Shown: positions 1 to 64,000 of the stretch, piece after piece
How positions within the stretch are numbered: position 1 is the stretch's first letter
Layout: each line of letters begins with the position of its first letter
NCBI GenBank assembly: GCA_012519885.1
Contig: JAAYPI010000053.1
Coordinates: 1 to 64,000, forward strand
DNA: 64,000 bases
Origin: Bacteroidales bacterium
GTDB taxonomy: Bacteria > Bacteroidota > Bacteroidia > Bacteroidales > Paludibacteraceae
Direction of reading: 5' to 3'
The notes under the pieces: model-generated
The model's input: only the letters and a program-made list of their open reading frames with translations
Databases searched by the model: none
What the model was told of the DNA's origin: nothing
Program-made: the position numbers and the translations under genes

Positions 1-1
1 T

Positions 2-340
2 AGCCAGAGAGATACTTTGCTGAATGCTAGGAAATTAGCCATTGGTTGTGAGTATGTCCCAAATAGTACATCTCGCTCTTATGTGCAAACTATACGTTAT
101 CGTTTGGGAGCAAACATAGCAGAGTCCTATACAAAAGTAAATGAAAAACCATATTCAGAGATGGGGATTACGTTAGGATTTGGGCTTCCTCTTAAAAATT
201 CTAAATCAATTTTAAATTTGAATTTGGAATATGGTAGCAGAGGTATAATTAATCAAAATTTGGTGCGTGAGGATTATGTAAAGATTGGACTGGGAGTGTC
301 TATAAATGAAAATTGGTTTTTTAAGAGGAAATTTGAATAG
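2..340 (+). CDS. C-terminal part of an outer-membrane beta-barrel protein (cut by window edge)
   Basis: The reading frame is open from the left edge to the stop at 340, so only the last ~112 residues are visible and the true start lies outside. The sequence alternates polar and hydrophobic residues in short strands (MGITLGFGLPL, SILNLNLEYGS, VKIGLGVSIN) and ends with NWFFKRKFE, as in FadL/OmpP1-like barrels of Bacteroidales. A TPR lipid-export neighbourhood follows on the same strand after 53 bp, consistent with an envelope operon. The barrel assignment is from the strand pattern and context; the substrate, if any, cannot be judged. A TTG at 17 could be read as a start, but the frame clearly continues upstream. 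Confidence 0.7.
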   Translation, partial: SQRDTLLNARKLAIGCEYVPNSTSRSYVQTIRYRLGANIAESYTKVNEKPYSEMGITLGFGLPLKNSKSILNLNLEYGSRGIINQNLVREDYVKIGLGVSINENWFFKRKFE

Positions 341-393
341 TAGCTACAATAAAAACAGTAGGTCAGATTGAAAAAAAAATTAAAAATAAAGGT

Positions 394-1740
394 ATGAAAG
401 CAAAGTTAATTTTTATTGGTTTAGTCGTGTTGAGTGTATTCACGGTAAATGCTCAAAAAGGTGTTGATACGGGAACTCGATATGGGTTAGGAGAAGATAG
501 TATCAGGTGTTTAGAAAACATCAGTTTGTATCAAAATTACTATCACATTAAAGATTATAATACATCTTTTCAACATTGGAGAGTTGTTTATACAGAATGT
601 CCAGCTTCTAGTAGAGATTTATACAGAATAGGATCTATTTTGTTAGTATGGCAAATGCAAAATGCACAAGATGTAGATAAGCAAAAAGATTATTTCCGTC
701 AATTGATGGAGAATTACGATCAACGTATCAAGTATTTTGGTAATGATGCACGCTTCCCAGAATCTTGGGTAAGAGGTCGCCAAGCTATTGATTATATTAA
801 TTATTGCCCTGAAGATCCCTTAAGAGAAAAAGCATTACCTTGGTTGAAATATTCAATAGATGAGCGTCAAGCAGATGCAGATGCTGACGTTATTGATGGT
901 TATATGAGAGTGTTAGATGGATTGTATCGTTCTGATAATGAGAAATACAGAGACATGTATATGACGGAGTACTTGCGTGTCGGAAAAATTTTGGATACTC
1001 GTATTGCTAGAGCTTGTAAATTTGTAGATAATTACAAATTAGCCCAAAATAATGCAAATGCTTTATTTATCGCTAGTGGAATTGCAAATTGTACTACACT
1101 AGAGTCTGTTTTTGCATCCAAAGTTCAAGAGTCAAAATCTGATATAGAATCACTAAATACCATTATATCGTTATTTCAAAGTGCAAAATGTACTGAATCA
1201 GAAGTTTATTTTGACGCATCATCCTTTGCTCATGTTATAAATCCTACGGCACAATCAGCGGCAGGTATGGCATATCAATCTGTGAAAAAAGAAGACTTCT
1301 TAAAAGCAGTAGATTATTTTGAGGAAGCAACCAAATTAGAAAAAGTAGATAGTGTAAAATACGATTATCAATATGCTATTGCAGCTATTTATGCTCAAAT
1401 GAAACGTTATACACAAGCACGTACACATGCATTACGTGCAGCTACCTATAATCCTAAAAAAGGAGAACCATACATTCTGCTTGCAATGATGTATGCTGAT
1501 AGTAATATATTCCCTGATGATAAAATTTTACAAAAAACTGTCTATTGGGCAGCTGTTGATAAATTAGAAAGAGCACGTTCAGTAGATCCCTCATCAAGAG
1601 AGAGAGCTCAACAATTAATAAATACATATCGACAATATTTTCCTACAAAAGAAGAAATTTTCTTTAAGCCAGAATTGCGCGTTGGAGAGTCTTTTGTAGT
1701 TGGAGGATGGATTAATGAAACGGTTATTTGTAGAGAATAA
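394..1740 (+). CDS. Secreted TPR-repeat protein
   Basis: A 448-residue protein with a clear signal peptide (hydrophobic core at about residues 5-18, cleavage near VNA-Q). The C-terminal half (about 285-400) holds helical TPR-like units, for example around AVDYFEEATKLE and the following YAIAAIYAQM and PYILLAMMYADS helices. TPR proteins are scaffolds, so the partner is unknown; it should act in the periplasm or at the inner face of the outer membrane. It lies between an outer-membrane barrel protein and LptC, and this order (barrel, TPR, LptC, CorC-like, PpiD-like) is common in Bacteroidales, which suggests a role in envelope assembly. That role is inferred from context only. Confidence 0.8.
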   Translation: MKAKLIFIGLVVLSVFTVNAQKGVDTGTRYGLGEDSIRCLENISLYQNYYHIKDYNTSFQHWRVVYTECPASSRDLYRIGSILLVWQMQNAQDVDKQKDYFRQLMENYDQRIKYFGNDARFPESWVRGRQAIDYINYCPEDPLREKALPWLKYSIDERQADADADVIDGYMRVLDGLYRSDNEKYRDMYMTEYLRVGKILDTRIARACKFVDNYKLAQNNANALFIASGIANCTTLESVFASKVQESKSDIESLNTIISLFQSAKCTESEVYFDASSFAHVINPTAQSAAGMAYQSVKKEDFLKAVDYFEEATKLEKVDSVKYDYQYAIAAIYAQMKRYTQARTHALRAATYNPKKGEPYILLAMMYADSNIFPDDKILQKTVYWAAVDKLERARSVDPSSRERAQQLINTYRQYFPTKEEIFFKPELRVGESFVVGGWINETVICRE

Positions 1741-1756
1741 TTTCAATATAAAACAT

Positions 1757-2305
1757 ATGAAAGCATATAGCATAACGGTTGTTATTTTGGCAACCGTTAT
1801 CCTTTTTTTAGAAGCTTGTACCTCTTCCATTCAAAATGATGCCCCTAAGGTAGATCGAGAGTTGATGCCTGTATTGAAATCGTATGGTGTGTCTTCAGTC
1901 GTATCTGATTCTGGCGTTACACGTTTTCGGTTCAATACGCCAGTATGGTATGTATACGATAAGGCGGAAGAGCCTTATTGGGATTTTCCAGAAGGAGTTC
2001 ATTTCGAGCAGTTTGATACCGATTTAAAAGTGTATGCTGAAGTAGATGCCGATACTGCTATGTATTATACGAACGCACAAAAGTGGACACTTTCTGGTAA
2101 TGTAAAAGCAAAAAACGTTGCGGGAGAAGTATTTGAATCTGAGCGTATTTATATTGACCAAAAAACTGAAAAAATTTATACAGATAGGTTCATTAAAATA
2201 ACTCAACAACAACGTATTATTACAGGCATAGGTTTTCAATCTAACCATACTCTTACACAGTATACAATAACAAAACCTCAAGGTATATTTCCGATAGAAC
2301 AATGA
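1757..2305 (+). CDS. lptC: LptC-family LPS export lipoprotein
   Basis: A 182-residue protein with an N-terminal hydrophobic stretch and a lipobox-like LEAC (Cys at about residue 21), followed by a beta-rich domain (VWYVYDKAEEPYWDFPEGVHFE, then TLSGNVKAKN and YTDRFIKITQ) typical of the LptC/OstA fold. LptC carries lipopolysaccharide from the inner-membrane LptBFG complex towards LptA. The start at 1757 is preferred over an upstream ATG at 1700 because it begins the signal sequence directly and avoids a 41-bp overlap with the TPR gene. The stop overlaps the next gene by ATGA, so the two are translationally coupled. Lipid anchoring, rather than a transmembrane helix, is the usual Bacteroidetes version. 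Confidence 0.85.
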   Translation: MKAYSITVVILATVILFLEACTSSIQNDAPKVDRELMPVLKSYGVSSVVSDSGVTRFRFNTPVWYVYDKAEEPYWDFPEGVHFEQFDTDLKVYAEVDADTAMYYTNAQKWTLSGNVKAKNVAGEVFESERIYIDQKTEKIYTDRFIKITQQQRIITGIGFQSNHTLTQYTITKPQGIFPIEQ

Positions 2306-3567
2306 CAACAACTGTTTTTTTGATATTTATATCTCTGCTTTTCTCTGCATTTTTTTCAGGAATGGAGATTGCTTTTTATGTTTCAAATAAACTGCGTTTT
2401 GAAATCAATAAACAACACAGCTTACTATCTTCGTCTATTCTTTCAATTTTTTATGCCAATCCTAGTAAATATATTTCAATCATTTTAGTTGGTAATAATA
2501 TTGCTCTTGTAGTATATGGTATTCAGATGGCAAAATTTTTAGAGCCATATTTATTGTTATTCTTACATAATGACTTGTTGATAGCTACTTTACAAACAAT
2601 TTTTTCAACAATTGTGATTCTTTTAACTGGAGAATTTTTGCCAAAAGTGTTATTTAGGCTTAATGCGGACCTTTGGTTAAAGGTTTTTGCTATCCCGTTG
2701 TTTTTATGTTATTTATTTTTATATCCTGTAGCTACGTTTGTATATCAGATATCAATTTTTTTATTCAAAATTCTGAGAGTAGATGTTTCTAATTCAGCAG
2801 GGGGGATGACTCTTGGACGAGCAGATTTAGATAACTTTTTACAACAAAATTATGAAAATACAACTGACAAAAAACACATAGAAAATGAAGTCAAATTGTT
2901 TCAAAATGCCTTAGATTTTTCTAAAATAAAGTTGCGAGATTGCATTATTCCTCGTACAGAAATATTAGCGGTCGATTTTGATACTGATATTGAAGAATTA
3001 CGTGTAAAATTTGTTGAGTCGGGTTATTCGCGTATATTGGTGTTTAAAGAACATATAGATAATATGGTTGGTTATATTCATTCAATTGAATTATTTAAAA
3101 AACCACGAAAATGGCAAGATCAGATACGCGTGTTGCCAATTGTGCCCGAAACAATGGCGGCTAATAAGTTGATGAATTATTTGTTGCAGAAAAAGAAAAG
3201 TATGGCATTGGTTGTGGACGAATTTGGCGGAACTTCTGGGATGGTAACTTTAGAGGATATTGTAGAAGAAATATTTGGTGAAATTGAAGATGAACACGAT
3301 ACTCAAGATTACGTAGCAAAAAAAATCAGTGAAAATGAATATGTGTTTTCTGGAAGATTAGAAATAGATTATGTACAAGAACAGTTTGATATTCAACTCC
3401 CTGTTTCAGATGAGTATTTAACAATCGCTGGTCTTATACTCCATTATTACCAAGGGTTTCCTAAGATAAATGAAGAAATAATTATTGGTAACTATGTGTG
3501 TAAAGTTATTAAAGCTTCAGCTAATAAAATAGAATTAATTAAACTGAAAGTGTTGGCAACACTATAA
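2302..3567 (+). CDS. CorC/HlyC-type CNNM-CBS membrane protein
   Basis: A 421-residue protein with the layout of the CorC/hemolysin-like family: a DUF21/CNNM membrane domain with about four hydrophobic helices (residues ~1-165), a pair of CBS domains (~200-325, including IIPRTEILAVD and the signature GMVTLEDIVEEIFGEIEDE), and a C-terminal CorC_HlyC domain (~335-415). Members are magnesium or cobalt exporters, or regulators of ion transport; the hemolysin label is historical. It starts inside the lptC stop codon (ATGA overlap). A perfect 9-bp inverted repeat with a T-run follows the gene, so transcription probably ends there. The exact cation cannot be told from sequence. Confidence 0.88.
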   Translation: MTTTVFLIFISLLFSAFFSGMEIAFYVSNKLRFEINKQHSLLSSSILSIFYANPSKYISIILVGNNIALVVYGIQMAKFLEPYLLLFLHNDLLIATLQTIFSTIVILLTGEFLPKVLFRLNADLWLKVFAIPLFLCYLFLYPVATFVYQISIFLFKILRVDVSNSAGGMTLGRADLDNFLQQNYENTTDKKHIENEVKLFQNALDFSKIKLRDCIIPRTEILAVDFDTDIEELRVKFVESGYSRILVFKEHIDNMVGYIHSIELFKKPRKWQDQIRVLPIVPETMAANKLMNYLLQKKKSMALVVDEFGGTSGMVTLEDIVEEIFGEIEDEHDTQDYVAKKISENEYVFSGRLEIDYVQEQFDIQLPVSDEYLTIAGLILHYYQGFPKINEEIIIGNYVCKVIKASANKIELIKLKVLATL

Positions 3568-3597
3568 CCTGATATAAAAAACCGAAGAAAATCATAT

Positions 3598-3623
3598 TTA
3601 CACTTACTAAGTGTAATATTTTT
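3598..3623 (+). terminator. Rho-independent terminator after the corC-like gene
   Basis: TTACACTTA at 3598-3606 and its exact complement TAAGTGTAA at 3608-3616 flank a single C, followed by a T-rich run (TATTTTTTG). The tight centre means the real loop will be larger. It lies in the 111-bp gap before the PpiD-like gene and could also be an operator for that gene. Confidence 0.55.
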
Positions 3624-3678
3624 TGTATATTCGCACCCTAAATTATCTAATTATTATAAAGATTTATAAGTATACATC

Positions 3679-5754
3679 ATGGCAACATTAGAAAAAATCA
3701 GACAGAAAGGTGTTTTATTAACTGTTATTATTGGAGGAGCCTTGTTGGCGTTCATCATTGGAGGTATTGATTTTAATACCATGAGACAAGGAGCTAGAGA
3801 AACGGTTGCTGTTATCAATGGGGAAGAAATAAAAATTGCTGATTACCAAAAACGAATTGATGAAATGACTGCATTTTACAAAATAGAATTGGGTCAGTCT
3901 AACCTTTCTGAGGAGTATGTAGAGCAAATAAACAACGCTGTGTGGAATACTTGGAGTAATGAGCAATTGATAGGCAAACAAGCTCAAAGTGTAGGTTTGG
4001 TTGTTACTGATAAGGAATTAGCAGATGCAGTGTATGGAGATAACATACATCCACTTTTTTATTCTATTAGAATGTTTTATAACAACCAAGGACAATTTGA
4101 TAAAACCTTGTTATTACAGTTTTTAAATTCAATAAGTCAAGATACGTCAGGTGAAGCTGCTAAATATTGGGGATTTATTGAAAGAATGCTTAAAAATAAT
4201 ATACTTGAAGAGAAATATTATACTTTAGTGTCAAATTCCTTTAATGCGAATGATATAGATACAAAATATGCTTTTGATGCACGTACTATAACTACTGGAT
4301 TGGAGTTTGTTGCTCAACCATATTTTTCGTTGTCTGACTCATTGTTTCAAGTAACAGATAAAGAAATTAAAGATCGTTATAAACGAGATCAAATTAGGTA
4401 TACCCAACAAGATGAAACGAGAGATATAGCTATAGTAACATTTGATATCAAACCTTCTGAACAAGATTTTCAAGAAGTAAAATTGTGGATAGAAAAATTG
4501 AAAAATGAGTTTTCTACTTCTACTGACTTTGTTTCAATAGCGAATCAGAATTCAGATGTTCCAACGAGTGATATTGCTGTAAGCAGAAATAACATTGATC
4601 CTGATTTAAAAGAGTTTGCATTTACAGCTTCGGTGGGTGATGTATTTGGTCCAATATATGTGAATGGGACCTACAAAATGGCTCGTTTGTCGGAAAAAGG
4701 TATTCTATCGTCAGACTCTGCTAAGGTTCGTCATATTTTAATACAAGAGCCAACCGTTGAAGCTACCCAAAAACTCGTTGATAGCCTGTTTAATGTATTA
4801 AAGGGTGGAGCTGATTTTGCAACTGTTGCACAACAATACTCCAAGGCAGGTACGAAAGCTCAAGGGGGAGAACTTGGTTGGATTAAGGAAGGCGAAATAG
4901 ATAAAGAATTTAGTACTGCTGCTATTAATGCAAAAGTAAATGAATTTTTTACACTCAAATTAGGAAGTGGTATCCATATTGTGCAAGTAACAGAAAAAAC
5001 TAAACCAATAGAGAAAGTCAAACTGGCTTCTATTATTCGTAAAGTGGAACCAAGCTCTCGAACATTTGGTGTTATTTTTAACCAAGCTAGTCAATATATT
5101 GCTCAAAATAGAACGATAGAAGAATTTGAAGCTACGGCTAACTCTGAAAATGGTTTATCTGTTCGTACATATACAGTGTCTGCAAATGACAACAAAATAG
5201 CAAATATAAAGGACTCTCGTCAAATAATACGATGGGCGTACGAAAAAAATGAAGGAGATGTTACTGACAAAGTGTTTGAAAGTGGGGAACAATTTGTTGC
5301 AGTTGCATTGAAAAGTGTAAACCCTAAAGGGACAAAATCATTATCAAAAGTAACGGAAGAAATTAAAGCTGAGTTGATAAAAGAGAAAAAAGCAGATAAA
5401 TTAGCTGCTGATTTAACAAACAAGTTAAACCAAGCAAAAAATCTTAATGCTTTAGGTTTACCATTGCAAGTAGTAGAGAGTGTTTCCTTTGAAACGCCAT
5501 TCGTTCCGTCTATGGGCAGAGAGCCTAAAGTGCTAGGAAATATCGTTTCTCTTATCAAAACACAACAGCCAAAAGTAATTAAAGGAAATACTGGTGTATT
5601 TGTTGTGCAAGCAGTGAATGTAGGTGTTCAACCAGCTTTCAATAAAAAAGAAGAAATGAATTTGGTTCAGCAAAAAATGTTTAGCCAAAACGTATTGGTT
5701 GAATCATTGAAAAGAACAGCAGATATTGAAGATAACCGTATTCGTTTCTACTAA
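3679..5754 (+). CDS. PpiD/SurA-like periplasmic peptidyl-prolyl isomerase
   Basis: A 691-residue protein with one N-terminal transmembrane anchor (about 13-31, LLTVIIGGALLAFIIGGID), a SurA-N-type chaperone region (~35-200), and a parvulin (PPIC/rotamase) domain at about 345-440 marked by VRHILIQEP, FATVAQQYSK and GGELGWIKEGE. A second degenerate PPIase-like segment and a long helical tail follow. This is the PpiD architecture: an inner-membrane-anchored chaperone that assists folding of exported and outer-membrane proteins. It follows LPS-export genes and precedes DsbD, so the stretch serves envelope protein folding. The start follows a 111-bp intergenic region with its own terminator upstream, so it is probably transcribed separately. 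Confidence 0.9.
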   Translation: MATLEKIRQKGVLLTVIIGGALLAFIIGGIDFNTMRQGARETVAVINGEEIKIADYQKRIDEMTAFYKIELGQSNLSEEYVEQINNAVWNTWSNEQLIGKQAQSVGLVVTDKELADAVYGDNIHPLFYSIRMFYNNQGQFDKTLLLQFLNSISQDTSGEAAKYWGFIERMLKNNILEEKYYTLVSNSFNANDIDTKYAFDARTITTGLEFVAQPYFSLSDSLFQVTDKEIKDRYKRDQIRYTQQDETRDIAIVTFDIKPSEQDFQEVKLWIEKLKNEFSTSTDFVSIANQNSDVPTSDIAVSRNNIDPDLKEFAFTASVGDVFGPIYVNGTYKMARLSEKGILSSDSAKVRHILIQEPTVEATQKLVDSLFNVLKGGADFATVAQQYSKAGTKAQGGELGWIKEGEIDKEFSTAAINAKVNEFFTLKLGSGIHIVQVTEKTKPIEKVKLASIIRKVEPSSRTFGVIFNQASQYIAQNRTIEEFEATANSENGLSVRTYTVSANDNKIANIKDSRQIIRWAYEKNEGDVTDKVFESGEQFVAVALKSVNPKGTKSLSKVTEEIKAELIKEKKADKLAADLTNKLNQAKNLNALGLPLQVVESVSFETPFVPSMGREPKVLGNIVSLIKTQQPKVIKGNTGVFVVQAVNVGVQPAFNKKEEMNLVQQKMFSQNVLVESLKRTADIEDNRIRFY

Positions 5755-5805
5755 TCTATTCTATTATCGAAGGTATAAAGGCAAACATACTTTCTTAATA
5801 AAAGT

Positions 5806-5836
5806 AAACCGAGGTAGATTTATCTCGGTTTTTTTT
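5806..5836 (+). terminator. Rho-independent terminator after the PpiD-like gene
   Basis: AAACCGAG at 5806-5813 pairs with CTCGGTTT at 5824-5831, extended by GTA/TAT inside the loop, and is followed by an unbroken run of T to 5836. Position and shape fit an intrinsic terminator 52 bp after the stop. Confidence 0.85.
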
Positions 5837-5865
5837 GGTAACAATTTTTGAAAGATGTACTTTTG
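5834..5865 (+). promoter_or_regulatory. Predicted Bacteroidetes-type promoter for dsbD-pcrA
   Basis: TTTG at 5834-5837, 20 bp spacer, then TACTTTTG at 5858-5865, which matches the TAnnTTTG -7 box of the Bacteroidetes primary sigma factor. The predicted start of transcription is near 5872, about 35 bp before the dsbD ATG. The -33 box overlaps the T-run of the upstream terminator. Confidence 0.6.
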
Positions 5866-5906
5866 TATATTAAGGTAGTATCACTAATGTTATAAAATAG
5901 TATTGT

Positions 5907-7832
5907 ATGAGAAAAATTATTGGTTTAATTGTATCCCTATTATTTATTTCACAATTTACTTTTTCACAAATATTGACTCCTGTAAAGTGGACTTTTGAAA
6001 TATCAGATATAGATGACTCTTCAAAAGAAATAGTTGCCACGGCATCCATAGATGAGCATTGGAGAATGTATGGAACAAATTTACCTGAAGGAGGTCCAAT
6101 TTCTACAGTTTTTATAATAGAAGCTATAACAGGAGCTAGTATAGAAGGAGATTTTTTATCTTCTAGTCAACCAAAATTGTATTATGATGCTATGTTTCAA
6201 ATGGAGTTGTCTTCGTACGAAAAAAAGGCAGTTTTTACTCAACGTCTCAAAATTATAGATAAAGCCAATTTTTCTGTCAGAGGATATGTACGATATATGG
6301 CATGTGATGCAACTTCTTGTTTGCCACCTACCGAAGCATCGTTTACGTTTGGCTCTGAACCATCACAAACGATAACCATGCAACATGCAATAGACACTCC
6401 TTTTTGGGAACCCGTAATTGATGACTTACAATTAGTAGGAAATGGAGCTGTTGTACAACAACAATCGTATTGGATAATTTTTGTTTTTGGATTTCTTGGT
6501 GGATTATTAGCCTTACTTACCCCATGTGTATGGCCCATGATACCTATGACAGTTAGTTTCTTTTTAAAAAGCTCTAAAAATAAAAACAAAGCAATTAAAA
6601 ATGCTTTGATATATGGTTTTTCTATTATCATTATTTATTTAGGTTTAGGTTTATTGGTAACAGGGATTTTTGGAGCAAGTTCGCTGAATAGTTTAGCTAC
6701 TAGTGCTATATTTAATATTCTATTTTTTATTCTTCTAATTGTATTCGCATTGTCATTTTTTGGCTTATTTGAAATAACATTACCTTCATCATGGGTCAAT
6801 GCAATGGATAAAAAAGTAGATACTACTACTGAATTGGTTAGTATTTTCTTTATGGCATTTACATTAGTACTTGTTTCTTTTTCTTGTACAGGTCCTATTA
6901 TTGGTACTCTTTTGGTAGAAGCGGCTAGTACGGGATCGGTCGTTGGACCCGCAGTAGGTATGTTTGGTTTTGCTTTGGCGTTGGCAATTCCTTTTGCTTT
7001 CTTCTCCTTGTTTCCATCGTATCTGCAATCTATGCCACGTTCTGGGGGATGGTTAAACATGGTAAAGGTAACCTTAGGGTTTTTAGAATTAGCATTGGCA
7101 TTAAAATTCTTTTCAGTAGCCGATTTGGCTTACGGATGGGGTTTGCTTAGTAGGGATTTGTTTATAGGCATTTGGATTATTATTTTTATTATTTTAGGTT
7201 TGTATTATTTGCGTGTTATACGTTTTCCAATGGATAAAGATGATAAAAAAATAACTCTTCCACGGATTATCTTTGCCTTGGTATCTTTCTTATTTGTTGT
7301 CTATTTACTGCCAGGGATGTGGGGAAAACAACGAGCCTCTATAAGTGCATTTGCACCTCCTATGTCAACGCAAATATGGAATAAAAATAAGGATCATGTG
7401 CAAGCTATGTTTGAAGATTATGATATAGCTATGAAATATGCTCAAACCGTTGATAAACCTGTTTTAATTGATTTTTCAGGTTATGGTTGCGTAAATTGTC
7501 GCGAAATGGAAGCAACTGTATTTGAAGATGATGCAATTAAAAAGATGCTGAAAGAAGATTTTATTTTTGTAGTTTTGTATGTTGATGATAAAAAAAATCT
7601 TAGCGAGCCAATGCTTGTGTCAGAAAATAATGCTACGCGTACGTTGCGTACACAAGGAGATAAATGGAGCTATTTACAACGTTTAAAATTTGGAGCTAAT
7701 GCCCAGCCATATTATGTGGTTTTAAATGCAGCAGGCAAGCCAGTAGCTCCTTCTTATGCTTTTAACAAGGATGTAAAAGCTTTTGAAACATATTTAAAGC
7801 AAGCGATTAAGACCTATAAAAATGAAAAGTAA
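5907..7832 (+). CDS. dsbD: DsbD-type thiol:disulfide interchange protein
   Basis: A 641-residue membrane protein with all three DsbD modules. A signal peptide (1-20) leads a periplasmic alpha domain carrying Cys133 and Cys138 (CDATSC). A membrane domain of about eight helices (~190-470) carries Cys207 in TPCVWP and Cys327 in SCTGP. The C-terminal thioredoxin domain carries the CVNC active site at 528-531. DsbD passes electrons from cytoplasmic thioredoxin across the membrane to keep periplasmic thiols reduced, serving disulfide isomerases and cytochrome c maturation. It follows a PpiD-like folding factor. The gene overlaps pcrA by 11 bp, so the two share a transcript. All catalytic cysteine pairs are intact, so the protein should be active. 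Confidence 0.93.
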   Translation: MRKIIGLIVSLLFISQFTFSQILTPVKWTFEISDIDDSSKEIVATASIDEHWRMYGTNLPEGGPISTVFIIEAITGASIEGDFLSSSQPKLYYDAMFQMELSSYEKKAVFTQRLKIIDKANFSVRGYVRYMACDATSCLPPTEASFTFGSEPSQTITMQHAIDTPFWEPVIDDLQLVGNGAVVQQQSYWIIFVFGFLGGLLALLTPCVWPMIPMTVSFFLKSSKNKNKAIKNALIYGFSIIIIYLGLGLLVTGIFGASSLNSLATSAIFNILFFILLIVFALSFFGLFEITLPSSWVNAMDKKVDTTTELVSIFFMAFTLVLVSFSCTGPIIGTLLVEAASTGSVVGPAVGMFGFALALAIPFAFFSLFPSYLQSMPRSGGWLNMVKVTLGFLELALALKFFSVADLAYGWGLLSRDLFIGIWIIIFIILGLYYLRVIRFPMDKDDKKITLPRIIFALVSFLFVVYLLPGMWGKQRASISAFAPPMSTQIWNKNKDHVQAMFEDYDIAMKYAQTVDKPVLIDFSGYGCVNCREMEATVFEDDAIKKMLKEDFIFVVLYVDDKKNLSEPMLVSENNATRTLRTQGDKWSYLQRLKFGANAQPYYVVLNAAGKPVAPSYAFNKDVKAFETYLKQAIKTYKNEK

Positions 7833-10128
7833 CCATGCAGAGGCTATTATTGAAGGATTAAATTCTTCTCAAAAAGAAGCTGTTATGTATAATAATGGTC
7901 CTTCGTTGATTATTGCTGGAGCAGGGTCTGGAAAAACACGTGTGTTAACGTGTAAAATTGCTTATTTATTAGAATTAGGTTTGTCTCCCGAACGAATAGT
8001 AGCTCTTACTTTTACGAATAAAGCTGCCAGAGAAATGAAGGAACGCATTGCCTCTATGGTAGGTCAGAAAATAGCTAAACGTTTGGTAATGGGGACTTTT
8101 CATGCTGTTTTTTCACGTATATTACGCACAGAATCAGAATATTTAACTATAAAAAAAGACTTTGTAATATACGATACAACTGATGCTAAAAATACTATCA
8201 AAACCATAGTAAAAGAAATGCAACTTGATGAAAAGATGTATAAGCCTGCATTGGTGTTGTCAAGAATTTCTTATGCAAAAAATAACTTGCTATCACCAGC
8301 AGCCTATGCTACAAGTACATTAATTGATAATGATTTTTATGCAAAAATTCCACGAGTAAAAGATATTTACCCAGTATATGTTTCCCGTTTAAAACAGTCA
8401 TCAGCATTGGATTTTGATGATTTATTGTACTATACAAATGTATTATTTAGAGATTTCCCCAAGGTAAAAGAAAAATATCAAGATATTTTTGAGTTTATTT
8501 TAGTAGACGAGTACCAAGATATTAATTTTGCACAACATTTAATTGTGAAGTTTCTAGCCGAAAAACATCATCGTGTGTGCGTAGTTGGAGACGATGCACA
8601 AAGCATTTATTCGTTTAGAGGTGCCAATATTGAAAATATACTTACGTTTAAAGATACATATCCTGAAACAAGAGTATTTAAACTTGAGCAAAATTATCGC
8701 TCTACACAAAATATTGTAGGAGCTGCAAATAGTTTGATTTCGAAAAATAAATTTAAAATAAAAAAAGACGTTTTTTCCGAGAATGAACCAGGAGAAAAAA
8801 TACACGTCCTTACGGCTTATTCAGATATTGAGGAGGGATATATTGTTGCTAATAAAATGCAAGAATTATACCATCAAACAACTCCCAATTCGTGGAATGA
8901 TTTTGTAGTTTTGTATCGTACAAACTCACAATCGCGTTTGATTGAAGATGCTTTGAGAAAACAATCTATACCGTATCGTATTTATGGAGGAGTGTCGTTT
9001 TACCAACGAGCAGAAGTAAAAGACGTGTTGGCATACATACGTTTAGCAATTAATAATGACGATGAAGAGGCGTTTAAACGAATTGTAAATTCTCCTTCAC
9101 GTGGGATTGGTAACACAACTTTGGCAAAAGTATTTGCCAAAGCCCAGCTTTTTCAAGTTTCGGCATTTCAGGTTTCGGCTAATCCTATGCAATATAATGT
9201 GGAAATAAATGCTGGAACTGCTACAAAGTTAATTAACTTTACCAATTTAATACACGACTTTACCTTGCAAATGAGTCAGATGGATGCATATCAAGTAGCA
9301 TCATATATTACTCGAAATGCTGGAATTATTCGCAATTTGCAAGAATCAAAAACAGCAGAAAATATTAGTGCATTAGAAAATATTGATGAACTATTGTCTA
9401 GTATATATGAATATGCTGAACAAAAAAAAGAAGAAGGCGAAGAACATCCCAGTATTGTAGAGTATTTATCGGAAATATCCTTGTTGACAGACCAAGATAC
9501 GGGTAGAGATGCTGAAGAAAATAGGGTAACATTAATGACAATACATTTGGCTAAAGGGTTGGAATTTAAGAATGTGTTTATTGTAGGTGTTGAAGAAGAT
9601 TTACTCCCGTCTGTGTATGCTGACGATGAAAAAGGATTGGAAGAAGAGAGGCGTTTATTTTACGTTGCTATTACTAGAGCCGAAAAAAGATGTTTTATCT
9701 CTTATTCAAAAAGTCGCTTTAGAAATGGTCAAATGACTTATGCTAAACATAGTCGATTTATTTCTGATATAGATTCTCATTTTTTGCATTTACCCGTTGA
9801 CTTTTCTTCTAAGAATACAAGTCATTTTGATTTTTCGCAACAAAAAGAGTCTTTCTTTAGTTCTAATAAGCCATTGACACAAACTGTAATACCAAAACCT
9901 ACATACAATAAAAACTTAACTAAGTTGTCTGCTATCAGCAATAAAACTTCATCACAACCTGTTTTATCTGAGGTTACAATAGGCTCACGTATCGAACATG
10001 AACGATTTGGAAAAGGTGTTATAATAGCCATTACTGGAGATGTTGCAGATACACGTATAACTGTGAAGTTTGATAATGCTGGAGAAAGGGTTTTATTACT
10101 TAAATTTGCGAAATTTTCATTATGCTAA
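7822..10128 (+). CDS. pcrA: PcrA/UvrD-type superfamily 1 DNA helicase
   Basis: A 768-residue SF1A helicase. Walker A is AGAGSGKT at 32-39, motif Ic/II region includes the Walker B LVDEYQD (~225-231), motif III is GDDAQSIYSFRGA, motif IV QNYRST, and motif V/VI region TIHLAKGLEFKNVF and YVAITRAEKR. The C-terminal end (GSRIEHERFGKGVIIAI, ~710-730) is the Tudor-like fold that binds RNA polymerase in PcrA/UvrD. The enzyme unwinds DNA 3'-5' in repair and clears RNA polymerase and recombinase from DNA. Start at 7822 overlaps dsbD by 11 bp. At 9151-9180 a 15-bp imperfect tandem duplication adds the peptide repeat FQVSAFQVSA in a variable region and does not disturb a motif. Confidence 0.95.
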   Translation: MKSNHAEAIIEGLNSSQKEAVMYNNGPSLIIAGAGSGKTRVLTCKIAYLLELGLSPERIVALTFTNKAAREMKERIASMVGQKIAKRLVMGTFHAVFSRILRTESEYLTIKKDFVIYDTTDAKNTIKTIVKEMQLDEKMYKPALVLSRISYAKNNLLSPAAYATSTLIDNDFYAKIPRVKDIYPVYVSRLKQSSALDFDDLLYYTNVLFRDFPKVKEKYQDIFEFILVDEYQDINFAQHLIVKFLAEKHHRVCVVGDDAQSIYSFRGANIENILTFKDTYPETRVFKLEQNYRSTQNIVGAANSLISKNKFKIKKDVFSENEPGEKIHVLTAYSDIEEGYIVANKMQELYHQTTPNSWNDFVVLYRTNSQSRLIEDALRKQSIPYRIYGGVSFYQRAEVKDVLAYIRLAINNDDEEAFKRIVNSPSRGIGNTTLAKVFAKAQLFQVSAFQVSANPMQYNVEINAGTATKLINFTNLIHDFTLQMSQMDAYQVASYITRNAGIIRNLQESKTAENISALENIDELLSSIYEYAEQKKEEGEEHPSIVEYLSEISLLTDQDTGRDAEENRVTLMTIHLAKGLEFKNVFIVGVEEDLLPSVYADDEKGLEEERRLFYVAITRAEKRCFISYSKSRFRNGQMTYAKHSRFISDIDSHFLHLPVDFSSKNTSHFDFSQQKESFFSSNKPLTQTVIPKPTYNKNLTKLSAISNKTSSQPVLSEVTIGSRIEHERFGKGVIIAITGDVADTRITVKFDNAGERVLLLKFAKFSLC
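9151..9180 (+). repeat. 15-bp tandem duplication inside pcrA
   Basis: TTTCAAGTTTCGGCA (9151-9165) is followed at once by TTTCAGGTTTCGGCT (9166-9180), identical at 13 of 15 positions, encoding FQVSA twice. It sits immediately after an 8-bp inverted repeat, TTGGCAAA/TTTGCCAA, at 9121-9140. Confidence 0.7.
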
Positions 10129-10141
10129 TTCTTTATTATTT

Positions 10142-12565
10142 ATGCTAATTTCGTGTAGACATATCATCTTTTTGCTTATCATTTTTACAAACATACTACA
10201 TGTATTTGCAAATGAAAATATGGTAGTGAGAGGATTTGTACTGAATGAACAGCAACAGCCTATTGAAATGGTTGATGTTTCTGTTCAGCAATCGCCTACA
10301 AGAACCGTTACAGATAAATTTGGAAAATTTGAGATTCATGTTTCAGCCCAAGATTCTTTCTTTTTAGTTTTTTCCTCCATTGCACATCGTCCCGCTATAC
10401 GAAAGGTATATGTAAATGAAAAATACGTTACCAATGTAACTGTAGTGTTGCAAGATGTAATAAATGAATTAACGGATATTGAAGTAAAAGGAGAAAAACA
10501 TCAGCATACTACAGCAGAATGGGTAAATACTGAATTTATCAAAGTCTTGCCATCTGCCTCAGGCAAAAGCATTGAAAGTTTGATTAAATCATTTTCTGGA
10601 GTGAGTTCAACCAATGAGCTGAGTTCTCAGTATTCAGTTAGAGGTGGTAGTTATGATGAAAATAGTGTTTATGTTAATGGTATAGAGATTTACCGTCCTT
10701 TTCTTATCCGTTCAGGAGAGCAAGAAGGGTTAAGTTTTATCAACACGGATATGGTTGGGGAGGTAACTTTTTCAGCTGGTGGATTTGACGCTAGATATGG
10801 AGATAAATTATCCTCTGTGCTTGATATTACATATAAACAACCTTCCACTTTTGAAGGAAATGTTGCTGTCAGCTTTGCTGGGGCATCTGCTTATATTGGT
10901 TCAGCAACTAATAAATGGACTCAAATGCATGGCTTACGCTATAAAAATGCTTCTTATTTGCTTGGAACGTTGCAAACTAAAGCAGAGTATAATCCTAATT
11001 TTATTGATTATCAGTCTTTTGTTACATATAAACCCAGTACCAATTGGTCTTTCTCTCTATTAGGCAATGTATCCCAAAATGTGTATAATTTTGTACCCGA
11101 ATCAAGAGAAACAACTTTTGGAACCTTAGAAAACTTGCAAAAATTCACCATCTATTTTGATGGACAAGAAAAAGATATTTTTCGTACAGGTTTTGGAGCG
11201 TTTTCAACAACCTATCAGCCCAATAAAAAAGTCGGGTTAACTTTTATTGCTTCAGCATTTGCAACCAACGAACAAGAAAATTATGATATTAAAGGCGAGT
11301 ATTGGCTTAATAAAGTTTCGTCTGCGAGTAGTAGTTCGGAGGAGGTAATGGGGGTAGGTACATACTTTGAACATGCACGTAATGAAATGAATGTGTTTGT
11401 TTGTAAGGCTACTCATCATGGAACTTTTGATATAAATCGTTCCCATGCCATTGTGTGGGGGGTAGATGCTGTATCCGAAAAAGTAATAGATGCTGTTAAT
11501 GAGTGGGAAATGAGGGATTCTGCGGGGTATTCATTGCCATATAGCCCCACTGAAATAAGGCTATATGAAAGCTTATCTTCTGCACACACTTTTTATTCTA
11601 CCAAATTACGTTCTTATTTGCAGTATAGTTATAAAAATATTTCTCATCATGGTTTATTTGTGCTAACCTCAGGTTTGCGATGTAATTATTGGGATTGGAA
11701 TAATGAAATGACCATTAGCCCTCGTATCACCGCATCATATTTCCCTGATTGGCAACAACGGATAAATTTTAGATTTGCCACAGGAGTGTATTATCAAACG
11801 CCTTCTTTTAAAGAAATTAAAGATACAATTACGAAAAATGGTAATTTAACTCATTTTTTAAATAAAAATATTCAATCTCAACGTTCGTTACAATTTATTG
11901 CAGGTACCGATTATTTTTTCAATTGGTGGTACAGACCCTTTAAATTTACAACGGAGGTATATTATAAAAATATGACAAATGTAATATCATATACTATTGA
12001 TAATGTAAAAGTTACCTATTCGGGTAAAAATGATGCTAAAGCATATGCTGCTGGAATTGATATGAAATTATTTGGAGAATTTGTGCCTGGGGTTGATTCG
12101 TGGCTTAGTGTTTCTATTATGAATACAAAAGAAGATATTGACGATGATGGGTATGGTTATCTCGCTCGACCGATGGGACAATTATATAATTTTTCTATCT
12201 TTTTTCAAGATTATGTACCCAAATTTCCTGCATATAGAGTACATTTGTTATTCAATTGGTCGCAAGGTTTTCCTGTTACCTCAGCACGCGGAGAGCGTTT
12301 TTATAGCAATGCTCGTATGCCCGATTACCGTAGGGTAGATATTGGTGCATCTCGTATTTTTGATAAAAAAGAAGATACTTGGATGCTAAAACCTGCATTT
12401 AAACACATCGAACGTATGCATATTGGAATAGAAGTGTTAAATTTGTTCGGTTTTTATAATGTAAACTCGTATTATTGGGTAACAGATGTATTTAATCAGC
12501 AAAATGCTGTGCCTAATTACCTTACCGGAACCCAACTGAATGTTAAATTGCAAATAGATTTTTAA
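10142..12565 (+). CDS. TonB-dependent outer-membrane receptor with N-terminal carboxypeptidase-like domain
   Basis: About 807 residues. A signal peptide (MLISCRHIIFLLIIF...) is followed by a carboxypeptidase-regulatory-like beta domain (VVRGFVLNEQQQPIEMVDVSV), a plug domain (IESLIKSFSGVSSTNELSSQ, then YSVRGGSYDENSVYVNGIEI) and a long 22-strand barrel ending in a terminal Phe (NVKLQIDF). Such receptors import large ligands such as siderophores, cobalamin or oligosaccharides with energy from TonB. ATG 10142 is chosen over 10070 because it starts the signal peptide and clears the end of pcrA. No SusD partner is next to it, so a metal or vitamin ligand is more likely than a glycan; the ABC importer at 16042-19220 is a possible partner. 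The ligand is unknown. Confidence 0.9.
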   Translation: MLISCRHIIFLLIIFTNILHVFANENMVVRGFVLNEQQQPIEMVDVSVQQSPTRTVTDKFGKFEIHVSAQDSFFLVFSSIAHRPAIRKVYVNEKYVTNVTVVLQDVINELTDIEVKGEKHQHTTAEWVNTEFIKVLPSASGKSIESLIKSFSGVSSTNELSSQYSVRGGSYDENSVYVNGIEIYRPFLIRSGEQEGLSFINTDMVGEVTFSAGGFDARYGDKLSSVLDITYKQPSTFEGNVAVSFAGASAYIGSATNKWTQMHGLRYKNASYLLGTLQTKAEYNPNFIDYQSFVTYKPSTNWSFSLLGNVSQNVYNFVPESRETTFGTLENLQKFTIYFDGQEKDIFRTGFGAFSTTYQPNKKVGLTFIASAFATNEQENYDIKGEYWLNKVSSASSSSEEVMGVGTYFEHARNEMNVFVCKATHHGTFDINRSHAIVWGVDAVSEKVIDAVNEWEMRDSAGYSLPYSPTEIRLYESLSSAHTFYSTKLRSYLQYSYKNISHHGLFVLTSGLRCNYWDWNNEMTISPRITASYFPDWQQRINFRFATGVYYQTPSFKEIKDTITKNGNLTHFLNKNIQSQRSLQFIAGTDYFFNWWYRPFKFTTEVYYKNMTNVISYTIDNVKVTYSGKNDAKAYAAGIDMKLFGEFVPGVDSWLSVSIMNTKEDIDDDGYGYLARPMGQLYNFSIFFQDYVPKFPAYRVHLLFNWSQGFPVTSARGERFYSNARMPDYRRVDIGASRIFDKKEDTWMLKPAFKHIERMHIGIEVLNLFGFYNVNSYYWVTDVFNQQNAVPNYLTGTQLNVKLQIDF

Positions 12566-12582
12566 ATTTTAATTACTAAAGT

Positions 12583-13815
12583 ATGTATAATATAGTTTTT
12601 TTTCTAATCGTTCTTTTTATTGTAGCTGATTTCTTATTAGAGAGAGTATTAGCCCTGTTAAATGCAAAAAAAATTGGCATTGCTATACCTCCTATCTTAG
12701 AGGGTATTTACGACAATGAAAAATACCAAAAACAACAACGTTATTCATTAGTAAACTATAAGTTCGGAATTTTTACCAGTAGTTTTAATGTGTTTATATT
12801 GTTAATCATGTTTGCTTTCGGTTTGTTCGGTTTGTTAGATGGTGTGTTACGTGGTGTTATTGAAAACGAATTATTGCTCACTCTTGTATTTTTTGGAGTA
12901 TTATTTTTTGCAAATGATATCTTGAATACGCCTTTCGATTACCATCAAACTTTTGTTATCGAAGAAAAATTTGAGTTTAATAAAATGTCTAAAGGTCTAT
13001 TTTTTATCGATAAGCTCAAAGGTGTTTTTTTAGCTGTAATTATTGGAGGGGCTATTTTGTCGGTGATAACCTTAATTTATCAATGGTTGCCAAATTATTT
13101 TTGGCTATTAGCTTGGGCGGTTATTGCTTTTTTTAATGTTTTCTTAATGATGTTTTATTCTGAATGGATTGTCCCTTTATTTAATAAACAAACTCCATTA
13201 GAAGAAGGAGAATTGAGAACTAAGATTGAAGAATTTTCCAAAAAAGCTGATTTTGATTTGGTAAATATATTCGTTATTGATGGCTCTAAACGTAGTACGA
13301 AAGCAAATGCCTATTTTAGTGGTTTAGGTGCTAAAAAGCGTATTGTATTGTATGATACACTTATACATGAATTAACTGCTGATGAGATAGTTGCAGTGTT
13401 AGCACACGAGATAGGTCATTATAAAAAGAAACATACTTTAGTAATGTTATTTTTATCACTTATCAATATGCTCGTTATGTTTGCTGTTTTAGGATGGTTT
13501 TTGGGTTCGCCATTAATAGCTCAAGCCTTAGGTAGCACTATTTCCTCTTTTCATTTGGGATTACTTGCTTTTGGTATTTTATATTCACCGGTTTCTACTG
13601 TATTGAGTCTTGGTGTTAATATGTTATCACGCAAAAATGAATACGAGGCAGATGCCTATGCTGCTCAATTTGGCTTGTCTGAATATTTAATAAGTGCTCT
13701 TAAAAAATTATCGGCAAAATCATTGTCTAATTTACAACCACATCCAGCATATGTATTTGTGCATTATTCGCATCCTACTTTGTTGCAACGTATTAACGCA
13801 TTAACTCAAAAGTAA
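12583..13815 (+). CDS. M48 family membrane metalloprotease (Ste24/CAAX protease-like)
   Basis: A 410-residue protein with several transmembrane helices in the N-terminal half and an M48 peptidase domain in the second half. The zinc site HEIGH is at 275-279 and the third ligand lies in NEYEADAYAA about 75 residues later. The N-terminal membrane region and length fit the Ste24/CAAX prenyl protease 1 branch, not the short HtpX branch. Bacterial members act in membrane protein quality control; prenylated substrates are not known in bacteria. It starts 17 bp after the receptor and ends 1 bp before cinA, so the three may share a transcript. Confidence 0.9.
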   Translation: MYNIVFFLIVLFIVADFLLERVLALLNAKKIGIAIPPILEGIYDNEKYQKQQRYSLVNYKFGIFTSSFNVFILLIMFAFGLFGLLDGVLRGVIENELLLTLVFFGVLFFANDILNTPFDYHQTFVIEEKFEFNKMSKGLFFIDKLKGVFLAVIIGGAILSVITLIYQWLPNYFWLLAWAVIAFFNVFLMMFYSEWIVPLFNKQTPLEEGELRTKIEEFSKKADFDLVNIFVIDGSKRSTKANAYFSGLGAKKRIVLYDTLIHELTADEIVAVLAHEIGHYKKKHTLVMLFLSLINMLVMFAVLGWFLGSPLIAQALGSTISSFHLGLLAFGILYSPVSTVLSLGVNMLSRKNEYEADAYAAQFGLSEYLISALKKLSAKSLSNLQPHPAYVFVHYSHPTLLQRINALTQK

Positions 13816-13816
13816 A

Positions 13817-15079
13817 ATGTTACACAAAGTAGCTGTTGATATTATTACCATTGGAGATGAGTTGTTGATAGGGCAGATAGTCGACACAAATTCAGCATAT
13901 ATAGCCAAAGAGCTTGCGAAGAATGGATTCTCCACCGAACATATGTATTCCGTTTCTGATAAAAAAGAAGCCATTATTGAAGCTATTCAACGTTCTTTCA
14001 GTCAGGTAGATATTGTTCTTTTAACAGGTGGATTGGGGCCAACTAAAGATGATATTACTAAAACCGTGTTATGCGAATATTTTCAAACTAAACTCGTTTT
14101 TAGTCAAGATGTGTATGATGATGTGCAAGAGTTACTTTCTTATCGCCCAAATGCGATGAATGGTTTAAATCGACAACAAGCTTTTGTTCCTCAATCATGT
14201 ACTGTTATTCGTAACAAAGTTGGTACAGCTCCTATTATGTGGTTTGAGAAAAATAAAAAAATTCTTGTATCCATGCCTGGTGTGCCAAATGAAATGAAAT
14301 GGGCAATGGAACATGCTGTAATGGATAAATTGAAACGTTTTTTTCAACTTCCAACTATTCTTCACCAACATATAATAGTGTATGGCTATCCAGAATCAGT
14401 ACTTGCGGATACGCTTACAGATTGGGAGAATAATTTGCCCAATTCAATCTCTCTAGCTTATCTTCCTAGTATATCTCATGTTAAATTACGAATGAGTGCC
14501 ATTGCAGAAGATGCAACGTTACTCTCCATTCAGATGCAAAAACAAGTTGAATTGTTAAAAACAATTTTGGGAAAAGCGATCATTGCATTAGAAGACAAAC
14601 CTCTTGAGGAATTATTAAGCAATTGGCTTATAGATAATAATCTTACACTTTCTGTTGCTGAAAGTTGTACAGGGGGCAATATTGCCCGTTTAGTAACATC
14701 AATATCAGGTAGTTCTGCTTATTTTAAAGGAGGAGTTATTGCATATGCAAATGAAATAAAAGAACAGGTCTTAGCCGTTTCTACTCACAGTTTGAAAGAA
14801 TATGGGGCTGTAAGTCAGCAGGTTGTAGAACAAATGGCAAAAGGGGTGATGCAATTAACAGGGAGCGATGTAGCTATTGCAACATCAGGAATAGCTGGTC
14901 CAAGTGGCGGTACTGAGAATAAACCAGTTGGAACCGTTTGGGTAGCAGTATGCAATCGACATACAGTAAAAAGCCACTGTTTTTCGTTTGGTGGAATCAG
15001 AGAACGTGTGATCGAAAGAGCCTCCTATGCAGGGATAATTATGTTAAAAGAGCTTATTGAATATACGTCTCTAAAATAA
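13817..15079 (+). CDS. cinA: CinA-like protein (NMN deamidase / damage-inducible)
   Basis: A 420-residue two-domain protein. The N-terminal MoCF-like domain (~1-170) includes TIGDELLIGQIVDTNS and LLTGGLGPTKDD. The C-terminal CinA/PncC domain (~255-415) includes SVAESCTGGNIARLVTSISG, FKGGVIAYANEIK and ATSGIAGPSGGTENKPVGTV. Full-length CinA proteins have ADP-ribose pyrophosphatase activity in the first domain and nicotinamide mononucleotide amidohydrolase activity in the second, and so recycle NAD. The gene abuts the protease gene. Its last 26 bp overlap the 3' end of the convergent manA, with no terminator between them. Confidence 0.94.
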   Translation: MLHKVAVDIITIGDELLIGQIVDTNSAYIAKELAKNGFSTEHMYSVSDKKEAIIEAIQRSFSQVDIVLLTGGLGPTKDDITKTVLCEYFQTKLVFSQDVYDDVQELLSYRPNAMNGLNRQQAFVPQSCTVIRNKVGTAPIMWFEKNKKILVSMPGVPNEMKWAMEHAVMDKLKRFFQLPTILHQHIIVYGYPESVLADTLTDWENNLPNSISLAYLPSISHVKLRMSAIAEDATLLSIQMQKQVELLKTILGKAIIALEDKPLEELLSNWLIDNNLTLSVAESCTGGNIARLVTSISGSSAYFKGGVIAYANEIKEQVLAVSTHSLKEYGAVSQQVVEQMAKGVMQLTGSDVAIATSGIAGPSGGTENKPVGTVWVAVCNRHTVKSHCFSFGGIRERVIERASYAGIIMLKELIEYTSLK

Positions 15080-16034
15080 GTGCTTTTCCTCCGTCCTTAG
15101 GGATAATGCGGATATCTTTTACCGATGATGGTATGAGGATTGTATCTCCTTTTTTTACGTCCAAACTTGAAAAGGATGTTTCTACCACATAATCGCCTTC
15201 AATACTCATATATACCACAAACGAATCAATAGCCTGATAGTTGAATGAAGTAGGTTGAGTTATTGAAAGTAAATTAGTTGTAAAAAATGGACAGTTTACT
15301 AGCTCTTGTTGGATGTCTGTTTCTGAAAAATCGGCGTGCGTTTTGTTGACATCATTCAATACAATACAATCTAAAGCATCGTTAATATGTAAATCTCTTG
15401 ATTTTCCATGTTGATCTTTTCTGTTGTAGTCATATACCCGATAAGTGATATCCGATGATTGTTGTATTTCTGCTACAATTGTACCTTTGCCTAATGCATG
15501 GATAATGCCTTCTGTAATATGAAATACGTCACCTTGTTTAGCATCATGAAAATGCAATAAATCTTCAATAGTATTCTTTTCTATGCTTTGTTTTATATCT
15601 TTTAGTTCAATGTTATCTTTTACCCCTGCTATAATTTGTGCATTATCAGAAGCAGAAACTACATACCACATTTCAGTTTTTCCATCACATTGGTGTTTTT
15701 TTTGTGCTATTTCGTTGCTGGGATGCACTTGTACGGATAAATTATCGCAAGCATCTAAGTATTTAAATAGCAAAGGGAATGACGACCCGAATCGTTGATA
15801 GATGATATTGCCAACCAAATCGTGTTTATATGTTTCTATTAGTTCTGTTAATGTTTTTCCAATTAACATACCATTTGCCACAACTGACTGGTTGTTGGGC
15901 AAGCCAGAAAGTTCCCAACTTTCGCCAATAAATTGATTATTAAAAACTTTACCAAGAGTATGTTTTAGATTTTGTCCACCCCAAATACGTTCTTGAAAAA
16001 TGGGGGAGAATTTAAATGGATATAATGGTGTCAT
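15054..16034 (-). CDS. manA: Class I-type mannose-6-phosphate isomerase
   Basis: A 326-residue cupin enzyme of the short bacterial ManA type. The N-terminus FKFSPIFQERIWGGQNLKHTLG and the zinc-site segment VQVHPSNEIA with downstream GKTEMWYVV are the family signature; a further His is in TEGIIHALGKG. It interconverts mannose-6-phosphate and fructose-6-phosphate, feeding GDP-mannose synthesis or mannose use. The gene begins 7 bp after the ABC ATPase and runs in the same direction, so it appears to be the last gene of that operon although its function is unrelated. Its 3' end overlaps the 3' end of cinA on the other strand by 26 bp. Confidence 0.93.
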   Translation of the reverse strand: MTPLYPFKFSPIFQERIWGGQNLKHTLGKVFNNQFIGESWELSGLPNNQSVVANGMLIGKTLTELIETYKHDLVGNIIYQRFGSSFPLLFKYLDACDNLSVQVHPSNEIAQKKHQCDGKTEMWYVVSASDNAQIIAGVKDNIELKDIKQSIEKNTIEDLLHFHDAKQGDVFHITEGIIHALGKGTIVAEIQQSSDITYRVYDYNRKDQHGKSRDLHINDALDCIVLNDVNKTHADFSETDIQQELVNCPFFTTNLLSITQPTSFNYQAIDSFVVYMSIEGDYVVETSFSSLDVKKGDTILIPSSVKDIRIIPKDGGKALILETYIQ

Positions 16035-16041
16035 AGTAACT

Positions 16042-17049
16042 CTATTTTACACAAAAGTACAAATTGTTTTTAAGTTTTAGATGGTTTACTAGATTTTCAA
16101 TACTCGAAAACTCATTTTTAACATTTTCTTTTGAAATAATCCATTTGTCTTTTTCTACATATACTTGAATAGGTGCATTTTTTTGTTGTCCAATCCCATG
16201 TCTATTTAGGGCACGCATTGTCCAATATACCAAATAGGTATCACCATGAACCTCTACAAAATGTGTCATAGATTGGTGTTTCATACAAAAATTGCCATGT
16301 TTACGATTGAATTGAAATAAATTGGATTGAAAGTTTTGTTCTACAATTCCATTTAACACTAAATCTTCTGGTGTTCCCACAAAAATTCGTTGCTCATCCA
16401 TTAGCCATAGTCTGTCTGCAGTTTGCAATGCCAAATCTAATTCATGAGTGGATAGTAAAATAGCTTTTTCGGTGTTTTTAGCTAATTTTTGTAGCAATGC
16501 CATAATTTCCATCCTATTTGGTAAATCTAAGTGGGCAGTAGGTTCATCTAAAAAAATAACGGGTGTATCTTGGGTTAAGGCTTTTGCAATCATTACCCTT
16601 TGTTTTTCTCCATCTGATAATTTAGCATACAATTCGTGTGTTTTGTGTTCTAAATGGACGAGGGCGATGGCGTCAGAGATACTATTCTTGTCTTCGTCAG
16701 TTATGCTTCCCATCCAGTTTGTATAGGGATATCTACCCAACGAAACTATTTCAAAAACAGTTAGTGAATCGGCTTGTACTTTATCGGTTAATACGACACT
16801 TATTAGTTGAGCTTTTTGATGATGATTTAGTTGATAAATAGATTGGTTGTTAATACAGATACTTCCAGATAGAGAAGGTTGTAAGCCACATAATGTGCGG
16901 ATAAGTGTAGATTTACCACAACCATTTTTACCAATTAAACAGACTACTTCTCCTTTTTGTAATTCAATGTGAATATTGTCAAGTAGCTTTCGTTGCTTAT
17001 ATCCAATACATAGCTGATTTGCTGATAAAACAATTTGTTGATTACCCAT
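16042..17049 (-). CDS. FecE/BtuD-like ABC transporter ATPase (iron-siderophore/cobalamin type)
   Basis: A 335-residue ATPase. Walker A is GKNGCGKST (~38-46), the signature is LSDGEKQRVMIAKAL, Walker B is PVIFLDEPTAHLD, and the H-loop is LLSTHELDLALQ. The nucleotide-binding domain ends near residue 245; the remaining ~90 residues (FNRKHGNFCMKHQSMTHFVEVHGD onward) form an extra C-terminal domain seen in Bacteroidetes members of this family, with no assigned function. It powers import through the adjoining FecCD-type permease, whose stop lies 3 bp upstream. Substrate class (ferric siderophore, heme or cobalamin) cannot be separated from sequence. Confidence 0.92.
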   Translation of the reverse strand: MGNQQIVLSANQLCIGYKQRKLLDNIHIELQKGEVVCLIGKNGCGKSTLIRTLCGLQPSLSGSICINNQSIYQLNHHQKAQLISVVLTDKVQADSLTVFEIVSLGRYPYTNWMGSITDEDKNSISDAIALVHLEHKTHELYAKLSDGEKQRVMIAKALTQDTPVIFLDEPTAHLDLPNRMEIMALLQKLAKNTEKAILLSTHELDLALQTADRLWLMDEQRIFVGTPEDLVLNGIVEQNFQSNLFQFNRKHGNFCMKHQSMTHFVEVHGDTYLVYWTMRALNRHGIGQQKNAPIQVYVEKDKWIISKENVKNEFSSIENLVNHLKLKNNLYFCVK

Positions 17050-17052
17050 TGT

Positions 17053-18069
17053 TTAAGAATATAAGTTTTTATTTTTAAAAATTATCCAAATAATAATCGG
17101 AGCCCCAATAATAGCACTTACAGAGTTTATTGGTAAGGTGTATTCACTCCCAGGTAATTGAGAAACGATATCGCACATTAATAATAGTATGGCTCCACCC
17201 AATATACTGCCAGGTAAAATAATTCTGTGGTCAGAACTTCTAAATATCCCTCTTATAATATGTGGTACAGCCACACCTATAAAGGCTATAGGACCAGTAA
17301 AAGCGGTTGCAGCTCCTGCCAGTAAACAGGTAACTAATATGATGATAAACCGCAATCTAAAAACAGTAACTCCAATACTTTTTGCATAATTCTCTCCAAG
17401 TAATAATGCGTTTAATTGTTTTGGTAATAGTAAAGAAATAAGAAGCCCAGCAAATAACATTGGAAACATAATATACATATACTCCCAACTTACAGCACTT
17501 AAACTGCCCATTGTCCAAATCACAAATATTTTTAGAGCATCTGGGTTTGTAATACTTTGCAATACATTTACCAATGCACCCGTAATACTACCAAACATCA
17601 TCCCTACAATTAATAATGAAACGGTATCGTTGATGCGTGTTGAAAATAACAGTACCAGCATTAAAATAAGTAAAGCTCCTATTATAGCTGCAAAAATCTG
17701 CCCCCAACCACTCGTTACCATAAAAATTGGTATCCACGATGCACCTGAAGCCATAATCAATAAAGCCACTCCCAAACTTGCTCCAGAGCTTATACCCAAC
17801 ACATAGGGACCTGCTAAAGGATTTTTAAACAGAGTTTGCATTAATAATCCAGAAACAGCTAAAGACGACCCTACTAACGTAGCAGTGAGGGCTTTCGGTA
17901 ATCGAAACTGCCAAATGATTTCGCTGTATCCATCGTGATGATTGGTCAAGATTACAGAAAATATTTTTTGTATAGGTATCTGAATACTTCCCAAAAGTAT
18001 ATCCATAAGAAAAACAAATACCAATATCATAAGTAATAGCAAAAATATAATTGTTGTACGAAGTGGCAT
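17053..18069 (-). CDS. FecCD/BtuC-type ABC transporter permease
   Basis: A 338-residue, highly hydrophobic protein with about ten transmembrane helices and the FecCD signature segments: IIWQFRLPKALTATLVGSSL, LAGPYVLGISSGASLGVALL, and the coupling region FTGPIAFIGVAVPHIIRGIF. It forms the inner-membrane pore for ferric siderophore, heme or cobalamin uptake. It lies 8 bp after the substrate-binding lipoprotein and 3 bp before the ATPase on the minus strand, a complete importer in one operon. Confidence 0.94.
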   Translation of the reverse strand: MPLRTTIIFLLLLMILVFVFLMDILLGSIQIPIQKIFSVILTNHHDGYSEIIWQFRLPKALTATLVGSSLAVSGLLMQTLFKNPLAGPYVLGISSGASLGVALLIMASGASWIPIFMVTSGWGQIFAAIIGALLILMLVLLFSTRINDTVSLLIVGMMFGSITGALVNVLQSITNPDALKIFVIWTMGSLSAVSWEYMYIMFPMLFAGLLISLLLPKQLNALLLGENYAKSIGVTVFRLRFIIILVTCLLAGAATAFTGPIAFIGVAVPHIIRGIFRSSDHRIILPGSILGGAILLLMCDIVSQLPGSEYTLPINSVSAIIGAPIIIWIIFKNKNLYS

Positions 18070-18077
18070 GAATGTAT

Positions 18078-19220
18078 TTATTCTAATCGGTTTATATAAA
18101 ATAATTCATAATCAGGTAATAAATTAGGATGAAGAACTTTTATTAAATCTTTTAATAAAATATCTGGACGTGCAATTGCTGATTCCCAATAATCATTTCC
18201 ACCACTAGGTGTAGTACGTTTGCTATAATTATATACTTGTTTGTTTTTATAGGCATCAAATAGCATGAGCCTGCTATCCATTTGAACTAATTCATGCAAT
18301 GAGTTTGCGTTTGACCCTAACCATATATCACAATGTCGCAAATCTTTCATTGCCACTTCAAAGCTCAAAGGTAAACTACCCGAACTCGAATCTTTTGCAA
18401 ACACATAATCCCCTCCAGCATCATAATATAATTTACCCATAAAACTATTGCCCCCAGGTAAATACCATGTGCCTTTAAAACTATTGCCAGATGCTATGCT
18501 AGGCTTAGAAGGTACAGTTTGTGCCAGGGCTAACAATTCTTTATAGTTTTTTTCTACTTGTTGAAAGAGGCTGTCTGCTATTTCTTCTTGTTTGTAAAAT
18601 GCCGCTATAAATTTAATCCACTCTGCCCTGCCTAAACTGGAGGCTTCCATCCATTCAATATTTACAATGATTGGAATATGTGTAGTTTCTAATCGTAGGT
18701 GTGAATCACTCATCTGATTATAGCCAGTTACCATAATAGCATTAGGCTTTTTTATCAAAATTTTTTCTATGTTCATCGCAAACGCATCACCCATATTTTC
18801 TATTTTACCATTTGCTACACGTTGTCTAATAATAGGATTAAATACAAGTTCAGGAGAACTAATTCCTACAATGCTTTCAAGTTCGTTTAGCATACAGATA
18901 AATTCAATATGACTACACGAGTTGACAACAAGGGTATGTATTGGAATTTGTATTTTAATTCCATTGTCAGGAGTTGTAGTTGATATATTTTCTACCAAAT
19001 AATATGTTTGTAAGATGGTGTTCTGTTGCCAAGGATTATACACAATTACGCGTGTATAGGTTTCAAAATGATCAATAGAAAAATTTGTTGCATAGGAAAT
19101 AGGAACAGAACGAATGGGTGTAGTGCTATCTAGGGAGTCTTGTTTCTGTTGTTTTGTGCAACCCGTCGCAGTATAACAAATTACGAAAAAAATAAGTGTG
19201 TAAAAAAAAATATTCCTCAT
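18078..19220 (-). CDS. BtuF/FepB-like substrate-binding lipoprotein
   Basis: About 380 residues with a signal peptide and lipobox ATGC (Cys at ~21 from the chosen start at 19220; an ATG six codons upstream is also possible). The body follows the periplasmic_binding_2 family: a region reading IEFICMLNELESIVGISSPE, a middle KKPNAIMVTGYNQMS, and C-terminal DIWLGSN. These proteins capture ferric siderophore, heme or cobalamin for a FecCD-type permease. The first gene of the importer operon, with a candidate promoter box at 19240-19247. A lipid anchor is normal in Bacteroidetes. The ligand is not predictable. Confidence 0.9.
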   Translation of the reverse strand: MRNIFFYTLIFFVICYTATGCTKQQKQDSLDSTTPIRSVPISYATNFSIDHFETYTRVIVYNPWQQNTILQTYYLVENISTTTPDNGIKIQIPIHTLVVNSCSHIEFICMLNELESIVGISSPELVFNPIIRQRVANGKIENMGDAFAMNIEKILIKKPNAIMVTGYNQMSDSHLRLETTHIPIIVNIEWMEASSLGRAEWIKFIAAFYKQEEIADSLFQQVEKNYKELLALAQTVPSKPSIASGNSFKGTWYLPGGNSFMGKLYYDAGGDYVFAKDSSSGSLPLSFEVAMKDLRHCDIWLGSNANSLHELVQMDSRLMLFDAYKNKQVYNYSKRTTPSGGNDYWESAIARPDILLKDLIKVLHPNLLPDYELFYINRLE

Positions 19221-19239
19221 CAATGCATAAATTAGCATA

Positions 19240-19247
19240 CAAAGTTA
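19240..19247 (-). promoter_or_regulatory. Candidate -7 box for the ABC importer operon
   Basis: On the minus strand this reads TAACTTTG, a match to TAnnTTTG, about 20 bp before the lipoprotein start. No well-spaced TTTG -33 element is present (the nearest are 11 and 26 bp away), so support is partial. A partly palindromic AT-rich stretch (19223-19238) follows and could bind a regulator. Confidence 0.4.
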
Positions 19248-19364
19248 CACTTTTTTATCAAATCTTATTTTTACAACTGAATTTTTCTTGTTTTTACGTC
19301 TGGTATATCTATTTAAATGTCATAAAAATTTGGTTATATAGATAAAAAATGCGAAATTTGCACC

Positions 19365-19480
19365 CGCTTATAAGAACAAAACACGCTTATAAGACTTGAG
19401 TATTGAATCATTCAGGCTTTTTGTTGATAAATTCTTGAATGTTTCTTTTGTTATGTGCAAAAAAAGTATTTTCTTTGCAC
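19365..19480 (+). promoter_or_regulatory. Leader region of the L28 operon with direct repeats and a hairpin
   Basis: The 294-bp gap before rpmB holds two 11-bp direct repeats CGCTTATAAGA (19365-19375 and 19384-19394), each with the palindrome CTTATAAG. Further down, GTGCAAA (19455-19461) pairs with TTTGCAC (19474-19480) 34 bp before the rpmB start. These could be a regulator site and a leader hairpin controlling ribosomal protein synthesis. No known leader family was recognised; this is pattern only. Confidence 0.35.
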
Positions 19481-19514
19481 TCTATTTTTAAAAACAACAA
19501 TTAAGGATACAGCG

Positions 19515-19748
19515 ATGTCAAAAATTTGTCAAATTACAGGAAAAAGTGCCATGGTTGGCAACAATGTTTCTCACTCAAAGAGAAGAACAAAAAGAACATT
19601 CGATATTAACCTTTTTACAAAAAAGTTTTATTGGGTTGAACAAGATGCGTGGATTAGCCTTAAAATTTCAGCTAACGGACTTCGTGTAATAAACAAGCTA
19701 GGTTTAAATGCTGCAATTAAAAGAGCTGCTGAAAAAGGTTATTTATAA
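19515..19748 (+). CDS. rpmB: 50S ribosomal protein L28
   Basis: A 77-residue protein beginning [17 protein letters not shown] with the L28 core [16 protein letters not shown] and RVINKLG. The start at 19515 matches the family; a longer frame from 19455 would add 20 unrelated residues. It has a single cysteine near the N-terminus, so it is the zinc-free form of L28. It heads a small ribosomal operon with L33 and the DUF4295 protein. Confidence 0.97.
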
Positions 19749-19769
19749 TAAATATAGGGAGATACGAAA

Positions 19770-19958
19770 ATGGCAAAAAAAGCAAAAGGAAATAGAATAC
19801 AAGTTATTCTTGAATGCACCGAGCACAAAACTAGTGGTATGCCCGGAACTTCTCGTTACATTTCAACTAAGAACAGAAAAAATACAACTGAAAGATTAGA
19901 ATTAAAAAAATATAATCCAATCTTGAAGAAAGTTACAGTACATAAAGAAATTAAATAA
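19770..19958 (+). CDS. rpmG: 50S ribosomal protein L33
   Basis: A 62-residue protein with the L33 core [37 protein letters not shown]. The CxxC pairs of the zinc-binding form are absent (only one Cys remains), so this is the zinc-independent type. It lies 21 bp after rpmB and 12 bp before the DUF4295 gene. Confidence 0.97.
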
Positions 19959-19970
19959 ATAGTATAAGTC

Positions 19971-20123
19971 ATGGCAAAGAAAACGGTTGCGTCTCTTAAA
20001 AAAACAGATGGACGTGCATACGCAAAAGTGATTAAAATGGTAAAATCTCCCAAAACAGGAGCTTATATCTTTGAAGAAGATATCGTTTTAAATGACAAAG
20101 TGAAAGATTTTTTTGGCAATTAA
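19971..20123 (+). CDS. DUF4295 small basic protein (ribosome-associated family)
   Basis: A 50-residue frame from ATG 19971 to TAA 20121-20123, starting MAKKTVASLKKTDGRAYAKV and ending VKDFFGN. It is rich in Lys and matches the DUF4295 family that is found next to L28/L33 across Bacteroidetes. The tight linkage and basic composition indicate a ribosomal or ribosome-associated role; my recollection that it is a phylum-specific 50S component was not checked. A strong terminator follows at 20144. Confidence 0.9.
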   Translation: MAKKTVASLKKTDGRAYAKVIKMVKSPKTGAYIFEEDIVLNDKVKDFFGN

Positions 20124-20143
20124 GCTAATTTAAACCATATTTC

Positions 20144-20180
20144 AATAACCTCTTAAGTTTTTGCTTGAGAGGTTATTTTG
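20144..20180 (+). terminator. Terminator of the rpmB-rpmG-DUF4295 operon
   Basis: AATAACCTCTTAAG (20144-20157) pairs with CTTGAGAGGTTATT (20164-20177) over 14 bp with one G-U pair and a six-base loop, followed by a short T-rich tail. Confidence 0.8.
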
Positions 20181-20209
20181 TATATATAGGTATATTTTTT
20201 GTATCTTTG
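20177..20209 (+). promoter_or_regulatory. Predicted promoter for ftsY-rimO
   Basis: TTTG at 20177-20180, 21 bp spacer, TATCTTTG at 20202-20209 (TAnnTTTG consensus). The predicted transcript starts near 20216, about 48 bp before the ftsY ATG at 20264. This also shows why an upstream in-frame start at 20165 is wrong: it would lie before the promoter. Confidence 0.6.
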
Positions 20210-20263
20210 TCTATCCAATTTTTGTTTCACAGCAATTCGTACATTTATAACTATCAAAATAAT

Positions 20264-21208
20264 ATGGGCTTATTTAGTTTTTTTTCAAAAGATAAAAAAG
20301 AAACCTTAGATAAAGGCTTAGCAAAAACAAAAGAAAGTGTTTTCTCAAAAATTACACGTGCTGTTGTTGGTAAATCAAAGGTTGACGACGAGGTATTAGA
20401 TAATTTAGAGGAAGCTTTGCTTGCATCTGATGTGGGAGTAGAAACTACATTACGTATAATTGAGCGTATTGAAAAAAGGGTGGCTGACGATAAATATATG
20501 AATACTGATGAATTAAATGGTATTTTGAAACAAGAAATTATTGATTTATTGGCAGAAAATAATACTGATTTTTTACAAGATACGAATGAAGAAGGTAAAC
20601 CATATGTGATAATGGTGGTGGGAGTAAATGGTGTAGGTAAAACCACCACAATAGGCAAACTTGCTTATCAATTTAAGCAAGCAGGTAAGTCAGTTTACTT
20701 AGGTGCTGCTGATACTTTTAGAGCAGCTGCGGTTGAGCAATTATGCATATGGGGAGAACGGGTAAATGTGCCTGTTATAAAGCAAAAAATGGGGGCAGAC
20801 CCCGCCTCTGTTGCTTTTGATACTATATCGTCAGCTAAGGCAAATAATGCTGATGTTGTGATAATTGATACTGCTGGTCGTTTGCATAACAAAGTGAATT
20901 TGATGCACGAATTATCTAAAATTAAAAATGTGATGCAAAAAGTAATTCCAACAGCACCTCATGAGGTATTGTTAGTGCTTGATGGTTCTACTGGACAGAA
21001 TGCTTTTGAGCAAGCAAAACAATTTACAAAAGCTACACAGATAACTGCTTTGGCTATCACAAAATTAGACGGAACAGCCAAAGGCGGAGTTGTTATAGGA
21101 ATTTCTGATCAATTTAAGATACCTGTTAAATATATTGGATTGGGTGAAAAAATGGAAGACTTGCAATTGTTTGACAAAACGGCTTTTGTACAATCTTTAT
21201 TAGGATAA
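20264..21208 (+). CDS. ftsY: Signal recognition particle receptor FtsY
   Basis: A 314-residue SRP GTPase starting MGLFSFFSKDKKETL. It has the helical N domain (~15-95), the G1 loop GVNGVGKTTTIGKLA, the insertion-box region GAADTFRAAAVEQL, DTAGR, and TKLDGTAKGG, with C-terminal GLGEKMEDLQLFD. FtsY receives ribosomes bound to SRP at the membrane for co-translational insertion. The acidic A domain of E. coli FtsY is missing, as is usual outside Proteobacteria. rimO follows after 6 bp. Confidence 0.97.
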   Translation: MGLFSFFSKDKKETLDKGLAKTKESVFSKITRAVVGKSKVDDEVLDNLEEALLASDVGVETTLRIIERIEKRVADDKYMNTDELNGILKQEIIDLLAENNTDFLQDTNEEGKPYVIMVVGVNGVGKTTTIGKLAYQFKQAGKSVYLGAADTFRAAAVEQLCIWGERVNVPVIKQKMGADPASVAFDTISSAKANNADVVIIDTAGRLHNKVNLMHELSKIKNVMQKVIPTAPHEVLLVLDGSTGQNAFEQAKQFTKATQITALAITKLDGTAKGGVVIGISDQFKIPVKYIGLGEKMEDLQLFDKTAFVQSLLG

Positions 21209-21214
21209 TTTGCG

Positions 21215-22516
21215 ATGAAAAAAAATCATATTGATCTTATTACCTTAGGTTGTTCAAAAAATTTAGTTGATACAGAAAAATTAATGTATCAACTAAAAGT
21301 GGCAGGTTATACGGTAGCTCATGATGCTGAAAATCCAACTGGAGAGATTGTTGTAATTAATACTTGTGGATTTATTGGAGACGCCAAAGAAGAAAGTATT
21401 GATATGATTCTGGCTTTTGCGGAAAAGAAAAAAAAACGGCAAATAAACAAATTATTCGTAATGGGTTGTCTTTCACAACGTTATTTACAAGAATTGGCTA
21501 TAGAGATTCCAGAAGTAGATAAATTTTACGGAAAATTTAATTATACAGATTTACTCAAAGAATTGGGCAAAGAGTATCGGTTCGATTGTAGCTTGCAACG
21601 TACCATCACTACGCCCATGCATTATTCATATATCAAGATATCAGAAGGATGTAATCGCACGTGCTCTTATTGTGCGATACCTTTGATAACCGGCAAACAC
21701 CAAAGTCGAAAAATAGAAGATATCGAAGAGGAGGTACGGTGGTTAGTAAAGCAAGGCGTAAAAGAATTTCAATTAATAGCACAAGATTTATCTTATTATG
21801 GTCTTGATAATTACAAAAAACACAAATTAGCTGAATTGACAAATCGGTTAGCTGATATAGATGGTGTAAAATGGTTACGTTTACATTATTTATATCCCGT
21901 TGATTTTCCGATGGATGTGCTGAACGTAATGAGGGAGCGAGATAATGTGTGCAATTATCTAGATATTGCACTACAGCATATCTCAGATAATATGTTGAAA
22001 AAAATGAGAAGAGGAATATCTTCTCAACAAACCTACGATTTGATTCGCCAAATTCGAGAACAAGTGCCAGGTATTCATATTCGTACAACCATGTTATTGG
22101 GTCATCCTGGAGAAACGGACGAAGATGTAGAAGCTCTCAAGGAGTGTGTTAGAACTATGCGTTTTGAGCGGTTAGGAGCATTTGCTTATTCAGATGAAGA
22201 AGCTACTTATTCTAACAAACATTACGTAGATAACATTCCTTATGAAATAAAACAACAACGTGTTGACGAAATAATGAAAATCCAACAACAGATATCTTTG
22301 GAGCATAATCAAGCTAAAATTGGTAAAAATTTCAAGGTAATAGTGGATAGTTTGCAAGGAGACTACTATGTGGCACGTTCTGAATATGATTCTCCAGAGG
22401 TAGATATGGAAATTTTACTTAAAGCAGAGAAAAACCACCTTCAAATAGGAGAATTTTATACTGCAACAATCATTGGGGCAGAAGAATTTGATTTGTATGC
22501 TGAAATAATAAAATAA
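21215..22516 (+). CDS. rimO: Ribosomal protein S12 methylthiotransferase RimO
   Basis: A 433-residue radical-SAM enzyme. The N-terminal UPF0004 domain carries cysteines in TLGCSKN, NTCGFI and MGCLSQR; the radical-SAM cluster is CNRTCSYC in SEGCNRTCSYCAIP; a C-terminal TRAM domain (~370-433) closes the protein. The segment following the cluster (LITGKHQSRKIEDI) distinguishes RimO from the tRNA enzyme MiaB. It methylthiolates an aspartate of S12. Six bp after ftsY, same transcript. Confidence 0.95.
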   Translation: MKKNHIDLITLGCSKNLVDTEKLMYQLKVAGYTVAHDAENPTGEIVVINTCGFIGDAKEESIDMILAFAEKKKKRQINKLFVMGCLSQRYLQELAIEIPEVDKFYGKFNYTDLLKELGKEYRFDCSLQRTITTPMHYSYIKISEGCNRTCSYCAIPLITGKHQSRKIEDIEEEVRWLVKQGVKEFQLIAQDLSYYGLDNYKKHKLAELTNRLADIDGVKWLRLHYLYPVDFPMDVLNVMRERDNVCNYLDIALQHISDNMLKKMRRGISSQQTYDLIRQIREQVPGIHIRTTMLLGHPGETDEDVEALKECVRTMRFERLGAFAYSDEEATYSNKHYVDNIPYEIKQQRVDEIMKIQQQISLEHNQAKIGKNFKVIVDSLQGDYYVARSEYDSPEVDMEILLKAEKNHLQIGEFYTATIIGAEEFDLYAEIIK

Positions 22517-22521
22517 ATCTG

Positions 22522-22529
22522 TATATTTG
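22522..22529 (+). promoter_or_regulatory. Candidate -7 box before the HU-like gene
   Basis: TATATTTG at 22522-22529 fits TAnnTTTG, 24 bp before the GTG start at 22554. The nearest TTTG (22492-22495) is 26 bp upstream, longer than the normal spacing, so this is a weak call. Confidence 0.35.
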
Positions 22530-22553
22530 TCGTTGTCTTAAAACTATATTACT

Positions 22554-22847
22554 GTGAATAATAAAGAATTAATCAGCGAATTGTCTAAACGTTTACGTGT
22601 GTCGCAAAATGACATAAGTAATTTGTTGGCATCTACCGTTAGTGCTTTTTCTACTGCATTTCAGCAAGGAAATGATGTTTCATTACAAGGGTTTGGTATA
22701 TTTCAAATAAGAAAAAAGAACGAACGAATTATTGTCAACCCGTCTACTAATGTTCGACAGATTGTGCCACCAAAATTAACAGTGATTTTTAAAATGAGTA
22801 ACACATACAAAGAAAAAATTAAAAACATAATACCTCATGGAAAATAA
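22554..22847 (+). CDS. HU-like DNA-binding protein
   Basis: A 97-residue single HU domain: helical N-terminus (NNKELISELSKRLRVSQNDI), the turn VSLQGFGIFQIRKK, and the DNA-binding arm NERIIVNPSTNVRQIVPPKLTVIFKMS. It starts with GTG; no better ATG is available. HU proteins bend and compact DNA. It overlaps the following HU-LysM gene by 11 bp, so the two are probably made together and might pair as heterodimers. It is more divergent from E. coli HU than the ordinary Bacteroidetes HU. Confidence 0.88.
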   Translation: MNNKELISELSKRLRVSQNDISNLLASTVSAFSTAFQQGNDVSLQGFGIFQIRKKNERIIVNPSTNVRQIVPPKLTVIFKMSNTYKEKIKNIIPHGK

Positions 22848-23847
22848 AAAACAATCCATACAGGAATTAGTCGATATCATTGCCACTCAAACAAATTTCA
22901 CAAAAAAGAATTCAGAAGAATTTTTAAAAGAATTTGTTCATGTATTGCAAGAATATCTTGAAAAAGATGGTTTTGTAAAAGTGAAAGGTTTGGGTACTTT
23001 TAAATTAGTAAAAAACGAAGAGCGAAAAAGTGTAAATGTAACAACGGGAGAAGCAATTATCATCCCTGCACATAACAAAGTTTCCTTTATCCCAGATAAT
23101 GCTATAAAAGAAGCCGTAAATAAGCCTTATGCACATCTTGAAACAATTACTGTTGATGATGATACAAAAAATAGTACTATTGATGCTCAACCTGATAATA
23201 CTGTTAGAGAAGAAAAGTCCATACAGGATGAGGCAAAAAATAATAGTATTCCCAATAACACCGTAATTCAACAAGAGGAACCCTCAAATAATAGCAAAAA
23301 AACAAAGAAAAATAAAAAGAAAAATCCTGTTGCTATCGTTATTTTATTACTCCTTTTTCATGTAGCCATGGCAGTTTCATTTTATTTTTACAAAACTGAA
23401 ATCGTGTCCTTTTTTCAACGGGCGGTAACTATTGAAGAAAATAACCTTCCTCAAGCTACTATTATAGACAATCAACTTTCTCCAGTTAGCATAGTAGCTG
23501 ATACGGTTGTAGTAGTTGAAACAGATAGTATGCCAGATACCACAAACATACAACAACCTGATGAAATAATAGCAACTTATACACCAGAGCTTGCTCAAAA
23601 TGCTCCAATCAAGGAGTATATTACAGTAAATGAAGGAAGTCGGTTAACATGGATAGCTTATAAAGCCTATGGGCATAAAGCTTTTTGGGTTTATATTTAT
23701 GATGCCAATCGTAATCAATTAAAAACTCCCAACGACGTAAAAATTGGGATGGAATTGGCTATCCCAGAATTAGATGCATCGTTGGTTAATCCTAATGACG
23801 AAAATTGTGTTATTAAGGCACTTGAATTAGCTGAAAAATATAAGTAA
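22837..23847 (+). CDS. Membrane-spanning fusion: HU domain, TM helix, LysM-like domain
   Basis: A 336-residue protein with an unusual order. Residues ~5-95 are an HU/IHF-type fold (IQELVDIIATQTNFTKKNSE, KVKGLGTFKLVKNEERKSVN, IIPAHNKVSFIPD). A polar linker rich in Asp, Asn and Lys (~100-165) follows, then a single transmembrane helix (~168-188, NPVAIVILLLLFHVAMAV). The C-terminal part ends in a LysM-like segment (~265-315, YITVNEGSRLTWIAYKAYG and IGMELAIPELD). Topology predicts HU inside and LysM in the periplasm, so it could tie chromosome to peptidoglycan. The fusion is visible; the tethering role is inference. Confidence 0.85.
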   Translation: MENKKQSIQELVDIIATQTNFTKKNSEEFLKEFVHVLQEYLEKDGFVKVKGLGTFKLVKNEERKSVNVTTGEAIIIPAHNKVSFIPDNAIKEAVNKPYAHLETITVDDDTKNSTIDAQPDNTVREEKSIQDEAKNNSIPNNTVIQQEEPSNNSKKTKKNKKKNPVAIVILLLLFHVAMAVSFYFYKTEIVSFFQRAVTIEENNLPQATIIDNQLSPVSIVADTVVVVETDSMPDTTNIQQPDEIIATYTPELAQNAPIKEYITVNEGSRLTWIAYKAYGHKAFWVYIYDANRNQLKTPNDVKIGMELAIPELDASLVNPNDENCVIKALELAEKYK

Positions 23848-23865
23848 TAATAAGATATAGAAAGA

Positions 23866-23895
23866 AAGTCACGCCATGAATGTGTGGCTTTTTTT
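23866..23895 (+). terminator. Terminator after the HU-LysM gene
   Basis: AAGTCAC (23866-23872) pairs with GTGGCTT (23884-23890) with one G-U pair and an 11-base loop, followed by a run of T to 23895. Confidence 0.65.
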
Positions 23896-23988
23896 GTTTA
23901 ACAATTTATCAAGGTTTTTAACAAGGTTTTAAACCAAAAATATCAGAAAATAGTGTAATTTCGTATCCGTATTAAAACAACCCAAAAT

Positions 23989-24984
23989 ATGAGTGAAATA
24001 GTTGATATTAGAGAATTAAATGCACGTATTGAACAGAAAAGTGCTTTTGTGGATGTGTTAACAATTGGAATGAACAAAACAATTGTAGGGCAGAAACATT
24101 TGATAGAATCATTATTGATAGGTTTACTGTCTGATGGACATATCTTGCTTGAAGGGGTTCCTGGTTTAGCCAAAACCTTAGCCATTAAAACACTTGCACA
24201 ATTAATTGATGCTACATACAGTCGCATTCAGTTTACACCAGATTTGTTACCTGCTGACGTAGTGGGTACTATGATTTATAGTCAAAAGAAAGAGCAATTT
24301 GAAGCAAAGAAAGGACCAATTTTTGCTAATTTTATTTTAGCAGACGAAATAAACCGTGCTCCAGCAAAAGTGCAAAGTGCACTACTTGAGGCTATGCAAG
24401 AAAGACAAGTTACGTTGGCTGAAACAACACACAAGCTGCCTTCTCCTTTTTTGGTATTAGCTACTCAAAATCCTATTGAACAAGAAGGAACATACCCTTT
24501 GCCAGAAGCTCAGGTAGATAGATTTATGTTAAAAGTCGTAGTGTCGTATCCTAAAAAAGAAGAAGAAAGATTAATTATTAGACAAAATATTGGACCAGAG
24601 CAAAAAGCCCTTGTCCCTGTGTTAACTATTAAGGATATTCTTGATGCCCGTTCTATTGTAAAGGAGATATATATTGACGAGAAAATTGAAAAATATATTT
24701 TAGATATTGTTTTTGCAACGCGTAATCCAGAAGAGTATGGTCTTGCAAAATTGAAAGACATGATTGCATTTGGCGTTTCGCCACGTGCGTCTATTAATTT
24801 AGCATTAGCAGCTAGGGCATATGCATTTATCAAACATCGTGGATATGTAGTGCCAGAAGATATTCGAGCTGTGTGTTATGATGTATTACGACACAGAATA
24901 GGATTAAGTTATGAAGCAGAAGCAACAAATTTAACTCCTGAAGATATTATTAGCGAAATAATAAATGCAGTTGAGGTACCTTAA
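23989..24984 (+). CDS. moxR: MoxR-family AAA+ ATPase (Bat operon)
   Basis: A 331-residue AAA+ protein. Walker A is GVPGLAKT (~57-64), the family segment RIQFTPDLLPADVVGT follows, Walker B is FILADEINRAPAKVQSALLEAM, and the sensor region ATQNPIEQEGTYPLPEAQVDRF is typical for MoxR. MoxR ATPases act as chaperones for von Willebrand factor A (VWA) proteins, here BatA and BatB. It leads the operon; a near-consensus box TAATTTCG is at 23957-23964. Confidence 0.95.
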   Translation: MSEIVDIRELNARIEQKSAFVDVLTIGMNKTIVGQKHLIESLLIGLLSDGHILLEGVPGLAKTLAIKTLAQLIDATYSRIQFTPDLLPADVVGTMIYSQKKEQFEAKKGPIFANFILADEINRAPAKVQSALLEAMQERQVTLAETTHKLPSPFLVLATQNPIEQEGTYPLPEAQVDRFMLKVVVSYPKKEEERLIIRQNIGPEQKALVPVLTIKDILDARSIVKEIYIDEKIEKYILDIVFATRNPEEYGLAKLKDMIAFGVSPRASINLALAARAYAFIKHRGYVVPEDIRAVCYDVLRHRIGLSYEAEATNLTPEDIISEIINAVEVP

Positions 24985-25002
24985 TCTATCAACATCGAAT
25001 TG

Positions 25003-25872
25003 ATGGAAACAAGTGAAGTAATAAAACGTGTACGACAGGTAGAGATAAAAACCAAAGGCTTATCTCAAAATATTTTTGCAGGGCAGTATCATACAGCTTT
25101 CAAGGGTAGGGGTATGGCTTTTTCAGAAGTAAGAGAATATCAGTATGGCGATGATATACGTAATATTGATTGGAACGTAACAGCCCGATTTAATCATCCA
25201 TATATAAAAATTTTTGAAGAAGAGAGAGAATTAACCGTAATGTTGCTTATTGATGTGTCGGGTAGCCGAGAATTTGGGTCTGTAGACAAAACCAAAAAAA
25301 ATATTATTACCGAAGTAGCTGCTACACTTGCTTTTTCTGCTATTCAGAATAATGATAAAATTGGGGTATTATTTTTTTCAGATAGAATTGAAAAATTTAT
25401 CCCGCCACAAAAAGGAAAGAAACATATTTTACATATTATTCGCGAATTAATTGATTTACATCCTAAGAGCCGTAAAACTGATATTTCGATGGTGTTGAAA
25501 TATTTCTCTAATGCGATTAAGAAAAAATGTACCGCTTTTATTTTGTCCGATTTTATTGATACAAATGATTTTGAACAAGCCATGTTATTGGCAAACAAAA
25601 AACATGATTTGGTAGCATTGCAGATATATGATAAAAGGGAAACGGAATTACCCAATGTGGGCTTGCTTAAAATAAAAGATGCCGAAACTGGAGAAATTGT
25701 ACTAGTTGATTCGTCAAATAAAGCCATAAGAGACCTATATCAATCCGTTTGGAATAAAAAACAATATAAGCTTAATCAGGTATTTAATAGATGTAGAGTA
25801 GATAATGTTTCCATTGATACCACAGAAGATTATGTAAAATCCTTACTTAAATTATTCCGTTTAAGATCTTAA
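25003..25872 (+). CDS. DUF58 VWA-like protein
   Basis: A 289-residue protein. The DUF58 signature GRGMAFSEVREYQYGDDIRNIDWNVTAR is at ~35-63 and is followed by a VWA-like fold whose MIDAS start is LLIDVSGSREFGS. DUF58 proteins always accompany MoxR ATPases and are thought to be their client or adaptor. ATG 25003 is the start, one codon after a TTG in frame. It lies 18 bp after moxR and 3 bp before the next gene. Confidence 0.92.
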   Translation: METSEVIKRVRQVEIKTKGLSQNIFAGQYHTAFKGRGMAFSEVREYQYGDDIRNIDWNVTARFNHPYIKIFEEERELTVMLLIDVSGSREFGSVDKTKKNIITEVAATLAFSAIQNNDKIGVLFFSDRIEKFIPPQKGKKHILHIIRELIDLHPKSRKTDISMVLKYFSNAIKKKCTAFILSDFIDTNDFEQAMLLANKKHDLVALQIYDKRETELPNVGLLKIKDAETGEIVLVDSSNKAIRDLYQSVWNKKQYKLNQVFNRCRVDNVSIDTTEDYVKSLLKLFRLRS

Positions 25873-25875
25873 TGT

Positions 25876-26823
25876 ATGTATTTAAATAAGTTTAGTTGGT
25901 TGATTATATTTTTCTTTTTGAGTGTGCCAATAGCATATTGTCAAACAGTTACAATTGATGCTGAGTTGGATTCTTCTAGTATTATAATTGGAGATCAAGC
26001 TATTCTACATATCCAGATAACTAAGCCAGTAGCAGAATCAATTGTCATCCCTCAATTTACGGATACTCTGGTAAAAGGTATCGATATTATTAGTATAACT
26101 AAAATAGATACAACACTTGTAGATGATAAGCAAAATATTCAGTTTTCAATTTATTTAACTTCTTTTGAACCAGGAGATTATACTATACCTGCTATCAAAT
26201 TTGTAGGCGAAAACGATACGTACCAAACGCCATTATTTCCTTTGCTTGTAAAACCTTTCAACATAAATCCTGATGATGAAAAATTGAATGATATAAAGCC
26301 TATTTTACAGATGCCATTTAGTTGGAAAACATTTTTTAAATGGACAGCCATTGTATTGCTTGTTCTTGCTTTAGTAGCAGGTATAGTATACATTCTTGTA
26401 AAATACGTTTTCAAGAAAAAAATTCCGTTAGTTAAATCTAAAGAAGAAATTATTCCTCCTCATATCATTGCCATACAAGAATTGGATAAAATTAAAGCAG
26501 AAAAATTATGGCAACAAGGAAAAGTAAAAGAATATTATTCAGCAATTACAGATGTGATAAGGGTATATCTCGAAAGGCGATTTGATATTCCAGCATTGGA
26601 GATGACAACACATGAATTAGTAAAATTAATTTCAACTAATCCTGAAACACTACCTATTAAAGATACGTTGAGCGAATTATTGCATTTATCTGATATAGTT
26701 AAGTTTGCTAAATATATACCTCTTAACAGTGATAATGATTTGAGTTTAATACACAGTTATTTTATAATTGATAAAACAAAAATTGAACCAATAACAGAAC
26801 CAACTTCAGAAAAAGACATGTAA
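25876..26823 (+). CDS. BatD-like exported protein with one TM helix (Bat operon)
   Basis: A 315-residue protein with an N-terminal signal peptide (FSWLIIFFFLSVPIAYCQ), an extracytoplasmic beta domain (VTIDAELDSSSIIIGDQAILHIQI; ~23-140), one transmembrane helix (~153-175) and a cytoplasmic helical tail (~190-300, with YYSAITDVIRVYLERRFDIPALEM). The layout is that of a shortened BatD. Homologous genes occupy this place between DUF58 and BatA in many Bacteroidetes. Function unknown; probably part of a membrane complex with BatA/B. Confidence 0.75.
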   Translation: MYLNKFSWLIIFFFLSVPIAYCQTVTIDAELDSSSIIIGDQAILHIQITKPVAESIVIPQFTDTLVKGIDIISITKIDTTLVDDKQNIQFSIYLTSFEPGDYTIPAIKFVGENDTYQTPLFPLLVKPFNINPDDEKLNDIKPILQMPFSWKTFFKWTAIVLLVLALVAGIVYILVKYVFKKKIPLVKSKEEIIPPHIIAIQELDKIKAEKLWQQGKVKEYYSAITDVIRVYLERRFDIPALEMTTHELVKLISTNPETLPIKDTLSELLHLSDIVKFAKYIPLNSDNDLSLIHSYFIIDKTKIEPITEPTSEKDM

Positions 26824-26824
26824 T

Positions 26825-27808
26825 ATGGTATTTCAACATCCTTATATATTATTTTTATTATTTTTACTTATACCTTACATTGCTTGGTATATATGGAAAC
26901 GTCGTACATTAACTCCTGAAATACAGTTTCCTACCACAGGTGTTTTAGCTCAAGCACCAAAAACGCCACGAATGTTATTGCGTCATGTTCCTTTTGTTTT
27001 ACGTTGCTTATCTGTTGCTAGTATTATTTTTGTAATCGCTCAACCGCAAAAACGAGATAGTTGGAAAAACGAAACTACAGAGGGAATAGATATGATGCTT
27101 GTTATGGATATTTCCGGAAGTATGCTAGCTGAAGATTTACGACCCAATCGGTTGGAAGCAGCTAAGAGTGTGGCAGTCGAATTTATTTCTGGAAGAACGA
27201 ATGATAATATAGGTTTGGTAGCATTTTCTGGTAAAGCTTTTACACAATGTCCCCTAACGATTAATCACAAAGAATTGATTAATTTATTATTGTCTTTACA
27301 AACAGGTATGATTGAAGATGGAACTGCTATAGGTAACGGACTTGCAACTGCTATAAGTAGAATAAAAGAGAGTCCAGCGGTATCCAAAGCTATCATTTTA
27401 TTAACAGATGGAGCAAATAATAGAGGCGAGATTGCCCCAATAACGGCATCAGAAATTGCAGCATCATACGGAATTAGATTATATACAATAGGTGTAAGCA
27501 CGTATGGTGTTGCTCCTTATCCTTTTCAAACTCCTACAGGTATAGTGTATCAAAACATAGATGAAGATATTGATGACTCTACATTGGAGCAAATGGCAAC
27601 ATCTACAGGTGGACGGTATTTTAGAGCAACAGATAATAATAGTTTACGTGCTATTTACCAAGAAATTGATAAAATGGAAAAAACTCGGATACACGTAAAA
27701 GAGTATTCTCAAAGAGAGGAATTGTATTTTATATTTGCCTTGTTGGCTTGCTGTTTTTTGTTAGTAGAAATTTTATTGAAAAATACACTATTAAAATCAA
27801 TACCATAA
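26825..27808 (+). CDS. batA: BatA VWA membrane protein
   Basis: A 327-residue protein with two N-terminal hydrophobic helices (~8-22 and ~55-75), a VWA domain with MIDAS DISGS (in VMDISGSMLAEDLRPNR, ~92-108) and a third helix at the C-terminus (~303-323). Metal-dependent adhesion motifs are intact (TDGANNRGE as the later Asp loop). BatA of Bacteroides fragilis contributes to oxygen tolerance together with BatB-E. One bp separates it from the previous gene. Confidence 0.94.
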   Translation: MVFQHPYILFLLFLLIPYIAWYIWKRRTLTPEIQFPTTGVLAQAPKTPRMLLRHVPFVLRCLSVASIIFVIAQPQKRDSWKNETTEGIDMMLVMDISGSMLAEDLRPNRLEAAKSVAVEFISGRTNDNIGLVAFSGKAFTQCPLTINHKELINLLLSLQTGMIEDGTAIGNGLATAISRIKESPAVSKAIILLTDGANNRGEIAPITASEIAASYGIRLYTIGVSTYGVAPYPFQTPTGIVYQNIDEDIDDSTLEQMATSTGGRYFRATDNNSLRAIYQEIDKMEKTRIHVKEYSQREELYFIFALLACCFLLVEILLKNTLLKSIP

Positions 27809-27821
27809 CTCACATACGTTT

Positions 27822-28838
27822 ATGTTTAAATTTGCACATCCAGAATACTTATATTTACTATCACTCATACCTTTGTTATGGTTGTTTTTTATTTATAGCA
27901 TGATAATTAAAAACAAACGTTTATCAAAGATAGGGAGCAAACATATTATCAAGCAATTGATGCCAGATGCATCTCATTGGCGACCAAGAATAAAATTTTA
28001 TTTGTCTTTATTGGCATTTACAGTTGCTTTATTAATGTTAGCAAGGCCTCAGTTAGCATCTAAATCGGAGACAGTGAAACGAAAAGGAGTAGAATTAATG
28101 ATTGTACTAGATGTCTCTAATTCAATGTTGGCTAATGATGTGTCTCCTAATCGAATGGAGGCGAGTAAACGCTTGGTAAGTAGACTTATTGATGAGTTGC
28201 AAAATGATAAAGTCGGATTAATTGTTTTTGCGGGCGATGCTTTTGTGCAAATGCCAATTACTACTGATGTATTATCTGCAAAGATGTTTTTATCTTCAAT
28301 TAATACAGGAATAGTTCCTACGCAAGGCACTGCTATAGGAGCTGCTATACAATTGGCTATGCAGTCATTTGGACCACCAACGGCTGCTGAAAGAGCAATT
28401 ATTATTATAACTGATGGAGAAAATCACGAAGATGATCCCATCATATTAGCTCAAGAAGCCTCTGAAATGGGTATAAAAACACATGTATTAGGAGTGGGTA
28501 CTCCTCAAGGTTCTCCGATTCCTATAGCAGACACTGCAGATTTTTGGCGAGATAGTGAAGGAAACGTGGTAGTAAGTCAATTAAACGAACAAATGTGCAA
28601 AGAAATAGCTCTTGCAGGTAGCGGTACATACGTGCAAGTGGATAATACAAATACGGCGTTAAGAGTTCTTAAATCGCAACTTGATACAATGTCGAAAGCC
28701 GAAATGGAAACCAAAGTATATAGTGCGTATGATGATTATTTTAGACTGCTAGCGATTATCACCCTTGTTATATTATTGGTGGATGTGTTTATTGCAGAAC
28801 GAAAGAACCATCGGTTAAGTAAAGTGAAATTATTTTAG
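27822..28838 (+). CDS. batB: BatB VWA membrane protein
   Basis: A 338-residue paralogue of BatA with the same plan: N-terminal helices, a VWA domain with DVSNS in VLDVSNSMLANDVSPNRMEA, TDGENHEDDP, and a C-terminal helix (~310-328). The two VWA proteins probably form a membrane complex under MoxR control. It lies 13 bp after batA. A perfect 8-bp inverted repeat (28866-28884) separates it from batC. Confidence 0.94.
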   Translation: MFKFAHPEYLYLLSLIPLLWLFFIYSMIIKNKRLSKIGSKHIIKQLMPDASHWRPRIKFYLSLLAFTVALLMLARPQLASKSETVKRKGVELMIVLDVSNSMLANDVSPNRMEASKRLVSRLIDELQNDKVGLIVFAGDAFVQMPITTDVLSAKMFLSSINTGIVPTQGTAIGAAIQLAMQSFGPPTAAERAIIIITDGENHEDDPIILAQEASEMGIKTHVLGVGTPQGSPIPIADTADFWRDSEGNVVVSQLNEQMCKEIALAGSGTYVQVDNTNTALRVLKSQLDTMSKAEMETKVYSAYDDYFRLLAIITLVILLVDVFIAERKNHRLSKVKLF

Positions 28839-28865
28839 TCTAAAACATAAAACTTAAACTCGATA

Positions 28866-28884
28866 TATGCTTTATAAAAGCATA
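28866..28884 (+). repeat. Perfect inverted repeat inside the Bat operon
   Basis: TATGCTTT and AAAGCATA flank ATA in the 99-bp gap between batB and the preferred batC start. There is no T-run, so it is not a terminator; it could be a processing or stability hairpin in the long Bat transcript. Confidence 0.5.
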
Positions 28885-28937
28885 GTTAATATGGTTATAA
28901 TATGCTTAATATAAAAAATAGAAATATCAATAATAGT

Positions 28938-29558
28938 ATGAAAGTATCTTTAGTCCTATTTTTATTAGTTATATTTGTGCCTGTTTTTTCGCAAGATGTT
29001 ACTAATGATGTGCGTAAAGGCAACAAATTGTATAATGATAAACAATATGGCGATGCTGAGGTAATGTATCGCAAAGGGCAACAAAAGGATAAATTTTCTG
29101 TTGAAAGTACATATAATCTTGGTAATGCATTATACAAACAACAAAATTATGAAGCAGCTGCAAGTGAGTATAAAAAAGCAACAGTGTTAGCAAAAGAGGA
29201 TAAAACAGTATCTGCAAAAGTATATCATAATTTAGGGAATGCTCTATTTTATCAAAATAAATATGCGGATAGTGTAGAAGCATATAAAATGGCTTTAAAA
29301 AATAATCCTAAAGATGATGAGACACGTAAGAATCTTGTCATTGCTCAAAAAAAATTACAAGAACAACAAAATTCGAGTTCTGAAAATAAAGAACAAAACG
29401 ATAAAAAAGAAGAACAGCCACCTAAAAAGGAACAAATCTCACAAGAAAATTCAGATCAGATACTAAAAGCTTTTATACAAGAAGAAAAATTGATTCAGCA
29501 ACAATTACAACAACAAAAAGTCAACGACACTAAACGTGTGTTAGATAAAAATTGGTAA
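28938..29558 (+). CDS. batC: BatC TPR protein
   Basis: About 206 residues: signal peptide (MKVSLVLFLLVIFVPVFSQ), two to three TPR units (ADVEMYRKGQ, VESTYNLGNALYKQQNYEAA, VYHNLGNALFYQNKYADSVE) and a charged, Gln-rich tail (~150-206). ATG 28938 begins the signal peptide directly; the frame extends to 28902 but adds only polar residues. BatC is a periplasmic TPR scaffold of the Bat complex. Six bp separate it from batD. Confidence 0.88.
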   Translation: MKVSLVLFLLVIFVPVFSQDVTNDVRKGNKLYNDKQYGDAEVMYRKGQQKDKFSVESTYNLGNALYKQQNYEAAASEYKKATVLAKEDKTVSAKVYHNLGNALFYQNKYADSVEAYKMALKNNPKDDETRKNLVIAQKKLQEQQNSSSENKEQNDKKEEQPPKKEQISQENSDQILKAFIQEEKLIQQQLQQQKVNDTKRVLDKNW

Positions 29559-29564
29559 CATAAG

Positions 29565-31520
29565 ATGAGAACTTCGGAATTAATACAGACCATTATCAAG
29601 ACGAAATATAATACCTATATTTCGGGTAGTTGTGTACGTTTATCCAGAGAAATAACATCTATTAGTAGTTGCACGAAATATTATGCCGTAATTTTACTAT
29701 TATTATTTTATGGTTCATCCATTGCTAATGCAAATAATGATGTTCAGTTTCGTGCTTCAGCCTTAGAAAATGTTGTAGTAGGACAACAATTCAGAGTAAC
29801 TTATACAGTAAATCAAGAAGCAAAAGATTTTAGAGGTCCTGATTTAAGTGATTTTTCTGTTGTAATGGGTCCATCTAGTTCTCGTAGTTCAAGTTATCAA
29901 ATTATTAATGGTAATGCAACCTCATCTTTTTCTCTAACATATGCCTACGTATTAATGGCAAATGCAACAGGAGAATTTACAATTCAGCCTGCTCATATTA
30001 CCGTTAATGGACAACGATATGCATCTAATTCATTACGCATTAAAGTTGTGGCAGGAAATGCCGGAAACGCAAATTCTGCTCCGTCTTCATCAAGTGGAGT
30101 TGTAACACAACCGAATTCCAATCAGTCTATTTCTGATAACCAGATTTTTATTAAACAACAAATTTCTAAGAAAAAAGTATATGAGCAAGAAGCTTTGTCA
30201 GTAATCTATAAATTATATACGAGATATGACGTACGCGATGTATCTAATGCCAAATTTCCTGATTTCAAAGGTTTCTTTTCTCAAGAAATTGAATTACCCA
30301 AAGATAGGCAGTTTACTGTGGAAAATGTAAATGGAGTAAATTATAATACGATTGTGCTCAAGCAGTATCTGCTGTATCCCCAACGTTCAGGAAATATAAC
30401 TATTGAAGGAGCTGTAGTTGATGTGATTATGCGTTTGTCTAACAATGTTCGTTCAAGAGGTATTTTTGACTTCTTTGACACTTTCCAAGAAGTTAAAAAG
30501 ACACTTAAAACTTCCTCAGAAACCATATCGGTAAAGTCCTTGCCTACAACAAGCAAACCATCTTCTTTTCAAGGTGCTGTTGGCGATTTATCTTTTACCT
30601 CTAGTTTGTCTAAATCTGCTGTTAAGGTAAATGAAGCCATTAGCTTTAAATTACTCATATCAGGGAATGGTAATTTAAGATTATTACAATCTCCAAATGT
30701 TAAATTTCCTGTAGATTGGGAAGTTTATGAACCAAAAATAAATGATAAATTTAAAGTAAGCTCTAATGGAACTAGTGGTACGAAAGAAATTGAGTATGTA
30801 ATTATTCCTCGTTATGTAGGAGAATTTGATTTGCCCGCAGTAGAATTTTCATATTTTGATCCTACAAGAAATCAATACAACACAATCAAAACAGCGGCTT
30901 ATAATGTTAGTGTTGAAGGCTCCTCAACAAATGAAACTACATCGCCTTCTACTACCTTGTCATTGTCAGTGCAAGAAAATGTTAAGATTATTAGTGATGA
31001 TATCCGATTTATTGATACACAAGATACGTTTGTGTTTCCACACAAACAATATGTATTTGGTTCCACTTTATTTTGGTTGGCGTATATCATTCCAACATTC
31101 TTATTTGTGTTAATTATTGTTTTGTTACATAAACAATTAAAAGAAAATGCAGATAGCTCATTGATGAAGATAAAACGAGCAAATAAAGTAGCTAAAAAGA
31201 GGTTTTTATTAGCCCATAATTTTCTTAAACAAAAGAATGAAAAGTCATTCTACGATGAAATAATGAAAGCTTTATGGGGGTATCTATCTGATAAATTGGC
31301 AATTGCTAATTCTGATTTGTTTAAAGATAATTTGGTTTCAGAATTACAAGCGAGAGGAGTTGCTAGTACATGTATTGACGAAACTATTGCGGTCTTAAAT
31401 GATTGTGAATTTGCACGTTTTTCTCCTTCTTCGAGCTCTGAGCTTGCTATGGAAACAATGTACCAAAGAGCATGTAATATTATTACAAGTCTTGAAAGTG
31501 AACTAAAACATAAAGAATAA
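29565..31520 (+). CDS. batD: BatD oxygen-tolerance membrane protein
   Basis: A 651-residue protein. A hydrophobic export signal lies unusually deep (~41-56, YYAVILLLLFYGSSIANA) and no closer start codon exists. Repeated beta domains follow (VQFRASALENVVVGQQFRVT, VYEQEALSVIYKLYTRYDVR, LSKSAVKVNEAISFKLLISG), then a transmembrane helix (~505-525) and a helical cytoplasmic tail (~540-650). This is the BatD layout. It is thought to bridge periplasmic and membrane parts of the Bat complex. Whether the 40-residue leader is real or a start outside the usual codons is used is open. Confidence 0.92.
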   Translation: MRTSELIQTIIKTKYNTYISGSCVRLSREITSISSCTKYYAVILLLLFYGSSIANANNDVQFRASALENVVVGQQFRVTYTVNQEAKDFRGPDLSDFSVVMGPSSSRSSSYQIINGNATSSFSLTYAYVLMANATGEFTIQPAHITVNGQRYASNSLRIKVVAGNAGNANSAPSSSSGVVTQPNSNQSISDNQIFIKQQISKKKVYEQEALSVIYKLYTRYDVRDVSNAKFPDFKGFFSQEIELPKDRQFTVENVNGVNYNTIVLKQYLLYPQRSGNITIEGAVVDVIMRLSNNVRSRGIFDFFDTFQEVKKTLKTSSETISVKSLPTTSKPSSFQGAVGDLSFTSSLSKSAVKVNEAISFKLLISGNGNLRLLQSPNVKFPVDWEVYEPKINDKFKVSSNGTSGTKEIEYVIIPRYVGEFDLPAVEFSYFDPTRNQYNTIKTAAYNVSVEGSSTNETTSPSTTLSLSVQENVKIISDDIRFIDTQDTFVFPHKQYVFGSTLFWLAYIIPTFLFVLIIVLLHKQLKENADSSLMKIKRANKVAKKRFLLAHNFLKQKNEKSFYDEIMKALWGYLSDKLAIANSDLFKDNLVSELQARGVASTCIDETIAVLNDCEFARFSPSSSSELAMETMYQRACNIITSLESELKHKE

Positions 31521-31524
31521 TGAT

Positions 31525-32289
31525 ATGAAATACGGTTTGTTAATCCAATTGTTTCTTTTTTTTCATATATCATTGTCCCTAAATGCTACTACTGCTCAGG
31601 TATATGATATTAAAAAAGCCAATGATTTATATGTGGCTACGTCGTATGCACAAGCCATTGAGGTATACGAAGAAATAAGTAAGCAAGGTTATGAATCTGC
31701 CTCATTGTATTATAACTTAGGAAATGCTTATTATCGTATAAATAAAATTGCCCCAGCCATTCTTAATTATGAAAGAGCTTTGCGTTTAGATCCATCCAAT
31801 CTAGATATACAACATAACTTGAAACTTGCAAAAGCTAAAACAGTAGATAAAATTGTTACACAAGAAAAGAACATAGTTGAAATTTGGTACAATTCAATCG
31901 TATTTGCTACTCATACAAATGTGTGGGCTTATATGAGTATCATTTTTTTTATTGTAGCATTATGTCTTGTATTAATGTATATGTTTTTACGTGTAAGTTG
32001 GATTAGAAAAATAACGTTTTTTTCTTCCATTATATTTTTTACATTTGCGATATGCTTTTTTATTTTTTCGTATCAACAAAAGAAAATGGTAGAAAACCAA
32101 AAAGAAGCTATTATCTTTGTGCCATCTTCTTATGTAAAAAGTTCTCCTGATCAATTAGGTAGTGATTTATTCTTATTACATGAAGGAACAAAAATTATCA
32201 TTAAACATCAATTGGGCTCTTGGGTGCAAATAACAACAGAAGATGGAAATAAAGGATGGTTGCCTGTTTCAACTATTCAAAAAATATAA
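31525..32289 (+). CDS. batE: BatE TPR-SH3 protein
   Basis: A 254-residue protein with a signal peptide, two TPR units (~32-100: NLGNAYYRINKIAPAILNYE, LDPSNLDIQHNLKLA), two transmembrane helices (~128-152 and ~160-178) and a C-terminal bacterial SH3 segment (~195-250, PSSYVKSSPDQLGSDLFLLH, GNKGWLPVS). This domain order defines BatE. It closes the bat set; the next gene starts 5 bp later. Confidence 0.9.
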   Translation: MKYGLLIQLFLFFHISLSLNATTAQVYDIKKANDLYVATSYAQAIEVYEEISKQGYESASLYYNLGNAYYRINKIAPAILNYERALRLDPSNLDIQHNLKLAKAKTVDKIVTQEKNIVEIWYNSIVFATHTNVWAYMSIIFFIVALCLVLMYMFLRVSWIRKITFFSSIIFFTFAICFFIFSYQQKKMVENQKEAIIFVPSSYVKSSPDQLGSDLFLLHEGTKIIIKHQLGSWVQITTEDGNKGWLPVSTIQKI

Positions 32290-32294
32290 ACTAC

Positions 32295-33023
32295 ATGAAT
32301 TATTTAGAAATTGTAACAAACATTTTTTCTTCTATCGTTAGTTGGGATACAAATATGTTGTTGAAACTAAATAGTTGGAACAATCTTTTTTTTGACGGTT
32401 TTATGTGGATTACAACCTCTATTTTAGTCTGGTTACCTCTTTATATTTCGGTTATATATATAATTATAAAAAATAAAAAGAAAGAATCAATTATTATATT
32501 GTTTTCTTTAATGTTAGCTATTGTATTAGCCGATCAGTTAGCATCATCTATTTTAAAACCACTTGTTGAAAGATTGAGACCTACTCATAATGAGGATTTA
32601 ATGCCATATATTCACACAGTAAATGGATATAAAGGAGGTATTTATGGATTTGTATCTTCACACGCAGCAAATGCGTTTGCTTTTGTAGTTTTTACAGCGT
32701 TTCTATTTAGACAATTTTCGTATATAAGTTTAATGTTACTTTGGGCATTATTACTGTCTTATTCTCGCATTTATTTAGGAGTTCATTTTCCTTTAGATGT
32801 GATTGTGGGTGCACTATTAGGAGGAGGCATTGGGTATGCAGCTTTTGTATTCTATCAATTGTTAAAAAGAATAATGCCTCAGTATGTCTATAAAAAACAT
32901 AAAACAAATAGTAGACATTATTCTCCATTTTCTGTTAAAGATTTATCCCCATTTTTTTTCTGTTTTGTTATAACCCTCTTCTTTAGTATACTATTTGCAT
33001 ATAATTTCAGTTTTTTCGAGTAA
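32295..33023 (+). CDS. PAP2-family membrane phosphatase
   Basis: A 242-residue protein with about six transmembrane helices and the three PAP2 motifs: KPLVERLRPTH (motif 1), SSHAANAFAF (motif 2) and SRIYLGVHFPLDVIVGALLG (motif 3). Family members dephosphorylate undecaprenyl pyrophosphate, phosphatidylglycerol phosphate or lipid A. ATG 32295 avoids overlap with batE. It is the last gene of the long + strand run starting at moxR; substrate not resolved. Confidence 0.92.
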   Translation: MNYLEIVTNIFSSIVSWDTNMLLKLNSWNNLFFDGFMWITTSILVWLPLYISVIYIIIKNKKKESIIILFSLMLAIVLADQLASSILKPLVERLRPTHNEDLMPYIHTVNGYKGGIYGFVSSHAANAFAFVVFTAFLFRQFSYISLMLLWALLLSYSRIYLGVHFPLDVIVGALLGGGIGYAAFVFYQLLKRIMPQYVYKKHKTNSRHYSPFSVKDLSPFFFCFVITLFFSILFAYNFSFFE

Positions 33024-33030
33024 ATTTTGT

Positions 33031-33061
33031 GTCAAATATTTTTTTTATATAAAATATTGAC
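33031..33061. repeat. Imperfect inverted repeat upstream of the HTH gene
   Basis: GTCAAATATTTT (33031-33042) and AAAATATTGAC (33051-33061) pair with one bulged A. No T-run follows on the + strand. It may be an operator or a weak terminator of the Bat operon. Confidence 0.4.
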
Positions 33062-33122
33062 GTATATTTATTGCAACTTTAAAAGCATAATTATTTATTT
33101 ATTAATTTAATACTGTGAAATT

Positions 33123-33374
33123 ATGGTAAAAACTATGACATTCAACGAGTTGAGAAAAATCAAAGACAGTTTACCTGATGGAACAATCAGAAAAATTGCA
33201 CAACAGTTAAACATTACTGAAGAAACAGTTAGAAATTATTTTGGGGGGCATGATTTCGATAAAGGTAAAGCTGTTGTTGGTGTACACATTGAATCTGGTC
33301 CTAATGGTGGTGTAGTTACATTAGATGATACTACCATTTTAGATTTAGCTATGCAAGAAATGGCTCGAGTTTAA
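33123..33374 (+). CDS. Small HTH DNA-binding protein conserved in Bacteroidales
   Basis: An 83-residue protein. Residues ~18-42 (DGTIRKIAQQLNITEETVRNYF) form a helix-turn-helix resembling a Trp-repressor or sigma-4-like reader head, followed by a short acidic beta-rich tail (GVHIESGPNGGVVTLDD). Likely a monomeric or dimeric DNA-binding regulator of unknown target. It is transcribed alone: a 99-bp AT-rich region lies before it, and an 18-bp perfect hairpin terminator after it. An imperfect inverted repeat at 33031-33061 could be its own operator. Confidence 0.8.
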   Translation: MVKTMTFNELRKIKDSLPDGTIRKIAQQLNITEETVRNYFGGHDFDKGKAVVGVHIESGPNGGVVTLDDTTILDLAMQEMARV

Positions 33375-33385
33375 TTTTTTAAGAC

Positions 33386-33425
33386 ATTACAAAAAAAAGA
33401 GGAATTTTCCTCTTTTTTTTGTAAT
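33386..33425. terminator. Bidirectional terminator between the HTH gene and the DUF4270 gene
   Basis: An 18-bp perfect inverted repeat: ATTACAAAAAAAAGAGGA (33386-33403) and its complement at 33408-33425, four-base loop. Both ends carry A/T runs, so it can stop transcription from both convergent genes. Confidence 0.9.
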
Positions 33426-34768
33426 CAAAATTGGCTATATGTAATTTCTATACGCATTGGAGATGTTATATTCTTGCCACTGCGTAGCCTTATCCCTCTA
33501 GGATTATACAAATGTCGTAAGCTTGTAATAGTACCACTTGTATTTGTAATGGTTTTTACTGGCACTAATACGAAGTCGTTTAGCGTATTTGCATCATCCC
33601 CCTCATTTTTCAGTATCATTCTAAAGTAATCAGCCATCGAAGTAAATGTATAACTCTTTGATGTGGAGTTATAGGTGCCTAAGAATGCATAGATGCCAAT
33701 GGATGTGGCAGGAAATAAACTTTGAGCAAAGAATTTTTCTATATCTTGTTCTCTTATCAGCAGAAGGGTAGATGGCTCACTATAAGTACTATTATCGTCT
33801 AATATGGCTGCTTCTGCAATTAAATGGATATGATTAATGGTATTATAACTAGAACTTGGCACTCGTTCAATTATTCTATCAAAAGGGATAGAGATTTTTG
33901 GGAAAATACCCGCAGGAGAATGTACATATACAATACTATCAATATCTGTTATTGAAGTAGATAAGGTGGTAGGATGATTTATGTGTGTAACACTTGTAAT
34001 CTCCTTATTGGCTGGAAAAATAAGTTTTTCTTTAATAATAGTGTCAACATCAGCAGAAGTGGTAGTTGCATAACTATATTTTAGTTCAATATTAGCCGAA
34101 TCGATGAGTAATACAGTACCATCTCCATAAGTTGTAGTTGCATATATTCCCTTGAAAAAATTTAAAAAAGCTTGTTGGCTTGTATATATGTCACTTCTTG
34201 TAAAAAACTCCTCTTTTAAAGAATTTGGTAGTAAAATAGTTACACTTCCTACATAATCACTTGCATTACGAATGGAGTCTGGAATTGTTTTATCTACAGC
34301 GGTATATACTTTTTTCCCAAGAATAGTTTGTTTATTGGTAAACTCAGCTACATTAATATTAGAATAATAATTTTTTTCATAATTAAACAATTCATCCAAT
34401 GCGTATACAGTTACTTCGTGAGTAGAAAGGGAATCGCCCCAAAAACTTTTATAATATAGTACCAAGCTTAAAGAGTCGGCTGTTGCATTAGATGGGAATG
34501 TAGCTCCTTGCACATATTTAAATTGTGTTAAAAAAGAAGCGTTAAAACTGCCATATATGTTATCAGTGTATTTTCCTAACGTAAAATTACTGCTTCTGGC
34601 ATATATTGAGTCAACAAATAAGTTACTAGTTGCTACATGAAAAGAATCTATTACAACTGTTATTTTGTCTTTCGAAGGTTGGATTAAAAAACCCAAATCT
34701 TCTGATTCGTCTTTGCATGAAGCAAATAAAAAAGAGATAGCTATTAGTAGCCAGAATGTATTTTTCAT
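33425..34768 (-). CDS. DUF4270 lipoprotein
   Basis: About 447 residues with a lipoprotein signal (FWLLIAISFLFASC, Cys at ~20) and a beta-rich body with many Ser/Thr, typical of DUF4270 proteins found only in Bacteroidetes. ATG 34768 begins the signal sequence; a longer frame from 34813 would overlap the neighbour. Sequence segments such as VYALDELFNYEKNYYSNINVAE and YFRMILKNEGDDANTLNDFV match the family pattern. Located at the cell surface or inner face of the outer membrane; no function is established. It follows the GT5-like gene by 13 bp and this pairing recurs in Bacteroidales. Confidence 0.85.
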   Translation of the reverse strand: MKNTFWLLIAISFLFASCKDESEDLGFLIQPSKDKITVVIDSFHVATSNLFVDSIYARSSNFTLGKYTDNIYGSFNASFLTQFKYVQGATFPSNATADSLSLVLYYKSFWGDSLSTHEVTVYALDELFNYEKNYYSNINVAEFTNKQTILGKKVYTAVDKTIPDSIRNASDYVGSVTILLPNSLKEEFFTRSDIYTSQQAFLNFFKGIYATTTYGDGTVLLIDSANIELKYSYATTTSADVDTIIKEKLIFPANKEITSVTHINHPTTLSTSITDIDSIVYVHSPAGIFPKISIPFDRIIERVPSSSYNTINHIHLIAEAAILDDNSTYSEPSTLLLIREQDIEKFFAQSLFPATSIGIYAFLGTYNSTSKSYTFTSMADYFRMILKNEGDDANTLNDFVLVPVKTITNTSGTITSLRHLYNPRGIRLRSGKNITSPMRIEITYSQF

Positions 34769-34781
34769 TTTTTGAGAAAAT

Positions 34782-35597
34782 TTATTGTCCCACAATTTGG
34801 TCGTAAAATTCATTGTACGAATTTACGTAATTTTCTGGAGATTGATATGGAAGTGTCATTTTTTGTAATTTTTTAGCATATTCAAGCAATTCTGTATTCA
34901 CATTTTCACTTGCAGCAATTACACCATCAGAAAAATCTATTGCAAGACGAGTTACAGCGTCAAAACTTCCATCATTCTGTACGGATTTTAAATCTGTTTT
35001 TTCTATTCCCTCTAATATAGATTTTTGTGCAAATTGTGGACTAAAATGTTTGGAAAAACCATTGTCGTAAATAGAATAAATGACTTTAGCTTTAGAAAAG
35101 AATGGATCGTCATGCAATGCTTTCTTAATGTAAATAGGCATTAATGCGGTCATCCATCCATGGCAATGAACGATGTCTGGAGTCCAACGCAATTTCTTTA
35201 CTGTTTCAATTACACCTCTTGCAAAGAAAATAGCCCGATCCTCATTATCGTCGAAATCTTCACCGTTTTCGTCTTGAGTCGTACTTTTTCTGTTAAAATA
35301 GTCATCATTGTCAATAAAATAAACTTGCATACGTGCTGCCTGTATAGAGGCAACTTTGATAATGAGTTGATGATCAGTGTCATCAATAATAAGGTTCATT
35401 CCTGATAGTCGAATTACCTCATGTAGTTGGTTGCGTCTTTCATTAATACAACCAAATTTGGGCATAAATGTGCGAATTTCTTTGCCTTTTTCCTGAATTG
35501 CTTGGGGCAACTTACGACAAATATCTGCAATCTCTGATTCTGGTAAATACGGGCAAATTTCCTGCGTAACGTATAAAACTTTAATAACGTTGTCCAT
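34782..35597 (-). CDS. GT5-like half protein annotated as glycogen/starch synthase in Bacteroidales
   Basis: A 271-residue protein that resembles only the N-terminal Rossmann half of glycogen synthase (KVLYVTQEICPYLPESEIAD, IQEKGKEIRTFMPKFGCINE, PDIVHCHGWMTALMPIYI). The KTGGL ADP-glucose loop of true GlgA is replaced by a segment reading LPESEI, and the C-terminal GT1 half is missing (true GlgA is ~480 residues). It is therefore unlikely to be a complete glycogen synthase. The start is ATG 35597; an upstream extension is not supported. It precedes the DUF4270 gene by 13 bp and is divergent from panC. Confidence 0.85.
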   Translation of the reverse strand: MDNVIKVLYVTQEICPYLPESEIADICRKLPQAIQEKGKEIRTFMPKFGCINERRNQLHEVIRLSGMNLIIDDTDHQLIIKVASIQAARMQVYFIDNDDYFNRKSTTQDENGEDFDDNEDRAIFFARGVIETVKKLRWTPDIVHCHGWMTALMPIYIKKALHDDPFFSKAKVIYSIYDNGFSKHFSPQFAQKSILEGIEKTDLKSVQNDGSFDAVTRLAIDFSDGVIAASENVNTELLEYAKKLQKMTLPYQSPENYVNSYNEFYDQIVGQ

Positions 35598-35638
35598 TAA
35601 AAATGAATTAGTAATACTCCTCGAAAAAAAACAATATG

Positions 35639-35646
35639 CAAAGATA
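35639..35646 (-). promoter_or_regulatory. Candidate promoter for the GT5-like/DUF4270 pair
   Basis: Minus strand TATCTTTG (TAnnTTTG) with a CTTG 20 bp upstream; predicted start near 35632, about 35 bp before the GT5-like ATG. The remaining 35647-35859 is AT-rich and shared with the divergent panC; I see no clear panC promoter there. Confidence 0.45.
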
Positions 35647-35859
35647 TAAAAAAAATCGTTAATAAGCAAGAAGTTTCCCATAAACCCATTCTATTTTGTA
35701 AGTATTATTTTTAGATTGGAAACAATCATATTATCATAGCAAACAGAATGTGATTGTGGTATAAAAAAGTTACTTTTTATATATTGATGATAACTTATGT
35801 GGGTTTTTCTTTTTCATCCCAAATATTATTTGTTCTTTTGCATCTCAATTTTGATGTAA

Positions 35860-36699
35860 ATGATGCAAATTATAACTACCAAATCTGAATTGTGTAAATC
35901 ATTAACCAATTCTACAGGCATTCGTATTGGTTTTGTTCCTACAATGGGAGCACTACATCAGGGACATTTGTCGTTGGTAATGCGAAGTAAAAGAGAAAAT
36001 GAGGTAACTGTAGTAAGTATTTTTGTTAATCCTACTCAGTTTAATGATAGCAGAGACTTAGAAAAGTATCCGCGTACGTTAGATGCTGATATTAATCTAT
36101 TATCTCAAGTAGGGTGTGATATAGTGTTTGCCCCTACAGTTGATGAAATGTATCCAGAAAAAGATACTCGCATCTTTAATTTTGGTACATTAGAAACGGT
36201 TATGGAGGGTAGGCACAGGCCTGGACATTTTAATGGAGTGGCACAGATTGTAAGTAAATTATTTGATGCAGTACAACCTCATATTGCTTATTTTGGTGAA
36301 AAGGATTTTCAGCAATTAGCAATTATACGTGAGATGGTAAAACAGTTAAATTATACTATTACGATTGCTGGGTGCCCTATTGTTAGAGAATCAAGTGGTT
36401 TGGCTTTGAGTAGTCGAAATATGCTACTTTCTGCTGAAGAACACAAAAAAGCACCTATAATATACCAAATATTATCAGAAAGTTGTATCTTTGTAGCCCA
36501 AAAGCAACCTCACGAGGTTCGCAATTGGGTACTAAATAAGTTTCAGAATACAGGATTAGATGTTGAGTATTTTGAAATAGTAGATGGTTACTCCTTACAA
36601 CCTGTTTCATCGTGGAATGAATCCGATTATATCGTTGGTTGTATTGCAGTATTTTGTGGAAAAATAAGACTAATAGATAATATACCATTTAAACGTTAA
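35860..36699 (+). CDS. panC: Pantothenate synthetase
   Basis: A 279-residue enzyme with the nucleotide-binding HxGH in [14 protein letters not shown] (~25-38), [18 protein letters not shown], the pantoate site [23 protein letters not shown] and the SSRNMLL signature. It joins pantoate to beta-alanine using ATP. ATGATG at 35860 offers two starts one codon apart. panD follows after 6 bp, giving a two-gene coenzyme A precursor operon. Confidence 0.97.
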
Positions 36700-36705
36700 A
36701 AAAGT

Positions 36706-37056
36706 ATGTTTATACAGGTTTTAAAATCTAAAATACATCGGGTAACAATTACCGAGGCAAATCTTGAATACATTGGTAGTATAACTATTGATGAAGATTT
36801 GATGGAAGCTGCTAATATTATTGAGTCAGAAAAAGTTCATATTGTGGATAATAACAATGGAGAACGCTTTGAAACATATGTAATAAAGGGCGAAAGAGGT
36901 AGTGGTACAATTTGTGTAAATGGAGCTGCTGCTCGTCGAGTACAGCCTGGCGATACAATCATTATCATGGCATATGCCTTTATGGATTTTGAAGAAGCTA
37001 AGCAGTTTAAACCTACTTGTATTTATCCAGACACTCGTACAAATAAATTAATTTGA
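36706..37056 (+). CDS. panD: Aspartate 1-decarboxylase (pyruvoyl enzyme)
   Basis: A 116-residue proenzyme. The self-cleavage site is Gly24-Ser25 in EYIGS, giving the pyruvoyl cofactor; [16 protein letters not shown] before it and [18 protein letters not shown] later match the family. It makes beta-alanine from aspartate for panC. It ends at a terminator hairpin that begins directly after the stop codon. Confidence 0.96.
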
Positions 37057-37091
37057 AAAAAAAGCCACTTTTTAAATAGAGTGGCTTTTTT
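37057..37091 (+). terminator. Terminator of panC-panD
   Basis: AAAAAGCCACT (37059-37069) pairs exactly with AGTGGCTTTTT (37080-37090) over 11 bp, loop ten bases, T-run at the end. Confidence 0.85.
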
Positions 37092-37131
37092 ATTTGTATT
37101 TTTTCTTGTATCTTGCAACAAATTTGTATGT

Positions 37132-38499
37132 ATGCCTAAACTAAAAACTATATATGTTTGTAAAAACTGTGGAAACGACTCACCAAAGTGGTTTGGTAAG
37201 TGTTCTGCATGTGGAGAATGGAATACTTGTGTGGAAGAAATAGAACACAAAGAGAGTAAATCAGCCCCTCGCATAACAGGATACGACTTTCAGGCTCAAA
37301 AGCCTATTTTATTACACGAAATAGAAATTTCACAAGAAAAACGCATAGATATGTGTAATGAGGAAGTCAACAGGGTATTAGGAGGAGGATTAGTGCCAGG
37401 TTCAATGGTATTAATAGGAGGTGAACCTGGGATAGGAAAATCAACTTTGGTATTGCAAGTTGCTCTCCATTTGTCAAATCTACGTATATTATATGTATCT
37501 GGGGAGGAAAGTGCAAAACAGTTAAAATTGAGAGCAGAACGTATTGCATCACATCAAACAGACTGCTATATAGTAAGTGAAACATCTCTTGAAACTATTT
37601 ATAAGCATATTCAAACAATCAAACCAGAACTCTTGATTATTGATTCTATTCAAACCATTTTTACTGATGTTGTTGATTCTTCTCCAGGTAGTATTACACA
37701 AGTAAGAGAATGTGCTGCATCGTTACTCAAATTTGCAAAAGAATCGAATACTCCCATTTTTATAATAGGACATATTACAAAGGATGGGGTAATTGCTGGT
37801 CCTAAAATATTAGAACATATTGTAGATACAGTATTACAATTTGAAGGAGATCAGCATTATATGTATAGGATATTGCGGTCAATTAAAAATCGTTTTGGGA
37901 GTACCTCTGAATTGGGAATATTTGAAATGAGACAGAATGGTTTGCGTGAAGTAACAAATCCTTCTGAACTTTTACTGTCCCATCATCAAGAAGAATTGAG
38001 TGGTATTGCTATTGCATCTGCCATTGAAGGTGTTCGTCCATTTCTAATAGAGGTGCAAGCACTAACTAGTACCGCTGCGTATGGCAATCCACAACGTTCA
38101 GCTACTGGATTTGATGGTAGACGTATGAATATGTTGTTGGCTGTATTGGAAAAGAGAGCCGGGTTTAAAATTGCACAAAAAGATGTCTTTCTCAATATTG
38201 CTGGTGGATTAAAAGTAAAAGATCCTGCCATTGATTTGTCTGTAATTAGTGCTATTTTATCTTCAAGTATGGATATCGCTATTCAAACAAATTGTTGTTT
38301 GGCAGGAGAGGTAGGCTTATCGGGTGAAATTAGACCTGTGAATAGAATTGAGCAACGCATTGCTGAGGCTCAAAAATTAGGATTCACCAAAATTATACTT
38401 CCCAATCATAATATGAAAGGCTTGACATCAACCTTTCCAGAAATAGAACTTGTGCCTGTGAAAAAAGTAGAAGATGCCTTTCGTATTTTATTTACCTAA
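37132..38499 (+). CDS. radA: DNA repair protein RadA
   Basis: About 455 residues. A C4 zinc finger (CKNCGNDSPKWFGKCSAC) starts the protein; Walker A is GGEPGIGKST, the RadA-specific KNRFGS motif follows (SIKNRFGSTSELGIFEM), and a Lon-protease-like domain ends it (LSGEIRPVNRIEQRIAEAQK). RadA promotes branch migration in recombinational repair. ATG 37132 is chosen because it starts right before the zinc finger; the frame up to 37081 runs through the terminator hairpin. Confidence 0.96.
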   Translation: MPKLKTIYVCKNCGNDSPKWFGKCSACGEWNTCVEEIEHKESKSAPRITGYDFQAQKPILLHEIEISQEKRIDMCNEEVNRVLGGGLVPGSMVLIGGEPGIGKSTLVLQVALHLSNLRILYVSGEESAKQLKLRAERIASHQTDCYIVSETSLETIYKHIQTIKPELLIIDSIQTIFTDVVDSSPGSITQVRECAASLLKFAKESNTPIFIIGHITKDGVIAGPKILEHIVDTVLQFEGDQHYMYRILRSIKNRFGSTSELGIFEMRQNGLREVTNPSELLLSHHQEELSGIAIASAIEGVRPFLIEVQALTSTAAYGNPQRSATGFDGRRMNMLLAVLEKRAGFKIAQKDVFLNIAGGLKVKDPAIDLSVISAILSSSMDIAIQTNCCLAGEVGLSGEIRPVNRIEQRIAEAQKLGFTKIILPNHNMKGLTSTFPEIELVPVKKVEDAFRILFT

Positions 38500-38579
38500 G
38501 GATGGTTAATTTTGTTTTTTTAAGGAAAGCATATGTGTATTTTTTTTGAGAATTAGGCAAGTATGTAGATTATTTTTTT

Positions 38580-38587
38580 TAATTTTG
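38580..38587 (+). promoter_or_regulatory. Candidate -7 box for the aldolase gene
   Basis: TAATTTTG matches TAnnTTTG 57 bp before the preferred start. The only TTTG upstream (38545-38548) is 31 bp away, too far, so this is tentative. Confidence 0.35.
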
Positions 38588-38643
38588 CCATGCAAAAAGA
38601 ATATAATTCAATTAAACGATTCATAAACTTAACACAAAAAAAA

Positions 38644-39639
38644 ATGGTTTCTTACAAAGAACTTGGTTTAGTGAACACCAAACAAATGTTCCAAAAAGCA
38701 GTGGAGGGGGGCTATGCTGTTCCTGCATTCAATTTTAATAATTTAGAGCAAATTCAAGCTATTGTATCGGCTTGTGCTGAAACTAAATCGCCTGTTATTT
38801 TACAAGTATCCAGTGGTGCTCGTAAATATGCAAATCAAACTTTATTACGTTATTTAGCTCAAGGAGCTGTAGAATATGCTAAAGAACTTGGTTGGGAAAA
38901 TCCTCAAATTGCACTTCATCTTGATCATGGTGATACATTTGAATTATGCAAAAGTTGTATTGATATGGGATTTTCTTCAGTAATGATTGATGGTTCTCAT
39001 CATTCATTTGAAAAAAATATTGAGTTGACAAAACAAGTTGTAGAATATGCTCATGCTCATGGTGTAACTGTAGAAGGTGAATTAGGAGTACTAGCAGGAG
39101 TGGAAGATGAGGTGTCATCAGAAGTGAGTCATTATACTCGCCCAGAAGAAGTTATTGAATTTGTAACACGTACTGGTGTTGATTCGTTGGCGATTTCTAT
39201 TGGAACTTCTCATGGAGCGAATAAATTTACACCTGCACAGTGTACAAAAGATGCTAATGGTGTGTTAGTGCCACCTCCATTGCGTTTTGATATTTTAGAA
39301 GAAATTGAAAAGCAAATACCTGGTTTTCCTATTGTATTGCATGGTGCATCTTCTGTGCCACAAGAGTATGTGAAAACTATTAACGAAAATGGTGGTAAAT
39401 TAAAAGATACAATCGGTATTCCTGAAGATCAATTGCGTAAAGCTGCAACATCAGCCGTATGCAAAATTAATATTGACTCTGATGGTCGTTTAGCGATGAC
39501 AGCATCTGTTCGTCAGTTTTTTAATGATAATCCTGAAAAATTTGACCCTCGTCAATATTTAGGACCAGCTCGTGAAGAATTAAAAAGACTATATAAACAC
39601 AAAGTGGAAAAAGTATTAGGAAGTGCTGGAAAAGCATAA
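38644..39639 (+). CDS. fba: Class II fructose-bisphosphate aldolase
   Basis: A 331-residue enzyme beginning MVSYKELGLVNTKQMFQKA. Zinc and catalytic residues lie in ALHLDHGD, SVMIDGSHHSFEKN, GVTVEGELGVLAGVED and FPIVLHGASSVPQEYV. It splits fructose-1,6-bisphosphate in glycolysis and runs in reverse in gluconeogenesis. The frame extends 18 codons upstream but the family start is at 38644. A strong bidirectional terminator follows. Confidence 0.96.
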   Translation: MVSYKELGLVNTKQMFQKAVEGGYAVPAFNFNNLEQIQAIVSACAETKSPVILQVSSGARKYANQTLLRYLAQGAVEYAKELGWENPQIALHLDHGDTFELCKSCIDMGFSSVMIDGSHHSFEKNIELTKQVVEYAHAHGVTVEGELGVLAGVEDEVSSEVSHYTRPEEVIEFVTRTGVDSLAISIGTSHGANKFTPAQCTKDANGVLVPPPLRFDILEEIEKQIPGFPIVLHGASSVPQEYVKTINENGGKLKDTIGIPEDQLRKAATSAVCKINIDSDGRLAMTASVRQFFNDNPEKFDPRQYLGPAREELKRLYKHKVEKVLGSAGKA

Positions 39640-39703
39640 TCACTCCTACTATGGTGATAGTAAATACATGTATGTTGATTTGCGTATTACCATCACACTA
39701 GTA

Positions 39704-39762
39704 ACATAGCCATAAAAAATCCCCCTAAGTTCATTTCTTAGGGGGATTTTTTATGGCTATGT
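39704..39762. terminator. Bidirectional terminator between fba and korB
   Basis: A perfect 26-bp inverted repeat (39704-39729 and 39737-39762, loop TTCATTT) with a central CCCCCTAAG stem and A/T tracts on both sides. It serves fba on the + strand and korB, whose stop lies at 39770, on the - strand. Confidence 0.92.
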
Positions 39763-39769
39763 TTTTATA

Positions 39770-40792
39770 CTATTTTACTTCCCAAATTTCGCCTTTCATC
39801 AAGTAGTCTTTCAACGAACGAGTTGGGTTTTTCGCTTGTACATCTTTAATTTGCACAGTTATTTCTTCGTCATAGGTTGGTGCTTTTATACTTCTAATTA
39901 CTCCTAAAGCAATCGGAAATTCAGGAAATGGCATAGTCGCTAGTTTTAGATGTAGGGTAAAATCTATGGTTGTTTCATCATGTATTAGAATATCTTTTTC
40001 TGTAACACCATTTTCACCTAAATTAACTACTTTTAGGTTCATACCATCTAGGATTAATCCTTTTTCGTTATTTTCGCCAAAAATCATAGGTTTGCCATGT
40101 TGTAATACAATGGCATTTTTTGCACGTCCTTCTTTTTTACTTACAGCACTGTGCGTTCCATCATTGAAAATGATGCAATTTTCTAATACTTCTACTACTG
40201 AGGCTCCTTTGTGTTTGGCTGCTGCCGTTAATACTTCTACTGCCACAGGAGAATCTACGTCTACTGTACGTGCAAAAAAAGTGCCTCTAGCACCAAATGC
40301 TAATTCAGCAGGACGAAAAGGATCTTCTACTGTTCCATAGGGAGCTGATTTACAGACGTAACCGCGATCAGAAGTAGGGGAATACTGACCTTTTGTTAAG
40401 CCATATACTCGATTATTAACTAATACAATATTTAAATCCATATTTCTACGTATGGAATGAATAAAATGGTTTCCTCCAATGGCAAGACAATCGCCATCAC
40501 CAGTAATTTGCCATACACTTAATTTTGGATTGGCAACTTTTAAGCCCGATGCAATAGCAGCACCACGACCGTGAATGGTATGAAAACCATAGGTATTCAT
40601 ATAATAAGGTAATCGAGAAGAACATCCTATACCAGAAATAACTGCGATTTGATGCGGGGGTATCCCAATGTTAGCCATCGCTTTGTGTAGAGAATTTAAT
40701 AAAAAATGGTCGCCACAACCTGGACACCAGCGTACTGCTTGTGCACTTTTATAATCGGATGCTTGAAATGGTTTATATGTTAATTCTGACAT
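39770..40792 (-). CDS. korB: 2-oxoacid:ferredoxin oxidoreductase beta subunit
   Basis: A 340-residue thiamine diphosphate subunit: RWCPGCGDHFLLNSLHKAM, the TPP segment WQITGDGDCLAIGGNHFIHS with NNRVYGLTKGQYSPT. With KorA it oxidises 2-oxoglutarate (or a related 2-oxoacid) to the CoA ester and reduces ferredoxin, a reaction of anaerobic metabolism; the reverse can fix CO2. It lies 4 bp after korA. The ferredoxin domain is not fused. The substrate 2-oxoglutarate is the usual one for this form but is not proved by sequence. Confidence 0.93.
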   Translation of the reverse strand: MSELTYKPFQASDYKSAQAVRWCPGCGDHFLLNSLHKAMANIGIPPHQIAVISGIGCSSRLPYYMNTYGFHTIHGRGAAIASGLKVANPKLSVWQITGDGDCLAIGGNHFIHSIRRNMDLNIVLVNNRVYGLTKGQYSPTSDRGYVCKSAPYGTVEDPFRPAELAFGARGTFFARTVDVDSPVAVEVLTAAAKHKGASVVEVLENCIIFNDGTHSAVSKKEGRAKNAIVLQHGKPMIFGENNEKGLILDGMNLKVVNLGENGVTEKDILIHDETTIDFTLHLKLATMPFPEFPIALGVIRSIKAPTYDEEITVQIKDVQAKNPTRSLKDYLMKGEIWEVK

Positions 40793-40796
40793 ATTT

Positions 40797-42641
40797 TTAT
40801 TCCTCCATAATTTTTGTGAAATACTTTACTAATTCGCTTACTAAAAAAGGTTGCCCAGTTACCTCGTTGTATTGGTAGATAGGTAACCCATGAATTTTCA
40901 TGCGTAAATAACCTGCAAACTGACCAAGATTTTGTTCGCAAACAATTATTTTTTTGTATTTCCGCAGTATTTCTTCTGTATTTTTAGGTAATGGGCTAAT
41001 AAAACTAAAATGAGCAAATGCCGTTTTTTTACCGTTCTCATTCATTTCATTTACAGCTGATAATAGATGTCCGTATGTTCCACCCCAACCAACTATTAAT
41101 ACATCAGCGTTTGCATCTCCTTGTATATCAATAATAGGGATAAAATTTGCAATTGCATTAATTTTTTCTTGACGTGTTTTCACCATAAGTTGGTGATTGG
41201 CTGGATCTGTTGAAATAATACTTGTTGTATAATCTTTTTCTAATCCACCAATGCGATGCTGAAAACCTTCTGTTCCAGGTGTTGCCCAATAACGCACTTT
41301 AGTCTCTTCGTTACGTGTGTATGGTTTCCAGTTTTGTTGATCCTTTTTGATATAATGAGGTTGAATACTAGGATAGTTTTCTAATTCGGGAATTTTGAAT
41401 GCTCCGGAACCATTTGCTATATAACCATCAGTGAGTAAAATTACTGGGGTCATGTGTTCTACAGCTATTTTGGATGCCCAAAAAGCAGCATCGAAACAGT
41501 CTGTTGGCGATTTTGCTGCTACCACAGCCACTGGACTTTCTCCATTGCGACCGTATAACGCTTGCATTAAGTCTGTTTGTTCGCTTTTGGTTGGCAAGCC
41601 TGTTGAAGGTCCTCCCCGTTGAACATCTATAATTACAATTGGCAATTCTGCCATAACAGCTAAGCCAATAGCCTCGCTTTTAAGAGCTAAACCTGGTCCG
41701 GAAGTGTTTGTAGCAGCTAACGAACCAGCAAAACTTGCACCAATAGCTGAGCAAATACCCGCTATATCATCTTCCATTTGCATGGTCTTTACTCCCAACG
41801 CTTTATGTTTAGCAAGTTCTTGTAAAATATCGGTAGCAGGTGTAATAGGATAGCTTCCTAAGAATAATTCCATGCCCGCTTTTTCGGCAGCTGCAATTAA
41901 ACCATAAGCAGTTGCGGTATTACCATCTACGTCAGTGTAAAATCCCTTTTCTTTTGTACTTGTAGCAATATGGTAAGTAGGCACAGAAGCGTGCGTGTTA
42001 GCTCCAAAATTATATCCATCGTGTAGTACCTTTATGTTTGCTTCGGCTACAATTGGTTTTTTTGCAAATTTTGTGCGAATTAAGCTCTCTGCTAAGTTTA
42101 ATGGGCGATCAAACAACCAACACGATAAACCTAATGCAAACATATTTTTGCATCGTAACACATCTTTACCTTCTAATCCTGAATTAGTAAGGCTTTCTTT
42201 TACCATAGATCCTATAGGAGCTTCAATTACGCTGATATTTCCTATTCCAAGTTCTTCAAAGGGGTTAGACGTTGAAAATAATGCTTTTTCTAAATCTTTT
42301 TTAGTAAAACTATCAGTGTCGATAACTACAACAGAACTATTTTTCAGGTTTTTTACATTTATCTTTAATGCAGCAGGATTCATTGCTATTAGTACGTCAG
42401 TTTTATCTCCTGGAGTATATACTTTGGGTCCTATATGTACTTGGTAGCCTGATACACCGCTTAATGTACCCTGAGGGGCTCTAATCTCGGAAGGGAAATC
42501 AGGAAATGTAGAAATATCATTTCCACTCATTGCCGATATGTTGGCAAAAAGTGTGCCCGCCAATTGCATTCCATCTCCAGAGTCTCCTGAAAATCGGATG
42601 ACAATATTGTCTTGATTGTCTTTTTTTACTTGTTCTGCCAT
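40797..42641 (-). CDS. korA: 2-oxoacid:ferredoxin oxidoreductase alpha subunit (gamma-alpha fusion)
   Basis: A 614-residue subunit with the gamma domain at the N-terminus (IRFSGDSGDGMQLAGTLFAN, FPSEIRAPQGTLSGVSGYQV; ~1-185) and the alpha domain after it (NTSGPGLALKSEAIGLAVMA, QRGGPSTGLPTKSEQTDLMQ). This fused form is standard in Bacteroidetes. The start at 42641 follows a 221-bp region with a strong promoter and a 20-bp palindrome in the leader. korB follows after 4 bp. Confidence 0.94.
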   Translation of the reverse strand: MAEQVKKDNQDNIVIRFSGDSGDGMQLAGTLFANISAMSGNDISTFPDFPSEIRAPQGTLSGVSGYQVHIGPKVYTPGDKTDVLIAMNPAALKINVKNLKNSSVVVIDTDSFTKKDLEKALFSTSNPFEELGIGNISVIEAPIGSMVKESLTNSGLEGKDVLRCKNMFALGLSCWLFDRPLNLAESLIRTKFAKKPIVAEANIKVLHDGYNFGANTHASVPTYHIATSTKEKGFYTDVDGNTATAYGLIAAAEKAGMELFLGSYPITPATDILQELAKHKALGVKTMQMEDDIAGICSAIGASFAGSLAATNTSGPGLALKSEAIGLAVMAELPIVIIDVQRGGPSTGLPTKSEQTDLMQALYGRNGESPVAVVAAKSPTDCFDAAFWASKIAVEHMTPVILLTDGYIANGSGAFKIPELENYPSIQPHYIKKDQQNWKPYTRNEETKVRYWATPGTEGFQHRIGGLEKDYTTSIISTDPANHQLMVKTRQEKINAIANFIPIIDIQGDANADVLIVGWGGTYGHLLSAVNEMNENGKKTAFAHFSFISPLPKNTEEILRKYKKIIVCEQNLGQFAGYLRMKIHGLPIYQYNEVTGQPFLVSELVKYFTKIMEE

Positions 42642-42682
42642 AGGATAGTATTCATTCTTTTTTACGTGGATTACTTATTGTT

Positions 42683-42702
42683 AAGTATTCGTACGAATAC
42701 TT
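42683..42702. repeat. 20-bp perfect palindrome in the korAB leader
   Basis: The 20 bases are identical to their own reverse complement (core AGTATTCGTACGAATACT). It lies about 60-75 nt downstream of the predicted korA transcription start and 42 bp before the ATG. It could be an operator for a dimeric regulator or form a leader hairpin. Confidence 0.85.
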
Positions 42703-42766
42703 CTGATATTGATTGATGTAGTCGTACTATTTTATTTATCTGAACTGTCATGGTATTTTGGGAGCA

Positions 42767-42797
42767 CAAAAATACGGTATAAAATTCATTTTTCAAA
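42767..42797 (-). promoter_or_regulatory. Predicted promoter for korAB
   Basis: On the minus strand TTTG (42797-42794), 19 bp spacer, TATTTTTG (42774-42767), an exact Bacteroidetes consensus. The transcript would start near 42760, giving a ~119-nt leader that contains the palindrome at 42683-42702. Confidence 0.7.
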
Positions 42798-42862
42798 GAA
42801 TTATTTCAAAAACGGACGCCAAAAATAGCTTGGATGTAACGAAAAGTAACTATAATCGTCTT

Positions 42863-43672
42863 TTAAATAATAAAAACTTCAGTAGGGGTAGTACGAGGTA
42901 AAGCTATTAGAGTACAATTAGTCCATAAATTAAATCTTTGATGGGCAATTTTTTTTTCGATGGTAGATAGTGCACATTCGGGCGAGTTGTTCTCTTTACT
43001 TAAATGACACAAAAAAATGTGTTGCCAATGTTCTTGGTAATTAATTGATAAGAATTCTGCTAATGCGTGGTTACTCAAGTGTCCTTTGTTGCTCAAAATA
43101 CGTTCTTTTAGATATGTTGGATAGGATGGATTTTCCAATAGGGTTTGTTCGTCATAATTGGATTCTACCACAAACGAGGTGGCATTCATTAAGTGTTGAG
43201 CTGCTTCAGTATTGATATACCCCAAGTCGGTAGCTATTGTAAATTTTTTTGTGCCTTGGCAAATGGTATACCCCACACAGTCAGAGGCATCATGTGATAC
43301 AGAGAAAGCCTCAATGGTGAAACTTCCAATTTCAATGATTTTATTTTTTGCAATGGGTCGTTTGCTATGTTGAAGTTTTTGCGTTACCTTGTAGCAACGA
43401 TTTATGCCGTCTAATATTTCAGGGGTTGAAAAAATGGGAATGTGGTGAATCTCTCCCAGTACACCTATAGATGCAATATGATCAAAGTGGTCGTGCGTTA
43501 CGAATATACCTAGTATTGATTCTAACGCAACGCCAATATCCTTCAACCTTTTTTTTATTGTTCTAACTCCAATACCAGCATCAATCAAAATGCCATGTTT
43601 TTCGTTTCCAACGTAATAACAGTTTCCACTACTTCCGCTAGCTAAACTGCAAAATTTAATTTGAGTAGACAT
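42863..43672 (-). CDS. Metallo-beta-lactamase-fold hydrolase (YycJ/WalJ-like)
   Basis: A 269-residue protein with the metal motif THDHFDH (H60, H62, D64, H65) and a start MSTQIKFCSLASGSSGNCYY, matching the YycJ/WalJ branch of metallo-beta-lactamase proteins. Members of this branch have 5'-3' exonuclease activity in some bacteria and are tied to cell-wall signalling in Firmicutes. ATG 43672 avoids overlap with the upstream channel gene, whose stop is 4 bp away. Function here is not certain. Confidence 0.87.
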   Translation of the reverse strand: MSTQIKFCSLASGSSGNCYYVGNEKHGILIDAGIGVRTIKKRLKDIGVALESILGIFVTHDHFDHIASIGVLGEIHHIPIFSTPEILDGINRCYKVTQKLQHSKRPIAKNKIIEIGSFTIEAFSVSHDASDCVGYTICQGTKKFTIATDLGYINTEAAQHLMNATSFVVESNYDEQTLLENPSYPTYLKERILSNKGHLSNHALAEFLSINYQEHWQHIFLCHLSKENNSPECALSTIEKKIAHQRFNLWTNCTLIALPRTTPTEVFII

Positions 43673-43676
43673 ATAC

Positions 43677-44291
43677 TTATTGAGAATCACGTAATTGGGG
43701 TAAGCTGATTTCGTATTTAACGGCTAAAAATCGCACTAAGACAATGCTACTAAAACCTATAACGTACGAGATTAATTCACTTAGGTTAAACACATGTAGG
43801 GATACTAAATACAAAATACCTCCTATAATAGATGCGATAGCATAAATCTCTTTTCTGAAAATTAAGGGTGTTTCGTTTATGAAAATATCTCTAATAATTC
43901 CACCTAAGCATCCTGTCATTACTCCCATTACAATAGCTATCCAATAAGAATAGCCAAATACTAATGTTTTTTCGATACCAGCAATTGTAAATACAGCTAA
44001 GCCTATTGTATCAAATACAAAAAACGAAGAAGATAATTTATTTACATATTTGCCTAATGCAACCACAAAAAGTAAAGCCATGAGAGTACTGATGAGGTAC
44101 CATCCTTGTTCCATCCAAAAAGGAGGTTGATCTAGTAATAGATCGCGTAAGGTTCCTCCTCCAATGGCAGTTACTAATCCTACAATATACGCACCAAACC
44201 AATCAAATTGTTTTTTTGAAGCCAAACGGATACCGCTAATTGCAAACGCAAAAGCTCCTAAAAAACTAAATACATCAATTATTGTTATCAT
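43677..44291 (-). CDS. TRIC/YadS-type membrane channel protein
   Basis: A 204-residue membrane protein with seven hydrophobic helices arranged as two repeats. The glycine motifs VGLVTAIGGGTLRDLLL and GVMTGCLGGIIRDIFI are typical of the UPF0126/TRIC family, which includes potassium-conducting trimeric channels. ATG 44291 begins the first membrane helix. It starts a two-gene operon with the metallo-hydrolase. Confidence 0.9.
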   Translation of the reverse strand: MITIIDVFSFLGAFAFAISGIRLASKKQFDWFGAYIVGLVTAIGGGTLRDLLLDQPPFWMEQGWYLISTLMALLFVVALGKYVNKLSSSFFVFDTIGLAVFTIAGIEKTLVFGYSYWIAIVMGVMTGCLGGIIRDIFINETPLIFRKEIYAIASIIGGILYLVSLHVFNLSELISYVIGFSSIVLVRFLAVKYEISLPQLRDSQ

Positions 44292-44320
44292 TTGAATTGA
44301 GTTTGTAAAAGTTTGAGTGG

Positions 44321-44328
44321 CAAAAGTA
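44321..44328 (-). promoter_or_regulatory. Candidate -7 box for the TRIC-hydrolase operon
   Basis: Minus strand TACTTTTG (TAnnTTTG), 30 bp before the start at 44291. A clean TTTG -33 box is not present. Confidence 0.4.
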
Positions 44329-44403
44329 CTAATTTTATTCATACGAATGACTTACCTGCCTTAAATAAATCTTAATTTTTATGTTATTTTTATTGTTAAA
44401 AAG

Positions 44404-44434
44404 TTTGTTTAATCATTTAAAAAAACTAATTTTG
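44404..44434 (+). promoter_or_regulatory. Predicted promoter for pulA
   Basis: TTTG at 44404-44407, 19 bp spacer, TAATTTTG at 44427-44434. Transcript start near 44441, leaving a leader of ~98 nt before the ATG at 44539. I found no obvious operator in the leader. Confidence 0.65.
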
Positions 44435-44538
44435 CGAATTACGTTTGATTTTTTTGAATACCTAAAACCCCAGCAAAGTGAAAGCAATTCTACTAGTATT
44501 AGTAACAACATTTTTATATCAGAATAAGAAAAAAGAGC

Positions 44539-46545
44539 ATGAGAAAAATAAATCTATTTTTGGTTTCCGTAATTGCGTTATTGCTTATGTCGTGTGTTAA
44601 TTTGCCTAAGGAGTACGCTTCGTATGATGACTATCCAGTATACGAAGGCAATGATTTAGAGGTCGTATACTCCCCTTTACATACTAAATTTAGGCTATGG
44701 TCACCTGCTGCAAAAGAAGCCAAATTAAATCTATATCATGAAGGTCTGGGAGGAGAACCTTTTGATGTTGTAAAATTAAAATATGATATAGATGGTACTT
44801 GGGTAGCTACTGTTGATGGCGACTTAAAGGGTAAGTTTTATACTTTTCAAATATTTCAGCAAGATAGATGGTGGGACGAAACTCCTGGAATTTGGGCAAA
44901 AGCTGTTGGTGTAAATGGAAATAGGGGAGCTATCATTGATATGTCGGAAACCAATCCCTCTGGTTGGGAAGATGTGAAAAGACCAGCAATGAAAAATTTT
45001 ACTGATGCTGTGCTTTACGAGTTGCATGTGCGTGATTTTTCTACATCTGAACAATCGGGTATGCAATATAAAGGAAAGTTTTTAGCTTTTACCGAGATGG
45101 GGACTGTAAATGCTGAAGGTAAAAAAACGGGCGTTGAACATCTAAAGGAATTAGGTATAACACATGTACAACTTTTACCAATATATGATTATGCCTCTGT
45201 GGATGAAACAAAATTAGATGAAAATCAGTACAACTGGGGGTACGATCCTAAAAATTATAATGTTCCTGAAGGAGCTTATTCTACCGACCCTTATAATCCA
45301 ACGGCTCGAATTATTGAATTAAAGAAAGCCATTCAATCATTGAAAAATAATGGTATCCGTGTGATTATGGATGTTGTTTATAATCATACCTTTTGGGGAG
45401 TTCAATCGCATTTAAATTTAACTGCTCCTGGGTATTTCTATCGTTTTAAAGAAGATGGAAGTTGGTCTAATGCATCAGGATGCGGTAACGAAACAGCCTC
45501 AGAAAGAGCAATGGTTCGTAAATATATTATTGAATCGTGTAAATATTGGGTAAATGAATACAAAGTAGATGGTTTTCGATTTGATTTGATGGGTATCCAT
45601 GATATTGAAACATTAAATTTACTACGTGCAGAATTAGATAAAATTGACCCCTCTATTACTATACATGGTGAAGGATGGACAGCAGAGTGGGATTTCCCCT
45701 TACCTTTTGAGAAACGTGCTATTAAACAACATGCCAAACAATTAAATAATATTGCTGTATTTAGTGATGATATTCGTGATGGCATAAGAGGAACTTGGGA
45801 TAACAATAAGGTGCCTGGTTTTATGGCAGGTGTGCATGGGTACGAAGAAAGTATAAAGTTTGGTGTAGTAGGAGCTACCCAGCATAATCAGCTTAATTAC
45901 GATTCTGTTAAGTATGCAAAAGCACCCTATGCTAATCATCCGACTCAAGTAATAAATTATGTTTCTTGTCATGATGATTTGTGTTTGCATGACAAAATTA
46001 TTTATTCAGCTCCTGAAGGTGCATCAGACAAAGAGAAACATCGTTTTAATAAATTGGCTCAAACCATCGTATTTACTGCACAAGGCGTGCCTTTTATGTA
46101 TGCTGGAGAAGAATTGAAACGTGATAAACAAAGGGTTCATAACACTTATCAATCGCCAGATAGCATAAATCAAATTGATTGGACGTTTAAAACGACAAAC
46201 TATGATATTTTTGAATATTATCGTAATTTAATTAGCTTACGAAAACAGCATCCTGCTTTTAGAATGCCCACTCAAGAAATGGTGCAAAAACATTTACGTT
46301 TTATTAATGTGAAAGAACCAGCTCTTGTTGCTTATACAATTGATGATTATGCAAATGGGGATTCTTGGAGGCGTATTTTAGTTATTTATAACGGAAATAG
46401 ATATGCTATCAACATGGCAATTCCTGTAGAAAATTGGGTTGTTGTAGCTAATGGGGAAGAAATAAACTTGAATGGAATTTTTAAGCATAACAAACAAGAA
46501 ATTACAGTACCTGCCTCGTCAGCACTGATTATGTATGCTGATTAA
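44539..46545 (+). CDS. pulA: Type I pullulanase lipoprotein (GH13)
   Basis: A 668-residue GH13 enzyme. A lipoprotein signal ends in LLMSC (Cys at ~19). An N-terminal CBM48-like beta domain (~45-130, TKFRLWSPAAKEAKLNLYHE) precedes the catalytic barrel, with VIMDVVYNHTFWG, the nucleophile region VDGFRFDLMGIHD, the acid IHGEGW and VSCHDDLCLHDK. Pullulanase cuts alpha-1,6 branches in pullulan, glycogen or starch. The lipid anchor suggests activity at the envelope, on imported or surface glucans. The gene stands alone; the following gene starts 70 bp later. Confidence 0.93.
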   Translation: MRKINLFLVSVIALLLMSCVNLPKEYASYDDYPVYEGNDLEVVYSPLHTKFRLWSPAAKEAKLNLYHEGLGGEPFDVVKLKYDIDGTWVATVDGDLKGKFYTFQIFQQDRWWDETPGIWAKAVGVNGNRGAIIDMSETNPSGWEDVKRPAMKNFTDAVLYELHVRDFSTSEQSGMQYKGKFLAFTEMGTVNAEGKKTGVEHLKELGITHVQLLPIYDYASVDETKLDENQYNWGYDPKNYNVPEGAYSTDPYNPTARIIELKKAIQSLKNNGIRVIMDVVYNHTFWGVQSHLNLTAPGYFYRFKEDGSWSNASGCGNETASERAMVRKYIIESCKYWVNEYKVDGFRFDLMGIHDIETLNLLRAELDKIDPSITIHGEGWTAEWDFPLPFEKRAIKQHAKQLNNIAVFSDDIRDGIRGTWDNNKVPGFMAGVHGYEESIKFGVVGATQHNQLNYDSVKYAKAPYANHPTQVINYVSCHDDLCLHDKIIYSAPEGASDKEKHRFNKLAQTIVFTAQGVPFMYAGEELKRDKQRVHNTYQSPDSINQIDWTFKTTNYDIFEYYRNLISLRKQHPAFRMPTQEMVQKHLRFINVKEPALVAYTIDDYANGDSWRRILVIYNGNRYAINMAIPVENWVVVANGEEINLNGIFKHNKQEITVPASSALIMYAD

Positions 46546-46615
46546 ATACTGGTAGTTGATTAATTAGCATGTTAAACTTAGAAAAAAAACGCATAGACTT
46601 ATATTTTGTTTACCT

Positions 46616-47710
46616 ATGAAAACAAACGAATTGGCTGATATACTAAATGAATTTGCTCCAGTTTCGTTACAAGAAAAATGGGATAATGCGGGTTTACTGA
46701 TTGATAACGAAAATAGTTATATTACAGGTGTGTTACTTTGTTTAGATGTTACAGAAAAAGTTGTAGATGAGGCTATTCAAAAAAAATGCAACTTTATTTT
46801 AGCACATCATCCGTTAATTTTTAAAGGGTTAACTAAAATTACGCAACATACATATACAGAGAGATGTGTGCGGAAAGCCATCCAACATAATATTGCTATT
46901 TATGCTGCACATACCAATATGGATGTGGTAATGAATGGCGTGAGTAGTATGATGTGTAAGCAATTGGGGGCAACTGATTTGCATGTGTTAATGCCAACAG
47001 AAAATGGACTTGCTAAGTTAGTCTGTTATGTGCCAAACACATATGCTGATAAAATAAAGGAAGCTTTGTTTATGGTAGGAGTAGGCCATATTGGTAATTA
47101 TGATTGTTGTAGTTTCTCTTCTACAGGAATTGGTTCTTTTCGAGCAAATAATGAAGCACATCCATTTGTGGGAGAATGTAATAACTTGCACCACGAGAAT
47201 GAGTGTCGCATAGAGATGATTTTGCCCACTCGATTGATAAAAAAAGCTGAAGAAACTCTCAAAATGGTTCATCCTTATGAAGAGCCAGCTTATGATTTTA
47301 TTCCGTTAGTAAATAGAGACTATTCTGTAGGATTAGGTATGGTAGCCACTTTGGCTTCTCCAATGAATGAGATGGACTTTATGGATATGTTGAAACAAAA
47401 ATTTGGATGCAAGATGCTACGTACGTCAACCTTAACAAATAAGATGATAAAAAAAGTTGCTGTGTGTGGAGGTAGTGGGCGTTCGTTGATACAACAAGCA
47501 ATAAATCACAAGGCAGATGCTTATGTAACAGCAGATATTTCGTATCATGACTTTTTTTTACCCGAAAATCGTTTACTTTTGGTCGATATTGGACATTTTG
47601 AGTCTGAACATTTTATAAAAGACATTTTTTTTGATTTAATTTCAAAAAAAATGCCTACATTTGCAATCCATTTTTCAGAGAATGAGCATAATCCTGTTCT
47701 CTATTTTTGA
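46616..47710 (+). CDS. Nif3-like dinuclear metal protein (YqfO type)
   Basis: A 364-residue protein with Nif3 halves split by an inserted PII-like domain, as in YqfO. Metal ligands lie in LAHHPLIFKG, AHTNMDVV and near the C-terminus VDIGHFESE. The N-terminal motif LQEKWDNAGLLID is diagnostic. Members are proposed GTP cyclohydrolase-like hydrolases, but the cellular role is not settled. It precedes the zinc-ribbon coiled-coil gene by 47 bp; this pair is conserved in many bacteria. Confidence 0.92.
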   Translation: MKTNELADILNEFAPVSLQEKWDNAGLLIDNENSYITGVLLCLDVTEKVVDEAIQKKCNFILAHHPLIFKGLTKITQHTYTERCVRKAIQHNIAIYAAHTNMDVVMNGVSSMMCKQLGATDLHVLMPTENGLAKLVCYVPNTYADKIKEALFMVGVGHIGNYDCCSFSSTGIGSFRANNEAHPFVGECNNLHHENECRIEMILPTRLIKKAEETLKMVHPYEEPAYDFIPLVNRDYSVGLGMVATLASPMNEMDFMDMLKQKFGCKMLRTSTLTNKMIKKVAVCGGSGRSLIQQAINHKADAYVTADISYHDFFLPENRLLLVDIGHFESEHFIKDIFFDLISKKMPTFAIHFSENEHNPVLYF

Positions 47711-47757
47711 TAAATAAGCATTTTATTTGAGATAATACCCACAAAATAACCTGTAGT

Positions 47758-48513
47758 ATGGCTGAAAAAAAGACTGAAATTGAAATTTCAATAGAACAAA
47801 AACTCAGAGCTTTGTATGATTTACAAACCATTTATTCTGATATAGACAGAATAAAAACGTTAAGAGGCGAACTTCCTTTAGAAGTACAAGATTTAGAAGA
47901 TGAAATCATTGGTTTGCAAACTCGTATTACCAAATACGATGCTGATGTAGAAGAGTTGACAAACAGAATTGTAAATAGAAAAGTAGATATTCAGAATGCA
48001 ACTGCTTTGATAACAAAGTACCAAGAACAAATTAATAATGTAAGAAATAATCGAGAGTTTGACCATTTGACAAAAGAGGTTGAATATCAAACACTTGAGA
48101 TTGAACATTGTGAAAAAAATATACGTGAATTCACAGTTGCCATTGATGTAAAAAAAGAAGAAAAAGCAAAAGCTCTTGCTCAGCTAGAAGATATGAATGC
48201 TAATTTGAAAGAGAAAAAAGAAGAATTAGAAGAAATTGTATCAGAAACTAGACAAGAAGAAGAAAAGCTTCGAGATGATGCTAAGCAGTTGGAAAAATTG
48301 ATAGAAGATCGTTTATTGCAAGCATTTAAACGTATTCGTAAAAATGCACGTAATGGTTTAGCTGTGGTATATATTCAACGTGATGCATGTGGCGGTTGTT
48401 TTAATAAAATTCCACCTCAAAGACAGTTGGATATTCGCCTACGTAAAAAAATTATTGTATGCGAACATTGCGGACGTATTTTAGTTGATTCCGAACTAGC
48501 TAACGCTGAATAA
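47758..48513 (+). CDS. Coiled-coil zinc-ribbon protein (CdsZ-like)
   Basis: A 251-residue protein: a long coiled coil (~1-190, rich in Glu, Lys, Leu heptads) and a C4 zinc ribbon at the end with CGGC and CEHCG. Such proteins occur beside Nif3-like genes in many phyla; the function is not known, though some are linked to secretion in other bacteria. A 10-bp hairpin terminator follows. Confidence 0.9.
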   Translation: MAEKKTEIEISIEQKLRALYDLQTIYSDIDRIKTLRGELPLEVQDLEDEIIGLQTRITKYDADVEELTNRIVNRKVDIQNATALITKYQEQINNVRNNREFDHLTKEVEYQTLEIEHCEKNIREFTVAIDVKKEEKAKALAQLEDMNANLKEKKEELEEIVSETRQEEEKLRDDAKQLEKLIEDRLLQAFKRIRKNARNGLAVVYIQRDACGGCFNKIPPQRQLDIRLRKKIIVCEHCGRILVDSELANAE

Positions 48514-48530
48514 ATTCTATTTTTATAGTT

Positions 48531-48564
48531 AATAGCCTGATATATGTGTCAGGCTATTTTTTTT
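48531..48564 (+). terminator. Terminator after the zinc-ribbon gene
   Basis: AATAGCCTGA (48531-48540) pairs exactly with TCAGGCTATT (48549-48558), eight-base loop, then a run of T. Confidence 0.88.
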
Positions 48565-48596
48565 ATTTTTATCCTACTTAATGTCATTATTTTTGT

Positions 48597-50846
48597 ATGG
48601 GGGAAATACATTTAGTTTCTGATTTAGCCATTATCTTAATTGCTGCTGGTATTGTTACGTTGCTTTTTAAGCGACTTAAGCAACCTATGGTTTTGGGATA
48701 TATTGTGGCTGGATTTTTAGTGGGACCTTATTTTGATGTTTTACCCACAATTATAGAAAAGGAGAGTGTGCATCAGTGGTCTGAAATTGGTGTGATTTTT
48801 CTTTTGTTTGCATTGGGGCTTGAGTTTAGTTTTAAAAAACTAATGCATGTTGGCAGTTCAGCTCTTATTACAGCAGGAACTGAAGTTGTAACGATGTTTT
48901 CGTTGGGCATATTGGTAGGGTATTTACTTCATTGGACAATGATTGAAAGTTTTATGCTTGGTGGTATGCTTTCAATGTCATCAACTACCATCATTATCAA
49001 GGCGTTTGACGATTTAGGAATTCGCAAGCATAAATTTACCTCTATTGTTTTTGGTACCTTAGTCGTTGAAGATATAGTTGCCATTGTTATGATGGTTTTA
49101 GTATCAACAGTTGCTTTAAGTAAAGAATTTGCAGGTATTGACATGTTATACAGCATTGTTAAATTAGCCTTTTTCTTGGTATTGTGGTTTTTGGTAGGGA
49201 TTTATGTTTTTCCCTCTTTTTTTCAAAAAGCTCGAAAGTGGATGAACGATGAAAATTTGTTGATTATTTCCATTGGGTTTTGTTTTGGAATGGTAGCAAT
49301 GGCTACTTATACAGGTTTCTCAGCCGCATTGGGAGCATTTATAATGGGGTCAATTTTTGCCGAAACAGTGGAAGGAGAGCATATTGAAAAATTGTCTAAA
49401 GGCATTAAAGATTTATTTGGTGCTATATTTTTTGTATCTGTTGGTATGATGGTTGACCCATCTGTATTAGTTGAATATTGGTTTCCTGTGTTATTGCTTA
49501 CGTTATCAACGATCTTTGGCAAAGCCTTTTTCTCCTTTTTGGGGGTGTTACTTTCTGGTCAAGATTTACGTACAGCCATTCAGTCAGGTATGAGTTTAGC
49601 TCAAATCGGAGAGTTTGCGTTTATTATAGCAACATTGGGTTATACTTTAGGCATAATGAGCCCGCATATATATCCTATTATAGTAGCAGTATCGGTTATT
49701 TCTACCTTTACAACTCCTTACATTATACGATTAGCTAATCCTTTATATGAGTGGATATATCCGCGTTTATCAAGCAATACCAAAGAAACATTAGCCAAAT
49801 ATGTAACTTATTCAAATAGGGTGACGACTAGCAGCGATTGGAAACAATTATTGAGAGCGTTTGCTGTGCAAGTAATTGGCTATACCGTGATTTGTGTTGG
49901 TATCATTTTATTTATGTTTCATTTTGTTCATCCTTTTCTACTAGAAAAATTAAATGTCTGGATGCCTAATGTATTGATTAATCTTTTTCAGGCTTTGTTG
50001 ACTATTGCATTTTTATTTCCTTTTTTAAAAGGATTAATGGTAAACAGAAATAGAAAACAAGATATATTTTTAAAACTATGGAATGAAAATAAAGTTACAC
50101 GAGGAGGATTGATGTCATTATTATTGTTGCGTGTTTTTATAGCTGTTGTATTAGTAACTTTTGTATTATATTCTTGTTTTACACATAGTTATTTGTTCGT
50201 TATTTTAGTAGCATTGGCTATTGTCTTGTTTATATTGTTTTCTAGAGTTTCGTTTTTACATTATGCGAAAATAGAAAAGAGATTTATTTCAAATTTACAC
50301 ACGAAAGAAGAATTAGACAAGCAGCAAAAACCTTTACGAACAAGTTTTTATTCACATTTTGCACATCAAAATATACATTTAGCGGTTGTTGAAACATCTG
50401 TTGATTCGCCATATATTGGACAAAAGATTAGTGAAACTAATATTAAGGAGGCTTTTGGTGTATCCATTATTAAAATTATAAGAGGAAAAAATTTTATTTA
50501 TTTGCCGACAGGAGAGGAGCGTATTTACCCATATGATCAGTTATTGGTATTGGGCAATGATGAACAAATAGAACGGTTGAATACAGTGATGGAACAAAAA
50601 GAAGACATAGATATCCCAAAAGCAAATATTGATGTTACGTTAACGTCATTTATAGTACAAGAGGGCTCTTCTTTAATCGGTAAAAGTATTATTCAATCTG
50701 GTATCAGAAACGTGGGGTGTATGATTATTGGAATAGAGAGACACAACCTTACCATAATGAATCCCGATTCGTCTGAGATTATTCAACTAGCTGATATTAT
50801 TTGGATTGTAGGGGATAAACAAAACATACAAAAGACGATGTGTTGA
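48597..50846 (+). CDS. CPA2-type cation:proton antiporter with two TrkA-C domains
   Basis: A 749-residue protein. About twelve membrane helices (~1-380) follow the CPA2 pattern (LFALGLEFSFKKL, GGMLSMSSTTIIIKAFDDLG, VFGTLVVEDIVAIVMMVL). A second hydrophobic block (~420-560) follows. The C-terminus has two TrkA-C/RCK-C-like domains (~590-665 and ~675-749: YIGQKISETNIKEAFGVSII, LIGKSIIQSGIRNVGCMIIG) with no TrkA-N domain. It should exchange K+ or Na+ for H+ under control of the C-terminal domains. It converges with the CaCA gene at 6 bp distance and no terminator. Confidence 0.9.
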   Translation: MGEIHLVSDLAIILIAAGIVTLLFKRLKQPMVLGYIVAGFLVGPYFDVLPTIIEKESVHQWSEIGVIFLLFALGLEFSFKKLMHVGSSALITAGTEVVTMFSLGILVGYLLHWTMIESFMLGGMLSMSSTTIIIKAFDDLGIRKHKFTSIVFGTLVVEDIVAIVMMVLVSTVALSKEFAGIDMLYSIVKLAFFLVLWFLVGIYVFPSFFQKARKWMNDENLLIISIGFCFGMVAMATYTGFSAALGAFIMGSIFAETVEGEHIEKLSKGIKDLFGAIFFVSVGMMVDPSVLVEYWFPVLLLTLSTIFGKAFFSFLGVLLSGQDLRTAIQSGMSLAQIGEFAFIIATLGYTLGIMSPHIYPIIVAVSVISTFTTPYIIRLANPLYEWIYPRLSSNTKETLAKYVTYSNRVTTSSDWKQLLRAFAVQVIGYTVICVGIILFMFHFVHPFLLEKLNVWMPNVLINLFQALLTIAFLFPFLKGLMVNRNRKQDIFLKLWNENKVTRGGLMSLLLLRVFIAVVLVTFVLYSCFTHSYLFVILVALAIVLFILFSRVSFLHYAKIEKRFISNLHTKEELDKQQKPLRTSFYSHFAHQNIHLAVVETSVDSPYIGQKISETNIKEAFGVSIIKIIRGKNFIYLPTGEERIYPYDQLLVLGNDEQIERLNTVMEQKEDIDIPKANIDVTLTSFIVQEGSSLIGKSIIQSGIRNVGCMIIGIERHNLTIMNPDSSEIIQLADIIWIVGDKQNIQKTMC

Positions 50847-50852
50847 GGTTTT

Positions 50853-51803
50853 CTATAATGTAATGGATGCGATATATGTAATAAACAAGCCAAGCATTAT
50901 AAACCCTTCTTTACGAGATATAGTATGTGACTTTCCAATAAATAAAAGCCCAAATAACAAGACACTACATGCTATATTAACATAGATATCGTACATTGCA
51001 GCCGAAGATACTTGTACCGAACTAATGGTAGCTGAAGTTCCTAATACAAAGAAAGTATTGAAAATATTAGAACCGACAATATTGCCAATTGCTATATCTG
51101 TTTTCTGTTTACGAGCAGCTACCACACTTGTTGCTAATTCGGGTAATGATGTTCCTATTCCAACAATAATAATACCAATGATGCGTTGACTGATACCAAA
51201 GGTTTCTGCCAAATTAGTAGCTCCATACACTATAGCTTTTCCTCCTGCCCCTAACAATGTTAATCCAAGTACAATGAGTAGAGTTGAAACTAAAATAGAG
51301 TAATCTTTTGTTTCAATATCTTCGTCATTTTTACTTTTAATGGTAAGAGAGATGTTATACGCTATAAAAACTAAGAAGAACAATAATAACATCATTCCAT
51401 CAATATGAGTTATTGCTGATTGAGTAGCGTGATCAATCAATTGATCTGAAGCTAAAAAGAAAACAGCAATAGCAGCCATAACACTTAGTGGGATTTCTAT
51501 CCAAGTAGTTTGTTTTTTTACTGTTAAAGGGTATATAATAGCTGATGTTCCGAGTATGAGTAGAATATTAGCAATATTACTCCCCAAGATATTTCCTAAA
51601 ACGATATCGCTGTTATTTTCAAGCGAGGCAAACAGATTGACGACAAATTCGGGAGCAGAGGTGCCAAAAGAAACAATTGTAAGACCAATAACGATACTTG
51701 GTATTTGTAATTTTTTGGCAAAACTAGCTGCTGCTTCAACAAGCTTATCTGCACCATAGACCAATGCCACAAAACCACCAAGTAACAATAAAATATCCAT
51801 CAT
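50853..51803 (-). CDS. CaCA-family sodium/calcium antiporter (YrbG-like)
   Basis: About 316 residues with ten membrane helices and both alpha repeats: SFGTSAPEFVVNLFASLENN with GNILGSNIANILLILG, and VGIGTSLPELATSVVAARKQ with GNIVGSNIFNTFFVLG. It exchanges Ca2+ (or another cation) for Na+ or H+. The reading frame also allows a GTG start at 51815, but that leaves only a ~7-nt leader from the predicted promoter; ATG 51803 or 51800 is more likely. It runs in the same direction as the carotenoid operon but has its own promoter. Confidence 0.9.
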   Translation of the reverse strand: MMDILLLLGGFVALVYGADKLVEAAASFAKKLQIPSIVIGLTIVSFGTSAPEFVVNLFASLENNSDIVLGNILGSNIANILLILGTSAIIYPLTVKKQTTWIEIPLSVMAAIAVFFLASDQLIDHATQSAITHIDGMMLLLFFLVFIAYNISLTIKSKNDEDIETKDYSILVSTLLIVLGLTLLGAGGKAIVYGATNLAETFGISQRIIGIIIVGIGTSLPELATSVVAARKQKTDIAIGNIVGSNIFNTFFVLGTSATISSVQVSSAAMYDIYVNIACSVLLFGLLFIGKSHTISRKEGFIMLGLFITYIASITL

Positions 51804-51828
51804 AGCTATCTTCACATTTAATGAAATA

Positions 51829-51857
51829 CAAAGATATTGGTTTATACTGGGAACAAA
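51829..51857 (-). promoter_or_regulatory. Predicted promoter for the CaCA antiporter gene
   Basis: Minus strand TTTG (51857-51854), 17 bp spacer, TATCTTTG (51836-51829). Transcript start near 51822. Confidence 0.55.
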
Positions 51858-51919
51858 AAAATTACATGACTGTTTTTTGCTTAAAAAATGTTACTTCTCT
51901 TTATTACTTACAAAGAACT

Positions 51920-52834
51920 TTACTTGTTCGCAATCAAATTTTTCAGACACTCTTCAAACGTAGTGTAGGAAAAAGAAAACCCGGATTCAATGATTCGTGC
52001 ATTATTTATTCTGCTACCGTAAAGTAATAAGGAAGAACGTTTGCCAAGTACGAATTTTAGTAAAAATGCAGGGACAGAAAAAGGGAGCATTTTTTTTGAG
52101 TACATGTTCTTTGCAGTTTGAATACAACTCTCATAAGTAATAGATTCGTTAGCTACGCAATTATACACACCTCTGCAGTGCTTATTCTCTATCGCAAATT
52201 GATACATCGAACATATATCGTGGAGATGAATCCATGGCAAATATTGTTTTCCGTTGCCAAGCACCAGTGCTACACGTAGTTGTAATGGAAATAATATGTT
52301 TGGTAAGGCACCGCCTTCTGTTGCCATCACAATGCCTGTGCGTAGTTTTATTACCCGTTCTGCAACACCTAGTTTCTCAAACTCATCGGCTGCCTTTTCC
52401 CAAGCTACACATACAGAACTAACAAAATCATTTCCAGGCTCATCTGTTTCAGTAAAAATATGTTCGGAGCTTGTTTGACCATAGTAACCAATTGCCGAAG
52501 CCGAAATAAATGATTTCAACTTACTGTTCTGTTTGATACAAGCCGTAAGTAGCAGTTTGGCACTATCTACTCTGCTTGATACTATCTCTTTTTGTCGCGA
52601 TTTACTCCAATGTTTGTCAGCAATACCAGCACCCGCTAAATGGATGATGTGAGATACATTATCAAGTGCTTTTTCATCAATGAATTGTTGATGGATGTCC
52701 CAGCAGTATTCATTCGGTTTTGTTGGTTTGCGAGTTAAGAGGCGAATTGTATATTGACTAGCCAAAGAACTCGCTAATTGCTTAGCAATTAGCCCATTAC
52801 TTCCAGTTATTAAAATTACCTCTTTGTTTTCCAT
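51920..52834 (-). CDS. TIGR01777-family NAD(P)-binding epimerase-like protein
   Basis: About 304 residues, short-chain dehydrogenase fold. The nucleotide loop is ITGSNGLIAKQL, the active-site region ASAIGYYGQTSSEHIFTETD and the C-terminal DUF1731 segment (PFSVPAFLLKFVLGKRSSLL) define TIGR01777. Its substrate is unknown. ATG 52834 starts 4 bp after the crtI stop, so it is the last gene of the carotenoid operon. A sugar- or carotenoid-modifying role is possible but only suggested by position. Confidence 0.88.
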   Translation of the reverse strand: MENKEVILITGSNGLIAKQLASSLASQYTIRLLTRKPTKPNEYCWDIHQQFIDEKALDNVSHIIHLAGAGIADKHWSKSRQKEIVSSRVDSAKLLLTACIKQNSKLKSFISASAIGYYGQTSSEHIFTETDEPGNDFVSSVCVAWEKAADEFEKLGVAERVIKLRTGIVMATEGGALPNILFPLQLRVALVLGNGKQYLPWIHLHDICSMYQFAIENKHCRGVYNCVANESITYESCIQTAKNMYSKKMLPFSVPAFLLKFVLGKRSSLLLYGSRINNARIIESGFSFSYTTFEECLKNLIANK

Positions 52835-52838
52835 GTAA

Positions 52839-54326
52839 CTAATTATTTTTTTCCGTAAAGGCATATACGCGTTTACATACTAATTCTGAACTTATTACAG
52901 CCATGGGCAATCCTGCTCCTGGTATGGTTGAAGTACCTACATAAAAGGTATTTTCAAATTTTTCGTCAAAATTGGCAGGTCTAAACCCTCCAATTTGAAA
53001 CATCGTGTGCGACAATCCCAATCCGCTACCACGATGAAGATTAATCATTGTTTCCCATTCTTTAGGTGTAAAAATAGTTTTAGACACTATATGTGGAGCA
53101 ATGTTTTTGTCAATACGATTAGAAAAATCTGCAATAATGCTATCGACTATTTTATCACGGTCGTCCCAATTTGGTTTTTGCAATAGGGTAGGTACTGGAC
53201 ATACAAAGAATAAACTTTCGCAACCTGCAGGAGCACATTCTTCGTTGTGCTTGGATAGTACGTTTACATAGTAATAAGGCTTATCTAATGTATCTGGATT
53301 TTTCATCACATTGTTGGCATATTCTTCGTAATTAGTGCCGAGGTAATAATTATGATGATTCACCTGAGGAAGCTTGCAATCAATGCCTAAATAAATTGTT
53401 AAATAGCCCATTGTCCAATTCATTTTATCCAGTTTTTTTGTGCTGAATTTTTTACGTTTCATCACTGTGCCTCTAAATACAGCAGCATCTGCATTTATGA
53501 CAAAAATATCGGCAAGCCATTCTTTGCCATGTTGATCAATTACGCTTTTTACGCGTATTTTTTCAGATTGGATATTCACAATCTCGGTATTGTATTCAAA
53601 TTTTACGTTTTCTTTTTCTAATTCAGCAACAATACCTTCTACAATTTTATACATACCTCCTTTTACGTTGTAATAGCCATCGTGTTTAAATTCAGTATAC
53701 GATAATAGGGTGTAAATTGCCATGGTATCAAAAGGAGTTCTGCCCAAAAAGAATGCTACAAGCGATACAATGCGTTTAACTTCTTTGGATGAAAAATGTA
53801 AGCCTACTTGTTGCCAAAAGTTACGTAGCAATACCGGTAAGTGTACTGGGTTTACACGCATTAAGGTTGCAATATATTCAAATATAGAGTCAAAGTTGTT
53901 TTTTACCACCAAGTCGATTGTGTCATGAAACAATGCACCTGATTTTTGCAAATACGTAGCCATTTTAGCTTCAAAATCAGGTTCGATATCTTTGAACTGC
54001 TCTGCCAATTTTTTCATATCTTTGTACAAATGATAGCTACGTGGGTCGCCAGCAAAGTGTACGCTATACAAGGGGTCGAGTTCAACAAACTCAAATGGCA
54101 TCGTTATATTACATTCTTCGGCTAATTTTTTAAATTCATACGACATACTAAAAAAACTTGGACCTGTGTCGAACGTGAAACCATCTTTTTGGATGCGATT
54201 TAATCTTCCACCGGCTTGTGTGTTTTTTTCTAATATGGTTACTTTGTAGCCTTTTTTTACTAAACGTAATGCTGTGGTTAATCCCCCTAATCCAGCACCT
54301 ACAACGATAACTTCTTTATTTTTCAT
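52839..54326 (-). CDS. crtI: Phytoene desaturase
   Basis: A 495-residue FAD enzyme. The N-terminal dinucleotide motif is VGAGLGGLTTALRLVKKGYK with EKNTQAGGRLN; the C-terminal substrate/FAD motif is GTSTIPGAGLPMAVISSELV, typical of CrtI-type desaturases. It adds double bonds to phytoene to form lycopene or neurosporene; such enzymes use oxygen or quinone as electron acceptor. Gene order (crtB, CruF-like, acyltransferase, GT2, TPR, crtI) supports the assignment. Number of desaturations cannot be told; a CrtN- or CrtD-like activity is not excluded. Confidence 0.9.
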   Translation of the reverse strand: MKNKEVIVVGAGLGGLTTALRLVKKGYKVTILEKNTQAGGRLNRIQKDGFTFDTGPSFFSMSYEFKKLAEECNITMPFEFVELDPLYSVHFAGDPRSYHLYKDMKKLAEQFKDIEPDFEAKMATYLQKSGALFHDTIDLVVKNNFDSIFEYIATLMRVNPVHLPVLLRNFWQQVGLHFSSKEVKRIVSLVAFFLGRTPFDTMAIYTLLSYTEFKHDGYYNVKGGMYKIVEGIVAELEKENVKFEYNTEIVNIQSEKIRVKSVIDQHGKEWLADIFVINADAAVFRGTVMKRKKFSTKKLDKMNWTMGYLTIYLGIDCKLPQVNHHNYYLGTNYEEYANNVMKNPDTLDKPYYYVNVLSKHNEECAPAGCESLFFVCPVPTLLQKPNWDDRDKIVDSIIADFSNRIDKNIAPHIVSKTIFTPKEWETMINLHRGSGLGLSHTMFQIGGFRPANFDEKFENTFYVGTSTIPGAGLPMAVISSELVCKRVYAFTEKNN

Positions 54327-54346
54327 ATACCAATATTCTTTGCTTT

Positions 54347-55069
54347 TTATTTTAATTGCGGATAAATTTCTTGTTTAATCCAAGATGATGTTGGCTCTGC
54401 CGTTACTATCTTGTTGTAATACTCTGTTGCTTTATCTTTTTTTCCTAGAGCAATATACGTGTTTGTTAATGTTACTAATACATTGATATAGTTCCAGTTA
54501 GTAATACGTTGTTGTGGATGTTTTTCGTACCATTTTTCTACTTTCAAGTAATACTGGCTAGCTGTTTCTTTTGATCCGCCAAATGTTACAGGCATATAAT
54601 AGTAAATATTTCCATATTGCAATAACGCAAACATATTTTCGGGTTCAATTTCCAATGCCTTTTTTACATGCCAAATGCTTTTTGGTCCTAAATAACTTGC
54701 TTTAAAAGGTGTTATTGCAATTTTATATCCATAAAATGCTGCTTTATAAGCATGTAAATCAGCAGGTTTGTATTTTTTATTATCCAATGCGTCAATGTGT
54801 TTCTCGGCTCGTCGCAAATATATGGTAGCTTCATCGTGTTTTTTTTGTCCTAAGCACCATGCTATGTACCCATATTGGTAGTTGAGAAGTTCGAGTCGTG
54901 TTTGATTGTTCGTCAAAGAGGTTTTCTCCATGGTATCAATTATTTTCTTCCACTCGCTCATAGTGTTGTTAACGTAAGCAAGGTACACTTTTTCTTGGTT
55001 GGAATTAGCCAGACAGCTAAGTGTAATAAATAATGAAATTAGGAGTGATATATATTTCTTTCTTTCCAT
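54347..55069 (-). CDS. Secreted TPR-like protein in the carotenoid operon
   Basis: A 240-residue protein with a signal peptide (KYISLLISLFITLSCLANS) and helical repeats (~30-230; FALLQYGNIYYYMPVTFGGS, WYEKHPQQRITNWNYINVLV, ALGKKDKATEYYNKIV). It overlaps the end of the GT2 gene by 31 bp and lies 20 bp before crtI. The role is unknown. TPR scaffolds could organise the pathway at the membrane, but that is inference. No enzyme motif is visible. Confidence 0.78.
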   Translation of the reverse strand: MERKKYISLLISLFITLSCLANSNQEKVYLAYVNNTMSEWKKIIDTMEKTSLTNNQTRLELLNYQYGYIAWCLGQKKHDEATIYLRRAEKHIDALDNKKYKPADLHAYKAAFYGYKIAITPFKASYLGPKSIWHVKKALEIEPENMFALLQYGNIYYYMPVTFGGSKETASQYYLKVEKWYEKHPQQRITNWNYINVLVTLTNTYIALGKKDKATEYYNKIVTAEPTSSWIKQEIYPQLK

Positions 55070-56130
55070 AGTAAATGACGTTTGCGTTTGTTTTTTATGG
55101 CACTAAACAATAAAATGCCTAAATAATTATGCTGATAAAGAAGGTATTGTAAGTTTTTAATAACAGACTGATGACTAATAACAGACACGCCAATACGTGT
55201 ACTAATAACCATCATTAAATAGATTGCCAATAAGATTGGAAACCATAATAGAACAATAAAAGACAAACTTGTAAGAGCCCAAAATAGCAATCCAAGTATA
55301 GCCGAACCTCCAAAAAAGCTCAAGCAATTTTTGCTAAAACCAGTTATTGCTTCATCGTTGTTACTATACATTCTACACGAAATATCGTCAACTGAAGCTA
55401 AGCATGCGATATGTTGTTTTCGTTTTTTGTATAAACGTGCAATTTCAATATCTTCAACCGCAGTATTTTTGAGTTGTTGGTGTGGTAAAATAGACTGATA
55501 ACTATTTTGCGAAAAAAACATACATTGCCCATTAGCTGCCGATAATGATGAAAAATAAGGAAACCGAACTAAAATGAGCGGTAGTAAAGTAAGCAGTATG
55601 TAATTCATTAAAGGAACAGTTTTCCATTCTCCAGCACTTTTCATCTCTTGTTTCGGAAAAATGGATACTAATTGTTTTTGTTTGTTGATACTAAAATGCA
55701 GCAATTTACCAATGAGCCTTGGCTGAATGCGTACATCTGCATCTAAAAAAAGCAGGTATTCTCCTTTTGCTTCTTTTGCCAATTGATGACAAGCATAATT
55801 TTTTCCTAACCAGCCTTTTGGTAGACCTTTCGATGCTAGCAGTTTTACTCGCGAATCGTGCTGTATTTGTTGCTCAATAATTGAGGACGTATTGTCAGTC
55901 GAATCATCATCAAGTACTATAATCTCTATGTGTTGATACGTTTGTTTGCGTAAATCGCCTAAAATAGATGCTATGTTTTTTCCCTCGTTTCGTGCAGGAA
56001 TTAATACAGATACCAATTTGTCATTATGGGTGTATTCTTGTGTCAAACTTTGACGAAATATCCAGTTTACACCTACCACGAGCAGTTGTAACAAAGCAAA
56101 ACCAAGCACTATGTAGGCAAAATAAATCAT
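55039..56130 (-). CDS. GT2-family glycosyltransferase of the carotenoid operon (CrtQ/CruC-like)
   Basis: About 363 residues: N-terminal membrane helix, GT2 domain with VLIPARNEGKNIASILGDLR, IVLDDDSTDNT, the metal-binding LDADV (residues 130-132 from the chosen start) and VEDIEIARLYKKRK, then two or three C-terminal helices. It resembles transferases that put sugar on hydroxylated carotenoids (CrtQ, CruC). ATG 56130 overlaps the acyltransferase stop by ATGA; a longer frame from 56163 is less likely. Acceptor assignment comes from context. Confidence 0.82.
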   Translation of the reverse strand: MIYFAYIVLGFALLQLLVVGVNWIFRQSLTQEYTHNDKLVSVLIPARNEGKNIASILGDLRKQTYQHIEIIVLDDDSTDNTSSIIEQQIQHDSRVKLLASKGLPKGWLGKNYACHQLAKEAKGEYLLFLDADVRIQPRLIGKLLHFSINKQKQLVSIFPKQEMKSAGEWKTVPLMNYILLTLLPLILVRFPYFSSLSAANGQCMFFSQNSYQSILPHQQLKNTAVEDIEIARLYKKRKQHIACLASVDDISCRMYSNNDEAITGFSKNCLSFFGGSAILGLLFWALTSLSFIVLLWFPILLAIYLMMVISTRIGVSVISHQSVIKNLQYLLYQHNYLGILLFSAIKNKRKRHLLWKERNIYHS

Positions 56131-56756
56131 TCCGTAGCACGTTTTTGTTGGGTACCTAAACAACTGTTGTAAAAATCTTGAAAGGCTTTCTCAATGTCTT
56201 TATGATTTGGTTTATCTGTTTGATAATTAGTTAAATAGATATATAGGGTAGGCTTTTCATCAGAAAAATAATCAATTATATTTACCATAAATACTACCTC
56301 AATGGTATCGCTTGCATGCTGTAAAATTCGTTCAATGCCTTTTTCAAAAACCATCGTTTGTTGGTGCATGCTGGTAATTTTTCCTTGCGGAAACATAAGT
56401 ACCAAATTGTTTTTTGTATGTAATAATTCTTGTGCATACGTAAGTGATGCAATAATCTCTTTTGATTTCTTATTAATAGAAAAACCTCCTGTTAAGTTCA
56501 AAAATTGATGTTTTTTCAATTGCTCTTCTAACATCATAAAATGGAACTTTTTTTTCCATAATTTCTGATTGATATATTGTACGATAAATCCATCCCACCA
56601 ACTTATATGGTTGCCAATGAGTAAAATAGGTTTATCCATAGTGTCCGTTGGTAAAAGCGTATTAATGTGCACATCTTTAAAGTGCCTTTTTATTTTCCAA
56701 AAAGAATAGAAAATAAAAAATGGGTAGATAAACCAATGATGCTTTGCTTTTATCAT
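56127..56756 (-). CDS. Acyltransferase (PlsC/CrtO-like) of the carotenoid operon
   Basis: About 209 residues with an N-terminal hydrophobic segment and the HX4D motif NHISWWD (His50 and Asp55), plus MFPQGKITS as block III. PlsC-type enzymes transfer acyl groups from acyl-CoA or acyl-ACP; in carotenoid clusters (CrtO, CruD) the acceptor is the sugar of the carotenoid glycoside. ATG 56756 avoids the overlap with the CruF-like gene. A glycerolipid role is the alternative. Confidence 0.82.
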   Translation of the reverse strand: MIKAKHHWFIYPFFIFYSFWKIKRHFKDVHINTLLPTDTMDKPILLIGNHISWWDGFIVQYINQKLWKKKFHFMMLEEQLKKHQFLNLTGGFSINKKSKEIIASLTYAQELLHTKNNLVLMFPQGKITSMHQQTMVFEKGIERILQHASDTIEVVFMVNIIDYFSDEKPTLYIYLTNYQTDKPNHKDIEKAFQDFYNSCLGTQQKRATE

Positions 56757-56770
56757 CTTTACACGTTGAT

Positions 56771-57412
56771 TTAGAGTAAAAACAACAATACAACAAAAAA
56801 TACAAATTGGCACGCTATAATATGGGCAGCCAGCGGATTGCTGAGTTTTACTTTGAAAATTTTAAGCAAACTATGAAAAAAAGCAGCAATTACAAACCAT
56901 GCTATGTAGTTTTGTATTGGCACCACGTTATTTTGCCACGACCACATATCCATTTTGGGAGCCACTTGTTCTAACACGATATCATACACCAACATTCCAG
57001 ATGCTGCAACTACTATTTTGAGTACTGCATGCCATTTCGTTTTATCGACCATGCAAGCGGTAGTATACACTAAGAATAACCAATTTATACCAATCAATAG
57101 GGGTGTGTCAAAAACCTTCATACCCAAACTATTACCGTATTCGTATCCACCAAAAATTACACCTGTTTTAACGCCAATAATTTCAACAACTAAACCAGCA
57201 AGAAAAATAAAGAAGAATAAAATATTGCTCGTAGTATTTTTTTTAGTTGGATGAAAATAAGCCAAATACCCAAAACTTAATACAAGTGCATAGGGAGTTA
57301 AAATTTTAAATAAAGGAAGTGTATAGGGGATAGCCATGCCAATGATTCCTACTACATAAAATATAATAAAGAATTTTTTTACTTCACGTTCGTCTGTTAT
57401 CGAAAATTTCAT
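56771..57412 (-). CDS. cruF: CruF-like carotenoid hydratase (DUF422)
   Basis: A 213-residue membrane protein with six hydrophobic helices and DUF422 motifs: GVIFGGYEYGNSLGMKVFDT, WLFLVYTTA and DIVLEQVAPKMDMWSWQN. CruF proteins hydrate the psi end of carotenes at C-1'. ATG 57412 is 13 bp after the crtB stop. The family also contains other carotenoid membrane enzymes, including cyclase-like proteins, so hydration of the acyclic end is likely but not certain. Confidence 0.82.
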   Translation of the reverse strand: MKFSITDEREVKKFFIIFYVVGIIGMAIPYTLPLFKILTPYALVLSFGYLAYFHPTKKNTTSNILFFFIFLAGLVVEIIGVKTGVIFGGYEYGNSLGMKVFDTPLLIGINWLFLVYTTACMVDKTKWHAVLKIVVAASGMLVYDIVLEQVAPKMDMWSWQNNVVPIQNYIAWFVIAAFFHSLLKIFKVKLSNPLAAHIIACQFVFFVVLLFLL

Positions 57413-57425
57413 ATATGGTAATGGG

Positions 57426-58265
57426 TTATATTTTGTGTAAAAGGAAATCAATGTATGCTTTGGCAAATAGTGCGATTTTTTTAGTGTCCGAAACTCGGAT
57501 ACGTGCTTCTAAAATGCCATGTACGGGTGTTTTTTTTATTTTTTTCAACAGTTCGTAAAAATATAAATAGGCAATATAAACAGCTAATTTTGTTTTTCCA
57601 GGCAATTCGCTTATTCCCTTGCGAGCTTCTATAAAATCGGTTTCCATATCGTTGATAATACTACGTTTTTTAGCCTCATTAAATGTTTCAATGCTAAAGT
57701 CTGGAAAATAAGCTCGACCTAAATATTCATAATCAGCTTTTAAGTCGCGTAAAAAGTTAACCTTCTGAAAAGCGGAGCCTAATCTTTTAGCTGGAAGTAA
57801 TAGATTATCATATTCTTTTTTATCTCCATTTACAAATATGTGCAAACACATCAATCCAACAACATCTGCCGAACCATAAATATATTCACGAAGTTCAGCT
57901 TCTGTTTTATATACTTGCTTGTCAAGGTCAAGTTTCATGCTATGTAAAAACGAATCTACTAAATTAAGTGGTATTGAGTATTTGTTTATAGTAAGAACGA
58001 AGGCATGTAAAATGGGGTTCATACTAATACCTGTTTCCAAGGCTTTTTGAAAATCTAATTCAAAATCTTTGATGAGCGACTTTTGTTGTGTTTTATCAAA
58101 AGTATCAACTATTTCGTCAGCAAATCGAACAAACCCATAAATAGCATAAATGGCTTTTTTTGTTTCGTATGGCAAGCAACTAATAGCGATAGAGAAAGAG
58201 GTGCTATAGGTTTTAGTTACCAATTCACTTGTTTTAAATGCAATGTTTGTGTATAGTTCCATCAT
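57426..58265 (-). CDS. crtB: Phytoene synthase
   Basis: A 279-residue trans-prenyl synthase. The two aspartate motifs are DEIVD (D50-D54) and DLKAD (D174-D178, in NFLRDLKADYEYLGRAYFP). It condenses two GGPP into phytoene (or FPP into dehydrosqualene). ATGATG at 58265 offers two starts. The lipocalin gene ends 4 bp upstream. With CrtI it starts the carotenoid pathway. Confidence 0.93.
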   Translation of the reverse strand: MMELYTNIAFKTSELVTKTYSTSFSIAISCLPYETKKAIYAIYGFVRFADEIVDTFDKTQQKSLIKDFELDFQKALETGISMNPILHAFVLTINKYSIPLNLVDSFLHSMKLDLDKQVYKTEAELREYIYGSADVVGLMCLHIFVNGDKKEYDNLLLPAKRLGSAFQKVNFLRDLKADYEYLGRAYFPDFSIETFNEAKKRSIINDMETDFIEARKGISELPGKTKLAVYIAYLYFYELLKKIKKTPVHGILEARIRVSDTKKIALFAKAYIDFLLHKI

Positions 58266-58269
58266 ACAA

Positions 58270-58809
58270 TTATTCCTGTTGATTATGTTCTACCCAAATT
58301 AAATTTTCTACTTTAAAGCCTTTTTCGTGAGCAAGTTGTAGGTATTCTTCTTTGATGTTTTGTGGTAGCTGAGGTGTGCGAGATAATATCCACAAGTATT
58401 TAAGACTACTACCAGATACCAATGCATATTGATAATTTTTGTCGATAGCAATCACATTATAACCTGCATAAAAAGGACCAAAAAAAGAAACCTTGAGCAT
58501 CGCAACATCATTTTTTTCTACAAACTTTGCTTTTCCGGTTGCTTCTTTCCATTCGTTGGTTACATAATTATAACCGCGGTTAACGACCTTAATGCTATTG
58601 TCGGGATTTAATTCGTAAAAAGCAGTTGTATTGTTGAGATTACGCTCAAATCGGAAGTCAAAACGTGCTATCTCATACCACTTTCCTAGGTATCGTTCTT
58701 GCTCAAAAGCTGTTACAGCTTCTACTCCTTTGGGGATAGTACTACAAGCTGTTAAGCTAAAAAAAGCCATTGTACTACAAATAATGCTGAAGGTTTTTAT
58801 TTTTCTCAT
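58270..58809 (-). CDS. blc: Bacterial lipocalin (Blc-like) lipoprotein
   Basis: A 179-residue protein with lipobox LTAC (Cys ~22) and the lipocalin signature YLGKWYEIARFDFRFERNLN followed by strands INVVNRGYN-like and the C-terminal LWILSRTPQLP. Lipocalins bind hydrophobic ligands in a beta-barrel cup; Blc sits in the outer membrane. It is the first gene of the carotenoid operon (4 bp before crtB), so it may carry carotenoid or other lipids. Confidence 0.92.
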   Translation of the reverse strand: MRKIKTFSIICSTMAFFSLTACSTIPKGVEAVTAFEQERYLGKWYEIARFDFRFERNLNNTTAFYELNPDNSIKVVNRGYNYVTNEWKEATGKAKFVEKNDVAMLKVSFFGPFYAGYNVIAIDKNYQYALVSGSSLKYLWILSRTPQLPQNIKEEYLQLAHEKGFKVENLIWVEHNQQE

Positions 58810-58827
58810 ATCCGATAATTATTTACA

Positions 58828-58860
58828 CAAAGATAAGGAAAAAATGGATACTATTTCAAA
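58828..58860 (-). promoter_or_regulatory. Predicted promoter for the carotenoid operon
   Basis: Minus strand TTTG (58860-58857), 21 bp spacer, TATCTTTG (58835-58828). Predicted start near 58821 gives a short leader of about 12 nt before the lipocalin ATG. Confidence 0.62.
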
Positions 58861-58904
58861 AGAAATTCTTTGAAATGCGATAGCTTTATGGAGCACTATG
58901 TACT

Positions 58905-58936
58905 AAAAAAGGCGAGAAACAATTCTCACCTTTTTT
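58905..58936 (-). terminator. Terminator downstream of the orphan sensor gene
   Basis: AAAAAGGCGAGAA (58906-58918) and TTCTCACCTTTTT (58923-58935) pair with one wobble. It lies 17 bp after the minus-strand stop of the sensor gene and separates that transcript from the carotenoid operon. Confidence 0.75.
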
Positions 58937-58952
58937 AGAGTATATTTTTTTG

Positions 58953-59525
58953 CTATTCTAAAACCAGTATGGTAGGTTGATAACCGAGTATTAAAACACC
59001 TAATTGCCTATCAACCCCCATTACAGGAGCTGCTACTTGTACTATATTTTCTATCACCAAAGTTGTTGGTTCTGTGGTTTTAAGCAAAGAACTGTCAAAT
59101 TCGTTGGTAATAATTTGTCCCTCTAGTTTTTTATTGGTTGATAAAAGAACTAATCCGTTCGTGTCAATTAAATGGACGTATTGAATAGTGTTATCTCTCA
59201 CCATATCTGTCATTAATATTGAAACTTGCTCCATATTATTGCGTAGCATTTCTGCCCGAATATTCCAAACTAAAGGTTTCGATACTAGTTTTATTAAATC
59301 TTCTTGTGTGTTAAATAATTGATTACTAGCTTTCTCAGTCATTTCTTTTTGCCACTTAGCATGGCTTGCATCTTTATACAAAATCACAGCTCCAATGCTT
59401 AGTAATGCAACAATGATAGTAGTAAACGTAGGGTGTTTTTTTATAAATCCCCAAAAAGTAAGTTTGGATTTTGTGGATATTTCATTTACTTTTTCAGTAA
59501 CAATTTTTTTCTCGTTTGTTTCCAT
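58953..59525 (-). CDS. Single-TM protein with an extracytoplasmic Cache-like sensor domain, no output domain
   Basis: A 190-residue protein. A polar N-terminus (~1-33), one transmembrane helix (~34-52, TTIIVALLSIGAVILY), then a periplasmic domain (~55-190) with the sCache/PAS-like run VHLIDTNGLVLLSTNKKLEG and VAAPVMGVDRQLGVLILGYQ. No histidine kinase, HAMP, GGDEF or methyl-accepting part follows. Start ATG 59525. It may sense a periplasmic ligand and pass the signal to an unknown partner. Confidence in the sensor fold is moderate. Confidence 0.7.
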   Translation of the reverse strand: METNEKKIVTEKVNEISTKSKLTFWGFIKKHPTFTTIIVALLSIGAVILYKDASHAKWQKEMTEKASNQLFNTQEDLIKLVSKPLVWNIRAEMLRNNMEQVSILMTDMVRDNTIQYVHLIDTNGLVLLSTNKKLEGQIITNEFDSSLLKTTEPTTLVIENIVQVAAPVMGVDRQLGVLILGYQPTILVLE

Positions 59526-59623
59526 AATTGATAAGTATATATACGCACAAATATAACAAAGAAAATACAATTATGCAATAATAGAGGAATAAAAAAATTT
59601 TTTCTATAAAAACAAGTTCCTTT

Positions 59624-60466
59624 TTATGAAGTTATTAAATCTAATTCTTTTTGAATGAGTAGTGTTTTTTGAGGTGTTAGATAGAGCTCTTTGTCCCATT
59701 CATGATTAGATAATAATTGATTGCATGTAATGTATCCAGCATTTATTAATGTTTCTTTCTCTTTTTTTGATAGAGAATTAAGTATGGTTATAGGGTATAA
59801 CTTTAAAGAATCAACCAATTGTTTCAAATTCTCGTTGGCTGGATAATCCCACGATAATAAATACATCTCTTTACACTTTCCATACTGGATACTATCCGTA
59901 GTAAAGCGGGTATTTGTAACCACACCTGTAATAAATTCTAATCCCTCATAAATGGGTAATTTTTTTCTATAATCAATAATATCTTCTACACGCGAGTGTA
60001 CATATAAGGGTACTTGTATGGCTACTTGTTTTGATTGGTCTTGCGAGTATTTACATTCTAAGATATATTGAAAGGGAGGTTTCGTGGCTATTACATCCAT
60101 TTCGTGTTGAATGCAGGCTCCATGTACAACAACCCCAACCTCAGTTTTATATCCTCTTTTTTCAAATAACTGACCAATAAAATTTTCAAATGGATGTCCA
60201 GTAGGACCAAGCTCCATGATGGCTTTTTTCAACTTATACTTTAATGCTAGTTGGATACGTTCTTTTTTTAATAGTCCAAATGCAATAGCATATATTTTTT
60301 TAGTATGCATGCCATCTATCATTACTTTTTCTATTTCATTCAAAATATTTTTGGCTGTTTCTTGATTGGCACCTGCATTCATAAGCGACTGTACTAATTT
60401 TTTGGCTGAAAATTCTTGTTTTTCGCCAGATGCTTTAGTAACATACTTTGTATAATGTGTTTGCAT
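59624..60466 (-). CDS. ATP-cone domain fused to an Mrr-type (PD-D/ExK) nuclease domain
   Basis: A 280-residue cytoplasmic protein. Residues ~5-88 match an ATP-cone (TKASGEKQEFSAKKLVQSLM and the helical remainder). Residues ~90-200 are an Mrr_cat-like nuclease: conserved GHPFENFIGQLFEKRGY, then D124 in EMDVIA and E137-x-K139 in LECKYS, which fit PD-(D/E)xK catalytic residues. The C-terminus (~234-258) resembles a helix-hairpin-helix. No methylase or partner subunit is adjacent. It may be a nucleotide-controlled DNA or RNA nuclease; function unknown. Confidence 0.82.
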   Translation of the reverse strand: MQTHYTKYVTKASGEKQEFSAKKLVQSLMNAGANQETAKNILNEIEKVMIDGMHTKKIYAIAFGLLKKERIQLALKYKLKKAIMELGPTGHPFENFIGQLFEKRGYKTEVGVVVHGACIQHEMDVIATKPPFQYILECKYSQDQSKQVAIQVPLYVHSRVEDIIDYRKKLPIYEGLEFITGVVTNTRFTTDSIQYGKCKEMYLLSWDYPANENLKQLVDSLKLYPITILNSLSKKEKETLINAGYITCNQLLSNHEWDKELYLTPQKTLLIQKELDLITS

Positions 60467-60497
60467 AGAATAGTTACATGAGGGTTGAATAACAAAT

Positions 60498-60523
60498 AAA
60501 GGCAGAAACAGAGTTCTACCTTT
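60498..60523 (-). terminator. Terminator after the V-ATPase operon
   Basis: On the minus strand AAAGGTAGAA and TTCTGCCTTT pair over 10 bp with one wobble, about 40 bp after the K-subunit stop, followed by an AT-rich tail. Confidence 0.65.
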
Positions 60524-60562
60524 ATGAAAAAATAATAGAGCAATACCTTTGCATTAATGTTT

Positions 60563-62882
<2,320 letters not shown>

Positions 62883-62886
<4 letters not shown>

Positions 62887-63482
62887 ACTTGTGCCTCCTC
62901 TTCTTGTCGTGTTTTCACAATTTTTTGAGCCGATTTCGATAGATTTTCTTCGTCTTCTAAAAATCGTTTAATTTTTTTCATGGCTTCTTCAAAACCAGGT
63001 ATTTGCACTTTTTCGTACAAGTTTACTTTTTGCGTAGTTTTTTTGCGTGCAAATTCCAGTAACTCCATTTTGCGTAGCCATACAGCACGGTTAATTCCAA
63101 TAGTTGCTAGTGATCGAAGTATTTCGATGCCATCAGCAAACCACATTGGGGCGGTAAAAGGATTGTATGGAGCAATAGAAAATTTCACTTCATCTAACAA
63201 GGGCGTGAGCACACCTGCAATTTTTTTTGAAGATAATACTACATCCTCTACGCGTATTAACGATTGGTCGAATTCTCCCCATAGCTTTACCATATAGGTG
63301 TATTTATTCCATTCTTTGTCAAACTCTTCCTCTAACGTTGCTGCTTTATCTTTGGCGCGTTTTACTTCGCTACGCAAGGCTGATTCTTTGTTTTTCAGCG
63401 TTGGTAGTGCTCTTTTCCTTACCTTGAGTTGTTTGTCGAGGTGCTGTAAAGAGGTTTTATTGTATTGAAATTTTATCGCCAT
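62883..63482 (-). CDS. ntpD: V-type ATP synthase subunit D (central stalk)
   Basis: A 199-residue coiled-coil protein starting MAIKFQYNKTSLQHLDKQLK, with long helices at both ends (~1-75 and ~140-199) and LRSLATIGINRAVWLRKMEL in between, the expected plan for the rotor stalk. It overlaps subunit I by 4 bp and lies 15 bp after subunit B. Confidence 0.92.
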
Positions 63483-63497
63483 AAACTACTAGGGTGC

Positions 63498-64000
63498 TTA
63501 ATTTTTCCAATATTTTTCAGTAATTGCTGCTTTAATACCTACTTCTGCTTTCGAGAAATGTGTACTAAATAAATCCCAAGAGATAGAAAGCATGGTTTCG
63601 GTATCTACATTTACATCAATTGCCAATAGTTTTTCTGAATAGGCTTTGGCATATTCTAGCGTACGTTCGTCATAGTCTGTTAGGTCAAATCCGTTTTCCA
63701 TTTTGGTGCGTGCATTTGATGCATCTGCGTACAAACGAATGGCTGCATTCATCACTTGTGGATGGTCTTCGCGTGTTTGTTTGCCAATAACCAATTGTTT
63801 TAAACGTGATAATGAGCGGAATGGGTCAACAATTACTTTTCCAATTTCGGTATCGCGACGCAAGAATAATTGTCCTTCGGTAATATACCCTGTGTTATCT
63901 GGAATAGCATGTGTAATATCGCCACCAGATAGGGTGGTAACTGCTATAATGGTAATGGAACCTCCCGATGGAAATTGTACTGCTTTTTCGTATATACGAG
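63498..64000 (-). CDS. ntpB: V-type ATP synthase subunit B, C-terminal part (cut by window edge)
   Basis: The frame runs from the stop at 63498 to the right edge with no interruption, about 167 residues. It reads AVQFPSGGSITIIAVTTLSG near the edge, then DITHAIPDNTGYITEGQLFL and KTREDHPQVMNAAIRLYADA, typical of the B (non-catalytic) subunit. A TTG at 63863 is only an internal codon. The gene continues beyond the window together with subunits A and E, presumably. Confidence 0.95.
   Translation of the reverse strand, partial: RIYEKAVQFPSGGSITIIAVTTLSGGDITHAIPDNTGYITEGQLFLRRDTEIGKVIVDPFRSLSRLKQLVIGKQTREDHPQVMNAAIRLYADASNARTKMENGFDLTDYDERTLEYAKAYSEKLLAIDVNVDTETMLSISWDLFSTHFSKAEVGIKAAITEKYWKN

Follow-up and report, generated by a model that had tools for sequence, protein, structure and literature searches.

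What does a protein do that joins an ATP-cone to an Mrr-type nuclease? The question is raised by one gene in the window, by which we mean the whole stretch of 64,000 nucleotides analysed here. Well-studied ATP-cones, those of ribonucleotide reductases (RNRs) and of the repressor NrdR, switch deoxynucleotide synthesis. A preliminary description of the window had suggested that cutting of nucleic acid could be gated by the nucleotide pool, for example in phage defence or DNA repair.

Domain architecture of the window gene

The open reading frame is exactly as first described (280 aa, ATG start, minus strand), and the features to which we refer are as follows.

59624–60466, minus strand: whole gene, encoding an ATP-cone, a PD-(D/E)xK nuclease and an AF1548-like C-terminal domain (280 aa, ATG start)
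60203–60457, minus strand: ATP-cone, residues 4–88 (PF03477, E = 7.5e-6; VIA-align Z = 8–9 to NrdR and RNR ATP-cones)
59852–60202, minus strand: Mrr-type PD-(D/E)xK nuclease core, residues 89–205 (PF04471, phmmer match to 1y88, invariant columns, fold match)
60185–60187, minus strand: catalytic residue E94
60095–60097, minus strand: catalytic residue D124
60056–60058, minus strand: catalytic residue E137
60050–60052, minus strand: catalytic residue K139
59627–59797, minus strand: AF1548-like C-terminal domain, residues 224–280 (PF22357, E = 3.7e-5; alignment with 1y88 extends to the model's last residue)
60496–60525, minus strand: 12-bp terminator-like hairpin with T-rich tail, between V-ATPase subunit K and the window gene (z = −2.98; consensus match only)

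Three Pfam matches lie above the gathering cut-off: the ATP-cone (residues 7–62), Mrr_cat (89–150) and AF1548-like_C (224–256), the last with 24.2 bits against a cut-off of 23.9 and corresponding to the tail that had been called helix-hairpin-helix-like. The Pfam search found no modified-base-reading domain, nor Mrr_N even at an E-value of 1, which leaves the ATP-cone as the only N-terminal domain. AF1548 of Archaeoglobus fulgidus (PDB 1y88) matches residues 95–268 in a phmmer search (E = 7e-22); annexin and designed-repeat sequences in the PDB were discarded as chance helical matches. No NCBIfam model covers the protein, and the one weak match, to 2-phosphoglycerate kinase, was rejected as an identity because it spans the ATP-cone only and falls far below the cut-off.

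An AlphaFold2 model was computed with 77 homologues (mean pLDDT = 93.6, pTM = 0.80). The PD-(D/E)xK core is intact, and the reading as ATP-cone plus Mrr-like nuclease is supported by sequence, profile and structure. The best fold match is AF1548, on which residues 87–280 superpose (VIA-align: Z = 22.2, 28% identity over 181 residues) and with which the protein shares the nuclease core, the D/E/K triad and the C-terminal domain of PF22357; the crystallised AF1548 chain, however, aligns only to these residues and contains no ATP-cone. Next come AspBHI, EndoMS, MspJI, FokI and Can2 (Z = 9.6–11.5), and since the nearest nuclease folds beyond 1y88 are those of DNA enzymes, the fold does not indicate an RNA substrate. 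Residues 4–74 superpose on NrdR and RNR ATP-cones (Z = 8–9, rmsd about 2), which fill nearly all top rows when the cone is modelled alone (Z up to 8.4). In the model the cone consists of a beta-hairpin (8–18) and helices 21–30, 35–48 and 55–84, the last running on as one long helix.

The orthologue in a congener, whose copy ends at a contig edge, is 71% identical over 249 matched residues (dN = 0.21, dS saturated). The order of V-ATPase and nuclease genes is also the same there, with the operon lying upstream of the window gene (subunit K at 60563–61021, then I, D and others). The conserved orthologue and linkage, together with these dN and dS values, indicate a real gene under selection. Judged from sequence, the terminator-like hairpin makes it probable that the window gene is transcribed separately from the V-ATPase operon; a functional link between the two was rejected on the hairpin and on the linkage being kept only within the genus. 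Downstream are a 205-aa membrane-type protein with no Pfam match, a lipocalin and carotenoid-type genes, the latter (52839–58265, minus strand) for a phytoene/squalene synthase, an amine oxidase/desaturase and a glycosyltransferase. Nothing in the window points to defence, in agreement with the earlier remark that the gene lies outside any obvious defence island.

Conservation of the nuclease core and of the ATP-cone

Over 136 homologues, the following residues of the part beyond the ATP-cone are invariant: E94, H121, E122, D124, E137, C138, K139, Y155, R159, D162, N185, P209 and P225. They include D124, E137 and K139, rightly singled out in the preliminary description, and E94, which it had missed. 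Once a shift of 13 in the numbering of the crystal chain is allowed for, D124, E137 and K139 match D38, E51 and K53, the predicted catalytic residues of AF1548 (PMC1821046).

In NrdR, V51, K53, E59 and K65 (Escherichia coli numbering) are important for nucleotide binding (PMC12176259), and alignment of the motif VxKxxxxxExFxxxK places them at positions 9, 11, 17 and 23 of the window protein. Position 9 is always I or V, K11 is invariant (100%), K23 is kept in 98% of homologues, and position 55 is always T or S; position 17 is variable (E 48%, V 29%, Q 11%). Because three of the four contact positions are kept (I/V9, K11 and K23) and the fourth varies, nucleotide binding by the family's ATP-cone is likely but not assured, and nucleotide gating of the nuclease is plausible on the same sequence grounds. 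The likeness to the cones of NrdR and RNRs (PF03477) extends from the fold to the conserved nucleotide-contact lysines and, for RNRs, to the N-terminal position; the difference is that the cone is joined here to a nuclease rather than to a reductase or a Zn-ribbon repressor, with binding and switching putative.

Distribution of the family

The combination had been thought rare, a view that the counts overturn. In the order, 51 of 295 sampled genomes carry the nuclease, in the phylum 49 of 296, and a scan of species genomes returned at least 579 loci, mainly in Bacteroidota. Within the window's own family, only two species, both of the window's genus, carry it (2/37 genomes). RefSeq labels the proteins only as 'ATP cone domain-containing protein', and a literature search found no published account of function, nor biochemistry of any member; the family is a widespread bacterial one that is uncharacterised. 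A small number of matches come from metagenome-assembled genomes (MAGs) labelled as other phyla. At least one of these, L104 in an 'Eubacteriaceae' MAG, may be contamination, since its genes are arranged as is usual in flavobacteria and the tree places it among Flavobacteriaceae.

Operons of the sister clade

The family tree consists of two clades, and the operons belong to the one that lacks the window gene. Gene maps were drawn for 53 nuclease loci of the phylum sample, and 32 of them show a beta-CASP ribonuclease immediately downstream, one or two genes along and on the same strand, an arrangement that is ascribed to this sister clade and is clustered on the tree. The gaps between the two genes are mostly −25 to +55 bp, with frequent overlaps, and the nearest solved relative of the partner is the ribonuclease TTHA0252 (E = 8e-75). 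The commonest other neighbours are genes for universal stress proteins (Usp).

Some operons extend further, with an AMP-phosphorylase-like enzyme and a PRPP synthase. The phosphorylase scores best with PRK04350/TIGR02645 and stays below the cut-off of the AMP phosphorylase models (AMP_phos, ARCH_P_rylase); its nearest solved structures are 4ga5 and 4ga4, of which 4ga5 is a putative thymidine phosphorylase. It occurs in three of the 296 Bacteroidota genomes, all three nuclease-positive (P = 0.004, ignoring phylogeny). The same gene order is found on both of the plasmids that carry a copy of the nuclease: in shorter form on that of Pontibacter, and as a compact run on that of Criblamydia (Chlamydiota; L143, NZ_LK031773.1, 2755–23564), where phosphoketolase, glycogen phosphorylase, nuclease, beta-CASP ribonuclease, phosphorylase, PRPP synthase and acetate kinase follow one another. 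This run resembles a polymer-to-ATP salvage cassette. An Acidobacteria-labelled MAG (L242) has nuclease, phosphorylase and PRPP synthase.

Several smaller observations concern individual loci. One genome (G525) carries three paralogues (L200, L201 and L202), whose contexts are Usp and beta-CASP genes; beta-CASP, phosphorylase and PRPP synthase genes; and solitary. One subgroup (L201, L084, L088, L093 and L104) has an 84-aa open reading frame between the nuclease and beta-CASP genes. At three loci (L191: 6317–7852, L187: 1241–2776 and L194: 6351–7886), a 511-aa protein in which an N-terminal ATP-cone precedes a domain of glucoamylase type (PF10091, E = 5e-86) is encoded beside the nuclease gene and separated from it by a glutaredoxin-like gene; the cone of the fusion is just below the Pfam cut-off, but over its first 30 residues it is very similar to the cone of the adjoining nuclease. 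FNR-type regulation of the clusters was considered and rejected, the intergenic regions holding no TTGAYnnnnRTCAA boxes beyond expectation.

Solitary form in the clade of the window gene

The clade of the window gene comprises 52 tree rows (SH-aLRT = 100), including most of the Bacteroidales rows. Unlike the sister clade, it has no downstream beta-CASP ribonuclease (a beta-CASP neighbour in 0 of 52 rows), and no recurrent partner appears among its neighbours. In a basal branch, the gene just downstream encodes 618–620 aa at three loci (L078, L083 and L090); three cyclomaltodextrinases in the clade's Pfam neighbour tally, which gives no member names, are probably these genes.

The genome of the window has no beta-CASP match at E = 1e-40 and no phosphorylase at the threshold used. 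Across the order the phosphorylase occurs in one of 295 genomes, and the nuclease and an operon-type beta-CASP occur together in three against 1.7 expected (P = 0.22). With no co-occurrence of nuclease and beta-CASP beyond chance, the phosphorylase all but missing from the order, and neither enzyme matched in the window genome at these thresholds, we rejected the idea that the Bacteroidales nuclease needs either of them.

Proposed function and alternatives

We tentatively propose, at a little short of even confidence, that the protein is a nuclease under nucleotide control that serves the turnover or salvage of nucleic acid, where gating, substrate and pathway are what we infer. On binding ATP and/or dATP, the N-terminal ATP-cone would alter the oligomeric state or domain arrangement in the manner of RNRs and NrdR, turning the AF1548/Mrr-type nuclease on or off with the nucleotide or energy state. 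The most likely task is regulated degradation of nucleic acid, either the cell's own or scavenged. Sister-clade operons produce it along with the beta-CASP ribonuclease and, in places, with the AMP-phosphorylase-like enzyme and PRPP synthase, which would convert nucleoside monophosphates to bases and phosphorylated ribose; in the Bacteroidales clade of the window it would act alone. That the solitary clade keeps the role of its sister is itself inferred, and because the function is transferred in this way we hold it cautiously. The operon with an RNA-degrading enzyme favours turnover, a reading that the preliminary description had not raised, over phage defence.

A more specific version, which we consider rather unlikely, is a self-digestion module gated by energy or nucleotides, in which the ATP-cone nuclease and the beta-CASP enzyme would degrade cellular nucleic acid on a change in adenine nucleotides. 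AMP-phosphorylase and PRPP synthase, joined in some genomes by phosphoketolase and acetate kinase, would process the products to precursors or ATP, with the Bacteroidales protein as a stand-alone form.

The alternative is a DNA-repair or structure-specific nuclease that the dATP/ATP level would hold back or permit, limiting its action to times when precursors are available. This reading draws on the fold neighbours, among them EndoMS, the Pyrococcus abyssi repair endonuclease 2vld (Z about 11) and Hjc resolvases, on a match to PF01870 (E = 0.075), and on a chromosomal and, in the order, vertically plausible gene. No repair genes recur beside the nuclease in either clade, however, and its steady companion in the sister clade is a ribonuclease; we regard repair as rather improbable.

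It is unlikely that the ATP-cone has lost nucleotide sensing and serves in structure or protein contacts instead, leaving the nuclease constitutive. There is a precedent in the inner ATP-cone of Pseudomonas aeruginosa NrdA, which does not bind nucleotides (PMC5794259), about half of the members have another residue where NrdR has E59, and the last helix of the domain continues unbroken (55–84) in the model; yet the conservation of K11, K23, T/S55 and I/V9 in the 136 sequences exceeds what a purely structural role would need.

Phage defence, which the preliminary description had offered as an example, finds no backing in the genomic context. A nuclease that acts against phages when infection upsets the nucleotide pool would be analogous to the ligand-gated CRISPR ancillary nucleases Can2, Card1 and Cdn1, which likewise join a sensor domain to a PD-(D/E)xK nuclease of similar fold (Z = 9–10), and the PADLOC profile CARF_PDDEXK matches (E = 9e-6); the patchy distribution and the two plasmid copies fit as well. 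Those enzymes, however, respond to cyclic oligoadenylate through CARF domains in type III CRISPR systems, and the window protein has neither feature. Viral contigs and phage records in the collections searched yielded no copy, on which ground a phage or prophage origin was also rejected. The neighbours are metabolic or unrelated, PADLOC matches among 52 adjacent proteins are few, scattered and generic, and there is no methylase or other immunity partner, so we judge this role quite unlikely.

A modification-dependent (type IV, Mrr-like) restriction enzyme is very improbable: the match to the 'restriction endonuclease' profile PF04471 (Mrr_cat), which E. coli Mrr shares, the fold similarity to MspJI and AspBHI and the prediction of AF1548 itself as a restriction endonuclease (PMC1821046) stand against an ATP-cone in place of the N-terminal DNA-reading domain of Mrr, no modified-base-reading domain in the Pfam search, and single-copy metabolic contexts with no defence or restriction neighbours.

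Implications

A nuclease under the switch of an ATP-cone would link nucleic-acid breakdown to the nucleotide pool. Were the self-digestion module true, ATP-cones would switch catabolic hydrolases more generally, and the glucoamylase fusion in three genomes hints likewise. Hundreds of genomes carry the nuclease under an uninformative name, and the operon of the sister clade supplies concrete candidate partners and substrates for it.
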